41,252 bases of DNA from a virus: the IMG/VR virus record IMGVR_UViG_3300033148_002564, positions 1 to 41,252 of that record; one strand, 5' to 3'. Under the pieces are notes generated by a model that saw only the letters and a list, made by a program, of their open reading frames with translations, made no database searches and was not told the DNA's origin. The position numbers were made by a program, and so were the translations under genes. The first letter of the stretch is position 1, and every line of letters begins with the position of its first letter. Positions 1 to 41,252 of this stretch are shown one piece after another.

Positions 1-690
1 GGTCGACCATTGGTAAGTTGGGGCTCGGAGAATACAACTATCTCCACAACCACAGCCGGACTTGGTCAAAAGACTATCAGTGTTCATAGAATGAATAGCC
101 GAATGTACTTGTCTCGTGAATTGGTAGCTGACTCTAACCCATCAATAATGGATTGGATACAGTCAGAGTTCGTGGAATCCGTACTCAACGAAGAAGATGC
201 TGTAATAATTGGTGGTTCAGGAACTGGACGACCATACGGTATCCAGACTCGCGTAACATCTGCTAATGTAGCTGCTGGGACATTCACGTTTGAAGACCTA
301 GTCGACTTGCAACACTCACTACCTGTGCAGTATCGCAAAGCCGGCGGAGGCAAGCTTTACATGAATGACCTGACTTTGCGTGATATTCGCAAGCTGAAAG
401 ACGACCAGGGTATGCCTATCTATCTAAGGAGTTTAGATGGAGCAGCTCCCGACACTGTCTTGGGTATTCCTACTGTTGTTCATAACAACTTCACAGAAGG
501 ATATATCTACTACGCAGACTTGAAGAGGGTTTATACTTTGCTTGATAGACAAAGATTGTCAGTTGAAACTTCTACGGAAGCTGATGACACGTTTAAAAAG
601 CATCAAGTACAAATCAAAATCACGGAAAGAATTGGTGGAGACACCGTTCGCACAGACGCAATCAAACTTGGTACTGGATTTAGCGCCTAA
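1..690 (+). CDS. Major capsid protein, HK97 fold (C-terminal part)
   Basis: This is the C-terminal 229 residues of the major capsid protein; the N-terminal part lies at 40626-41252 and joins in frame across the circular junction to give a 400-residue protein. It forms the icosahedral shell. The segment reads through from base 1 without a stop and contains the strand-rich core expected of HK97 capsid proteins (RMYLSRELVADSNP, then IGGSGTGRPYGIQT). The prohead protease is immediately upstream in the circle and head-tail connector genes follow. The window edge is an artefact of where the circle was cut. The family call is confident. Confidence 0.93.
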   Translation, partial: GRPLVSWGSENTTISTTTAGLGQKTISVHRMNSRMYLSRELVADSNPSIMDWIQSEFVESVLNEEDAVIIGGSGTGRPYGIQTRVTSANVAAGTFTFEDLVDLQHSLPVQYRKAGGGKLYMNDLTLRDIRKLKDDQGMPIYLRSLDGAAPDTVLGIPTVVHNNFTEGYIYYADLKRVYTLLDRQRLSVETSTEADDTFKKHQVQIKITERIGGDTVRTDAIKLGTGFSA

Positions 691-739
691 ATTCAAGGGA
701 AGAATTTATTAGCGCCTAAATTCTCAAGGGAAGAATTTA
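680..739 (+). repeat. Tandem duplication over the capsid gene stop codon
   Basis: Two adjacent copies of TTAGCGCCTAAATTC-(TC)-AAGGGAAGAATTTA lie at 680-708 and 709-739. They differ only by a 2-base TC insertion in the second copy. The first copy contains the capsid gene's last codons and stop; the second is non-coding. Confidence 0.85.
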
Positions 740-740
740 A

Positions 741-832
741 TGGAAGCGTCCCCCAACAACCGCTCCATTACTCAAGACTTTATGGTCTTGGGCGGAGATA
801 GCAGTTTAAACCCCTCTCTGCTATTTCCACCA
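741..832 (+). other. Three consecutive hairpins downstream of the capsid gene
   Basis: Three stems follow the capsid gene: TGGAAGCG with CGCTCCA (one bulge), CAAGAC 773-778 with GTCTTG 785-790, and GGAGATAGCAG 794-804 with CTGCTATTTCC 818-828. The last is 11 pairs with a G-U wobble that is only favourable on the + strand. There is no T-run, so a classic intrinsic terminator is not supported. The stems may set the 3' end or protect the highly expressed capsid mRNA from exonucleases. Confidence 0.6.
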
Positions 833-846
833 AAAACCATAAAATT

Positions 847-1086
847 ATGAAAATAAAAATGATAACTGAATATAGAGACTTATATAAGCCTGGTGATGTA
901 GTGGACGAAAATCCCACTAAAGCTAGCCAGTTAGTTGAACGTGGCAGTGCGGAATATGTCGATGTAGTAAAAGAAGCACCGGCAAATAAGGAAGTAACTG
1001 ATCGCAAAGGAGTTATATGCGATATTTGCGGTAAAGGCTTTACAGCAAGAGGTATTAAATCACACATAACAAGGATGCATGGCTAG
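847..1086 (+). CDS. Small protein with C-terminal C2H2 zinc finger
   Basis: A 79-residue protein between capsid and connector genes. Residues 1-45 resemble the short structural-module proteins often found here in phages (YKPGDVVDENPTKASQLVERG). The C-terminus is a classical zinc finger with Cys58, Cys61, His73 and His78 (CDICGKGF...HITRMH). The function is unknown; the finger may bind DNA or another virion protein. No clear Shine-Dalgarno precedes the ATG. The gene overlaps the next by 8 bases, implying coupled translation. Confidence 0.8.
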   Translation: MKIKMITEYRDLYKPGDVVDENPTKASQLVERGSAEYVDVVKEAPANKEVTDRKGVICDICGKGFTARGIKSHITRMHG

Positions 1087-1711
1087 TAACCTTACAACAA
1101 AGACTTTAGTAAAAGCATATCTGGATATAAACGTCACCAGTTTTGATGATGTTATAGATACTATTGTTGATGGTGTCAATCAGGCTGTGGAAAACTATTT
1201 GGATTTAATATTTGCTCAAACTACTTATACAGATGAGGAATATGACCAACTTGAAGGTTCGAGGATACTTACTTTAAAACATAGTCCTGTTATTTCGTTT
1301 ACTCGTTTGCAATATAAAAACAGCCCATCAGATTACGACAGTACCGACTGGACATCATTCGCTACCAGCGAGTATAAGGTTGACACTAATGGTGTTATAA
1401 CCAAGAATTCAAACTTTGCCAAAGGTAAGAAAAGGTATCGTGCCACTTATGTTGCAGGCTATGCTTCAATACCTGACGATATTAAACTGGCAGCAACCAA
1501 GATAGCAGCCTCAATGTATGAGAACAGAAAAGGGTCTGGGGTTACATCTGAAACGCTAGGAGAATACTCACGTACATTTGCTACTGATAGAGCAACATGG
1601 AAAAATTTGGATATAGATTGGATATTGAATAAATATAAGAATACCGGAGCGACATGGTTTGGCTCGGCGTATGAGCCTGAACGAGTGCCTGTGGAATTTA
1701 AAGCAGATTGA
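1079..1711 (+). CDS. Head-tail connector (adaptor, gp6/gp15-like)
   Basis: A 210-residue protein with the layout of the phage adaptor that docks on the portal ring. It has an acidic helical N-terminus, a central strand region (RILTLKHSPVISFTRLQY) and a helical C-terminus (YVAGYASIPDDIKLAATKIA then ENRKGSGVTSETLGEYS) typical of the family. Position between capsid and head-closure genes supports the call. Its stop overlaps the next ATG by one base (TGATG). Confidence 0.85.
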   Translation: MASNLTTKTLVKAYLDINVTSFDDVIDTIVDGVNQAVENYLDLIFAQTTYTDEEYDQLEGSRILTLKHSPVISFTRLQYKNSPSDYDSTDWTSFATSEYKVDTNGVITKNSNFAKGKKRYRATYVAGYASIPDDIKLAATKIAASMYENRKGSGVTSETLGEYSRTFATDRATWKNLDIDWILNKYKNTGATWFGSAYEPERVPVEFKAD

Positions 1712-2019
1712 TGTTAATCCATCTCGATGAGTACGTTATCGTAAAGCGTTTGTCTTATACAAACGATAAGTCGAGCATGTCTACTATTTTTACTAACGTC
1801 ATTGCATCGGTACAACAAAATCAAGTTGAGGTCAGTTTATCTGGCGATGGTTATGCATCACAAACCTATACAGTATTTATGGATAATTCCCGAACAGTAT
1901 TAGAAAAAGATGTGGTGGTAACTACTGACGGGCGATACTTGGAAGTAATGGGCGTTAAGAGAATAACCGCAGGCAGTGAGCCATTTCAACAATTAAGCTG
2001 TGAGGAGAATCAATCATGA
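1711..2019 (+). CDS. Head closure / stopper-like protein
   Basis: A 102-residue, strand-rich protein where siphoviruses carry the head-closure (stopper) protein that seals the connector. The sequence shows alternating hydrophobic strands and a VVVTTDGRYLEVMGVKRI segment common in these proteins. The ATG at 1711 was chosen over an in-frame TTG three bases earlier because it forms a TGATG junction with the connector gene. The family call rests on size, strands and gene order. Confidence 0.7.
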   Translation: MLIHLDEYVIVKRLSYTNDKSSMSTIFTNVIASVQQNQVEVSLSGDGYASQTYTVFMDNSRTVLEKDVVVTTDGRYLEVMGVKRITAGSEPFQQLSCEENQS

Positions 2020-2402
2020 CACAGCTAAACATACAAGTTAAAGGATTGGATAAGTTACAGAAAGCTTTTAAGGTTGCACCAACAGTTGTGCGTAGAGAGA
2101 TAGGTGAAGGTATAGAAGCTTCGATGAGAACAATAGAGGGTGAATATCCAAAATCATATAGTGCATCCGGTATCGGGGTTATAAGTGGATTCTTAAAAAA
2201 CAGAGTGCTAGTCAAAGTAGATAAGAAAAGGTTAAAAGGAATATTAACGCCAAAAATGGATTATTCATTGTATGTTCATGAAGGGACTCGTTATATGCGA
2301 GGTAGACCGTGGTTAAAAAAGACGGTAGACAGGAAAGAAAAAGAAGTTCAACGTATAATGCAGATATACATAAACAAAGCATTAAAAAAAGTATTCAAAT
2401 GA
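2016..2402 (+). CDS. HK97 gp10-like tail completion protein
   Basis: A 128-residue basic protein matching the HK97 gp10 family, which acts at the head-tail interface. The N-terminus has the usual 'VKGLDKLQKAFK' helix, and the hallmark 'YSLYVHEGTRYMRGRPWLKKTVD' region lies near residues 83-106. A Shine-Dalgarno (GAGGAG at 2002-2007) precedes the ATG, and ATGA overlaps link it to both neighbours. Confidence 0.88.
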   Translation: MTQLNIQVKGLDKLQKAFKVAPTVVRREIGEGIEASMRTIEGEYPKSYSASGIGVISGFLKNRVLVKVDKKRLKGILTPKMDYSLYVHEGTRYMRGRPWLKKTVDRKEKEVQRIMQIYINKALKKVFK

Positions 2403-2839
2403 GCTGGGTAAACATACAACCTGAAATAATAAGTGTCTTGGAAGGATTAACTAAAATCCAAGAAGTACACAATTATGAGAAATCTCAATTTAGAGGCTAT
2501 CCGGCTATTACTGTAGTGCCCAGTGAAAACGAAAGCGATTTTGAAGCTACACAAGAAAGACAACGTGTTTATGCGTTTCGTATAAGAGCGTATGTGGAGA
2601 GTGGGTCAGATGCACATGAGGCTACAGGTGAGGGTACAAAGGAGGCTGACAGAATTTTAAGGGCAGTAATGGACGATATAGTCAATGAGTTTGATAAACC
2701 CGCTAACGCTCGTTTAAATGGACAGGTATTATTTATAGAGCCAGTGCCTTCTATTTGGGAGTATGATAGCGATAGGGGTTTAAGGTATGCGGAGATAATT
2801 TTAAAAACGCATACTTATTTGGATACAAATACTATATAA
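2399..2839 (+). CDS. Tail terminator protein
   Basis: A 146-residue protein between the gp10-like gene and the tail tube gene, where the tail terminator (gpU / gp17-like) is found. Its mixed alpha/beta sequence (GYPAITVVPSENESDFEATQERQRVYAFRI, with a long helix after it) fits that fold. The start is the ATG at 2399, which overlaps the preceding stop as ATGA. An upstream in-frame start at 2309 would lie inside the previous gene and is not used here. Confidence 0.78.
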   Translation: MSWVNIQPEIISVLEGLTKIQEVHNYEKSQFRGYPAITVVPSENESDFEATQERQRVYAFRIRAYVESGSDAHEATGEGTKEADRILRAVMDDIVNEFDKPANARLNGQVLFIEPVPSIWEYDSDRGLRYAEIILKTHTYLDTNTI

Positions 2840-2841
2840 TA

Positions 2842-2850
2842 TGTTAATAT
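2842..2850 (+). promoter_or_regulatory. Extended -10 promoter, leaderless start for tail tube gene
   Basis: TG-T-TAATAT ends 6 bases before the ATG at 2857, so transcription would begin at or next to the start codon. The same geometry occurs at 13570, 14019 and 17167. No -35 box is evident. Confidence 0.5.
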
Positions 2851-2856
2851 AAAACT

Positions 2857-3834
2857 ATGAGTGTATTTATTGGAGACAAAGTATCGCTCGGAATCGGGCG
2901 AGAATCAACGAGGGGTACGGGAGTTAGCGCAGCTTTATGGATGCCAAGCGCAAGTTTTGACTTTCAAAACAGAGTGAATACTCAATCCATAGCAGGAGCG
3001 CAAAATAAAATAATCGGTACAGAGAATGAAAAAGTTTTGCAAAAGTATGGTCAAGGCACATTGGGTGCAGACCTTAGAGCAAACGCAGTCGGATATTTCT
3101 TAACACAACTATTCGGTGATGTAGATAGCGTATTGGCTGAAACAGGAGTTTATACCCATACGTTTAATCTGACTCATTCAAATATGCACCCTACGTTGTC
3201 ATTGTTTATAAAGGACGCTAATAAGAGTGAGAGATTTGTACGGAGTGCAATGGAAAGCTTTACGTTGAATTTCACATCTGATGCAGTAACTACTATGGAA
3301 GTAGGGTTTATGAGCGAACCGGCAGCAGACCAGTCGTCAACACCTGACTTCACTACTGCTGATTATGTTTTTGCACCAAACACACTGACGTTTAAACTTG
3401 CAGCAGACCAGTCAAGCTTAACCGCCGCAGATGCGACAGTAATAAATAACCTATCAATCACTTTCACTAAAGGAGCTGACCCTGATTTCGGTTCAGGTTC
3501 TAACAGCCCTACGGATATTTACAATCAAGGCTTAGAGATTACAGGTAGCTTTGAGAGAATATTTGACGCTGATACGGAGCATGACTATGTATTTGACAAT
3601 ACTAATCGAGCTATGAGACTTGACTGGAATGATACAGATACGACTATCGGTTCAAGTGAAACACCACAGTTGACATTGGATTTGTATAATGTCAACTTTA
3701 CAAACTTTTCAAGAGACATTACATTGGGCGACATAGTAAGACAAACAGTAGAGTTTAAAGCACACGTTGAAGTATCAAGCGGAAACGTAATGCTGGGGAC
3801 TCTAACCAACACAAAAGCTAATTATTCAAGTTAA
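2857..3834 (+). CDS. Major tail (tube) protein
   Basis: A 325-residue protein of the phage tail-tube type; subunits stack into the hexameric tube. The opening 'SVFIGDKVSLGIGRESTRGTGVSAALWMPSASFDFQ' is characteristic, and the rest is strand-rich with an SFTLNFTSDAVTTMEVGFMSE stretch. It sits between tail terminator and chaperone genes. It may be transcribed from its own leaderless promoter just upstream. Confidence 0.87.
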   Translation: MSVFIGDKVSLGIGRESTRGTGVSAALWMPSASFDFQNRVNTQSIAGAQNKIIGTENEKVLQKYGQGTLGADLRANAVGYFLTQLFGDVDSVLAETGVYTHTFNLTHSNMHPTLSLFIKDANKSERFVRSAMESFTLNFTSDAVTTMEVGFMSEPAADQSSTPDFTTADYVFAPNTLTFKLAADQSSLTAADATVINNLSITFTKGADPDFGSGSNSPTDIYNQGLEITGSFERIFDADTEHDYVFDNTNRAMRLDWNDTDTTIGSSETPQLTLDLYNVNFTNFSRDITLGDIVRQTVEFKAHVEVSSGNVMLGTLTNTKANYSS

Positions 3835-3850
3835 TTATTAAAAGAGGGGT

Positions 3851-4084
3851 ATGAAAACATTGAAATGTAAGATGTGTCAAGGTGACATGTATACTAAAGT
3901 TAAAAAGTCCAGTAATATAGGTGGTCTTATTGGATTACTAATGGCGTTTTTTCTGCTGTTTGTGTTCCCGATAGGAACAGTTATAGCGTTTATTCTATTT
4001 TTTCTAGCTCCGTTTTATGGAGTAACTAAAAAAGGGTACTGGATATGTGGTAAATGTAAGTATAGGATAGATAGAGATATATAA
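3851..4084 (+). CDS. Small membrane protein with a split zinc ribbon
   Basis: A 77-residue protein with CKMC at residues 6-9 and CGKC near residues 67-70, separated by a strongly hydrophobic stretch (about residues 22-58) that could form a hairpin of two membrane helices. The two Cys pairs would meet on the same side of the membrane to form one zinc site. A good Shine-Dalgarno (AGAGGGG) precedes it. Lying between tail tube and chaperone genes, it may act at the membrane during assembly; the function is unknown. Confidence 0.7.
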   Translation: MKTLKCKMCQGDMYTKVKKSSNIGGLIGLLMAFFLLFVFPIGTVIAFILFFLAPFYGVTKKGYWICGKCKYRIDRDI

Positions 4085-4085
4085 T

Positions 4086-4424
4086 ATGCCTAAAATAGAT
4101 ATTGAAACAAGAAAGATAACACTACCAAATTATAAAGATAGTGAGGTTGTTATATACAAACAAGCACCTTATAAGGCATTAATTGGATTAGATGAAAATA
4201 CTACAAATGCTGAAGCGGTAGAAAGATTTTTACCTGATATTATTGTTGATTGGAACTTTACAGATGAAGACAATAATAAATTAGAGATAACATACGATAA
4301 TTTATTAAAGCTTCCAGCAGAAGATGTCGACTATTTGATTCAAGAATGTATTAAATCTAGTGTGTCAACATTAAAAAAAAAGACATCGGAAGGATTAGCA
4401 GCTACTTCAAAGGACACAAAATAG
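4086..4424 (+). CDS. Tail assembly chaperone, short form (gpG-like)
   Basis: A 112-residue acidic protein directly before the tape measure gene, where siphoviruses encode the chaperone that coats the tape measure during tail assembly. The helical, acidic composition and the run of lysine codons near the end fit gpG-like proteins. A slippery A AAA AAG at 4376-4382 lets some ribosomes shift to the -1 frame to make the long form. Confidence 0.85.
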   Translation: MPKIDIETRKITLPNYKDSEVVIYKQAPYKALIGLDENTTNAEAVERFLPDIIVDWNFTDEDNNKLEITYDNLLKLPAEDVDYLIQECIKSSVSTLKKKTSEGLAATSKDTK

Positions 4425-4606
4425 GGTATATACCATCAAGGTTAACTGAATACTTGCTATGTAAAAGGTTTTGTTGGACACCAAGTCAACTTAGAAACGA
4501 AAAGTATTCCGATATTATAGATTTTCTTGTTATAATGAATATAGAGGGTCAAGAAAAGAAACATCATGCCCAGCGAGAAAGTAAGCATAGTAATAACAGC
4601 GGTTGA
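4086..4606 (+). CDS. Tail assembly chaperone, -1 frameshift long form (gpGT-like)
   Basis: After a -1 slip on A AAA AAG (4376-4382) the frame stays open for 74 more codons, to a TGA at 4604-4606, giving a 173-residue fusion. The extension reads DIGRISSYFKG, then PSRLTEYLLCKRFCW and LRNEKYSDIIDFLVIM, which resembles gpT-type C-terminal extensions (short helices and a Trp-Thr-Pro turn). It overlaps the tape measure start at 4566 as in lambda-like phages. Slip site and open frame are directly visible; frameshifting itself is inferred. Confidence 0.82.
4376..4382 (+). promoter_or_regulatory. Programmed -1 ribosomal frameshift site
   Basis: The heptamer A AAA AAG is in the right register for a -1 slip and is embedded in a run of nine A residues (4373-4381). 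It is the same heptamer used in dnaX. I did not identify a convincing downstream stimulatory hairpin. Confidence 0.8.
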
Positions 4607-5762
4607 TAAGACTAAGGCTGTATTAGCTTCCACTGAACGCAACATGGGGAAGCTAAGAGGTAAAATAAATGAACATGGTGCATCAATAAAGTTTGCTACT
4701 GCGGCGATGGCCGGTGGTGTTGCTTTGATTGGTCAAAGAGCATTAAAAGCAGCAGGTGATTTTGAACAAACAACAGTTGCTTTTAGAACAATGCTTGGAA
4801 ATGCAGAACAAGCAAATGATTTATTACAAGACTTGGCACAGTTTGCAGCTAAAACGCCATTTCAATTGACAGAGGTTGAACGAGGTGCAAAGCAGTTATT
4901 AGCAATGGATACTAGCGCACAAGACTTGTTACCGACATTAAAGACATTAGGAGATGTTTCGTCCGGATTGAATGTACCGATGGAAAGATTGATATTGAAT
5001 TATGGTCAGGTCAGAATACAAGGTAAATTAACGGGTCGTGAATTAAGGGATTTCTCGGTAGCTGGTGTACCTTTAATAGCAGCATTAGCTGATGAGCTAG
5101 GTGTAGCAAAAGAGGAAATAGCAGACATGGTAAGTGCTGGTGACATTGGGTTTCCATTAGTTGAGAAAGCATTTCAGAATATGACTGGTGAAGGTGGTAA
5201 GTTCTTTGACTTGATGGACGAACAGTCAAAAACTACGCAAGGTCAAATATCTAATTTAAAAGATGAGGTTAACTTACTTGAAAGAGAGTTAGGTAAGGAA
5301 TTATTGCCTGTATTAAAAGATGATTTAATCCCATTCTTGAGGAATGATGTGCTGCCGACTATTAGCTTAATGATACAAGGATTCAAAGAATTACAGGATC
5401 CAATTACAAACACTGGTAAAGCTATAAAGTTTGTAGTAGATCAAATAAAAGCATTTAACGATCAACCATTCAGCGAAAGATTAATCCAAGCAGCAGCAGG
5501 TCCACTTGGTCCTATACTTGGGGCATTAGGACGCAGGGCAAGCGGCGGGCCTGTTAGTGGAGGTAGTCCGTATATAGTCGGAGAGAGAGGGCCTGAACTA
5601 TTTGTACCTAACGGGTCAGGTAATATTGTCCCTAATAACCAAATAAATAATATCAACATGGGCGGTATAACAATTAACAATGAGGCTGATTCGGCAGCGT
5701 TCTTCCGTAAGCTAAACAGTATGCTTGGCGGTCAAGTCGAATCGGCTAAAATGGGACTATGA
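4566..5762 (+). CDS. Tail tape measure protein (short)
   Basis: A 398-residue protein that fixes tail length and is ejected with DNA. It contains the tape-measure domain 'DFEQTTVAFRTMLGNAEQANDLLQDLAQFAAKTPF' near residues 66-100, the RELRDFSVAGVPLIAAL segment, and the conserved C-terminal GGSPYIVGERGPELFVPNG. At the usual 1.5 angstrom per residue it predicts a tail of about 60 nm, short for a siphovirus. The ATG lies inside the end of the frameshifted chaperone frame; the stop overlaps the next ATG. Confidence 0.9.
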   Translation: MPSEKVSIVITAVDKTKAVLASTERNMGKLRGKINEHGASIKFATAAMAGGVALIGQRALKAAGDFEQTTVAFRTMLGNAEQANDLLQDLAQFAAKTPFQLTEVERGAKQLLAMDTSAQDLLPTLKTLGDVSSGLNVPMERLILNYGQVRIQGKLTGRELRDFSVAGVPLIAALADELGVAKEEIADMVSAGDIGFPLVEKAFQNMTGEGGKFFDLMDEQSKTTQGQISNLKDEVNLLERELGKELLPVLKDDLIPFLRNDVLPTISLMIQGFKELQDPITNTGKAIKFVVDQIKAFNDQPFSERLIQAAAGPLGPILGALGRRASGGPVSGGSPYIVGERGPELFVPNGSGNIVPNNQINNINMGGITINNEADSAAFFRKLNSMLGGQVESAKMGL

Positions 5763-7606
5763 TTACAAGTATACAATTCGGTAATTTTGCATTAGACGCA
5801 AGTAATAACGTAAGCGTAAATGTTATTCGTGAAAAGTCTTTAGCGGAGGCCAGTGTAGGTCTATTACAACCGGCTCGCAGCAGGGGTATTGACGTAGTAT
5901 CTATAACTGAAAAGTCAAAGATTATTGAGATAGAAGGTACTGTATCTGCAAGCGGCAGCGCACAAACCTACACTGATTCAATAAGAGATTTAGTGGCTGT
6001 GTTTAATGTTCAAGCAGATTTACAGCTTGGTACAACGGACGGACTATTTATTTACGAAAACTGTGTTGTTATAAACAGGGAAAGCATGTTGAGAGACGAG
6101 TCGCACTGGAATATAGATTTTATAAATTTCAGAATAGAACTGCTTGCTCCTGATGGTGTTGCGGTAGCTACAAACTATACAAATAATTCATTCGATAACA
6201 TTTCAAGCTCACCATATACAAACGACATATTGGTTGGCGGCAGCGCAAACCCAGAGCCGCTAATAACATTAACGCTTGATTCAACCGGTGGCGGAGCAGT
6301 AAATAATATCGCTTTTCTTAACAGAACAACAAACGAGTCTATTAGCATAACGACTGCTTTCAATTCTGATGACGTAATACAAATAGATACTAAAAATAAA
6401 CAAGTTTTATACAATACAAGAGCCAAGAGGTTTACCGGATTATTACCTCAATTTCAATTAGGTACTAACAGGTTTAAGGTTGATGTGGAAACAAGCGGTA
6501 CATTGCATCAATCACAAACTGACTCGGATAATGCGCGTAGCATATTTGGTAATACTTATTTGTCACAAAGGATAAACCCCGATGCGGCTATATCAGTATC
6601 ACAAATAGAACTGTTGCTTAAAAAGACCGAGGCAACTGAAACAACACTGGAAACGTATGATGATTTCAACGATGATACTCGTGATACGGATAAGTGGACA
6701 TATATTGACGACTCGGAGGGAACACCGATAGCCGAGACAGGAGGACAAGCCGAGCTATACCCTATTTCTACTGGCGGTCAGGGACAAAACCATGAAATGT
6801 TTAGTGATGATAAAACAGGCGGTGAAACCAGCGCAGGTGTTAATTATTATGTGGCATATAGTGGCGGTGCTATAGGCGGTACGCATAAATGTGAGTTTAC
6901 TGACGGGACAAACAGAATAGATGTATGGATAGCACCAAATGACGGTAAAATGTCAATAGTACTAACAGGTTCGTATGGTAGTGGTACAGTTGCAACATGG
7001 GATGGTTTATCCGGCATTATAGATATAAAGCAGGAAGGTGCTGATATTCTTATTAAATGTAATGGGTCATTAAAATATACTATTTCAGGTAAAACAATCG
7101 CTACTGACTCTTTCTTTAGAGCAAAATCACAGTTGACTGTAGCAGGTTCGTATGGACCAAAATTAGCGATAGATAATGTTAAGTTTTATCAGTCATCAAG
7201 TGCATCTGTAAATACGGACATGATAGTTGAAATTCAAACTGATAGCGGAGGCGACCCATCGGGCACGGCGGTAACCAACGGGTCAACCACCATTAAAGCT
7301 GCAGATATTAGCGAGACTTATACCATAATCCCAGCTACGTTTGCCAACACTCCAAGTCTGTCCGATGCGACTGATTATCATATTGTATGTAAACAAACAG
7401 GTGGTGACGCTAATAACTATTACAGTGCTAAAATTTATACATCGGGTGGGTACTCACAGGGTGAGGTATCGACCAGTACGGATGCAGGTTCTAACTGGAC
7501 AGACCAAACAGAGGATATGTGGTTTAAGCTATACGGGGCATTCGCCACTGACTTTAATCTTGATTTGGATATAGATTATTTATTAACTCATTATTCATTA
7601 TCGTAA
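5759..7606 (+). CDS. Distal tail protein with C-terminal carbohydrate-binding-like domains
   Basis: A 615-residue protein starting at an ATGA overlap with the tape measure gene. Residues 1 to about 290 look like a distal tail (Dit-like) core with an insertion of strands. From about residue 295 a laminin/concanavalin-like beta sandwich follows (DDFNDDTRDTDKWTYIDD), then a domain resembling 'choice-of-anchor' surface modules (IQTDSGGDPSGTAVTNGST ... YHIVCKQTGG). Such added domains usually bind surface glycans. Dit role is inferred from gene order. Confidence 0.7.
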   Translation: MITSIQFGNFALDASNNVSVNVIREKSLAEASVGLLQPARSRGIDVVSITEKSKIIEIEGTVSASGSAQTYTDSIRDLVAVFNVQADLQLGTTDGLFIYENCVVINRESMLRDESHWNIDFINFRIELLAPDGVAVATNYTNNSFDNISSSPYTNDILVGGSANPEPLITLTLDSTGGGAVNNIAFLNRTTNESISITTAFNSDDVIQIDTKNKQVLYNTRAKRFTGLLPQFQLGTNRFKVDVETSGTLHQSQTDSDNARSIFGNTYLSQRINPDAAISVSQIELLLKKTEATETTLETYDDFNDDTRDTDKWTYIDDSEGTPIAETGGQAELYPISTGGQGQNHEMFSDDKTGGETSAGVNYYVAYSGGAIGGTHKCEFTDGTNRIDVWIAPNDGKMSIVLTGSYGSGTVATWDGLSGIIDIKQEGADILIKCNGSLKYTISGKTIATDSFFRAKSQLTVAGSYGPKLAIDNVKFYQSSSASVNTDMIVEIQTDSGGDPSGTAVTNGSTTIKAADISETYTIIPATFANTPSLSDATDYHIVCKQTGGDANNYYSAKIYTSGGYSQGEVSTSTDAGSNWTDQTEDMWFKLYGAFATDFNLDLDIDYLLTHYSLS

Positions 7607-7607
7607 T

Positions 7608-8657
7608 ATGAGAGATACAGGATTAAAATCGCCAACCGCAACAGGAGATGATTGGGACCAATTTAATAATGCAGATAGAGCTTTTGTTAGTAATGATTCA
7701 AGAACTGGACCTGTTGGTAATGGTGACCCTGATTATCAAGATTATTATGATTTTGGTATAAATATACCAACTGGTTCAAATATTCTTGGTATAGAAGTAT
7801 TAATTGAGGGTTTTGATGATGAGCAAGATATATCATTTCAAGCCGCACTTTCTCATGATGGAGGTGCTACATATACAGCTAATAAAAATGATTCATTCAA
7901 TTCATTAACCGATGTAATAAAAACATATGGTTCACCAACTGAACTTTGGGGTAGAGTATGGTCAGCAGAAGAATTTAGTAATACTAATTTTCGAGTTAGG
8001 ATAGGTCAAACGGTTTTTGGGGATGGTACGCCAATTGATCATGTGCAAGTAAGGATAACTTATGTATTACCCGATACTGAATATATAAATCCTGGCACAG
8101 TCGTTGACGATGATACTATAGGCTCTGTAGCGTGGAGTAATCCAAGCAATGCTAAATCTTCTGATGATAGCTATGCTTCTGCACTAATAGGTACATTCGC
8201 TAATGGAGCAAAAGAAAATGAAATAAAGCTAGTTAAAGCTGGCGTTATATCTGGAAACAATAAATCAACTGGGGCAAATATACCTGGTACAGAAGCTACA
8301 ATTGCTTATGGTGAAGATAACGATTTGTGGGGGTTGGAATTAACTCCTGCTGATATAAATGACGAGAATTTTGGTGTTGTTTTTTCTGTAACAAATAATA
8401 TAGCAAGTATTAGTCATTATTTATGGGCTGATAATTTTGGTTTTACGATACCAAGCAATGAAACTATAGGTAGTATAAAAGTTAATGTGGGAAGAAGGGT
8501 AATAAATTCTGGTGGATTTGCTTTAGTGCAGGTAGACAATGTGCAGATAAAAGTATCTTATACGGCAACTGTAACAAAAAACGACCAAACGCCTACCAGC
8601 GCAGCGGCAGGAGCATCGCCTAGAGCTTTAATCGGTAATAAAGTTAGAAATGACTGA
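7608..8657 (+). CDS. Tail protein with two repeated beta-sandwich domains
   Basis: A 349-residue protein. Two related domains occupy about residues 1-155 and 158-318, each ending in a VQVRITY / VQIKVSYTA strand and sharing an 'IP.G..I.GI.V' segment. The last 28 residues form a Thr/Ala-rich tail with KNDQTPTSAAAGAS. The same motif opens the next protein. It is probably a tail-tip or receptor-binding component. I do not recognise a named family with certainty. Confidence 0.65.
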   Translation: MRDTGLKSPTATGDDWDQFNNADRAFVSNDSRTGPVGNGDPDYQDYYDFGINIPTGSNILGIEVLIEGFDDEQDISFQAALSHDGGATYTANKNDSFNSLTDVIKTYGSPTELWGRVWSAEEFSNTNFRVRIGQTVFGDGTPIDHVQVRITYVLPDTEYINPGTVVDDDTIGSVAWSNPSNAKSSDDSYASALIGTFANGAKENEIKLVKAGVISGNNKSTGANIPGTEATIAYGEDNDLWGLELTPADINDENFGVVFSVTNNIASISHYLWADNFGFTIPSNETIGSIKVNVGRRVINSGGFALVQVDNVQIKVSYTATVTKNDQTPTSAAAGASPRALIGNKVRND

Positions 8658-9855
8658 TGTAACCAAAGACGACCAAACTCCTACAAGTGTATCAAGTGGT
8701 GCATCGTCTAATGCGCTGCTCAAAAAACGATACCTGTTTATCATAGAAAATGATGCAGGTGAGCAGTTAGGCATGACTGAAAAATGGGATTTTGATTCTA
8801 TTATTAGAGAAGTGAATGGCACGGCTACGGTCACTATTACTACTGACAAAACAATAGATAGCTTTAACGACACTACCACTTCGTTAAATAACTCTATAAA
8901 AATAAGAGTAGCTACAGATACAACCGGAACTGATGGATTAGATTATTTTAGCGGATATATAATGCAAAGAACGTTAGTAGTAAATAAAGGAATAGAAAAA
9001 GTGGTTATAAGATGTTTTGGTAATATAAGCAAATTGTATCAATCAATATGGAGAGACGGAACTACCATAGTCCATGATTACAGTGCAGGTGATACAGCAT
9101 CTAATATCATCAAAGAGATAATAGATAATTACCGAACGCTTGACTCAAACATGAGAGTTAATTATTCAACAACCAGCGTAGAGAATAGCGGTACTACCGT
9201 TAAGGATATATTTGAAGCCGAGACGTTTGGTGATGGCTTAGACAAAGTGGCTAAACTGGCTTACACGGCAGACCGTATATGGTACTGGCGAGTCATGGGC
9301 GATGATGTGTTTACTTTCAAAAAAGCGGCTATCGGTGCAGACCATCAATTCATTATGAATAGAGATATTGTTAATATTACATTGCAGGAAGATTTAATAA
9401 ATTCCGCTAATGAAATATTTACATACTATAACAATACTGATACGAGGAGGGTAAGCGACTCATCAAACATTACCAGTTATGGTTATATATCCGATTTTGG
9501 CAAAGAAGCAAATGCTGCCGATACGAATACGGCAGATGAAATAGGTAATGCTTTGCTGGTAGCCAAGACTCCACCACTGTTAAAATTCACCATAGTTATA
9601 TCTGATAAATACACATCAGGTATAGAAACTATAAACCCAGGTGATACTTGCGAGATATTAAATGTACCGGAGTCTATAAGAAGTATGCTGTCAAGCAATA
9701 TGTTAATTACAAAAACTATATACACTAAAGACCAAGTGGAATTGGAACTGACAATAAAGCATCCATTACTTGAGTCAGAGCTTGAGAGATTACGCAAAGA
9801 ATTCCATACATCACAAACAAACAATTTGGCAAGTACAACATATACCGATGTATAA
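8650..9855 (+). CDS. Tail hub / baseplate protein (Tal or gp27-like)
   Basis: A 401-residue protein after the Dit-like and tip genes and before the fibre, where the tail-associated hub is expected. Features fitting hub proteins are FIIENDAGEQLGMTEKWDFD at the start, an IIRCFG/LYQSIWRDG core, 'GDGLDKVAKLAYTADRIWYW' near residues 198-217, and an INPGDTCEILNV strand motif typical of gp27/XkdQ-like proteins. It starts inside the previous gene (8-base overlap). Confidence 0.72.
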   Translation: MTDVTKDDQTPTSVSSGASSNALLKKRYLFIIENDAGEQLGMTEKWDFDSIIREVNGTATVTITTDKTIDSFNDTTTSLNNSIKIRVATDTTGTDGLDYFSGYIMQRTLVVNKGIEKVVIRCFGNISKLYQSIWRDGTTIVHDYSAGDTASNIIKEIIDNYRTLDSNMRVNYSTTSVENSGTTVKDIFEAETFGDGLDKVAKLAYTADRIWYWRVMGDDVFTFKKAAIGADHQFIMNRDIVNITLQEDLINSANEIFTYYNNTDTRRVSDSSNITSYGYISDFGKEANAADTNTADEIGNALLVAKTPPLLKFTIVISDKYTSGIETINPGDTCEILNVPESIRSMLSSNMLITKTIYTKDQVELELTIKHPLLESELERLRKEFHTSQTNNLASTTYTDV

Positions 9856-9865
9856 AATTTAAGTT

Positions 9866-9888
9866 ATACTGACAATAGAGGGGTGTAA
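9866..9888 (+). promoter_or_regulatory. Putative promoter and Shine-Dalgarno for the tail fibre
   Basis: TATACT (9866-9871) is followed by AGAGGGGTG (about 9880-9888), a good Shine-Dalgarno for the ATG at 9897. The -35 region is weak, so the promoter call is tentative while the ribosome site is clear. Confidence 0.45.
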
Positions 9889-9896
9889 TAGATAAT

Positions 9897-12425
9897 ATGC
9901 CATTACTCCCATTCGCAAATGCAGCACCGGATTTAACACCAATGGAAATAGGTGAGCCTGTTACTGGTGGCACGGCAAACTCCGTCTTATTTATAGACGC
10001 TTCCGGTAATTTAGCCGAAGACAACCCAGGCATCACTTATATTCCAGGCACAGGTCTGTCTCTTGACGATAATCTTCGTATAGCCAGTGACAGTTCCGTT
10101 ATTGACTTAGGTGGCACTACTGGAGATTACACTATCGGCTGGGACGGTTCTGATGCCGTCCATACCATAACTGCAGGAGATTTTGTATTTACTGGTGGCA
10201 ACGTCGGCATCGGGACGACGGAGCCGGGTAGCGCGCTTCATGTATCGGGGACAGGCGCAGATATTGCTTTAAGTTCCGGGGATACAAATGTAGTTGGAAT
10301 ACTGTCTGCAACTGACAGGGGAACGAGCAGGCAGGCACTTTATTTTAATCACGATGGATCTGCCTCGCTTAATGATGTATACATTGGTTCTGCCTTTGAG
10401 GTAGTAGACGGAGTTAATGCCCAAGCTCCGACGTATGAACACGCTGGCAGCGCAGTTGTAAATTCTAATTTTCTACAAATTGGGCATAGCGGCTTAGCCT
10501 ACAAATATGCTGCTGCCGGGGCCGTTGGCGATGCATATACTCCGACAACCGGATTCGTCATCGACACAAACGGCAACGTCGGCATCGGGACGACGGAGCC
10601 AACGGCAACTTTAGATGTAGATGGTGCATCCAATTTAGTGGCATTAGATGTTTTGGGAACGGCAAGTGGAGGTCTTGCACTTAATGTCAGTATAGGAAGT
10701 ACTGATACTGCTAAAAAAATAGCTGAATTTTCTGATAGTAGCGGACCAAAAGTAACTTTCAAAGCAGGCGGCAACGTCGGCATCGGGACGACGGCGCCTG
10801 GGGCGAAGTTACACACAAGAGGCGATTTCTATATTACTCACCCATCTGGACTGGGCGATAAGGATTGGATTAGAATGGCTTTAAATACTGAAGTTTCTGC
10901 AGGTGGAAGTTACGGTAGTTCTAACCGTATTTTATTTAAGAACCTCAGTCAAACAGGTACGATTAAATATGGTTCTATATTACATTTTGGAGGGATTGTT
11001 ACTGATAACACTCCATTTTTAATGTTCTCTGCTGATACAGCAATGACAAGACCTATTGATGGAACGATGCCAACTGGATCTCATATGGTCATAGATATAA
11101 ACGGCAACGTCGGCATCGGGACGACATCCCCTGACTCTAAACTTAACATTGTAGGAAGTAATTATCCTGTTATAAGAGGAACAAGAACAACCAGTGCCAC
11201 AAATTTAGTTGGTGCGGCTTTAGATTTCTTAATAAAAACTACAGGAGATATGGCTGCGGGTTTTGGTGGTGGTGTAACGTCTTCTGTTCAAGATGATACA
11301 GCAGGGCCTTATTATCTCGCAGGGTTTTATGGAATTAGAGAAAATACAGATACTACAGGTTCTTTCGCCATCATGACTCGTGACGGTGCAAGTTTTACAG
11401 AAAAAGCAAGAATAAAGAGTAATGGAAAATTCGGTCTTGGAACAACAAATCCGCAAGAACCATTCCATTTAGTAACTAGCGATTCTAATATAATTGTAAA
11501 ATTTGAAGGAACAGACGCCTCAACCGATTTAGTTGCAGGAGTGCCTACTGGAATAAACATTTATAATGTTAATACTGATGTAAATACTGGAACAGGAATT
11601 GATTTTAGTGGAAAAAATACAAATTCGGCCGAACATAGATACGCAAGAATATCGGCAAAGAATACCGTTAAGACTGCAGGTGCTGAAAGTGGAGAGCTGG
11701 CTTTTCTTACAAGAAACGCAGGAAGTTGGGCGGAAAGAGTGAAGATAGATAGTGCGGGTAAAGTCGGTATCGGGGAAGCAACGCCAACATCGGTTCTTCA
11801 TTTGAAAGCAGGCACGGCGGCAGCAAATACAGCGCCTTTAAAGTTTACAAGCGGTACATTACTGGGAACACCTGAGGCGGGAACAATAGAATACAATAGC
11901 AATAAAATATACATAACCAATAAGTGTGTGCAAAGAGCCATAGACAGAACTTCCGATGTAGCGGTTTCAACCGTAACAGTAGCGAATACAACTGATGAAA
12001 CGACTCTTTGGACAGGTTCAATAGATGCTAATTGCTTGGTTGCAGGCAATATGTTTATGTTTCATGCCGATGGAATAGTCTCAAATAACTCCTCAAACGC
12101 TACCGATGAAGTTACAGTCAGAGTGAAAGTCGGGGGAGTAACAAAAGTGACATTATCACCTGACACTAAACAATTAACGGATACTATGTGGCATATAGAT
12201 GCCAATGCTACACAAAGAACGCTTGGAGAGACGGGTGAAAGAGCGATACATATTCATATGGTAATAGGAGACCCTATCACGACAGGTGATGAAACATATT
12301 CAATCGGAATAACCTCCGTAGACACTACTGAAAATATGGACGTTACCATCACGGCGGAATGGGCTAGTGCCGACGCGAATAATACGATAAGTTTATATCA
12401 GGGTTTTATGAGATATAAAAATTAA
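9897..12425 (+). CDS. Tail fibre with GNVGIGTT repeats
   Basis: An 842-residue fibre, the likely receptor-binding protein. The N-terminus (MPLLPFANAAPDLTPMEIGEPVTGG) probably attaches to the hub. The shaft holds six GNVGIGTT-type turns: four near-identical, two diverged (GKFGLGTTNP, GKVGIGEATP). Each precedes an L-H/N-V strand, as in trimeric fibres of many environmental phages. The last 180 residues form a separate beta-rich head (VTVRVKVGGVTKVTLSPDT ... IGITSVDTTENMDVTITAEW), probably a jelly-roll tip. Confidence 0.82.
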   Translation: MPLLPFANAAPDLTPMEIGEPVTGGTANSVLFIDASGNLAEDNPGITYIPGTGLSLDDNLRIASDSSVIDLGGTTGDYTIGWDGSDAVHTITAGDFVFTGGNVGIGTTEPGSALHVSGTGADIALSSGDTNVVGILSATDRGTSRQALYFNHDGSASLNDVYIGSAFEVVDGVNAQAPTYEHAGSAVVNSNFLQIGHSGLAYKYAAAGAVGDAYTPTTGFVIDTNGNVGIGTTEPTATLDVDGASNLVALDVLGTASGGLALNVSIGSTDTAKKIAEFSDSSGPKVTFKAGGNVGIGTTAPGAKLHTRGDFYITHPSGLGDKDWIRMALNTEVSAGGSYGSSNRILFKNLSQTGTIKYGSILHFGGIVTDNTPFLMFSADTAMTRPIDGTMPTGSHMVIDINGNVGIGTTSPDSKLNIVGSNYPVIRGTRTTSATNLVGAALDFLIKTTGDMAAGFGGGVTSSVQDDTAGPYYLAGFYGIRENTDTTGSFAIMTRDGASFTEKARIKSNGKFGLGTTNPQEPFHLVTSDSNIIVKFEGTDASTDLVAGVPTGINIYNVNTDVNTGTGIDFSGKNTNSAEHRYARISAKNTVKTAGAESGELAFLTRNAGSWAERVKIDSAGKVGIGEATPTSVLHLKAGTAAANTAPLKFTSGTLLGTPEAGTIEYNSNKIYITNKCVQRAIDRTSDVAVSTVTVANTTDETTLWTGSIDANCLVAGNMFMFHADGIVSNNSSNATDEVTVRVKVGGVTKVTLSPDTKQLTDTMWHIDANATQRTLGETGERAIHIHMVIGDPITTGDETYSIGITSVDTTENMDVTITAEWASADANNTISLYQGFMRYKN
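10197..11785 (+). repeat. Near-identical DNA repeats encoding GNVGIGTT turns
   Basis: GGCAACGTCGGCATCGGGAC starts at 10197, 10572, 10770 and 11103, each extended by GAC. The spacings are 375, 198 and 333 bases, all multiples of three. Two diverged copies start at 11424 and 11757. The four copies are GC-rich and conserved at synonymous positions, unlike the surrounding AT-rich fibre sequence. Confidence 0.9.
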
Positions 12426-12427
12426 GG

Positions 12428-12433
12428 TATAAT
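12428..12433 (+). promoter_or_regulatory. Putative -10 box downstream of the fibre gene
   Basis: TATAAT lies just after the fibre stop codon and 25 bases before the ATG at 12459. The -35 region is poor, so this is only a possible start site for the small genes that follow. Confidence 0.35.
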
Positions 12434-12458
12434 TAAAATTATTATTAACTGAATATAT

Positions 12459-12674
12459 ATGTCAGAAACATGGGAAAAAAGAGAAACAACGGAAGAGCAA
12501 CCATTGCCTGAAACTCAATATGAGGTAAAGGATACTGTGGTTGTAAGAAGTGTGACTAAGTCACGACTGGAAGCTCAAGTTAGAGATATTGATACCCAAA
12601 TTTCTAATCTCGAAAAGCAAAAAGAAGAAGCCAAAGCGGATTTGGCTAAGATTGAGGAACTGGAAGCTAAGTAG
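12459..12674 (+). CDS. Small coiled-coil protein
   Basis: A 71-residue charged protein. Residues 35-71 form a heptad-like helix (SRLEAQVRDIDTQISNLEKQKEEAKADLAKIEELEAK) typical of a short coiled coil. It follows the fibre gene and precedes another coiled-coil protein of similar design. The two could be fibre accessory or assembly factors. No family is recognised. Confidence 0.65.
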   Translation: MSETWEKRETTEEQPLPETQYEVKDTVVVRSVTKSRLEAQVRDIDTQISNLEKQKEEAKADLAKIEELEAK

Positions 12675-12679
12675 AAATA

Positions 12680-12697
12680 ATTAGAAGCAATTAGAAG
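12680..12697 (+). repeat. Dispersed 18-base repeat, copy 1
   Basis: ATTAGAAGCAATTAGAAG, itself built from two TTAGAAG units, lies between two small genes. An exact second copy is at 25109-25126 in another intergenic region. Confidence 0.7.
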
Positions 12698-12706
12698 CTA
12701 AGTAAT

Positions 12707-12937
12707 ATGGATAAAAAAGAACCGACAATTAAAGACCTTAAAGCTGCGGCATTTGATATAGACATGCAAATTAAACAACTGCAGCAACGGTATAATGAGG
12801 TATTAACCGAGATAGCAAAAAGGCAGCAAGAGCCAGATAGACCAAAAGAAGTTAAGCAACCTGAAAAGCAACCTGAAAAGCAACCTGAAAAGCAACCTGA
12901 AAAGCAACCTGAAAAGCAACCCAACAAGCAAAAATAG
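12707..12937 (+). CDS. Coiled-coil protein with KQPE tandem repeats
   Basis: A 76-residue protein. Residues 8-42 form a helix with the same IDMQI / KQL spacing as the previous gene, suggesting a shared origin. The C-terminal part is five KQPE repeats then KQPN, giving a stiff, charged proline-rich tail. The DNA repeat is 12 bases and in frame, so copy number can change without breaking the gene. Function unknown. Confidence 0.65.
   Translation: MDKKEPTIKDLKAAAFDIDMQIKQLQQRYNEVLTEIAKRQQEPDRPKEVKQPEKQPEKQPEKQPEKQPEKQPNKQK
12854..12925 (+). repeat. 12-base in-frame tandem repeat
   Basis: Five perfect AAGCAACCTGAA units from 12854 to 12913 are followed by one variant unit (AAGCAACCCAAC). Confidence 0.92.
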
Positions 12938-12958
12938 TTCTTTACAAAGGAGAAGATT

Positions 12959-13150
12959 GTGACTGTATTTGTATGTAGTTGCTGCCGACGCTGGAATGAT
13001 AGCCCACATAAACCTGAGCATACGTGGGCTTGTCAAAACTCTTTACCTAGAGCGGAAGATCAGATCTTCTGCATTTGTCCCACTTGTAGGAATGCCAACG
13101 TCAAAAGGCTGGAAGAGGTTACTTGTGTCAGGACTAGCAGGGGTATATAA
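12959..13150 (+). CDS. Small Cys-rich zinc-binding-like protein (GTG start)
   Basis: A 63-residue protein with CSCC near the N-terminus and CICPTC in the second half, likely one zinc-ribbon site. The GTG start at 12959 is supported by a strong Shine-Dalgarno (AAAGGAG about 7 bases upstream), better than most in this genome. It is the last gene before a strong terminator. Function unknown. Confidence 0.65.
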   Translation: MTVFVCSCCRRWNDSPHKPEHTWACQNSLPRAEDQIFCICPTCRNANVKRLEEVTCVRTSRGI

Positions 13151-13184
13151 TATATGTACTTCACTACCTTTGTACCCTCTATCG

Positions 13185-13258
13185 CTAGAGAGAACCGAAC
13201 ACACACTCATGACCCTTGTTGGTCACTTTGAAATACCGTGTTCTCTCTAGCTTTTTTT
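13185..13258 (+). terminator. Branched intrinsic terminator of the late operon
   Basis: CTAGAGAGAAC (13185-13195) pairs perfectly with GTTCTCTCTAG (13240-13250), followed by a run of seven T. Inside is a second small stem, TGACC with GGTCA. It ends the + transcript that includes the virion genes. Confidence 0.85.
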
Positions 13259-13263
13259 ATCTA

Positions 13264-13309
13264 CAAAAAAAACATCACTCAAGGGCAAGTGTTGCCTCAA
13301 GTGATGTTT
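13264..13309 (-). terminator. Intrinsic terminator of the minus-strand mini-gene
   Basis: Reading on minus, AAACATCACT (complement of 13300-13309) pairs with AGTGATGTTT (13270-13279), with an inner TTGCC/GGCAA pairing, followed by an unbroken T-run (A-run 13265-13272 on +). It is back-to-back with the + terminator just upstream. Confidence 0.85.
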
Positions 13310-13318
13310 CTACACTTG

Positions 13319-13438
13319 CTATTCTTCTTCTACTTCTCCGACTGCTTCTTCTAGTGGGCCATCCAATACTACGTCTAGCCCTTCCTCACCGTCAACCTTC
13401 TTTGCGGTCTCCTGCAAGGCTTTTTCTAGTGCGTTCAT
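13319..13438 (-). CDS. Very acidic 39-residue protein in its own transcription unit
   Basis: The reverse strand encodes 39 residues opening MNALEKALQETAKKVDGE and ending EEAVGEVEEE, about a third of them Asp or Glu. It has a strong Shine-Dalgarno (GAGAGGAGGCG), a near-consensus sigma70 promoter about 65-90 bases upstream and an intrinsic terminator directly downstream, the best expression signals in the window. No family is recognised. Its size and charge are compatible with a host-takeover or DNA-mimic protein, but that is only speculation. Confidence 0.75.
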   Translation of the reverse strand: MNALEKALQETAKKVDGEEGLDVVLDGPLEEAVGEVEEE

Positions 13439-13501
13439 ATGTATCGCCTCCTCTCAATTTTTAATGTTCAGATGAAATCACTTGCTATTTCACCTAATAT
13501 A

Positions 13502-13530
13502 AGTATAGCACAGATTTATCCACAAGTCAA
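13502..13530 (-). promoter_or_regulatory. Near-consensus sigma70 promoter with a DnaA-box 9-mer
   Basis: On minus: TTGACT (13525-13530), a 17-base spacer, then TATACT (13502-13507). A perfect TTATCCACA 9-mer (13516-13524 on +) lies in the spacer. It drives the acidic mini-gene. Confidence 0.85.
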
Positions 13531-13568
13531 ATGCACTTTATTTCCTCTAGCCTTTTTTTATGTGAGTA

Positions 13569-13577
13569 TGTTATACT
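13569..13577 (+). promoter_or_regulatory. Extended -10 promoter, leaderless start
   Basis: TG-T-TATACT ends 6 bases before the ATG at 13584, so the transcript probably begins at the start codon. No Shine-Dalgarno is possible. Confidence 0.65.
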
Positions 13578-13583
13578 TGTGAT

Positions 13584-14015
13584 ATGACAAACTTTACAGA
13601 TAATTGGACTAGAGAAAAACAAAGGGAATATAATAAGCAATGGCGAAAGAAAAATAAGGATTACTTCAAAAAATGGAGAGAAAAAAATCCTAATTATTTT
13701 AAGGATTGGGTAGAAAAAAATAAGGATAAAATAAAAGTTTATGAAAAGAATAAAGTAGGTAACAAACAGTTTTTGGAATATAAAAGAAAATATTACTGGA
13801 GTAATAAAAAAACAAGAATAAAAGCCAGAGCTAGGGCTAGTATTAGAAACCAAGTAACTGCTAGAAGAATAAAGAAAGAGCCATGTGAAAAGTGTGGAAA
13901 CATAGATTCAGAAGCACATCATGAAGATTATAGTAAGGCCTTAGAAGTTAACTGGTTATGCAAGGAGTGTCACAAAAAATTACATGCTAAAATAAAACCA
14001 TCAATTTATAGATAA
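13584..14015 (+). CDS. HNH-like phage endonuclease or DNA-binding protein
   Basis: A 143-residue basic protein. Residues 1-80 are Lys/Arg/Trp-rich with repeated 'W..KN..YFKKW' units; residues 100-137 carry CEKCG, then EAHHEDYSKALEVNWLCKEC and HKKLH, a zinc-bound beta-beta-alpha arrangement typical of HNH proteins (His-His pair, CxxC on each side). Freestanding HNH genes of this type are common in phages and may cut DNA as homing or packaging-linked nucleases. It is transcribed from its own leaderless promoter, between two terminators and the lysis genes. Confidence 0.7.
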   Translation: MTNFTDNWTREKQREYNKQWRKKNKDYFKKWREKNPNYFKDWVEKNKDKIKVYEKNKVGNKQFLEYKRKYYWSNKKTRIKARARASIRNQVTARRIKKEPCEKCGNIDSEAHHEDYSKALEVNWLCKECHKKLHAKIKPSIYR

Positions 14016-14018
14016 ATA

Positions 14019-14027
14019 TGTTATAAT
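14019..14027 (+). promoter_or_regulatory. Extended -10 promoter of the lysis genes, leaderless start
   Basis: TG-T-TATAAT has a perfect -10 hexamer (14022-14027), ending 6 bases before the endopeptidase ATG at 14034. It matches the geometry at 13569. Confidence 0.7.
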
Positions 14028-14033
14028 AAACCC

Positions 14034-14483
14034 ATGTCAACACGTCCCGTAAATAAGAAATACCCAGTCACACTTGGCTTTAACGCTAGGTATCCTTGGA
14101 GCTGGAAGTATCGCTGGAACTCACCACTAAGATTCCTAGCAGGAGTTAAACATAAAGGTACAGATTTTGGTTGTCCTATAGGAACACAAGTAAGAGCACC
14201 AATCAATTTAATAATTCTCTCTACTTGTAAAGACGCAAATGACACTTACGGCAGACACATCTGGGCTAAGTCAGAGGACGGCAGTGTTAAACTATTATTC
14301 GCACACTTAGATGTAATAGCCAAAGCATCACGCAGGGGTAAGCACTGGCATGAGTCTGAGGTGTTCTGCTGGTCAGGAGATACTGGATGGTACACCAGTG
14401 GACCACACTTACACAAAGGCGCACAAAGAAAACTACATGGTAAATGGATGTGGATAGACCCTCTTGAAATCTATGGGAAATAA
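14034..14483 (+). CDS. M23 (LytM-type) peptidoglycan endopeptidase, endolysin
   Basis: A 149-residue zinc peptidase that cuts peptide cross-links in the cell wall. Motifs in order: His40-xxx-Asp44 (HKGTDFG), His91 (FAHLD), and His125-x-His127 (SGPHLHKG). There is no signal peptide, so it needs a holin-type partner for export. Two small membrane proteins follow immediately. The length is that of a bare catalytic domain without a wall-binding domain. Confidence 0.88.
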   Translation: MSTRPVNKKYPVTLGFNARYPWSWKYRWNSPLRFLAGVKHKGTDFGCPIGTQVRAPINLIILSTCKDANDTYGRHIWAKSEDGSVKLLFAHLDVIAKASRRGKHWHESEVFCWSGDTGWYTSGPHLHKGAQRKLHGKWMWIDPLEIYGK

Positions 14484-14694
14484 ATACACTATCGATTGGT
14501 GGTTTAATAATGTTTTTATAAGAATAGTATTACCTATTGTTTTAACCGGTCTAATAACATGGGTGACTAACATAAATGTAAAATTGCATGAACTGGAAAT
14601 AGCCGTAGTTCAGAATAAAGCAAAAATAGAAGCGATAGACTCTATAAATGAACGAGTAATAAGTATTGACAATTTTCTACGAAACGGGAGGTGA
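14473..14694 (+). CDS. Small membrane protein, putative holin or spanin-like
   Basis: A 73-residue protein with one membrane helix (about residues 15-34, FIRIVLPIVLTGLITWV) followed by a helical coiled-coil-like tail. The layout resembles haemolysin XhlA-type or class III holin-like phage proteins. The ATG at 14473 was chosen over an upstream TTG; it starts inside the endopeptidase gene (11-base overlap). Confidence 0.65.
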   Translation: MGNKYTIDWWFNNVFIRIVLPIVLTGLITWVTNINVKLHELEIAVVQNKAKIEAIDSINERVISIDNFLRNGR

Positions 14695-14699
14695 ACCAT

Positions 14700-14891
14700 A
14701 TGGACTACAAAACACTGGCAAAACAATTCGGACTGGAAGTGGCAAGAGTATGTGTGCTAGCTGTTATTCCCGTAATCTTGGCATATCTTGAAATCATATC
14801 TCCTGAAATAGCCGCTCTTATAACAGTAGCCCTGAAAGGAGTGGATAAAGCTGGGTATAAATCGGGTACAAAAGTTAAATTGCCTTTCTAA
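14700..14891 (+). CDS. Small membrane protein, putative holin
   Basis: A 63-residue protein with a hydrophobic helix (ARVCVLAVIPVILAYLEII) and a second weaker hydrophobic region (EIAALITVAL), ending in a Lys-rich tail. It lies between two wall-degrading enzymes, as holins do. The ATG at 14700 was chosen because GGAGGTGA lies at ideal spacing; the in-frame GTG at 14691 overlaps that site. Confidence 0.65.
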   Translation: MDYKTLAKQFGLEVARVCVLAVIPVILAYLEIISPEIAALITVALKGVDKAGYKSGTKVKLPF

Positions 14892-14897
14892 TAATTG

Positions 14898-14906
14898 TGG
14901 TATAAT
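14898..14906 (+). promoter_or_regulatory. Extended -10 promoter before the CHAP-like gene
   Basis: TG-G-TATAAT (hexamer 14901-14906) predicts a transcript start near 14913, about where the following open frame begins. Confidence 0.55.
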
Positions 14907-14947
14907 TAAACTCTATTCCTTTAAGTCTAAAATGGCTGATAGTTGTC

Positions 14948-15349
14948 GTGATAACTCTAATATTCGCCCACCCTACACCGGTAACGGCTATATCAGAACA
15001 TACGGATAGACTAGCAAGCTCACTTGTGGGATATTCCAGTCCAATAACAATAGAAGGTAATTGGCCTGAACCAAAACCGGCTCCGTCTACAGGACGGGGC
15101 TGTGTGCGTTATTTAAGACAAAAAGGTATCCCAGTACCACCTAACCCGTTAATCGCTTCCAAATATTTACCCGTGGACTCTACGGAGCTTCCACCGGAGG
15201 GTGTGCCTGTAATAATCGTATCGTATATATCACCTCTCGGTCATGTATCATGGGGCCAGAATATAGGAGGACGGTTAGTTAATATTTATGACTCGGCAGG
15301 AATGACTGAAGTGCCGTTAAGTGTGTATAAGGGGTACGTTAAAGTTTAG
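14948..15349 (+). CDS. CHAP-like peptidoglycan hydrolase, start uncertain
   Basis: From the GTG at 14948 this is 133 residues. A Cys in GRGCVRYLRQ, a His in SPLGHVSWGQ and IYDSAG afterwards follow the Cys-His order of CHAP/NlpC amidases. The frame is open back to 14906, and the upstream codons add SLKWLIVV, making a convincing signal peptide that ends HPTPVTA. No ATG lies in that stretch, so the true start may be a rare codon such as ATT at 14915. The only nearby ATG (14932) is in another frame. Its end overlaps the convergent HNH gene by 11 bases. Confidence 0.6.
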   Translation: MITLIFAHPTPVTAISEHTDRLASSLVGYSSPITIEGNWPEPKPAPSTGRGCVRYLRQKGIPVPPNPLIASKYLPVDSTELPPEGVPVIIVSYISPLGHVSWGQNIGGRLVNIYDSAGMTEVPLSVYKGYVKV

Positions 15350-15710
15350 TTATCAACTCTTCCCAATATTCAATAGTATCCTTGATAGTCTTAACACTAT
15401 CTCGTATCAATTCATCTCTCCACTTGTCACCAAGCATTTGTTGTAATTGTAATGTCATTACCTCGGCCTTACCACCACAATGCCATAGATAATGACACTT
15501 TCTGCATATAGGTATTAAATTACGCTCATCACATCGTAGATAATTACTTTGTGATTGACGTATAAAATGATGCGCCGTTACTGCCATATTATTACATAAT
15601 ATACAGCGCGGATGTTGCTTTAGTTTTTTTTCAGTAGCCAGTTCAACAGCTTTCTCTTTTAACTTTTGTTTCTTGCTCTTAGTTTTCATTTCTCTGTGTT
15701 TACTGCTCAT
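15339..15710 (-). CDS. NinG/Rap-like HNH protein
   Basis: A 123-residue protein with a Lys-rich N-terminus and the zinc-HNH core CILCNN, then AVTAHHFIRQSQ, then ICRKCHYLWH (two CxxC knuckles and the His-His pair). This resembles NinG/Rap recombination proteins of lambdoid phages, which act on branched DNA, and fits the Erf/YqaJ recombination module. It overlaps the previous minus gene as ATGA and is convergent with the CHAP-like gene. Confidence 0.75.
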   Translation of the reverse strand: MSSKHREMKTKSKKQKLKEKAVELATEKKLKQHPRCILCNNMAVTAHHFIRQSQSNYLRCDERNLIPICRKCHYLWHCGGKAEVMTLQLQQMLGDKWRDELIRDSVKTIKDTIEYWEELITKL

Positions 15711-15958
15711 GTCTTATTATAAAAACTTTTAACAAAATATCGTATATTACTTATCCCCTTTTCATGCATATAACTAGAGATTGTTTCCGCTTTATATGGG
15801 TTGGTTTTTATTGCACGAAGTAATATTGTATTAAAGGGTATACCTATTTTATCACATAATCTTTTAGCATCATAAGCAAGTCTATGCGGGGGCGGTTTAG
15901 TGAGTTTAGAGCTAAACTTATTAACATTGAAATCCGGTTTATAATACATTTCTAACAT
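15707..15958 (-). CDS. Unknown 83-residue protein in the rtcB operon
   Basis: A small basic protein with a helical middle (RLAYDAKRLCDKIGIPFNTILLRAIKTNP). It is not recognised. It lies 17 bases after rtcB and overlaps the HNH gene as ATGA, so it is clearly part of the minus-strand operon. Confidence 0.6.
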   Translation of the reverse strand: MLEMYYKPDFNVNKFSSKLTKPPPHRLAYDAKRLCDKIGIPFNTILLRAIKTNPYKAETISSYMHEKGISNIRYFVKSFYNKT

Positions 15959-15975
15959 TTTATTTGTTGGGTGGG

Positions 15976-17160
15976 TTAGCCTTTAATAACCGCCAGTGGT
16001 TTTAATTTTGTTATGACTTTCACTAAATCTGTTTGGTTAGCCATTACTGTATCAATATTCTTATATGCACCTGGGGCTTCGTCTAAGTCATTTTGACCTC
16101 TTGGTTTCCCTATGGTATCTCCCATCTTAGCTTGTTCGTCTTCAAGATTTAATTCCCTTATAGCTTGTTTGCGTCCCATCTTACGACCTGCCCCATGAGA
16201 ACAAGACTTGAAGCTCTCCCTATTACCTAGTCCTTCTACGATATAGCTTGCTGCCCCCATTGAGCCTGGAATGATACCGATCTCTCCATCTTTTGCCGAT
16301 GTCGCTCCTTTACGATGTATGAATACATTTCTACCAAAATGATTTTCCAGTGAAGCGTAATTGTGAGCGATATTTAACATGTCATCAAATCTACAATCAG
16401 TGTGATGTGCGAATAATTGTTTAATCCTATCCATCATTAACTTACGATTAGCCAACGCAAAATCAACACAATAATTCATTTCGTTCATATATGCTTGCCC
16501 CTCCTCTGTATCTACTCGCAAAAATGCCAACTCCCATTCCTTAGGTACTTGTGAATAATATCTTTCGTTCATTTCAATAGCTAATTTATTGTAATGATTG
16601 GCTACCTGTAATCCGATATTACGGCTTCCGCTATGTATCATTATCCAAATATATCCATCATCACCTTTCTGTATTTCAATGAAGTGATTACCACCACCGA
16701 GTGTGCCGAGAGATTTTAGAGCATTTTCAAATTCTTGTGCTACTATTGGATATTTTTTACTATTTATCCAAGGCTCTTCTTCTGGGCAATCTTTTTCTCT
16801 TTCTGGCAACAAAAAACAATCTTGATTATCTCTATGTTTACTAAATCCAACTGGCACTACTTTTCTAATCTCTCCCATTATCTTTTTAAGAGTATCAGTA
16901 TCTATTTCAGTTAAAGAAGTCCTTATGGCACACATACCACATCCAATATCAACCCCAACAGCATTTGGTACTATTATATCCCTCGTAGCCAACACTCCAC
17001 CAATGGGCATACCATAACCCATGTGACTATCAGGCATTATTGCTATGTGCCTAAAGACAAAGGGAAGGTTAGCAAGGTTTTTAGCTTGGTCTAATGCATT
17101 TTCATCTATGTCATCTAACCACATTTTAATCGGCTTTTTTTCTGTTAAGATTATGTTCAT
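15976..17160 (-). CDS. rtcB: RNA-splicing ligase RtcB
   Basis: A 394-residue RtcB, which joins RNA 2',3'-cyclic-phosphate or 3'-phosphate ends to 5'-OH ends using GTP and Mn2+. Key elements are visible: DIGCGM with metal-binding Cys74, GGGNHFIEI (His159), HSGSR (His176), the IHRKGATSA segment and SHGAGR with the guanylylated His322. The length fits the compact family branch. In a phage it most likely repairs tRNA or other RNA cut by host defence nucleases. TATAAT ends 6 bases before the ATG, suggesting its own leaderless promoter. Confidence 0.95.
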   Translation of the reverse strand: MNIILTEKKPIKMWLDDIDENALDQAKNLANLPFVFRHIAIMPDSHMGYGMPIGGVLATRDIIVPNAVGVDIGCGMCAIRTSLTEIDTDTLKKIMGEIRKVVPVGFSKHRDNQDCFLLPEREKDCPEEEPWINSKKYPIVAQEFENALKSLGTLGGGNHFIEIQKGDDGYIWIMIHSGSRNIGLQVANHYNKLAIEMNERYYSQVPKEWELAFLRVDTEEGQAYMNEMNYCVDFALANRKLMMDRIKQLFAHHTDCRFDDMLNIAHNYASLENHFGRNVFIHRKGATSAKDGEIGIIPGSMGAASYIVEGLGNRESFKSCSHGAGRKMGRKQAIRELNLEDEQAKMGDTIGKPRGQNDLDEAPGAYKNIDTVMANQTDLVKVITKLKPLAVIKG

Positions 17161-17166
17161 TTTTTT

Positions 17167-17172
17167 ATTATA
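17167..17172 (-). promoter_or_regulatory. -10 box, leaderless start for rtcB
   Basis: On minus, TATAAT is followed by six A and then the rtcB ATG (17160). The DnaA-box 9-mer TTATGCACA (17192-17200 on +) falls at the -35 position. The -35 hexamer itself is weak. Confidence 0.55.
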
Positions 17173-17202
17173 TCTCGATTAGTAAGTTTAGTTATGCACA
17201 GA

Positions 17203-17616
17203 TTATAATCCTTGTTTGTCTTCAATATAATGTCCTGCAAGATTAGTTTCTCTCGGCCCCCAAATCAAAGACATGTTAATCTCTTCTAAGAATTCATTAA
17301 TTTCTTCTTTTAATCGTAATACCCACCCTCTATCATTTATTTTTTTACCAACCTTTTTACCATATACCCACGCTATATTATTTTTACTATCAGTTCTTAT
17401 TTCTACTTCTTTTATACCCTTCCAAGCACACCAACGCAGTGCTTCTTTTACCGCGATTAGTTCAGCGATATTATTAGAACCGCCAAAATTTTCTTCTTCT
17501 ATTATCACTTTGCCGTTTTTTCTAGTAACGACTGATACCATTCTACGTTTTGAAATGTCACGTTGAGAATTGCCAGAGCAACCTCCGTCTACATACAAAA
17601 CAATTTTTTCATTCAT
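17203..17616 (-). CDS. Ribonuclease HI
   Basis: A 137-residue RNase H, which removes RNA from RNA-DNA hybrids. Asp10 (LYVDGGCSGN), Glu52 (NNIAELIAVKEAL) and Asp76 (RTDSKNN) are the catalytic carboxylates. The last acidic position is expected near RETNLAGHYIED, where NLAG replaces the more usual N.AD. The ATG at 17616 was chosen because the domain starts there and GAAGAG lies upstream. An open frame extends to 17745 but its residues look non-coding. It may remove primers or R-loops during replication. Confidence 0.85.
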   Translation of the reverse strand: MNEKIVLYVDGGCSGNSQRDISKRRMVSVVTRKNGKVIIEEENFGGSNNIAELIAVKEALRWCAWKGIKEVEIRTDSKNNIAWVYGKKVGKKINDRGWVLRLKEEINEFLEEINMSLIWGPRETNLAGHYIEDKQGL

Positions 17617-17647
17617 AACTCTTCTACTAGTTAAGTTAGCTAATACT

Positions 17648-17701
17648 CTGGGCAATAGCCATATCTGGGCAATAGCCATAGGGGGATTACTTGTCCTATG
17701 G
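17648..17701. repeat. 17-base direct repeat and overlapping hairpin
   Basis: CTGGGCAATAGCCATA occurs at 17648-17663 and again at 17665-17680. CCATAGG (17676-17682) then pairs with CCTATGG (17695-17701). The element lies just upstream of the RNase HI start on minus, at one edge of the structured gap. Confidence 0.7.
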
Positions 17702-17727
17702 GTAAGGGCTATGTCTGATAAGTAATA

Positions 17728-18059
17728 GTTGTTGTATCTCAACATCTTATTGTAACTCTACGACCTCCTCTTGTTATCGAGTTGCTTGCCTAAGGATTTT
17801 ACGTGCCGAGTTACTTTACAGCGAAGGCACGACGGACTGTTTACCGTAGGCATCCTTTGGTATAAAAGCCTCCCGTCTAATCCGTACGGGAACGACGTCA
17901 GGATGTCTCTCTAGCGTAAGCGAGTTATCTGTTTAGTTAAATAATAGATAACAGGGCTAAATTTAACGTCGAGCCTAGAGCCTGAACAGGTTTGTCCCCC
18001 GACGTAAGATTTCTCTTATATAACGAAAAACTCACGCCCACTAGATACGTGGATGTGAG
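17728..18059. ncRNA. Candidate large structured RNA
   Basis: This gap has no credible gene but a chain of stems: TGTTG 17730/17740; GTAACTC 17752/GAGTTGC 17779; a 10-position stem 17788-17797/17852-17861 enclosing CGTGCC 17802/17826 and ACGG 17832/17844; TCCCGT 17871/ACGGGA 17886; GACGT 17894/17903; a GC-GTAA-GC tetraloop hairpin 17909-17924; GTTATCT 17924/AGATAAC 17946; ACGTCG 17966/CGACGT 18000; and a hairpin at 18031-18059. Several stems contain G-U pairs only on +, which favours + transcription. However, the best promoter reads minus, so the strand is left open. The region looks richer in GC than the flanks. Confidence 0.55.
18026..18059 (-). terminator. Intrinsic terminator on minus inside the structured gap
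   Basis: On minus, CTCACATCCAC pairs with GTGGGCGTGAG (a 2x2 internal loop), followed by five T (A-run 18026-18030 on +). With the minus promoter at 18224-18252 it would bound an RNA of about 190 bases. Confidence 0.6.
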
Positions 18060-18161
18060 CATGAGTTTCCCGAAACGATATATTGTAAATTTCACGTATC
18101 ATAACTATATGATACTTATGAATAAAATAAATGCAAGAGTATTTTTCTTCTGCCAGTCTTC

Positions 18162-18210
18162 TACCAGTAATTATCAATGACAGGTTCCGCCACATTGATA
18201 ATTATTGGTA
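18162..18210. repeat. 18-bp inverted repeat (hairpin)
   Basis: TACCAGTAATTATCAATG (18162-18179) pairs with CATTGATAATTATTGGTA (18193-18210) over all 18 positions, with one G-U on +, around a 13-base loop. It sits just downstream of the minus promoter. It could be an RNA stem or a protein-binding or replication element. Confidence 0.8.
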
Positions 18211-18223
18211 AAAGAATATTTAC

Positions 18224-18252
18224 ATTATACATTGTGGATAAGTCGAGTGCAA
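18224..18252 (-). promoter_or_regulatory. Sigma70 promoter into the structured gap
   Basis: On minus: TTGCAC (18247-18252), 17-base spacer, TATAAT (18224-18229). A perfect DnaA-box 9-mer (TGTGGATAA, 18233-18241 on +) lies in the spacer. The predicted start is near 18217, reading through the 18-bp hairpin toward RNase HI. Confidence 0.7.
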
Positions 18253-18264
18253 AATAATAATAGT

Positions 18265-18284
18265 TGGTATACATTGATTGTATG
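18265..18284 (+). promoter_or_regulatory. Early promoter with operator-like sequence over the start codon
   Basis: TTGGTATACA is an extended -10 (TATACA 18268-18273), 8 bases before the ATG at 18282. The stretch TATACATTGATTGTATG (18268-18284) differs at two positions from the perfect palindrome at 24971-24987, suggesting one regulator for both promoters. Confidence 0.6.
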
Positions 18285-18491
18285 AGTTACGAAGACCCGA
18301 ATGAATGGGACGAAAACAGAGAAGAAGAGGAGTGGACTAAGTATTGTCACTCTTGTAAACAAGAAAAGAGATTAGACCAATTTTACAAATGCACAAGTAG
18401 GAGATTTGGTAGACAAACACAATGTAAAGAATGTCAGTATAACAACAATCAACATTGGTATAATAAGAATAAAATACACAAAGTTAATTAA
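18282..18491 (+). CDS. Small zinc-ribbon protein, first early gene
   Basis: A 69-residue protein with CHSCKQEKRLDQFYKC and then QCKEC, a treble-clef-like zinc site often seen as the N-terminal half of phage HNH proteins; the HNH part is absent. The ATG at 18282 was chosen over an in-frame TTG at 18264 because the -10 box lies between them. Function unknown. Confidence 0.7.
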   Translation: MSYEDPNEWDENREEEEWTKYCHSCKQEKRLDQFYKCTSRRFGRQTQCKECQYNNNQHWYNKNKIHKVN

Positions 18492-18512
18492 TAATTAATT
18501 TAACAATAAATC

Positions 18513-19316
18513 ATGAACAAACCAATTAAAGCAAAAGGGAAAATAATAAAACACGAAAAAAACGAAGTAGACACCTTACTTACCTTAGCAATAGTAGAAA
18601 AGGTGCCAGTTGAGACACTTGAAAAACTAATCGCTTTACAAAAAGATGTTAAAGCCGAACTCGCAAGAGACGAGTTTAATAAGGCAATGTCGAAATTTCA
18701 GGGTGAGTGTCCAGTAATAGAAAAAGCTAAACAAGCTATGGACGGCTCAAAACTCCTATATAAATATGCAGGACTCGATACTATCGTTGGTCAGGTTAGA
18801 AAATATCTAACCAATAACGGCTTGAGCTACACAATGGACGTTAAGGCTAAAAAGGAAAGTGTCAAAGTTACTTGTACCGCAAAGCATGTAGCAGGGCATA
18901 CAGAGCAATCTTCTTTTGAAATACCGCTTGCTAATAAGACAGGTATTATGTCGGCACCTCAACAGGTAGCAGCAACCGCAACATTCGCCAAGCGTTATGC
19001 CTTTTGTGATGTATTCGGGATTATGACAGGTAGTGAGGATAAAGAGGAAATGCTACAAGACCCTAAAAGCTTCCAAAAAGATACTATTAAGGAGGCAAAA
19101 GCTAGATTAAAGAGAACCAAAAATATCAAAGAGTTATTGTCGGCTTGGTCAGATTTGCCAGCATCGGCAAAGAAGGAACCTAAAATCGTTGAATTTAAGG
19201 ACGAAATAAAAGATGGCTTTGATAATCAGAACGCTAAAAATGAAGAAGTTGAAGGGCGGCGATTAACCGAGGCAGAAAAGAAAGAGATTATTAAAAAGGA
19301 AATGGAGGACAAATAA
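18513..19316 (+). CDS. Erf-family single-strand annealing protein
   Basis: A 267-residue recombinase of the ERF superfamily, which anneals complementary single strands during phage recombination. Diagnostic parts are the helical lead with FNKAMSKFQGECPVIEK, YKYAGLDTIVGQVRKYLTNNGLSYTMD, and the GIMSAPQQVAATATFAKRYAFCDVFGI segment followed by an acidic DKEE. The acidic Glu/Lys C-terminus is usual for partner binding. It acts with the YqaJ exonuclease two genes downstream. Confidence 0.92.
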   Translation: MNKPIKAKGKIIKHEKNEVDTLLTLAIVEKVPVETLEKLIALQKDVKAELARDEFNKAMSKFQGECPVIEKAKQAMDGSKLLYKYAGLDTIVGQVRKYLTNNGLSYTMDVKAKKESVKVTCTAKHVAGHTEQSSFEIPLANKTGIMSAPQQVAATATFAKRYAFCDVFGIMTGSEDKEEMLQDPKSFQKDTIKEAKARLKRTKNIKELLSAWSDLPASAKKEPKIVEFKDEIKDGFDNQNAKNEEVEGRRLTEAEKKEIIKKEMEDK

Positions 19317-19317
19317 T

Positions 19318-19536
19318 ATGACAAAAATTAAGGTAGGAAAAAAATATACATATAAGTTAGGTGACGATAGTCCAGTAAAAGTAAAAGTTCTTGATATTAC
19401 AGAAACGAGTGATGGCAAAATAAGTATAAAATATAGGTATGGATTTCTTGGGCCAGTATTTACTGATAGTGTTAAACAATTTGAATATTTTATTAATCCA
19501 CAAAGAATTATCATTAAACATCACAAAGAGATATGA
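19318..19536 (+). CDS. Unknown 72-residue beta-rich protein
   Basis: A small basic protein between erf and the exonuclease, with alternating strands (KKYTYKLGDDSPVKVKVLDI). No family is recognised. Its ATG follows the erf stop almost immediately and its stop overlaps the exonuclease ATG (ATGA), so it belongs to the recombination operon. Confidence 0.65.
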   Translation: MTKIKVGKKYTYKLGDDSPVKVKVLDITETSDGKISIKYRYGFLGPVFTDSVKQFEYFINPQRIIIKHHKEI

Positions 19537-20264
19537 ACACACAAATTTTTGAAGATGAACGTGAATGGCAAAATGCTCGTATCGGTAAAATTACTGGTAC
19601 TAAAGTAAAGGGGCTACTTAGTAAATCGGCAATAACTAAGGATAAAATAATTACAGAGCTTAACGCATTAAAGCTTCCATATAAGAAAAGCGCATCAAAA
19701 GGATTACTGGAAGCTATGCTACCAGAAGAATCTTTAATGAGGATAAAAATGCAAGCTCCTAAAAAGATGGGCTATTATGACTTAATAGCAGAAAAACTAA
19801 TCGAAGATGATGGTATTGATTTAGGACCGATGGACAGAGGTACATATCTTGAAACCGATGCATTAGAATTGTTTAGGAAGGAAACGGGTAAAAATGTAGA
19901 CGATAGAAAAATATTATGGAGTCGGGAAGATGACCCAAATATTGCCTGTTCACCTGACGGGGTAATAGGAAAAACCGAAGCAGTTGAAGTAAAATGTTTG
20001 TCGGCTGGTAGGCATGTTGAGGCTATGCTTACAGGTAAAATCCCAAGTGAATATATGGAGCAAGCAATACAATATTTTGTTGTTAACGACAAATTAAAGA
20101 AATTATATTTTGTATTTTTTGACCCACGTTTAATAGTAAAACAATTTTTCTTTCATATTATTGAAAGAGCGTATGTACAAAAAGAAGTAATTGAATACTT
20201 AGAGATACAGAAAGAGGTTTTGAAGGAAATTGATTTAGTTGTAGCCGAGCTAACTGATTTCTAG
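19533..20264 (+). CDS. YqaJ-type (lambda Exo-like) recombination exonuclease
   Basis: A 243-residue PD-(D/E)XK nuclease. It resects double-strand ends to give the single strands used by Erf. The active-site pieces are Glu107 (GTYLETDA), Asp142 (CSPDGVIG) and Glu152-x-Lys154 (AVEVKC), with a downstream QAIQYF helix as in YqaJ proteins. The N-terminal REWQNARIGKITGT is also characteristic. It overlaps the preceding gene as ATGA. Confidence 0.9.
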   Translation: MNTQIFEDEREWQNARIGKITGTKVKGLLSKSAITKDKIITELNALKLPYKKSASKGLLEAMLPEESLMRIKMQAPKKMGYYDLIAEKLIEDDGIDLGPMDRGTYLETDALELFRKETGKNVDDRKILWSREDDPNIACSPDGVIGKTEAVEVKCLSAGRHVEAMLTGKIPSEYMEQAIQYFVVNDKLKKLYFVFFDPRLIVKQFFFHIIERAYVQKEVIEYLEIQKEVLKEIDLVVAELTDF

Positions 20265-20281
20265 TATGAACAAAACGTATC

Positions 20282-20404
20282 ATGCAATTATCCTTTTATG
20301 CCACCATGCTGCGGAATCATGGGCATAAGGTCGATAAGGTAATTGTGTGGAATTACACGGATAAGTGGACTAAACATAAAAGTAAAGTATTAAATCTTAA
20401 ATAA
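20282..20404 (+). pseudogene. Short ORF resembling the end of a RecB/Cas4-like nuclease
   Basis: Forty codons starting MQLSFYATMLRNHGHKVDKV and continuing VIVWNYTDKWTKHKS. The QLSFYA helix followed by G-KVDK-VW-Y is the pattern that follows the active site in PD-(D/E)XK nucleases of the RecB/Cas4 type. The active-site part is missing, so this looks like a remnant of a second nuclease, or it may be a small protein in its own right. No Shine-Dalgarno is evident. Confidence 0.4.
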
Positions 20405-20413
20405 AATATTATG
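20391..20413 (+). repeat. Duplicated leader upstream of two genes, copy 1
   Basis: TAAATCTTAAATAAAATATT directly precedes the ATG at 20411 and recurs at 20896-20915 before the ATG at 20916; both genes begin ATGGAC. The leader is AT-rich and has no Shine-Dalgarno. Confidence 0.75.
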
Positions 20414-20872
20414 GACAATTATAGAGAATTATTCGTATGGGCAGGAGTGATATTGCTAGTAGTCTTGTTAATTGTTATGGGAATGTGGGGATTTCCTAAG
20501 TATGGAATTTACAGTAAGGAGATGAGAGGTAAAGCAAGGTTAAAAGAAGCAGAATGGACAAAAAGAGTACAAATAGAAGAAAAGAAAGCTGAACTCGAAG
20601 CTGTTGAATATGAAAAGAAGACAACAGTGAAAAGAGCGGAAGCTACTAATCTAAAAATCATAGAAGAGGCTAAGGGTTTCGCGGAGGCTGAAATCACTAG
20701 GGCTGGAGGAGTGGCTAAAGCAAACAGTGTAATAGGTAATAGCTTAAAAGGAAATGAAGCATATTTACGCTATCTGTTTATTCAAGGTCTACATGATGGT
20801 TCTAGCGAAATTATTTATGTGCCGACTGAAGCTAACCTACCTATTCTTGAGGCAGCTAGGTTCAGGGAGTAA
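20411..20872 (+). CDS. SPFH/prohibitin-like membrane protein
   Basis: A 153-residue protein with an N-terminal membrane helix (VWAGVILLVVLLIVMGMWGF), a long charged helix rich in Lys, Glu and Ala (about residues 40-95), then EITRAGGVAKANSVI and YLRYLFIQGLHDGSSEIIYV, which resemble the end of SPFH (band 7) proteins. The globular SPFH core is shortened or absent. Cellular SPFH proteins organise membrane zones; a phage version may protect the membrane or host a replication complex. The family call is moderate. Confidence 0.65.
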   Translation: MDNYRELFVWAGVILLVVLLIVMGMWGFPKYGIYSKEMRGKARLKEAEWTKRVQIEEKKAELEAVEYEKKTTVKRAEATNLKIIEEAKGFAEAEITRAGGVAKANSVIGNSLKGNEAYLRYLFIQGLHDGSSEIIYVPTEANLPILEAARFRE

Positions 20873-20895
20873 GTATCAGAGTATTAAATCTTAAC

Positions 20896-20918
20896 TAAAT
20901 CTTAAATAAAATATTATG
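20896..20918 (+). repeat. Duplicated leader, copy 2
   Basis: Same TAAATCTTAAATAAAATATT-ATGGAC sequence as at 20391-20416, before the next gene. A partial third relative precedes the ATG at 23326 (ATCTTAAATAATAAAATA). Confidence 0.75.
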
Positions 20919-21317
20919 GACGCAAATGTAATTTTAAACGAAATGTCATCAAGTAACTTTCTAAAAGGAAAGGATATTGGTGAGGGCAAACAAATGAAAG
21001 TAATTATTAGCGCGGTGAAGTTAGCCGAACAAGAACGTGACGGTAAAAGAGTAAAACAATTTGTATTGAGCTTTAACGGAAGCGAGAAGGTGTTGGGCTT
21101 AAATGTCGGTAATACCGAGGTAGTAATAAAAAATCTTGGTAGCGAAACTGATAGCTGGGTTGGTAAAGAACTAATTCTTTACACGGAAAAAACACAAATG
21201 CCATCAGGTGAACCGGCATTGGGAGTAAGAATAAGACCGGAATATAAGGACGAGGATATACAGGAACTTGCCGGCAATGAGGAACAAGTAGACGTAGAGA
21301 ATTTACCGGATCTGTAA
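20916..21317 (+). CDS. Conserved phage protein, possibly OB-fold
   Basis: A 133-residue protein in the recombination region. It has a short helix, then strands (MKVIISAVKLAEQERDGKRV, VLGLNVGNTEVVIKNLG, GKELILYTEKT) ending in an acidic tail (DVENLPDL). The fold pattern and acidic tail are like those of single-strand DNA-binding proteins, and no other candidate for that role was seen. The function is inferred. Confidence 0.6.
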   Translation: MDANVILNEMSSSNFLKGKDIGEGKQMKVIISAVKLAEQERDGKRVKQFVLSFNGSEKVLGLNVGNTEVVIKNLGSETDSWVGKELILYTEKTQMPSGEPALGVRIRPEYKDEDIQELAGNEEQVDVENLPDL

Positions 21318-21347
21318 TGGACGTTAATAAATAAACTTAAAATCATT

Positions 21348-21503
21348 ATGAACGACTTAAAAATAAAAGAGCAATTAGACAAGTTGGAGAAAGTACCACC
21401 AAAAATGATAAAAACAGCCAAAAGAATAATAAAACAATATCCTTATATTAGCTCCATAGCTGTTGCCGTTGTTATTTATCAGTTAATTAAAGATAATGAA
21501 TAA
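21348..21503 (+). CDS. 51-residue single-span membrane protein
   Basis: The ORF opens MNDLKIKEQLDKLEKVPPKM, has a basic middle (KTAKRIIKQYP) and a hydrophobic segment (YISSIAVAVVIYQLI), and ends overlapping the next ATG by 8 bases. This coupling supports it as a real small membrane protein. Function unknown. Confidence 0.55.
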   Translation: MNDLKIKEQLDKLEKVPPKMIKTAKRIIKQYPYISSIAVAVVIYQLIKDNE

Positions 21504-22011
21504 GCTAAATCTAACCAAAATAGCAGGAGGAGCAGGTATAATTGTATTACTGACTAAATATTTTAGACGAGTAGTAGATGTTATTGCGCTAACTTTATTG
21601 GTCTATGCAGTTACTTCGTTATTATCCCCATATTCGAATATAGCTGAATATCTGAAAGAAAATATATCTATAATTGTAATCGGTATAGTGAGTGCAACGT
21701 TCTTGATGGCTTCTTTAATCGGTAAAAAAAAAATAAACGGACGTATGCTATTATCTAATGACGACCATGTAATTTTGTTTGTAGCGATAATGGTTATGTT
21801 TACTGTGTGGATGGTTTTGTTATCGAGAGTACCTACTCCATGTGTGGAAGGCTCGCTTGGACAAATTAGCATTGATAATAATACGACAAAAAAAGTGCGT
21901 GTCGTGAATATAAAAGATAACACTGCGGTATACAATGTGTCTTATCCAGCAAATGAAGGCCAACAAGGTATAAAGGAAACAAATATTAAAAACATAACTT
22001 GTTACAAATAA
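21496..22011 (+). CDS. Multi-span membrane protein
   Basis: A 171-residue protein with about three or four hydrophobic segments (near residues 9-21, 27-44, 58-75 and 91-109) and a C-terminal soluble domain with strands and two Cys (TPCVEGSL and the final ITCYK), which could form a disulfide outside the cell. No family is recognised. Exclusion of other phages or membrane remodelling is possible, but this is speculation. Confidence 0.65.
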   Translation: MNKLNLTKIAGGAGIIVLLTKYFRRVVDVIALTLLVYAVTSLLSPYSNIAEYLKENISIIVIGIVSATFLMASLIGKKKINGRMLLSNDDHVILFVAIMVMFTVWMVLLSRVPTPCVEGSLGQISIDNNTTKKVRVVNIKDNTAVYNVSYPANEGQQGIKETNIKNITCYK

Positions 22012-22334
22012 TGGACGCTCGGCAAGCAATTAAATTATCTCGCTCGCAACAAAATGCGCTACATGAGTATTTTCAAGAGCTTGCTGACGAGCTAAACGCA
22101 CAAGGAATAACTCAAAGGGCTTTGTTAGAAATGCTAGAATGGATTGAGGTGCCTAACAGTAAAGAGTCAATCAAAGCTCTTTGGGTGTGCATACAGGAAG
22201 CACAGTTGGGTAAAAAGAGAACCAGAAATTTGTATGTGCATGAAGTAGGTCAGGTATACGATACATTTAATAAAGCTGTGGGGCAGGAATGTAAGATACA
22301 TATACCGTTCCCATCATTAACAAAAAGATTATGA
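22011..22334 (+). CDS. Conserved phage early protein of unknown function
   Basis: A 107-residue protein starting with the ATG that shares a base with the previous stop (TAATG). It has helices (QQNALHEYFQELADELNAQ, TQRALLEMLEWIEVP) and ends in HIPFPSLTKRL. Proteins of this plan are common among phage replication-region genes but have no settled role. Confidence 0.6.
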   Translation: MDARQAIKLSRSQQNALHEYFQELADELNAQGITQRALLEMLEWIEVPNSKESIKALWVCIQEAQLGKKRTRNLYVHEVGQVYDTFNKAVGQECKIHIPFPSLTKRL

Positions 22335-22534
22335 GATACTATCCACCATTAAACCAAACACTAGCTGCTAAAAGGTTAGGCGTAACAAGGCTGACTGTCA
22401 GGAGAATGCTTGATGATGGCAGACTGGATGCAGTTAAAAAAGAAGGTAATTATCGCGGTTCATGGGAAATAAGCGGCGAGAGTGTAGAGAGGTTAAGAAT
22501 TAAGATGAAGAGAATTAAAAGGAAAAGCCTGTGA
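22331..22534 (+). CDS. Excisionase/MerR-type helix-turn-helix protein
   Basis: A 67-residue DNA-binding protein. The segment 'LNQTLAAKRLGVTRLTVRRMLDDGRLDAVKKEGNYRGSWEIS' is a winged helix-turn-helix of the excisionase (HTH_17) type. With no integrase nearby it is more likely a regulator; it is a candidate reader of the palindrome near 18268 and 24971. It overlaps both neighbours by ATGA/GTGA junctions. Confidence 0.75.
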   Translation: MRYYPPLNQTLAAKRLGVTRLTVRRMLDDGRLDAVKKEGNYRGSWEISGESVERLRIKMKRIKRKSL

Positions 22535-22605
22535 CACTAAACACAATCATAACATCAAGCATAGTGGGTATAGCGTTAGGGGTAATAATAGGTTTAGCAC
22601 TTTAA
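22531..22605 (+). CDS. 24-residue membrane peptide (GTG start)
   Basis: GTG at 22531 overlaps the preceding stop (GTGA) and opens a 24-codon frame: MTLNTIITSSIVGIALGV then IIGLAL. It is almost wholly hydrophobic. The coupled start and its fit between two genes favour translation, but it is too short for certainty. Confidence 0.4.
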   Translation: MTLNTIITSSIVGIALGVIIGLAL

Positions 22606-22612
22606 TAAACTT

Positions 22613-23281
22613 ATGAACAAAATATTATACAAATCACTACCGACAAACAAAGCTCCTCATGGTCACAAATTCCGTCTTAACAAGTGGTATAAAACAAAAG
22701 GAGAGTTAAAGATGTGTTGCAACGGATTTCATGCTTCTGAAAATATTGTAGATGCTATGGGACATGTAGATGCCGGCTGGATAGCAAAGGTTGAAGTAAG
22801 AGGTGAATCAATTATAGAAGATAGTAAGCAATGCTGGTCTGAAATGAGAATAGTCAAGTTGAAAAAGTGGACTAAAAAAGATTCCATGGCATTTGCTATT
22901 TATGCCGCTGAACTTGTAATAGATATTTTTGAAAAAGAATATCCTGAAGATAAAAGACCGAGAGAAGCTATAGAGGCTGCTAGAAAAGTATTAGAAAAAG
23001 ACACCAAGAAAAACAGGGATGCTGCTGCGATTGCTTGGATTGCTGTTAGGGATGCTAGGATTGCTGTTAGGGATCCTGCTAGGATTGCTGCTAGGATTGC
23101 TGTTGAGATTGCTTGGGATGCTGCTAGGGAGGTTGGGGTTGCTAGGGAGGTTGGGGTTGCTGCTTGGATTGCTGTTGAGATTGCTTGGATTGCTAGGATT
23201 GTTGCTGATATTGCTCGGGATGCTGGAGATAAAGTAATAAAAAAGTGTCATAACTTTGCTATTAAAAGAGTTAAGTTGTGA
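22613..23281 (+). CDS. KGFHA-type phage protein with Ala/Ile/Arg repeat tail
   Basis: A 222-residue protein. Residues 1-65 match a phage domain marked by KMCCNGFHASENIVDAM and VEVRGESI. A helical linker follows, then residues 140-205 are degenerate repeats built on DARIAVRD, ARIAVEIAW and REVGVA, encoded by imperfect GATTGCTGTTAGG-like units. Phage proteins of this plan vary greatly in repeat number. Function unknown. Confidence 0.6.
   Translation: MNKILYKSLPTNKAPHGHKFRLNKWYKTKGELKMCCNGFHASENIVDAMGHVDAGWIAKVEVRGESIIEDSKQCWSEMRIVKLKKWTKKDSMAFAIYAAELVIDIFEKEYPEDKRPREAIEAARKVLEKDTKKNRDAAAIAWIAVRDARIAVRDPARIAARIAVEIAWDAAREVGVAREVGVAAWIAVEIAWIARIVADIARDAGDKVIKKCHNFAIKRVKL
23029..23226 (+). repeat. 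Degenerate tandem repeats within a gene
   Basis: Repeated GCTAGGATTGCTGTT / GAGATTGCTTGGATT units, with GTTGGGGTTGCTAGGGAG present twice in a row. The in-frame spacing keeps the gene open. Confidence 0.7.
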
Positions 23282-23325
23282 GGAGAAGTAATAATAAGTT
23301 TAATTTAATCTTAAATAATAAAATA

Positions 23326-23679
23326 ATGACTAAAACAATCACAGTAGATGGAGTTGAGTATGCTCCAATAAATACTCAAGCTAAGAAACTAAACGACATG
23401 AAGTATGTTATTGTCAGGACTTACTCGGCTGGAGTATTCGCCGGCTATCTTAAAAGCAAAAAAGGTAAAGAAGTTGTCTTGAATAAAGCTAGACGTTTAT
23501 GGTACTGGTCTGGTGCTGCTTCATTGTCTCAACTATCAACAGATGGAGTAAGCAAACCTAAAAATTGCAAGTTCCCAGTTGAAGTAGATGAAATTAAATT
23601 GACAGAAGCGATTGAAATAATCTCTTGTACCGAAAAAGCTCGTAAGTCAATAAAAAAAGTAAAAGTATGGGAAGAATAA
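23326..23679 (+). CDS. DUF6948-like phage protein
   Basis: A 117-residue protein. The core 'YVIVRTYSAGVFAGYL', then RRLWYWSGAASLSQLSTDGV, then KFPVEVDEIKLTEAIEIISC is a familiar, strongly conserved phage family whose role is unknown. The ATG at 23326 begins the conserved part; an in-frame GTG at 23278 would add only 16 AT-rich codons, including the leader repeat, and is rejected. Confidence 0.75.
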   Translation: MTKTITVDGVEYAPINTQAKKLNDMKYVIVRTYSAGVFAGYLKSKKGKEVVLNKARRLWYWSGAASLSQLSTDGVSKPKNCKFPVEVDEIKLTEAIEIISCTEKARKSIKKVKVWEE

Positions 23680-23930
23680 TAACAGTTGGAATGAGGGGTT
23701 CCGGAGATGGCTCAGGCTTCAGCTCCGGAGATGGCTCAGGCTTCAGCTTCGGCGATGGCTCAGGCTCCAGCTTCGGAGATGGATATGGCGATGGCTCCGG
23801 AGATGGCCCCAGCTCCGTCGATGGCTCAGGATATGGCGGTGGAGATGGCACAAGCTCCGTCAATTGCTCAGGATATGGCGGTGGTTCAGGCAATGGTCAT
23901 GGCTCAGGAGATGGCTCAGGAGATGGCTGA
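23667..23930 (+). CDS. Gly/Ser/Asp repeat protein
   Basis: An 87-residue protein, nearly all DGSG, SGDG and GYG repeats after a short start (MGRIITVGMRG). It overlaps the previous gene by 13 bases. The same pair, a DUF6948-like gene followed by a GDGSG-repeat gene, is seen in other phages. The repeat is built on GGAGATGGCTCA-like 12-mers. The alternative frame is also open (Ala/Gln-rich), but the Gly-rich frame fits the known pattern. Confidence 0.6.
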   Translation: MGRIITVGMRGSGDGSGFSSGDGSGFSFGDGSGSSFGDGYGDGSGDGPSSVDGSGYGGGDGTSSVNCSGYGGGSGNGHGSGDGSGDG

Positions 23931-23977
23931 TAGAAGTAATAATAGGTTTAATTTAAAAAAATAATTAACAACCAATC

Positions 23978-24075
23978 ATGAAAATATATAAATCACAAGA
24001 AGAAGTAGAAAAAGACATTAAAGATGGATAGAGCTGCTAAAAGATAAGGGGTATAAGATTGTTAAAGATAATTAA
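23978..24075 (+). pseudogene. Broken small gene (KSQEEVEKDIKDG fragment)
   Basis: Starting at the ATG at 23978 the frame reads MKIYKSQEEVEKDIKDG and stops at a TAG. From 24031, in another frame, ELLKDKGYKIVKDN follows to a TAA at 24073. The first part resembles the N-terminus of longer phage proteins, so this looks like an internally deleted or frameshifted remnant. It could also be just a 17-codon peptide. Confidence 0.4.
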
Positions 24076-24080
24076 CCAAT

Positions 24081-24092
24081 AACTAAAGAGAT
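24081..24092 (+). repeat. Repeated leader AACTAAAGAGAT before three genes
   Basis: AACTAAAGAGAT immediately precedes the ATGs at 24093, 24333 (leader 24321-24332) and 24625 (24613-24624). A shorter CAAAGAGAT precedes the ATG at 19533. AAAGAG probably serves as the ribosome site and the stop TAA is often embedded in the repeat. Confidence 0.8.
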
Positions 24093-24326
24093 ATGAAAGA
24101 GAAAAAACAATCTAAAAAAAATGTACTTAAATTCAAAGAAGGTATGGTTGGAGTAGAGACACCACCCACGCATGTCTGTCCAGTGTGCAAAACTACAGCA
24201 TCTATTCCTGCATTAAATATATCAATCGCAGGATATGAAGGGGATTACTGTATGACTTGTTGGGCTAAACATATTGCTGAAAATGTTCCTAAGCTAGAGG
24301 AAATAACTGAAAGAGAAGGTAACTAA
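24093..24326 (+). CDS. Small zinc-ribbon protein
   Basis: A 77-residue protein with CPVCKTT near residues 29-35 and CMTCWAK near residues 54-60, a two-knuckle zinc ribbon, after a Lys-rich N-terminus. The function is not known. Carried in a series of three genes with the same leader. Confidence 0.65.
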   Translation: MKEKKQSKKNVLKFKEGMVGVETPPTHVCPVCKTTASIPALNISIAGYEGDYCMTCWAKHIAENVPKLEEITEREGN

Positions 24327-24332
24327 AGAGAT

Positions 24333-24614
24333 ATGACTGCTTCTCAATTCATTTCTAAAGCGATTGAGGGAGGGTGGGAAATGGGGGGAATGACAATAGA
24401 TGAAATTCTTATAAATCCATTGCATATACCCCTAATAATTATTGACCCCAAAGCATGGCAAGCGGTGGGTAAGGTTGAGGGGTGGATTACTAGCTGTCAG
24501 AATGTCTTAGATGACCAAAGAATTGTCGGTGATGCATGGAGAGTAAATATGCTCTTAATGATAGACGCACTAGCCGAGGGAAAGTCGATAGAAGATTTTA
24601 TTAAGACGCTTTAA
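24333..24614 (+). CDS. Unknown 93-residue phage protein
   Basis: A mainly helical, slightly acidic protein (MTASQFISKAIEGGWEMGGM; later AWRVNMLLMIDALAEGKSIEDFI). It resembles small conserved phage early proteins whose role is not established. No metal sites or membrane segments are seen. Confidence 0.6.
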   Translation: MTASQFISKAIEGGWEMGGMTIDEILINPLHIPLIIIDPKAWQAVGKVEGWITSCQNVLDDQRIVGDAWRVNMLLMIDALAEGKSIEDFIKTL

Positions 24615-24624
24615 CTAAAGAGAT

Positions 24625-24843
24625 ATGAAAACACAACAAGTGGTTAATATATTCTGTAAAGATTGCGGTAAAGATTTAAGTGATACAGACGCTAACTATG
24701 CAAAATATAAGTTTGGTTATCATTGTTGCATGGATTGCAGCCCAATAAACAAATATAATAAAAACGATATAGGGGAGAAAATAAATACTAAGGAGCAACA
24801 AGATTTTTTAGATAATAATTCGATAGAAGATATATTGTTTTAA
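24625..24843 (+). CDS. Small zinc-ribbon protein
   Basis: A 72-residue protein with FCKDCGKD at residues 10-17 and HCCMDCSP near residues 33-40, a compact zinc ribbon, and an acidic C-terminus (DNNSIEDILF). Function unknown. The gene ends with two consecutive stop codons (TAA TAA). Confidence 0.65.
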   Translation: MKTQQVVNIFCKDCGKDLSDTDANYAKYKFGYHCCMDCSPINKYNKNDIGEKINTKEQQDFLDNNSIEDILF

Positions 24844-24846
24844 TAA

Positions 24847-24960
24847 GAGCTTAATCATTTTGTATTTGATGTCAGTAAGGCTAAGAATATGTTGGGCTTT
24901 GAAGCTGGATATACATTTGAAAGAGGTTTAAAAGATATGTTCGAAACTGTGGATAAATAG
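24847..24960 (+). pseudogene. C-terminal remnant of an NAD-dependent sugar epimerase
   Basis: Between stop codons at 24844 and 24958 the frame reads ELNHFVFDVSKAKNMLGFEA then GYTFERGLKDMFETVDK. This is the characteristic C-terminus of extended short-chain dehydrogenases such as nucleotide-sugar epimerases (DVSKAK-LGF-P-Y-EGL). No start codon or Rossmann part is present, so it is a fragment left after deletion or transfer. It lies next to the phage sugar operon. Confidence 0.7.
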
Positions 24961-24991
24961 AGTTGACGTGTATACAATGATTGTATAGTAT
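24948..24991 (+). promoter_or_regulatory. Promoter with 17-bp palindromic operator
   Basis: TTGACG (24963-24968) and TAGTAT (24986-24991) are 17 bases apart. The spacer holds the perfect palindrome TATACAATGATTGTATA (24971-24987). A perfect DnaA-box 9-mer (TGTGGATAA, 24948-24956) lies just upstream. It probably drives the genes at 25166 and 25383. Confidence 0.7.
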
Positions 24992-25049
24992 AAGAGTATC
25001 AGTAACAGAAAGTACATCGACAACTGAGTAAACAATCACACACAAGCTC

Positions 25050-25086
25050 ATAACTTGCTCCAGTTATCCGGAAAAACCGGATAACT
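25050..25086 (+). promoter_or_regulatory. Leader with two mutually exclusive hairpins
   Basis: AGTTATCCGG (25062-25071) pairs perfectly with CCGGATAACT (25077-25086). The first arm can instead pair its AGTTAT with ATAACT at 25050-25055. Such competing stems are typical of attenuators or riboswitch-like leaders, although the downstream T-run is weak. Confidence 0.55.
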
Positions 25087-25108
25087 TGTTCTTAATAAGA
25101 TAATTATT

Positions 25109-25126
25109 ATTAGAAGCAATTAGAAG
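25109..25126 (+). repeat. Dispersed 18-base repeat, copy 2
   Basis: Exact second copy of ATTAGAAGCAATTAGAAG (first at 12680-12697), in the leader of the gene at 25166. Confidence 0.7.
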
Positions 25127-25165
25127 TGATCAAACCTAACTAACAACTAAAAGAGAGAAAACCTT

Positions 25166-25378
25166 ATGTATAAAGAACTTACAAAGCAAGTAACGGCGGT
25201 CGAATTTGACCAATACTTGCAAGTACAATTTTCAGGGACAACAAACATGTTTGATATTAACATGGTTGAACAATTAAGCGGATTAGACAGGGATACAATT
25301 AAGTCAATCATGGCTAACTATGATGACCTAAAAGAAGTTTATAGTGATGACTATGACGGCTACATTAAACCTAACTAA
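25166..25378 (+). CDS. Small conserved phage protein
   Basis: A 70-residue acidic protein (VEFDQYLQVQFSGTTNMFDI; LSGLDRDTIKSIMANYDDLK). The pattern 'SG.TNMFD...V..LSGL' is seen in many small phage proteins of unknown function. Its leader has AAAAGAGAG as ribosome site, and both this gene and the next start after AACCTT. Confidence 0.65.
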   Translation: MYKELTKQVTAVEFDQYLQVQFSGTTNMFDINMVEQLSGLDRDTIKSIMANYDDLKEVYSDDYDGYIKPN

Positions 25379-25382
25379 CCTT

Positions 25383-25541
25383 ATGGCAATAGCAGATTTT
25401 AACAAACCAAGAAAACCACAATGTGCAAGATGTGGAATAGAAGACGGAGACCATCAACATGATGGAAAAGACTTATGTACTGAGTGCTACAGGGAGTTAA
25501 AGAAAAAAGAATTTGATAAACAACCACTCAAGCCTAACTAA
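25383..25541 (+). CDS. Small zinc-ribbon protein
   Basis: A 52-residue protein with CARCGIEDGDHQH and CTEC, one zinc ribbon. The ATG at 25383 lies 4 bases after the preceding stop and begins MAIADFNKPRKPQ. Longer frames from 25344 read through the upstream gene and are rejected. It is the last gene before a terminator. Confidence 0.6.
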   Translation: MAIADFNKPRKPQCARCGIEDGDHQHDGKDLCTECYRELKKKEFDKQPLKPN

Positions 25542-25565
25542 CCACTAAAGATAATCTTATTTTAT

Positions 25566-25593
25566 AAACAGTTTGTAGCAACAGACTGTTTTT
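25566..25593 (+). terminator. Intrinsic terminator overlapping the next promoter
   Basis: AAACAGTTTGT (25566-25576) pairs with ACAGACTGTTT (25581-25591) over 11 positions with one G-U and an AGCA loop, followed by a run of five T. It ends the early genes. The TATAAT for the sugar operon begins three bases later. Confidence 0.75.
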
Positions 25594-25601
25594 GGTATAA
25601 T
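25593..25601 (+). promoter_or_regulatory. Extended -10 promoter of the sugar operon
   Basis: TG-G-TATAAT ends 4 bases before the ATG at 25606, so the deacetylase mRNA would have almost no leader. Confidence 0.6.
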
Positions 25602-25605
25602 AACA

Positions 25606-26187
25606 ATGTTGAAACAGAAAATAACAATATCTATAGATGATGGTTCGGAGCTTGATTGGCGAGTAGCTGGGTTATTAAGATTGTATGGGCTAAAAGCGAC
25701 CTTTTACTGGTCGCCGTATAATCCTAAACATGAAGTCATGCCGGAGGTTGCTATGAGGGAATTTATAAAAGCATATCCTGAAATGGAAATTGGGCAACAT
25801 ACATATAATCATCAAATACTGACAGAGATAACTGAATGGCAAAAAGAAATAGATTATGGTTATGATTGGCATGTTAGAGCATTTAATAAGCGTCCTAAAA
25901 TGTTTTGTTATCCGAGAGGTTATACAAGCAAAGAAATAGTTAAGTATTTAAAAACAAAATATATTGGAGCAAGGTGTGTAACGGCTATGTCAGAATTTAA
26001 AGAGTACGGAATAGGCACTACACATTTATATAATGGTGAGTGGGTAAACCGAGGCGGCCCAAATCATTATTTTATTCATAGTTGGGAAATAGATAAGTTT
26101 AATGATTGGAATAAGTTTGAGGATAAACTAAAAACAATTAAAGAGTCAGTGACTAACAGTGAGTATGTCGATCTGTATTTTAAATGA
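25606..26187 (+). CDS. Polysaccharide deacetylase (NodB/CE4 family)
   Basis: A 193-residue enzyme that removes N- or O-acetyl groups from glycans. NodB motifs are visible: Asp11-Asp12 (ISIDDGSE), His65-xxx-His69 (GQHTYNHQ), the FCYPRGY motif and a late FIHSWEID His motif. There is no signal peptide, so it may act on cytoplasmic sugar intermediates. It is the first gene of the operon; the next starts within its last 23 bases. Confidence 0.88.
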   Translation: MLKQKITISIDDGSELDWRVAGLLRLYGLKATFYWSPYNPKHEVMPEVAMREFIKAYPEMEIGQHTYNHQILTEITEWQKEIDYGYDWHVRAFNKRPKMFCYPRGYTSKEIVKYLKTKYIGARCVTAMSEFKEYGIGTTHLYNGEWVNRGGPNHYFIHSWEIDKFNDWNKFEDKLKTIKESVTNSEYVDLYFK

Positions 26188-26986
26188 TAGCTCCGGTCAA
26201 ATAGGAGGAGGATGGACTTTTCTAAGAAACTTTAAAGTCGGCCTAAAGGATATAATTGTCGATAATCCAGAAGACGCTGACGTATTGTTTATTCCCTCTG
26301 CATCAATGGTAAAACGAGATACGGTTATGTCGTGGGTTAGGGATAAGAAGATAGTTTTGAGATGTGATAACTATCTAAAACACTCAAGAAATCGCCGTAC
26401 AGGTATGTCTCGTATGCTGGATTACGCCAAAGTAGCAGATGTGGTAGTTTATCAGTCACAATGGGCAAAGTCGTTCCTAGAGCTATACAATCATTCTGAT
26501 GGGAAATCAACGGTTATACCAAACGGTTCAGAAAGGATGGTAGTAGAACCATACGAATATGATGGCAGAAAAAGATATTTATATGTCGCTGCCAACAGCG
26601 ATGAAAGTAAGGGTTGGGTAATGGCACAACAAAAGTTTATGGAGATACACCGTAAAGAAAAGGCGGAGCTATGGATAGTTGGTAGTTTCAATTCTAAACT
26701 AGTTGAGTATGGCTTTGATTTCTTTAATGATGAGAAGATAAACTATTTTGGAACAGTAGACTATAAAGAGATGGCTAAGATATATACTAGCTGTGATGCA
26801 TTTTTATATAGTTATTTTTGTGACGTTTGCCCGAATGCTCTAAACGAAGCTTTGATTTATGGGTTAGATATAGTCGATTGTTATGGGATGCTGGAAACTG
26901 GGGGAGCACCCGAACTGTGCAAAACTGGCGGTAGGACATCCGAGCAAATGTGTTATGATTACAGGGAGTTAATAAAGGGGTTATGA
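26165..26986 (+). CDS. GT4-type glycosyltransferase
   Basis: A 273-residue retaining-type glycosyltransferase. The C-terminal half is typical: KRYLYVAANSDESKGW, ELWIVGSFNSK, YFGTVDYKEMAKIYTSCDAF and the PNALNEALIYG segment that binds the nucleotide sugar. The N-terminal GGGWTFLRNF fits the acceptor domain. The ATG at 26165 was preferred to a GTG six bases earlier. The acceptor is unknown. Confidence 0.85.
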   Translation: MSICILNDSSGQIGGGWTFLRNFKVGLKDIIVDNPEDADVLFIPSASMVKRDTVMSWVRDKKIVLRCDNYLKHSRNRRTGMSRMLDYAKVADVVVYQSQWAKSFLELYNHSDGKSTVIPNGSERMVVEPYEYDGRKRYLYVAANSDESKGWVMAQQKFMEIHRKEKAELWIVGSFNSKLVEYGFDFFNDEKINYFGTVDYKEMAKIYTSCDAFLYSYFCDVCPNALNEALIYGLDIVDCYGMLETGGAPELCKTGGRTSEQMCYDYRELIKGL

Positions 26987-27315
26987 GTAAATACCTAACC
27001 AACAACTATCTTGGTATAATGTCTAGAGATGCATTAAGAGTATTTAGATATATAATAGAAAATAAAAAAGCTACCATAGTGGAGATGGAAAAAATAGTAT
27101 TTGGTAAGAAAGAAGGTAGACATTTGTCTGGTATATTATCTTCATTTAGTAAAAAAGATGGAGAGCCGTTAATAATACCAGCGGGTTACACTAAAGCAAC
27201 GAATAGAACAAGAGTAAAGTTATGGATACTAAATCCGAAGTTCAAAAAATCATTTTGGAATAAGTTAAATAAAGAATTGGATAATTATAAGCTTGAATTA
27301 AACGAATATGTCTAA
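26983..27315 (+). CDS. Small winged-helix-like protein
   Basis: A 110-residue basic protein. Residues 14-75 fit a winged helix (SRDALRVFRYIIENKKATIVEMEKIVF, then a Lys/Gly-rich wing with RTRVKLWIL). It may be a local regulator of the sugar operon. It starts at an ATGA overlap and overlaps the next gene by 8 bases. Family not firmly recognised. Confidence 0.55.
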   Translation: MSKYLTNNYLGIMSRDALRVFRYIIENKKATIVEMEKIVFGKKEGRHLSGILSSFSKKDGEPLIIPAGYTKATNRTRVKLWILNPKFKKSFWNKLNKELDNYKLELNEYV

Positions 27316-27850
27316 ATATCGAGAAGAATTAGAAGATTGGTTAAGTACCATAAAAGTTAAAGGGTCGACATTAGATGTTGGTGGAGCGCAATTACCGGTT
27401 AGAGATAGAGTAAAAAGCTGGGATGTTGATAATTATAAAATAATGGACAATGAAAATCATGATTTAATGGCTGACGAATACAGTAATATGGCAATAGACA
27501 GTCAAATAATATGGCAAAAAAAGTATGATAATGTGTTTTGTTTGGAAACGGTAATGTACACAACAGATCCCGTGCTGGCTATATTGAATTTATGCAAGGC
27601 TACAAAAGAAAATTTATATATTTCTAATCCACTTGAAGGTTATCCCGAAACTAAACCAGCTAATACAGATATGCATCGGCTATTCCCTAATTGGTGGAAG
27701 TATTGGCTGATTGAAATGGGAATGATGATAAAAGAGATGAAGATAATTGAACCTATCCAAAAAACATGGACAATAGCTGCGGTACAAAATGAAGGTTATA
27801 AGGTTTATCGCCCCCACGCTTCGGGGCTTTTAATACATGCAATAAAATGA
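27308..27850 (+). CDS. SAM-dependent methyltransferase
   Basis: A 180-residue class I methyltransferase-like protein. Motif I is degenerate (STLDVGGAQLPVRD), the acidic strand end is KSWDVDNYKIMDNENHDL, and VFCLETVMYTTDP matches the post-motif region. The second half (AKENLYISNPLEGYPET-like strand, then W-rich helix) completes the fold. In this operon it may methylate a sugar. Confidence 0.7.
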   Translation: MSKYREELEDWLSTIKVKGSTLDVGGAQLPVRDRVKSWDVDNYKIMDNENHDLMADEYSNMAIDSQIIWQKKYDNVFCLETVMYTTDPVLAILNLCKATKENLYISNPLEGYPETKPANTDMHRLFPNWWKYWLIEMGMMIKEMKIIEPIQKTWTIAAVQNEGYKVYRPHASGLLIHAIK

Positions 27851-29310
27851 AAATACTAATTTTAGATGACAAACAAGGCACGGCTATAGATATATTGGCT
27901 AACTTTATTAAGCGTCATAACTCTCAACATGAAATTGACATTATGCCATTTCATCCGAAACGTCCCGATGAGGATACGGTTAGTTTTTTGAGAGAACACT
28001 GGAAAGATTATGATTTAATTCATTGGATGTATTGGCGGTCATGGGAAAAAGCACATGAGTTAATACCTGAAATAGATAATGCCGTATCGGTGCTATCACA
28101 TTTCAATCCGTATGATGTAGATAAGTATGAGTGGAATAATTATCATAATATAAATGTTATATGCTTAGAAAGCCAGCGTGAGTCAGTGCCTTATGCCGAG
28201 ATTGTTAGATTGTCGGTAGACGAGAATTTGTGGATATATGAACCTAATAATAGTAGTAGTTTAGGCGTTTGCGCTAATAGGATTGAATCAAGTAAGGGTA
28301 TAAAAGAAGTAGCTGAAGTAGCTGATGAGCTTGGACGTGACTTTCATGTCATGGGGAGAGTGTCTAAGCCAGATTACTGGCAAGAAGTGTTAAAACATAA
28401 GTCCGTAAAGTCTCACCTTGATGTATCTTTTGACCGAATGCCTGACATATATCATAAAATGGGTATATATGTTTGTAATTCACAGGATAATTTTGAGACC
28501 GGCCCGATGCCACCTATAGAGGCGATGCTATCCGGTGTACCTGTAGTCAGTAGAAAAGTCGGCACTATAGGAGAAGTGTTTAGTGATAAGGAAGTATTGT
28601 TTTATGACACTAAAGACGATATGAAAAAAGCTATTAAGAAGCTTGATGACAATGAGTTTAGAAAAACATTAACGCAAAATGCATGGAACGAAGCTAAGAG
28701 TTACAATTCATATCGTTTTGCTAGAGAGTATAACGAGATATATCATCGAACCTTATATCCTAATAGTCCGTTAGTATCCATAATTATACCGACTATTCCA
28801 GACCGATTGGAAAATATACAGAAGATAAAAGAGAGTATCGTCAATCAGAATTACAAGAATGTTGAGATAATAATCGAGGTGGACAATGAAGATGGTTATA
28901 ATCTGGCTAAGTCAAGGAATAAAGCTATTGTAAAATCACATGGACAGTATCTGTTATTTTTAGATGACAGGTTAAGACTAAAAGATGAAGCTATAAATAA
29001 GTTTGTAGACCAGCACGAAAATAAAGAGAAGTTATTTTTGTGGGGTAATAAAGGAGCAGGACGTAGGCGTTTTATAGAAAACTTTAGTTTCTGTCGCAGG
29101 CAAGATTTAATAAATGCAGGGATGTTTAATGAAAGAATTGATTGTTACGGCGGTATGAGCCAAGAGATAAGAACAAGACTTGAACGACAAGATTGGGAAT
29201 TTGGGTTTTGTGAAGCGGAAGCCGAAGAGGTACAAAGCAGCAAGTCCAAATGGAATAGAAAATCTGATATAATAAAAGCTAAGAACATTATTTATTCATT
29301 GGGGTTATGA
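27847..29310 (+). CDS. Two-domain glycosyltransferase (GT4 + GT2)
   Basis: A 487-residue fusion. Residues 1-300 form a GT4-like enzyme (FGVCANRIESSKG-like strand at about 138-150, DFHVMGRV, ETGPMPPIEAMLSGVPVVSR). From residue 308 a GT2 domain begins (PLVSIIIPTIPDRLENIQKI, IIIEVDNEDGYNLAKSRNK, LLFLDDRLRL with the metal-binding DD). The enzyme could add two sugars in turn. Confidence 0.85.
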   Translation: MKILILDDKQGTAIDILANFIKRHNSQHEIDIMPFHPKRPDEDTVSFLREHWKDYDLIHWMYWRSWEKAHELIPEIDNAVSVLSHFNPYDVDKYEWNNYHNINVICLESQRESVPYAEIVRLSVDENLWIYEPNNSSSLGVCANRIESSKGIKEVAEVADELGRDFHVMGRVSKPDYWQEVLKHKSVKSHLDVSFDRMPDIYHKMGIYVCNSQDNFETGPMPPIEAMLSGVPVVSRKVGTIGEVFSDKEVLFYDTKDDMKKAIKKLDDNEFRKTLTQNAWNEAKSYNSYRFAREYNEIYHRTLYPNSPLVSIIIPTIPDRLENIQKIKESIVNQNYKNVEIIIEVDNEDGYNLAKSRNKAIVKSHGQYLLFLDDRLRLKDEAINKFVDQHENKEKLFLWGNKGAGRRRFIENFSFCRRQDLINAGMFNERIDCYGGMSQEIRTRLERQDWEFGFCEAEAEEVQSSKSKWNRKSDIIKAKNIIYSLGL

Positions 29311-30335
29311 TAAATTTAAGAAAATATCAGGAACGAGGGAAGCATTGTTTTATACAAAGATTGAGATGTGCTGATAGATGCTTGAAAATATTTGATGCAT
29401 ATCCGTTAAAGAATTTTAAAGGCTTGGATAGGTTTTATTGGGGCGACCATCCAAAAGACGGCAATCCTCGTAAGAACTCACTACTAACAGAAGCAACCAA
29501 GATACAAAACTATGCATGGTGGCATGGGCTTGCGCCAAGAGTTTATGAAATAAAGAAAATAGTTGATGCAGGCAGAAAGTATTGGGCGCAAGAGCAAGAG
29601 TATATCGAGGGAAACACTAACCCAGTGGAAACACAAAATACTTATGAGAAGGTAAAGCAGTTAGGTAATACATACGGTTATGAGAATGCTAAGGACGATG
29701 TATCTATGTATGATGTAAGAGATAATAAACTGCTGGACTATAACACATTCTTTTTTTCTAAAAACCACAAGGAAAAGATAATTGATTTATACAGAGATAA
29801 GGGCCGGTATGGTAAAATTTACTATCATAAAATACCTGAACTTGGATTGAATAAAGGACCGAGAGACAATGACCAGCGAGTAAAAGAAATGAAGCTGAAA
29901 GATATAGACTTTAAGAAAAAATCAGTTATTGATGTAGGTTGTGCAGGTGGTTACTTTTTGCGGTACGCAAAAGATAATGGGGCTAAAGAAGTGCTTGGCG
30001 TTGATACTCCCGATACCGTAGAGGCTGCTTTTATAGCCAATAATGAATTAGGCTATTGGGATATTGATTATAGAAATAGAGATTTGACACAGCCTTATAC
30101 TGCTGATGATAAGGTATTCGATATTGCTTTCTTTTTGAGCATGAATTTTCACGTTCCTATACCTGACGTTGTTAAAAAGGCTAAGACAGTTATCTACGAG
30201 GACAATTCAAAAGACTCGCGGCATAAAGAACAGATACAAGATGAGTGGAAACAGTGGTTTAAGAACATTAAGTTTATCGGTTTTAGCACTGATCACGACA
30301 AAGAGGGTAAGGCGGTTTATCATTGTTACAAATAA
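29307..30335 (+). CDS. Methyltransferase with unusual N-terminal domain
   Basis: A 342-residue protein. Residues 200-342 are a class I SAM methyltransferase (SVIDVGCAGGYFLRYAKDNG, EVLGVDTPD, DIAFFLSMNFHVP). The first 190 residues (HCFIQRLRCADRCLKIFDAY, QEQEYIEGNTNP) have the feel of a degenerate kinase-like lobe, but I cannot confirm it. ATGA overlap with the previous gene. Confidence 0.75.
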   Translation: MINLRKYQERGKHCFIQRLRCADRCLKIFDAYPLKNFKGLDRFYWGDHPKDGNPRKNSLLTEATKIQNYAWWHGLAPRVYEIKKIVDAGRKYWAQEQEYIEGNTNPVETQNTYEKVKQLGNTYGYENAKDDVSMYDVRDNKLLDYNTFFFSKNHKEKIIDLYRDKGRYGKIYYHKIPELGLNKGPRDNDQRVKEMKLKDIDFKKKSVIDVGCAGGYFLRYAKDNGAKEVLGVDTPDTVEAAFIANNELGYWDIDYRNRDLTQPYTADDKVFDIAFFLSMNFHVPIPDVVKKAKTVIYEDNSKDSRHKEQIQDEWKQWFKNIKFIGFSTDHDKEGKAVYHCYK

Positions 30336-30337
30336 AA

Positions 30338-30733
30338 ATGCGTTTAGATATAGGTTGTGGGCCCCAAACAGCAAAAGGATACGAAGGATTGGATAAACAA
30401 GATTTCGGTCAGAAATATGTCATTGATTTAGATAAAGAAAGTATACCATTAGAGAATGAGTCAGTTGACGCCATTAGGTCAATGCATTTTTTGGAACACA
30501 CGTATAATACAAAAATGGTAATGAGTGAGATGTTAAGAGTGTTAAAAAAAGGTAGTAAAATCGAGTTGGTAGTCCCTGGACCAACGAATCTTGGGTATCG
30601 AGATATAGACCATGTCAAGTATTTTAATGAGGGAACTTTTAAATGTTTACATAAAACATTTTGTATTGAGCTGAAAGAATGTGTAACAAATAGTAGAGGT
30701 GACATTTACGCGTTAATAAAAAAGATGTCATGA
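30338..30733 (+). CDS. Small SAM-dependent methyltransferase
   Basis: A 131-residue minimal class I methyltransferase: MRLDIGCGPQTAKGYEGLD (motif I and acidic strand), VDAIRSMHFLEHTYN and EMLRVLKKGSKIELVVPGP are diagnostic of the Methyltransf_11 type. The ATG at 30338 begins the SAM-binding strand; the longer TTG start adds nothing conserved. Confidence 0.85.
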   Translation: MRLDIGCGPQTAKGYEGLDKQDFGQKYVIDLDKESIPLENESVDAIRSMHFLEHTYNTKMVMSEMLRVLKKGSKIELVVPGPTNLGYRDIDHVKYFNEGTFKCLHKTFCIELKECVTNSRGDIYALIKKMS

Positions 30734-31836
30734 GTAAAGAAATGTGGAAACCATTAAGAATATGGAATTATCCATGGCATACTTCACATCAATTTTCGTT
30801 AATGTCAAGTATACCATATAGTGAATGGTATCTGTATGAACCACCATATAGACGATGGGGATATGAAGCCAGACCATTACCGGCCAATGCAAGATTTGTA
30901 GGTTTTTATGATAAAGGTAAATACGATTTAGCCATACTTCATGTAGACGGAGAGTGTGCAGACCCAGAAAATCGCAAGGGAGACATGTACCGTAAAGCTA
31001 ACAAGCTGATACAAGACATACCAAAAATAGTAATCAATCACGGAACGCCTTATTTGCCGGAGGTATTTGGCAAATACTTTAAGCACTTGCAGGACGAAAA
31101 AACAGTGTTCAATGAGAGTGTACGAATGTGTAAAAATAAAATGAAGGTGTTAATAGGCGATAATCCAATGGTGGTTAATTCGAAGAAGGCAGCGAAGGAT
31201 TGGGGATTTGGTACACCTATAATCCATGGCATGTATGGAAACCCTGAGGAGGAGTATTGGGACTTGAAAAAAGAAAATAATGTGGTGTTTATAGTGTCAG
31301 TATCAGGTTGGCCATATTACTACAACAGGCGAGTAATGGAAGATATACGAACACGATTACACGATAGTGGTATAAAAATAAGACAGATGCGAGTAGATAT
31401 AACACCGAGAAGCTTTGACGAGTACAGAACAGAGCTTGGTAAAACTTTAATTGGTGTATTCCCGTTCAGAGAAAGCCCTATGCCACGTTCACGAACAGAG
31501 TTAATGTTATCCGGTGGGTGCGTTGTTACAACAAAAACGCATGATATAGGAGATATGTTTAATGGACTAGAGTTTAAAAAGACACATGACGGTAAGTTTA
31601 TAAAAGACGAAACTGGGCAGATTATACCAAATACCAAGCCTGATGAGGCAGAGGTGGTATGGTGTGATTTGGATAACGCTATAGACGGGGCAGTAAAAGT
31701 ACAATGGCTATATGCAAACCCTGACATAGCTATGAAAATCGGGCAGAATGGTAAAAAGAAAGCACAAGAATTATTTAGCTATGAGAGGTATAGGAATGAT
31801 TGGTATAATTTACTAAAGAAGGAGAATGTTTTATGA
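30730..31836 (+). CDS. GT4-like glycosyltransferase
   Basis: A 368-residue glycosyltransferase of the GT-B fold. Visible parts include KIVINHGTPYLPEVFG, NNVVFIVSVSGWPYYYNRRV (start of the donor domain), IGVFPFRESPMPRSRTELML then SGGCVVTTKTHDIGD. The PRSRTEL segment takes the place of the usual E-x7-E donor site. ATGA junctions at both ends show tight coupling. Confidence 0.8.
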   Translation: MSKEMWKPLRIWNYPWHTSHQFSLMSSIPYSEWYLYEPPYRRWGYEARPLPANARFVGFYDKGKYDLAILHVDGECADPENRKGDMYRKANKLIQDIPKIVINHGTPYLPEVFGKYFKHLQDEKTVFNESVRMCKNKMKVLIGDNPMVVNSKKAAKDWGFGTPIIHGMYGNPEEEYWDLKKENNVVFIVSVSGWPYYYNRRVMEDIRTRLHDSGIKIRQMRVDITPRSFDEYRTELGKTLIGVFPFRESPMPRSRTELMLSGGCVVTTKTHDIGDMFNGLEFKKTHDGKFIKDETGQIIPNTKPDEAEVVWCDLDNAIDGAVKVQWLYANPDIAMKIGQNGKKKAQELFSYERYRNDWYNLLKKENVL

Positions 31837-31940
31837 ACGAATGGCAGAAAAAGATAATGGAATATAAAATTCCTCTATGGTGGGTGCTGGGGGTAGTAAT
31901 ATTATACTTTGCTTTTAAGGGGTTTATTGTGTCGATATGA
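31833..31940 (+). CDS. 35-residue membrane peptide
   Basis: MNEWQKKIMEYKIPLWWVLG is followed by a hydrophobic helix (VVILYFAFKGFIVSI). It overlaps the genes on both sides as ATGA and has a good Shine-Dalgarno (AAGGAG), so it is very probably translated. It may anchor the sugar enzymes at the membrane. Confidence 0.65.
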   Translation: MNEWQKKIMEYKIPLWWVLGVVILYFAFKGFIVSI

Positions 31941-33868
31941 AAACAGGATTTATTCTTTTTCGTGATTATCATAATAGGCAGCAGATTGGCTCATCTCGAA
32001 TACGAGGTGACTGGGTGTTGAAATACTGGAAAGATGCGGAGCTATACCGTGAGGGAGAACAATATGACATAGAAATCTACCAAAAAGTATATTGGAACGG
32101 ACACATGAAAGCATCGCCAGCTATTAAGATACTTGATATATGCGTAGCTAAAGATACTTTAATAATGACAAGTATTGGCTGGAAAAGGGCGGATGAAATA
32201 GAGCCAGGAATGGAAGTATTAACGCATAACAACCAATATAAGAACGTTAAGAAGGTGTATACGCGGATAGGAGAAACTAAAACGTATAGAGCCGCACGAA
32301 TGCCGTGGATTAGGGCAACGGATAATCATCCATTTTTAGCTGCGGTAGGTAGTTATGATGGATATGGAAAGAGAGAAATGTATGAGCCAACATGGATTGC
32401 TGCTGGGAAGTTGAGTAAATGGGTGCGTCATAAGGGGGGGAGTTTATTGGTCAGTATGCCCTCACCTAGCCAAAAGACCAATGATTATAGCGTAGATGGC
32501 GATACAGCATGGGCAATAGGGTATTACATGGCAGAGGGTACAGTGGGTCATCATCAAGTGAGCTTTGCGATGCATAGAAAAGAGTTAAAACAACGAGAGA
32601 GAATAAGTAGGTATATAAATAGTCTAGGTAATAAGGTGTGTGAAAGGGATACTGATGATAATGGACATAGCGTTTACTTTTCAAATAAAGAATGGTTGTT
32701 GTTGGCTAGAGATATTGGTGTGAGTTTAAACAAAACTTTGCCAGCATTTGTGTATCATTTGCCTATTAAAGATAAATTGCAGGTACTGGCCGGTTATGTT
32801 TCTGGCGATGGATATGCTGGTGATGGTGGTGTAGGTGTAGCGTCTATATCACAGAAACTAGCTTTTGGGATGTGGAAGCTGTTTAGAGATTGTGGTTACA
32901 CAGCGTCTATACACTACGCTAAAAGAGACGGATATAGCTGTCGCTTTATTCATAAAAACGGTAAAGAGTATATTGGTAATCCGCAGTGGAAAATACAACT
33001 TAATCCATCAGAGTCAAAGAGATTTTTGCAGGACGTAGAAGTTTATAAGGATTACGATTATCAAGAGCCAAAGAGTAAAAATCACGAAGTTATAGAAAAA
33101 GATGGTAAGTTGCTACATCCATTAAGAAGCGTAGAAGATTTTGGAGAGGAGTTAGTTTACAACTTTGAGGTAGAAGATGATAACAGCTACGTTGCTAATG
33201 GTTACATAGTGCACAATTGCGATCCTGATTGGACTGAAAACCCTACAGTCAATGAAACAGTAAAGTATGTGGACGCTATAACTTGCCCTACAGAGCCGTT
33301 TGTTAAGCATTTTTCTAAATATACGGATAAGCCCATAGTCGTAATTCCTGACAGATTGGATATGGAATACTACAAAAAGCAGAAAGAGCATAAAGGTGAT
33401 GCTAAAAAGGTTGTATGGTTCGGATACTCGCATAATTCAGGTGTGCTACAGCAAGCCATACCTACGTTAAGGGAGCTAAAAATGAAACTAACTGTAATTA
33501 GCGATGACTTTAAGATATTTATAGGCAGTAATGATGACAAAGATTTGTTCAATTTTATAAAATATGATGAAAAAACAGTTAATCGTGATATAATAAAGCA
33601 TGGGGATATAGCTTTATTGCCACCAGCTACGTTAGACGATAACGGAGAAGTACCGTATCGTAGCAGATTTAAAAGTAATAATAAGACTATTAATTCTTGG
33701 GGATTAGGTTTGCCGGTAGCAACTAACGCCGAGGAACTGGAGCATTTTATTCCGGCGGTAAACAGAATAAAGGAAGCTGACGAACGCTGGGAAGAAGTAA
33801 AAGCAAAGTACGATTCAAAATTAAGTGTTATACAATACCTGGATTTAATAAAACAAATATATGGATAA
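31937..33868 (+). CDS. Glycosyltransferase interrupted by an intein
   Basis: A 643-residue precursor: residues 1-68 (N-extein), 69-427 (intein), 428-643 (C-extein). The spliced protein would be 284 residues, a GT-B-like glycosyltransferase (KKVVWFGYSHNSGVLQQAIP, ISDDFKIF, LPPATLDD, RFKSNNKTINSWGLGLPV). The intein sits within ILDI/CDPDW, a conserved-looking turn between strands of the N-terminal domain, so the enzyme would be inactive until splicing. ATGA overlaps the gene before. Confidence 0.85.
   Translation: MKTGFILFRDYHNRQQIGSSRIRGDWVLKYWKDAELYREGEQYDIEIYQKVYWNGHMKASPAIKILDICVAKDTLIMTSIGWKRADEIEPGMEVLTHNNQYKNVKKVYTRIGETKTYRAARMPWIRATDNHPFLAAVGSYDGYGKREMYEPTWIAAGKLSKWVRHKGGSLLVSMPSPSQKTNDYSVDGDTAWAIGYYMAEGTVGHHQVSFAMHRKELKQRERISRYINSLGNKVCERDTDDNGHSVYFSNKEWLLLARDIGVSLNKTLPAFVYHLPIKDKLQVLAGYVSGDGYAGDGGVGVASISQKLAFGMWKLFRDCGYTASIHYAKRDGYSCRFIHKNGKEYIGNPQWKIQLNPSESKRFLQDVEVYKDYDYQEPKSKNHEVIEKDGKLLHPLRSVEDFGEELVYNFEVEDDNSYVANGYIVHNCDPDWTENPTVNETVKYVDAITCPTEPFVKHFSKYTDKPIVVIPDRLDMEYYKKQKEHKGDAKKVVWFGYSHNSGVLQQAIPTLRELKMKLTVISDDFKIFIGSNDDKDLFNFIKYDEKTVNRDIIKHGDIALLPPATLDDNGEVPYRSRFKSNNKTINSWGLGLPVATNAEELEHFIPAVNRIKEADERWEEVKAKYDSKLSVIQYLDLIKQIYG
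32141..33217 (+). other. Intein with LAGLIDADG homing endonuclease
   Basis: A 359-residue intein starting at Cys69 (CVAKDTLIMTSIGWKRADEI), with block B TDNHPFL (Thr128, His131) and ending in YNFEVEDDNSYVANGYIVHN (penultimate His, terminal Asn427), followed by Cys+1. All splicing residues are present. Two LAGLIDADG motifs lie inside: WAIGYYMAEGTV (Glu200) and LAGYVSGDG (Asp291), so the homing endonuclease looks intact. Confidence 0.93.
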
Positions 33869-34016
33869 CATAAAGGACACAACAAATAATGAGGTTATAG
33901 ATGAATATTTGGAAAACATAGATAAAAATATCGAGAAGATAGAATGGGGTAAAATATCTATTGAGATACAAAATCGAAAAGCGGTTAGATTGGTAGAAGA
34001 AAAAAGCATCAAATGA
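33861..34016 (+). CDS. 51-residue acidic helical protein
   Basis: MDNIKDTTNNEVIDEYLENI then DKNIEKIEWGKISIEIQNRK: a short, highly charged helical protein. It starts inside the end of the glycosyltransferase gene (8-base overlap) and ends as ATGA with the next, so it is likely real. No family recognised. Confidence 0.55.
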   Translation: MDNIKDTTNNEVIDEYLENIDKNIEKIEWGKISIEIQNRKAVRLVEEKSIK

Positions 34017-34936
34017 GAATAAGCACACATGTAAATGTAAAGAATCCAAAACTAAACCAATTTCCATACTTAGAGGCCGTAAGAAGTTATTTAGCTTTTA
34101 GTGAGGAGGTAGTCGTTGTTGATGGAGGTAGTACGGACGGTTCAACAGAAGAAATACAGAAATTAAGCAAGGCGGTAAAGATAGTAAATTACGAATGGCC
34201 TGATAACTGGTTGTGGGACCAACTGGCTTATTCTACAAAGGTAGGCTACGACAACTGTAATGGCGACTGGGCTATTAAAATGGACTTAGATTATATAATA
34301 CATGATAACGATTATAAGGAGCTTAGAACACAACTGGAGAGGCTGTTGAGTCATACTGCTCCTGTACTGGCAGCAACATTCAACAAATCACAGTTTATAA
34401 CCGTAGATAGATATTTCAGTAAAGCAAGAACACATTTGGCTATAAATAAAAGAGACTGGGGGGATAAAGTAACTTACGGTGTAGCAAGAGATAAAGACCC
34501 TGATTTTATGTGGGCTATAATGAAAGAAGGCGAAACGAGAGGTAGCAGAGGGGCAATTCCTTATGGTACTACCATACAAGATTATGAAGGTATGCTATAT
34601 AAGGTGGGAGTACCGATACTATGTTATGACTTGACATTCATGACAAAAGAAAGGCTGGAACAATCAAGACCGGCATACTACATAGCCAAAGAAAGATATT
34701 ACTACCCTCATAAAAAAGAAATTAAAATAAGAGAGATAGCACCAGATATGTCAATGAATATACTGGAGAGGCAATTTCAAAGCAGGAAGGAAAGTAAGAC
34801 TCATATACCTTTAGCATTAAACGGGCATCCTAGTAATTTACATGGTAAGATAAAAGGTATGACTGAAGATATGTTCGGTTATAAGGCGTTTGGTTGGTTA
34901 GGGGATAATTATAAGGCGGTATATTTTAAATTATGA
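34013..34936 (+). CDS. GT2-type glycosyltransferase
   Basis: A 307-residue inverting glycosyltransferase of the GT-A fold. EEVVVVDGGSTDGSTEEIQK gives the nucleotide-binding strand and Asp cluster; WAIKMDLDYII contains the DxD metal site. The rest (KESKTHIPLALNGHPSNLHG) is an acceptor region. It ends as ATGA into the terminase small subunit gene, physically joining sugar and packaging genes. Confidence 0.85.
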   Translation: MRISTHVNVKNPKLNQFPYLEAVRSYLAFSEEVVVVDGGSTDGSTEEIQKLSKAVKIVNYEWPDNWLWDQLAYSTKVGYDNCNGDWAIKMDLDYIIHDNDYKELRTQLERLLSHTAPVLAATFNKSQFITVDRYFSKARTHLAINKRDWGDKVTYGVARDKDPDFMWAIMKEGETRGSRGAIPYGTTIQDYEGMLYKVGVPILCYDLTFMTKERLEQSRPAYYIAKERYYYPHKKEIKIREIAPDMSMNILERQFQSRKESKTHIPLALNGHPSNLHGKIKGMTEDMFGYKAFGWLGDNYKAVYFKL

Positions 34937-35301
34937 AATACAAAAACATAGAAGATTTACGCAATAAGATTGAAGAGTATTTTGAGTATTGCGAGAAAGA
35001 AAAGAAACGACCACAGAAAGCTAGTCTTTGTGTATTTTTAGATGTTAGTGATGCTTGGATTTCAAGAACTGTAAATGGTAAAGATAAACAAAAACGTAGA
35101 GCCATAAAAAAAGCTCATGAAGGAATAGAGGCGGCATGGGTGGACAGGCTGGATAAAGCCGCACCTGTCGGGGCTATCTTTTATCTAAAAAATGCTTTTA
35201 AGGAAACTTATAGAGATAGGCAAGAGCTTGATGTTGGGCAAGGTAAAAATCAAAAACCATTAAAAATAATCCATGTCCATCAAGGTAACAAGAATATATG
35301 A
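34933..35301 (+). CDS. Terminase small subunit
   Basis: A 122-residue DNA-packaging recognition protein. An N-terminal helix-turn-helix (RPQKASLCVFLDVSDAWISR) is followed by the helical oligomerisation part with the family signature AAPVGAIFYLKNAFKETYRD. It overlaps the large subunit gene by 29 bases, as expected for a terminase pair. Confidence 0.85.
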   Translation: MKYKNIEDLRNKIEEYFEYCEKEKKRPQKASLCVFLDVSDAWISRTVNGKDKQKRRAIKKAHEGIEAAWVDRLDKAAPVGAIFYLKNAFKETYRDRQELDVGQGKNQKPLKIIHVHQGNKNI

Positions 35302-36415
35302 CCAGAACATAGCAACCAAGAAAAGAATTGTAGTTAATCAAGGCGGTACTGGTTCAGGAAAAACTTGGTCGTTAGCTCAAATGTTTAATGTAAAGCTAAG
35401 ACAAGAAAAAAACATAACAATCAGTATATTAAGAAAAGCATTGCCTACTTTGAAAGCAACGGCAATGAAAGACTTTTTTACTATCATGAAAGATTTGGGT
35501 TATTACGATGTTAATAGCCATAACAAGACTGACATGATATATAGGTGTGGCAGTAACGAGGTTGAGTTTTTTGGAATGGACGATCCACAGAAAGCGAGAA
35601 GTAGAAAGCGTCATTATTTATGGTTGAACGAAGCAAACGAAATGACATGGGAAGATTACAAACAGTTATCCATGCGAACCAGTAAGCAGATATTTTTGGA
35701 CTATAACCCCAGTGATGAGTTTCATTGGATATACGAGAAACTAATACCGAGAGATGATTGTGAATTTATAAAATCAACATATCTTGATAATCCGTTTTTA
35801 GAACTTGAAAAGGTAAAGGAAATAGAAAGGTATAAAAAGACAGACCAAAACTACTGGCGTATTTATGGTCTTGGTGAAAGAGGCGTGAGTGAAACTACTA
35901 TTTATACTCACTGGGAATTTTGTGATAAGCTACCTGAAAACGATTTAATACATGGTTTGGATTTCGGGTTTAATCACCCGACAAGTTTAACTGATGTAGT
36001 GCTTAAAGATGATGATATCTATGCTAAGGAGAGAATACATCAAACTCATTTGACGACAGGTGATTTGATAGACTTGATGGCAGAAAAAAAAGTTAGTAAA
36101 AGCACCCCGATTTACGGTGATGCTGAAGACCCGAAAGCAATCGAGGAAATAAAACGGGCCGGATATAATATTAAGCCTTGCGTTAAAGGTAAGGGTTCGG
36201 TTAAGGCCGGTATAGACGCAATCAAGAAAAGAAAGTTTTATATAACTAAAGATAGTGTTAATGGATTGAAGGAAGTGAAAAGTTATCGGTGGCGTGAGAA
36301 AGACGAACATGTATTGGATGAGCCTGTAAAAATAAATGATGATTTCTTAGATTCGGTACGGTACGCGGTGTATACACACACTACACAACCACAGCCTGGT
36401 ATGTTTTTTGGTTGA
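35273..36415 (+). CDS. Terminase large subunit (PBSX-like)
   Basis: A 380-residue packaging motor. Walker A is GGTGSGKT (residues 24-31), Walker B YLWLNEAN, and the nuclease domain shows IHGLDFGFNHP, IYGDAEDPK and DDFLDSVRYAVY with the three metal-binding Asp. It is of the Terminase_3/PBSX type, which mostly packages by headful, agreeing with the circular assembly. Confidence 0.93.
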   Translation: MSIKVTRIYDQNIATKKRIVVNQGGTGSGKTWSLAQMFNVKLRQEKNITISILRKALPTLKATAMKDFFTIMKDLGYYDVNSHNKTDMIYRCGSNEVEFFGMDDPQKARSRKRHYLWLNEANEMTWEDYKQLSMRTSKQIFLDYNPSDEFHWIYEKLIPRDDCEFIKSTYLDNPFLELEKVKEIERYKKTDQNYWRIYGLGERGVSETTIYTHWEFCDKLPENDLIHGLDFGFNHPTSLTDVVLKDDDIYAKERIHQTHLTTGDLIDLMAEKKVSKSTPIYGDAEDPKAIEEIKRAGYNIKPCVKGKGSVKAGIDAIKKRKFYITKDSVNGLKEVKSYRWREKDEHVLDEPVKINDDFLDSVRYAVYTHTTQPQPGMFFG

Positions 36416-36422
36416 AATGGGG

Positions 36423-36428
36423 TATAGT
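36423..36428 (+). promoter_or_regulatory. Putative -10 box before the portal gene
   Basis: TATAGT 41 bases before the portal ATG; the 53-base gap is otherwise AT-rich and without a Shine-Dalgarno. Weak call. Confidence 0.3.
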
Positions 36429-36468
36429 AGTGGTAACGGAACAACCGATAGTGTTTTAACTTAAAAAT

Positions 36469-38745
36469 ATGAGCGCATTATCGGAAATCACAAAACAGGT
36501 ATTGAGTAAGTTTGGATATACGAAAGAACCCAACATAGCACACGTCCCATCTATCCCATACATAACATCGGGGCAAAAATCAGAAGACTACATTAAAGCA
36601 TATTCAGGCTGGGTATACGGTACTGTAAAAAGACGAGCCGAACAAATAGCAAATGTTGATATAAAATTGATGAGGGAAGGTAAGATGGGAACGGAGGAAG
36701 TATATGACCACCCAGCCAGTAAAGTATTAGATGAGGTAAATAATCAAATGACACGTTCGGAGTTAATGGAAATAACTAACCAGCATCTGGATTTAGCTGG
36801 TGAGTCTTTTTGGCATGTAGATAGAGGGGAAAGTGCTACTGGTGAACCGCAAAGTATATTACCTATGCTGCCTTATAAAATTAAAGTAGTACCAGGAAAA
36901 GATAGGCTGGTAAAAGGTTATATTTATTCAGTAAACGATGCTAACGGTACACCTAAAGAGATACCATTGGAGCCTGAAGAGGTCGTGTTCTTAAAAGAGC
37001 CTGACCCTAACAATTTATTTAGAGGAATGTCGGCAGTTAGAGCAGCGGCACAAACCATTGATGTTGACGATGACGCAGAAAAATGGAATTGGCATGCGTT
37101 TAAACACGGCACAAGTGCCAAGCCAGTATTTGAGACTGAACAAAGTTTAGGTGATGAACAGTTAGAGATGCTATATACAAAATTACAGGAGCATTGGTCC
37201 GGAGTAGAGAAAGCTAACAAGCCGATGATTATGCACTCCGGCTTAAAATCATCACAAGTTGGATTTAGCCCTAAAGATATGGAATATCTGAACGGTCAAA
37301 AATGGACACGAGATAAGATACTGTCATTGATTGGTGTAACTGGAACTATTTTAGGAATAACCGAAGATGTGAATAGAGCTAACGCCGAGGTAAACGAATA
37401 TGTATTTAATAAGTACATGGTAGTACCGAGAGTTAAAAAAATTGTTGGATACTTGAATGAGTTTTATCTACCTATGTTTAAAGGTACAGACTTTTTATAT
37501 TTCGCTATTGATGACCCAACACCACCTAACGTAGAACAAGAGACTAAGAAATATACGGCAGCTCTTGCCGGAGGTTCATGGATGACACCAAACGAAGTGA
37601 GAAAAGCGCAAAATTTGGAAGAAGTTGAAGGTGGAGATAGTTTATATGTACCAAACACGTTGGTTGCTATTGATGGAAAACCTGAACCTAAAGAATTAAA
37701 GTTTGAAAGTGTAGCTCACAAGCGAGCTTATTTGAAACGGCAAAAATCAAACAAATATGAGCAAGATATGACAGATAAAATAAACATAGCGGTAAGCGGT
37801 TTAATAGAAAGATTGATGAGTAAGGAAAAACCGTCATATAGGCAACTGGCGGAAAAAAAAGGTGGCTTTCATGACCAGCTGAAACAATATGCCGATAGTG
37901 AGGAGAAGACGTTTAAGCAAGTAATGCGAAAATACTTTAATGCTCAACAAAAAGAAGTATTGGGATTAGTACAGCAAAGATTTTCATTATCTAAAACATG
38001 GAAAAAGAAATCTCCTGTTAGTGACTTTTTGTTTAAGCCGAGTGATTGGAAAAGTATCGGTGTAGCATTAGTCATGCCATTATACAAAAAAATAATAGAT
38101 GACCGTGGTAATGAGGCTTTGTTCTTTATCGGTTCAAGTATCGGATTTAATATTGAAAGCCCAAGAGTGACAAATTACATTAAGCAACAAGGCGGTAAAC
38201 TCATAACCGATATAGACAAAACTACACTGAAAGACTTGCGTAAGACTTTAAGTGATGGTGCTGATAAAGGTGAAGGTATCCATAAACTGCAAAAGCGAGT
38301 TATGTCGGTATACGACAAAGCCAACGATGCCAGAGCGGAGAGCATCGCTCGAACAGAAGTTATAAAAGCGTCTAACTATGCTACCGAGGAAGGGTGGAAA
38401 CAATCAGGTGTAGTGGAGGGTAAAGAATGGTTGACGGCGGAAGATGAGCGAGTATGCCCGTGGTGTAATTACATGGACGAAAAAAGCGAGACATTAAAGC
38501 TGGGCAAGTCTTGGTTTAAGAGCGGAGATAAATTAACAGTAGATAACCAGACAACGGAATTTGACTCAAACATCCCTCATCCACCACTACACCCTCGTTG
38601 TCGTTGTACGATAGTGCCTGTATTAAAAGAAATAAAATCAGAAGTCAACAGAGCAAAACCAAAACCAACAGGCATAACTGAAAAGGATATTGACAAGCTA
38701 AATAAAAAACTAGCAAAGATAGATGAACTTACAGAAGATAAATAA
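36469..38745 (+). CDS. Portal protein fused to a MuF-like domain
   Basis: A 758-residue fusion. Residues 1-400 form an HK97-type portal (SGWVYGTVKRRAEQIANVDI, PLEPEEVVFLKEPDPNN, GISA-like GMSAVRAAAQTID, LGITEDVNRANAEV), the dodecameric DNA gate. Residues 560-715 are a MuF-like region: AESIARTEVIKASNYA (Thr629-Glu630), CPWC (663-666) and HPPLHPRCRCTIVPV. Portal-MuF fusions occur in several phage groups. MuF domains may be injected or carry toxins; no separate toxin domain is visible. Confidence 0.9.
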   Translation: MSALSEITKQVLSKFGYTKEPNIAHVPSIPYITSGQKSEDYIKAYSGWVYGTVKRRAEQIANVDIKLMREGKMGTEEVYDHPASKVLDEVNNQMTRSELMEITNQHLDLAGESFWHVDRGESATGEPQSILPMLPYKIKVVPGKDRLVKGYIYSVNDANGTPKEIPLEPEEVVFLKEPDPNNLFRGMSAVRAAAQTIDVDDDAEKWNWHAFKHGTSAKPVFETEQSLGDEQLEMLYTKLQEHWSGVEKANKPMIMHSGLKSSQVGFSPKDMEYLNGQKWTRDKILSLIGVTGTILGITEDVNRANAEVNEYVFNKYMVVPRVKKIVGYLNEFYLPMFKGTDFLYFAIDDPTPPNVEQETKKYTAALAGGSWMTPNEVRKAQNLEEVEGGDSLYVPNTLVAIDGKPEPKELKFESVAHKRAYLKRQKSNKYEQDMTDKINIAVSGLIERLMSKEKPSYRQLAEKKGGFHDQLKQYADSEEKTFKQVMRKYFNAQQKEVLGLVQQRFSLSKTWKKKSPVSDFLFKPSDWKSIGVALVMPLYKKIIDDRGNEALFFIGSSIGFNIESPRVTNYIKQQGGKLITDIDKTTLKDLRKTLSDGADKGEGIHKLQKRVMSVYDKANDARAESIARTEVIKASNYATEEGWKQSGVVEGKEWLTAEDERVCPWCNYMDEKSETLKLGKSWFKSGDKLTVDNQTTEFDSNIPHPPLHPRCRCTIVPVLKEIKSEVNRAKPKPTGITEKDIDKLNKKLAKIDELTEDK

Positions 38746-39562
38746 AACACTTGACGATAAAATTACGTCATTGAAAGAAAAAAAAGAACATAAAAGTTTT
38801 ATAGTGGGTCTTGTTGATAAAAGCTTGTCTATTTTAAGCTCACAATCAAAAGACGTTATTAAGGCAATAAACAAAACCAGTAATGTAAAGGTTGAAAATT
38901 TCAATGATGCTCCGAAAGAAGTTGAGGTGTTGAACTTTCCTAAACCACAAAAGCCTGTAAAGGAAATTAAAGTTACTAACTTTCCTAAGCCTGTTAAACA
39001 GAAAGAATATCCCAAGCAGATTGATGTCACTGTTAAAAATCCTGTAAAGGAGATTAAAGTCAGTAATTTTCCAGACTATCCTAAATTTCCATCATTGAAA
39101 GGAATAGTTAAAGGCTTATCTGATTTGCCGAATGTCTTAACTGAAAAGTTAGCTCGTATTACTCAACCTGTAAGTGTACAAAATCAAGTTGAGGTATTTG
39201 TACTAGACCCTAAAACAGAAAAGAGGATTAGACCTGGTGGAGGTACATTAGTGCCAGCAGCAAGCAGCGGCGGTTATATCGGGTTAAGAAACGGTATTGC
39301 CAGTGGACAAGTAGTAATAGCGGAAACAGGTGTAGCGGTACAGTTGCCGAATGTAGAGCCAAAGAATGGCGTGTTGATCAGGAACGGCGGCACAACAGAT
39401 GTGTTTATAGGAGGAGCAAGTGTAAACAACACTACTGATGGTACAGGTAATGGTATGGTGCTGGGGCAAAAAGAGACTACCAGTGCAGCAATTAAGAACC
39501 TTAATCAAATATATATAAATGGTACGGCAACAACTAGCTGGATTAGTTATCTTGTGACATAA
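38723..39562 (+). CDS. Head decoration/fibre-like protein
   Basis: A 279-residue protein between portal and protease. The middle contains repeats of the form KEIKVTNFPKP, VEVLNFPKP and KEIKVSNFPDYP. The last 85 residues are a compact beta domain (GVAVQLPNVEPKNGVLIRNG, DVFIGGASV, GLNQIYINGTATTSWISYLV), similar in plan to small capsid-decorating domains. A head-fibre or vertex role is inferred from position and repeats. It overlaps the portal gene by 23 bases. Confidence 0.6.
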   Translation: MNLQKINKTLDDKITSLKEKKEHKSFIVGLVDKSLSILSSQSKDVIKAINKTSNVKVENFNDAPKEVEVLNFPKPQKPVKEIKVTNFPKPVKQKEYPKQIDVTVKNPVKEIKVSNFPDYPKFPSLKGIVKGLSDLPNVLTEKLARITQPVSVQNQVEVFVLDPKTEKRIRPGGGTLVPAASSGGYIGLRNGIASGQVVIAETGVAVQLPNVEPKNGVLIRNGGTTDVFIGGASVNNTTDGTGNGMVLGQKETTSAAIKNLNQIYINGTATTSWISYLVT

Positions 39563-39564
39563 TA

Positions 39565-39573
39565 TGTTATATT
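39565..39573 (+). promoter_or_regulatory. Extended -10 promoter before protease and capsid
   Basis: TG-T-TATATT lies 46 bases before the protease ATG. Transcripts from here would carry the hairpin at 39595-39625 in their leader. Confidence 0.5.
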
Positions 39574-39594
39574 AAGTAAAAGCCTGAATGGGAC

Positions 39595-39625
39595 AATCAT
39601 AGGGCATAAGTAAATTCCTATGATT
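39595..39625 (+). promoter_or_regulatory. Perfect hairpin sequestering the protease start codon
   Basis: AATCATAGG (39595-39603) is the exact reverse complement of CCTATGATT (39617-39625), with a 13-base loop. The ATG of the protease (39620-39622) lies wholly inside the 3' arm. Confidence 0.75.
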
Positions 39626-40663
39626 AAATTAACAGGCAAAAAAGAAGGAAGAGTAGTAGCAACAGATTTCACCGAGGACAGAGACGGTGAGAGGATAAGT
39701 GTTGATGGATTGGATTTAAAGAACTTTAAGAAAAATCCGATTATGATGTTCGGGCATAATCACCAAAATTTGCCTATTGGTACTGCCACTAAAATTGCAA
39801 AGGATAATAAGAGAATGACATTTGAGCCTAACTTTTCTATTGCCACACAATTTGCCAGAGATGTAAAAGCATTATGGGACGAGGGAGTATTGAAATCAGT
39901 ATCAATTGGCTTCATACCGAAAGAACGAGAAAAGAACGTATGGACTAAAAGCGAACTGCTTGAAATTTCGATTGTGAATGTGCCGTCTAACCCGAACGCT
40001 CTGGCAATGGCTAAGAGTAAAGGATTGAATATTGACATACTGACTAACGAGGTATCTGGCAATAAAAATTTAAAGACATTCCCCGAAGATAAAAAATGGG
40101 ATGCTGCCGGCGCTAAAAGACGGATAAGGAAATGGGCCGGTGGTGAAAAGGAAGATATAGACTGGACTTTATACCAGCAAGCTTTTGCTTATGTAGATGA
40201 GAATGATGCCAAAAATTTTACATCGTATAAATTACCATTTGCTGATGTCGAGGATGGTGAACTAAAGGCTGTATGGAAAGGAATAGTAGCAGCACAAGGA
40301 GCATTACTTGGAGCTAGAGGTGGTGTAGATATACCTGAAAAGGAAAGAAAAGAAGTACACAGATTACTCGGAACGTATTACAAGAAGTTTGAAAAAGAGC
40401 AGCCCGAATTTAAGGAGCTTGATGAAAAAGAAATAAGAGAATTAGTAGAAAATAAATTATTAAGTAAGTCGGATGCTTACGACTTACTGTCCTTACGCTC
40501 TACGGAGACAAGGAAAACCAAAATCGTTAAGGTCGATAACGATGCTGTTATGGCCGATGCTTTGCATCTAGCTCTACAGCAAATTGGTAAACAAAGCATG
40601 AAAGTATTAAACAAATACAACGCTTATGAAAAAGGAAAAAAGCCTAAAGGACCAAGCAAGTGA
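39620..40663 (+). CDS. HK97-type prohead protease with C-terminal extension
   Basis: A 347-residue protein. Residues 1-160 are the U35 (herpes-assemblin-fold) protease: GRVVATDFTEDRDGERISVD, catalytic His in FGHNHQNLPIGTA and Ser in KSVSIGFIPKE, with ELLEISIVNVPSNPNA. From about 165 a conserved domain follows (KWDAAGAKRRIRKWAGGEK, ...YKLPFADV..) and a helical tail that may act as scaffold. Its end overlaps the capsid start by 38 bases in another frame. Its start codon is in a hairpin. Confidence 0.9.
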   Translation: MIKLTGKKEGRVVATDFTEDRDGERISVDGLDLKNFKKNPIMMFGHNHQNLPIGTATKIAKDNKRMTFEPNFSIATQFARDVKALWDEGVLKSVSIGFIPKEREKNVWTKSELLEISIVNVPSNPNALAMAKSKGLNIDILTNEVSGNKNLKTFPEDKKWDAAGAKRRIRKWAGGEKEDIDWTLYQQAFAYVDENDAKNFTSYKLPFADVEDGELKAVWKGIVAAQGALLGARGGVDIPEKERKEVHRLLGTYYKKFEKEQPEFKELDEKEIRELVENKLLSKSDAYDLLSLRSTETRKTKIVKVDNDAVMADALHLALQQIGKQSMKVLNKYNAYEKGKKPKGPSK

Positions 40664-41252
40664 AATTGGTAAGGAAATCTTTAACTCGTTTCAGGAAGCT
40701 CAAAAAGAAGCTTTGGAGAAAGAGACTAAAGAGAAAAAGGTTAAAAAAGCAAAAGCTGAAAAGCATGTGGTCAATATTCATCCCCTGAATAAAGAGTATG
40801 GTATTTCAACAAACGCTTTTGATAACATGGTCGGCAAAGACTTCTCACCGGAGAATGTCAAGCAGTATGTCGGCATATTAAAAGACGAGGAAGCCATAAA
40901 AGAAAAGAACGCTCTTTTCTTCCGTGCTTTAGTGGGTACAAAACTATATCCACAAGAACAATCTTTTGCCTACACCTTGAAGGCTCTGTCCGAAGGCACT
41001 GATGCAGATGGTGGTTACCTAGTAACCCCAGAGTACAGAACAAACGTACTGCGCCAGTTACACAACAACGGTATTATGCGACCGGAGGTCAATGTAATAC
41101 CTACAAATACAGACTCGGTATTGTTTAACTATGAGGATGGTCGACCATTGGTAAGTTGGGGCTCGGAGAATACAACTATCTCCACAACCACAGCCGGACT
41201 TGGTCAAAAGACTATCAGTGTTCATAGAATGAATAGCCGAATGTACTTGTCT
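40626..41252 (+). CDS. Major capsid protein, HK97 fold (N-terminal part)
   Basis: The first 209 residues of the capsid protein, cut by the window end; it continues in frame into 1-690. Residues 1-60 are a Lys/Glu-rich helix like the delta domain that acts as scaffold and is removed by the protease. The fold start is marked by LSEGTDADGGYLVTPEYRTN near residues 121-140, a strong HK97 capsid signature. The last 114 bases duplicate bases 1-114. Confidence 0.93.
   Translation, partial: MKKEKSLKDQASEIGKEIFNSFQEAQKEALEKETKEKKVKKAKAEKHVVNIHPLNKEYGISTNAFDNMVGKDFSPENVKQYVGILKDEEAIKEKNALFFRALVGTKLYPQEQSFAYTLKALSEGTDADGGYLVTPEYRTNVLRQLHNNGIMRPEVNVIPTNTDSVLFNYEDGRPLVSWGSENTTISTTTAGLGQKTISVHRMNSRMYLS
41139..41252 (+). 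repeat. 114-base terminal redundancy identical to bases 1-114
   Basis: The last 114 bases equal the first 114 without a mismatch, and the capsid frame is preserved across the joint. This is what an assembler leaves for a circular or circularly permuted molecule. Confidence 0.97.

Follow-up and report, generated by a model that had tools for sequence, protein, structure and literature searches.

A candidate minus-strand small regulatory RNA in the longest gene-free gap of a phage genome

Introduction

The ColE1 RNA I/RNA II system consists of a short RNA with three hairpins and an opposing structured RNA. Among the RNAs encoded by phages, GOLLD (RF02032) and ROOL (RF03087) are often found near tRNA islands, an association that is common, not absolute (PMC12286853). 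In phage lambda, the pO-oop-tO unit gives OOP RNA, a leftward RNA of 77 nt that has its own promoter and a hairpin terminator (PMC5869508, PMC12197685).

We have analysed a window of 41,252 nucleotides (the whole of IMG/VR record IMGVR_UViG_3300033148_002564) and in it the gap at positions 17617–18281. This gap resembles the GOLLD and ROOL loci in being a large gene-free phage stretch with many stems. It differs from them in having no match to either model, in the absence of tRNA genes (ARAGORN finds none in the genome) and in not favouring one strand throughout. Specifically, no Rfam model matched the window at the gathering score, and at E ≤ 10 the region 17200–18500 gave chance matches only, most of them between the inverted repeat and eukaryotic microRNA hairpins. 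The GOLLD model run alone at E ≤ 10 found no match; neither did the ROOL model run alone, and the same model matched no control genome either, so that this is a weak result alone. The first-pass annotation had pictured a single large ornate plus-strand RNA of the GOLLD or ROOL kind while seeing no clear match to either. The latter remark agrees with the Rfam results; the former is not supported, given the lack of an Rfam match, the lack of tRNA genes nearby and a flip in strand preference within the gap. On present evidence, an RNA from this gap would not be a member of GOLLD or ROOL.

The lay-out predicted here from sequence is similar to that of lambda OOP: a short leftward RNA with its own promoter upstream on the same strand (18253–18224) and an intrinsic hairpin terminator at its 3′ end (18072–18024), beside a rightward operon for DNA metabolism. 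The predicted phage RNA is about 195 nt long with three hairpins as compared to the 77 nt of OOP, and it overlaps no coding gene and therefore would have no cII-like antisense target, unlike OOP. The resemblance is one of lay-out and we do not claim a relation in sequence. With ColE1 the locus shares a predicted short RNA of three hairpins, an adjacent RNase H gene and, possibly, a structured RNA that opposes the short one, although the opposing RNA, its overlap and the priming of replication are hypothetical for the phage gap.

Results

The record consists of 41,138 bp and an exact 114-bp end repeat (positions 1–114 are the same as 41139–41252), and the junction between its start and end is spanned by one of two sister contigs. 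This arrangement suggests a complete phage genome that was assembled as a circle. Tail genes, an Erf annealase and a RecE-like exonuclease are encoded in it; of the scanned proteins, none was recognised as a replication initiator, helicase, primase or polymerase. The gap is indeed, as first noted, the longest gene-free stretch of the window. To its left on the minus strand lie RNase H (17203–17616), which borders the gap, and then RtcB (15976–17160). On the plus strand it is bordered by a small endonuclease-VII-like protein (18282–18491), followed by Erf (18513–19316) and the exonuclease (19533–20264). The gap is also the divergent promoter region of the RNase H–RtcB and Erf–exonuclease operons, and promoters for both must lie in it or close by. 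GC skew turns at the gap, and so does gene direction. A repeat search found two exact tandem copies of the 17-bp sequence TCTGGGCAATAGCCATA at 17647–17680 (strand not assigned). A protein-coding role was ruled out, as the open reading frames within the gap have no family matches and reach a hexamer score of −0.09 to −0.31 versus 0.56 ± 0.21 for the short genes of the genome.

Several other features of the genome were noted. An intein with a LAGLIDADG-like domain splits a glycosyltransferase-like gene (31937–33868, plus strand), and a very stable hairpin on the minus strand (30741–30790), inside the first part of a glycosyltransferase-like coding sequence, has the top rank among 49-nt windows of that strand. 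In the structured intergenic region 690–850, a 31-bp tandem repeat is accompanied by a long hairpin. Near-identical leaders, TAAATCTTAAATAAAATATT, stand at 20390–20410 and 20895–20915 (plus strand) before two early genes lacking a Shine-Dalgarno sequence. Strong hairpins with U-tracts face each other at 13151–13438, where a short minus-strand open reading frame (about 13320–13438) has a near-perfect Shine-Dalgarno sequence and the best promoter of the genome, TTGACT-17-TATACT.

Both strands of the gap fold better than all 20 dinucleotide shuffles: the plus strand at −192.5 kcal/mol (z −4.5) and the minus strand at −180 kcal/mol (z −5.1). Together with the non-coding character of the open reading frames this supports the initial reading of the gap as structured non-coding RNA. 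Excess structure was located by genome-wide scans corrected for composition by regression. In the 120-nt tiled scan, three of the four most structured windows of the genome fall within 18001–18240. The exceptional structure of the gap is therefore its right end, and it reads best on the minus strand. Strand preference is not uniform. From about 17600 to 18020 the plus strand folds better in nearly every 100-nt tile, whereas at 17981–18120 the minus strand folds better by about 3 s.d., because an 18-bp hairpin there has four G–U pairs that can form on the minus strand only. This flip near 18016–18024 argues against a single RNA across the gap; two units meeting there would explain it, and one RNA on one strand would not.

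Some details of the first-pass annotation have to be adjusted in the same way. G–U pairs confined to the plus strand are found in the left part, but in the hairpin at 18072–18024 they are confined to the minus strand. The gap is GC-richer than its surroundings only at about 17700–18000 (44%); overall it has 38.6% as compared to 37.5% in the genome. The GTAA tetraloop hairpin has a pair probability of about 0.5 and is therefore weak; when a larger span is folded, a longer stem takes its GTAAGC. The long inverted repeat is present, with 23-nt arms at 18157–18179 and 18193–18215 that are 91% complementary.

The best promoter-like site in the gap by weight matrix is TTTGCA-18-TATAAT on the minus strand (18253–18224), with 10 of 12 consensus bases and a predicted start at about 18217. 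It ranks 24th among 82,196 positions, its −35 box has just four of six consensus bases, and 23 positions of the genome score above it. Its spacer contains an exact TTATCCACA (18233–18241, minus strand), the DnaA-box consensus. There are three exact copies of TTATCCACA in the genome (13516, 18233 and 24948), each in or beside one of the top 25 promoters. Among the 2012 repeated 9-mers it is the only one with all copies at these promoters, and by our own arithmetic about 0.05 such words would be expected by chance. A DnaA-box regulon in this phage is possible, judging from the three boxes. A palindrome, ATACATTGATTGTAT (also written ATACAWTGATTGTAT), is present where the rightward operon starts (18269–18283, strand not assigned) and again at 24972–24986, and in both rightward promoter regions it sits downstream of a TGTGGATAA box. 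As the palindrome is common to both sites, the 18-kb and 25-kb rightward promoter regions carry the same two elements. The palindrome is possibly an operator, and the sharing of box and palindrome supports the presence of real, regulated promoters at the gap.

Downstream of this promoter three hairpins follow on the minus strand. The inverted repeat begins at 18215 and the predicted start is at about 18217; the first hairpin (18215–18157; pair probability 0.98–0.99 on the minus strand) would therefore stand at the extreme 5′ end of the transcript. The 120-nt window around it (18121–18240) ranks first in the genome on the plus strand and fourth on the minus strand, and the plus-strand fold of the hairpin itself is at least as good as the minus-strand one. 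The middle hairpin (18091–18122) has pair probabilities of 0.85–0.99. The third is the terminator candidate on the minus strand only (18072–18024), in which all 18 positions pair, four of them as G–U, before a short U-tract, TTTTTCGTT. It folds at −25.1 kcal/mol on the minus strand (z −7.1) as compared to −13.1 kcal/mol on the plus strand, and with its U-tract it is the third-best predicted terminator of the genome. On the minus strand it ranks third of 8218 windows, a rank that is flattered, as are those of the branched domain and of 17924–18016 given below, since the boundaries were taken from folds; the 120-nt tiled scan is free of this bias. The predicted RNA of about 195 nt (18217–18022) has a folding energy of −66.9 kcal/mol as a whole (z −6.2 relative to mononucleotide shuffles).

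Searches for relatives of the gap gave little. By blastn against phages and plasmids there were short chance matches only, and against 40 related viral records matches of chance length only; exact words of the gap had no match in viral contigs or matches without extended similarity. Pattern searches of viral contigs found no relative of Erf, RNase H or the exonuclease, and searches of genome contigs found none of Erf or TerL. RtcB has nine relatives (56–64% identity); in their surroundings, as far as these were fetched, neither the RNase H and Erf neighbours nor the gap is present. A TerL search gave the two sister contigs, which are nearly identical and do not reach the gap; the nearest TerL beyond them is about 53% identical. 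By these searches the phage appears to be effectively an orphan, and comparative evidence is thereby removed.

Discussion

We tentatively propose, at slightly less than even confidence, that the minus strand encodes a small regulatory RNA of about 195 nt in the right third of the gap, as a self-contained gene. Promoter, hairpins and terminator follow one another on a single strand in an order that would work, and the unit is placed immediately upstream of the divergent Erf–exonuclease operon. These elements are features of the sequence, from which we infer that the unit would be transcribed, what length its RNA would have, that DnaA might bind and that a target may exist. More specifically, host RNA polymerase would begin at the 18253–18224 promoter, which is probably controlled by a factor that binds TTATCCACA, host DnaA being the natural candidate. 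The hairpin transcribed first would seal the 5′ end of the RNA, and transcription would halt at the terminator hairpin, leaving a 3′ end near 18022. Most likely the product would be a free regulatory RNA, acting on a host target or as antisense to any plus-strand transcript that crosses the gap; among the phage start regions, no pairing with gene starts exceeded shuffles. The promoter of RNase H–RtcB would then lie closer to the start of that operon, for instance near 17801 or 17749 (both weak candidates). The small RNA model leaves the plus-strand preference of 17782–18016 unexplained.

The main rival is a role as DNA. The gap could be a replication origin or regulatory DNA, with the dyads, the 17-bp repeats and the DnaA box read by proteins and the RNA structure incidental. 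Whole-gap folding about equal on both strands would fit this, as would the tandem and inverted repeats together with the TTATCCACA box, the turn of GC skew, and the fact that replication proteins (initiator, helicase, primase, polymerase) went unrecognised among those scanned. However, no cluster of DnaA boxes was found in the gap, which has a single exact one, and the two other exact boxes lie in ordinary promoters. The skew turn coincides with the change of gene direction, and the minus-only G–U pairs of 18072–18024 point to RNA. We regard a DNA role as unlikely on balance.

Alternatively, in line with the long regulatory leader that the first-pass annotation allowed for, the minus-strand transcript could read through into the genes. 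It would then be a structured leader of the RNase H–RtcB operon, about 600 nt long, that terminates conditionally at 18024. The 18224 promoter is the strongest minus-strand promoter upstream of RNase H, a terminator candidate stands between it and the genes, and the promoters nearer RNase H are weak, none of them ranking above 98th. Against such a leader, the minus strand is unstructured downstream of 18016, and neither terminator arm has an upstream antiterminator partner (arm5 −8.1 and arm3 −10.4 kcal/mol, not above shuffles). The lack of an antiterminator speaks against classical attenuation. Since neither arm has an alternative partner upstream, the free small RNA is favoured over an attenuated leader, which is the less likely of the two; we consider the long leader doubtful, and less probable than the DNA element.

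There is a slim chance that a large plus-strand RNA is present, either of a new ornate class across the gap or a shorter one at 17640–18016. The block 17782–18016 folds better on the plus strand (rank 17 of 1638), and its difference between strands lies in the 0.1% tail of windows. Two adjoining hairpins at 17924–18016 favour the plus strand (z −4.6 as compared to −0.6 on the minus strand; rank 19 of 4106, with fold-derived boundaries). On the other hand, the branched domain (17782–17923; z −2.7 on plus, −0.8 on minus), noted in the first-pass annotation, turned out to be ordinary, ranking 63rd of 2734 same-size windows on the plus strand and 908th on the minus strand even with boundaries taken from its fold. 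A covariance model of this domain, which as a single-sequence model has limited reach, recovered only itself from 41 viral records and nothing from the 40 others. Moreover, no plus-strand promoter candidate to the left of the domain does better than rank 405 by weight matrix, and the absence of an Rfam match and the strand flip at 18016–18024 also count against one large plus-strand RNA. The block 17782–18016 is moderately beyond chance, without a clear plus-strand promoter. It may be a second RNA, tail-to-tail with the minus-strand small RNA.

The chance is equally slim that the gap is an ordinary divergent promoter region, made of terminator-like hairpins and spacer without a functional RNA. 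It is flanked by divergent operons, no homologue turned up in the searches, and the intergenic regions at about 721–840, 13171–13320 and 25041–25090 fold comparably well. This would not account for the z scores of the whole gap on both strands, for three of the top four 120-nt windows lying in 18001–18240, or for the working order of promoter, hairpins and terminator on one strand. It is highly improbable that two tail-to-tail RNAs (plus strand, about 17640–18016; minus strand, 18217–18022) and the adjacent RNase H make up a counter-transcript-controlled, RNase-H-processed system of RNA-primed replication in a phage that has no recognised initiator, helicase or polymerase.

Regarding the small RNA, the lesson of this locus is that folding of a single sequence can merge short units on opposite strands into one apparent ornate RNA. 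If it is transcribed, the right third of the gap would be a compact phage small RNA whose promoter carries a DnaA-box-like site common to two other transcription units of the phage. In that case, the RNA output of the phage could be tied to the replication initiator of its host.
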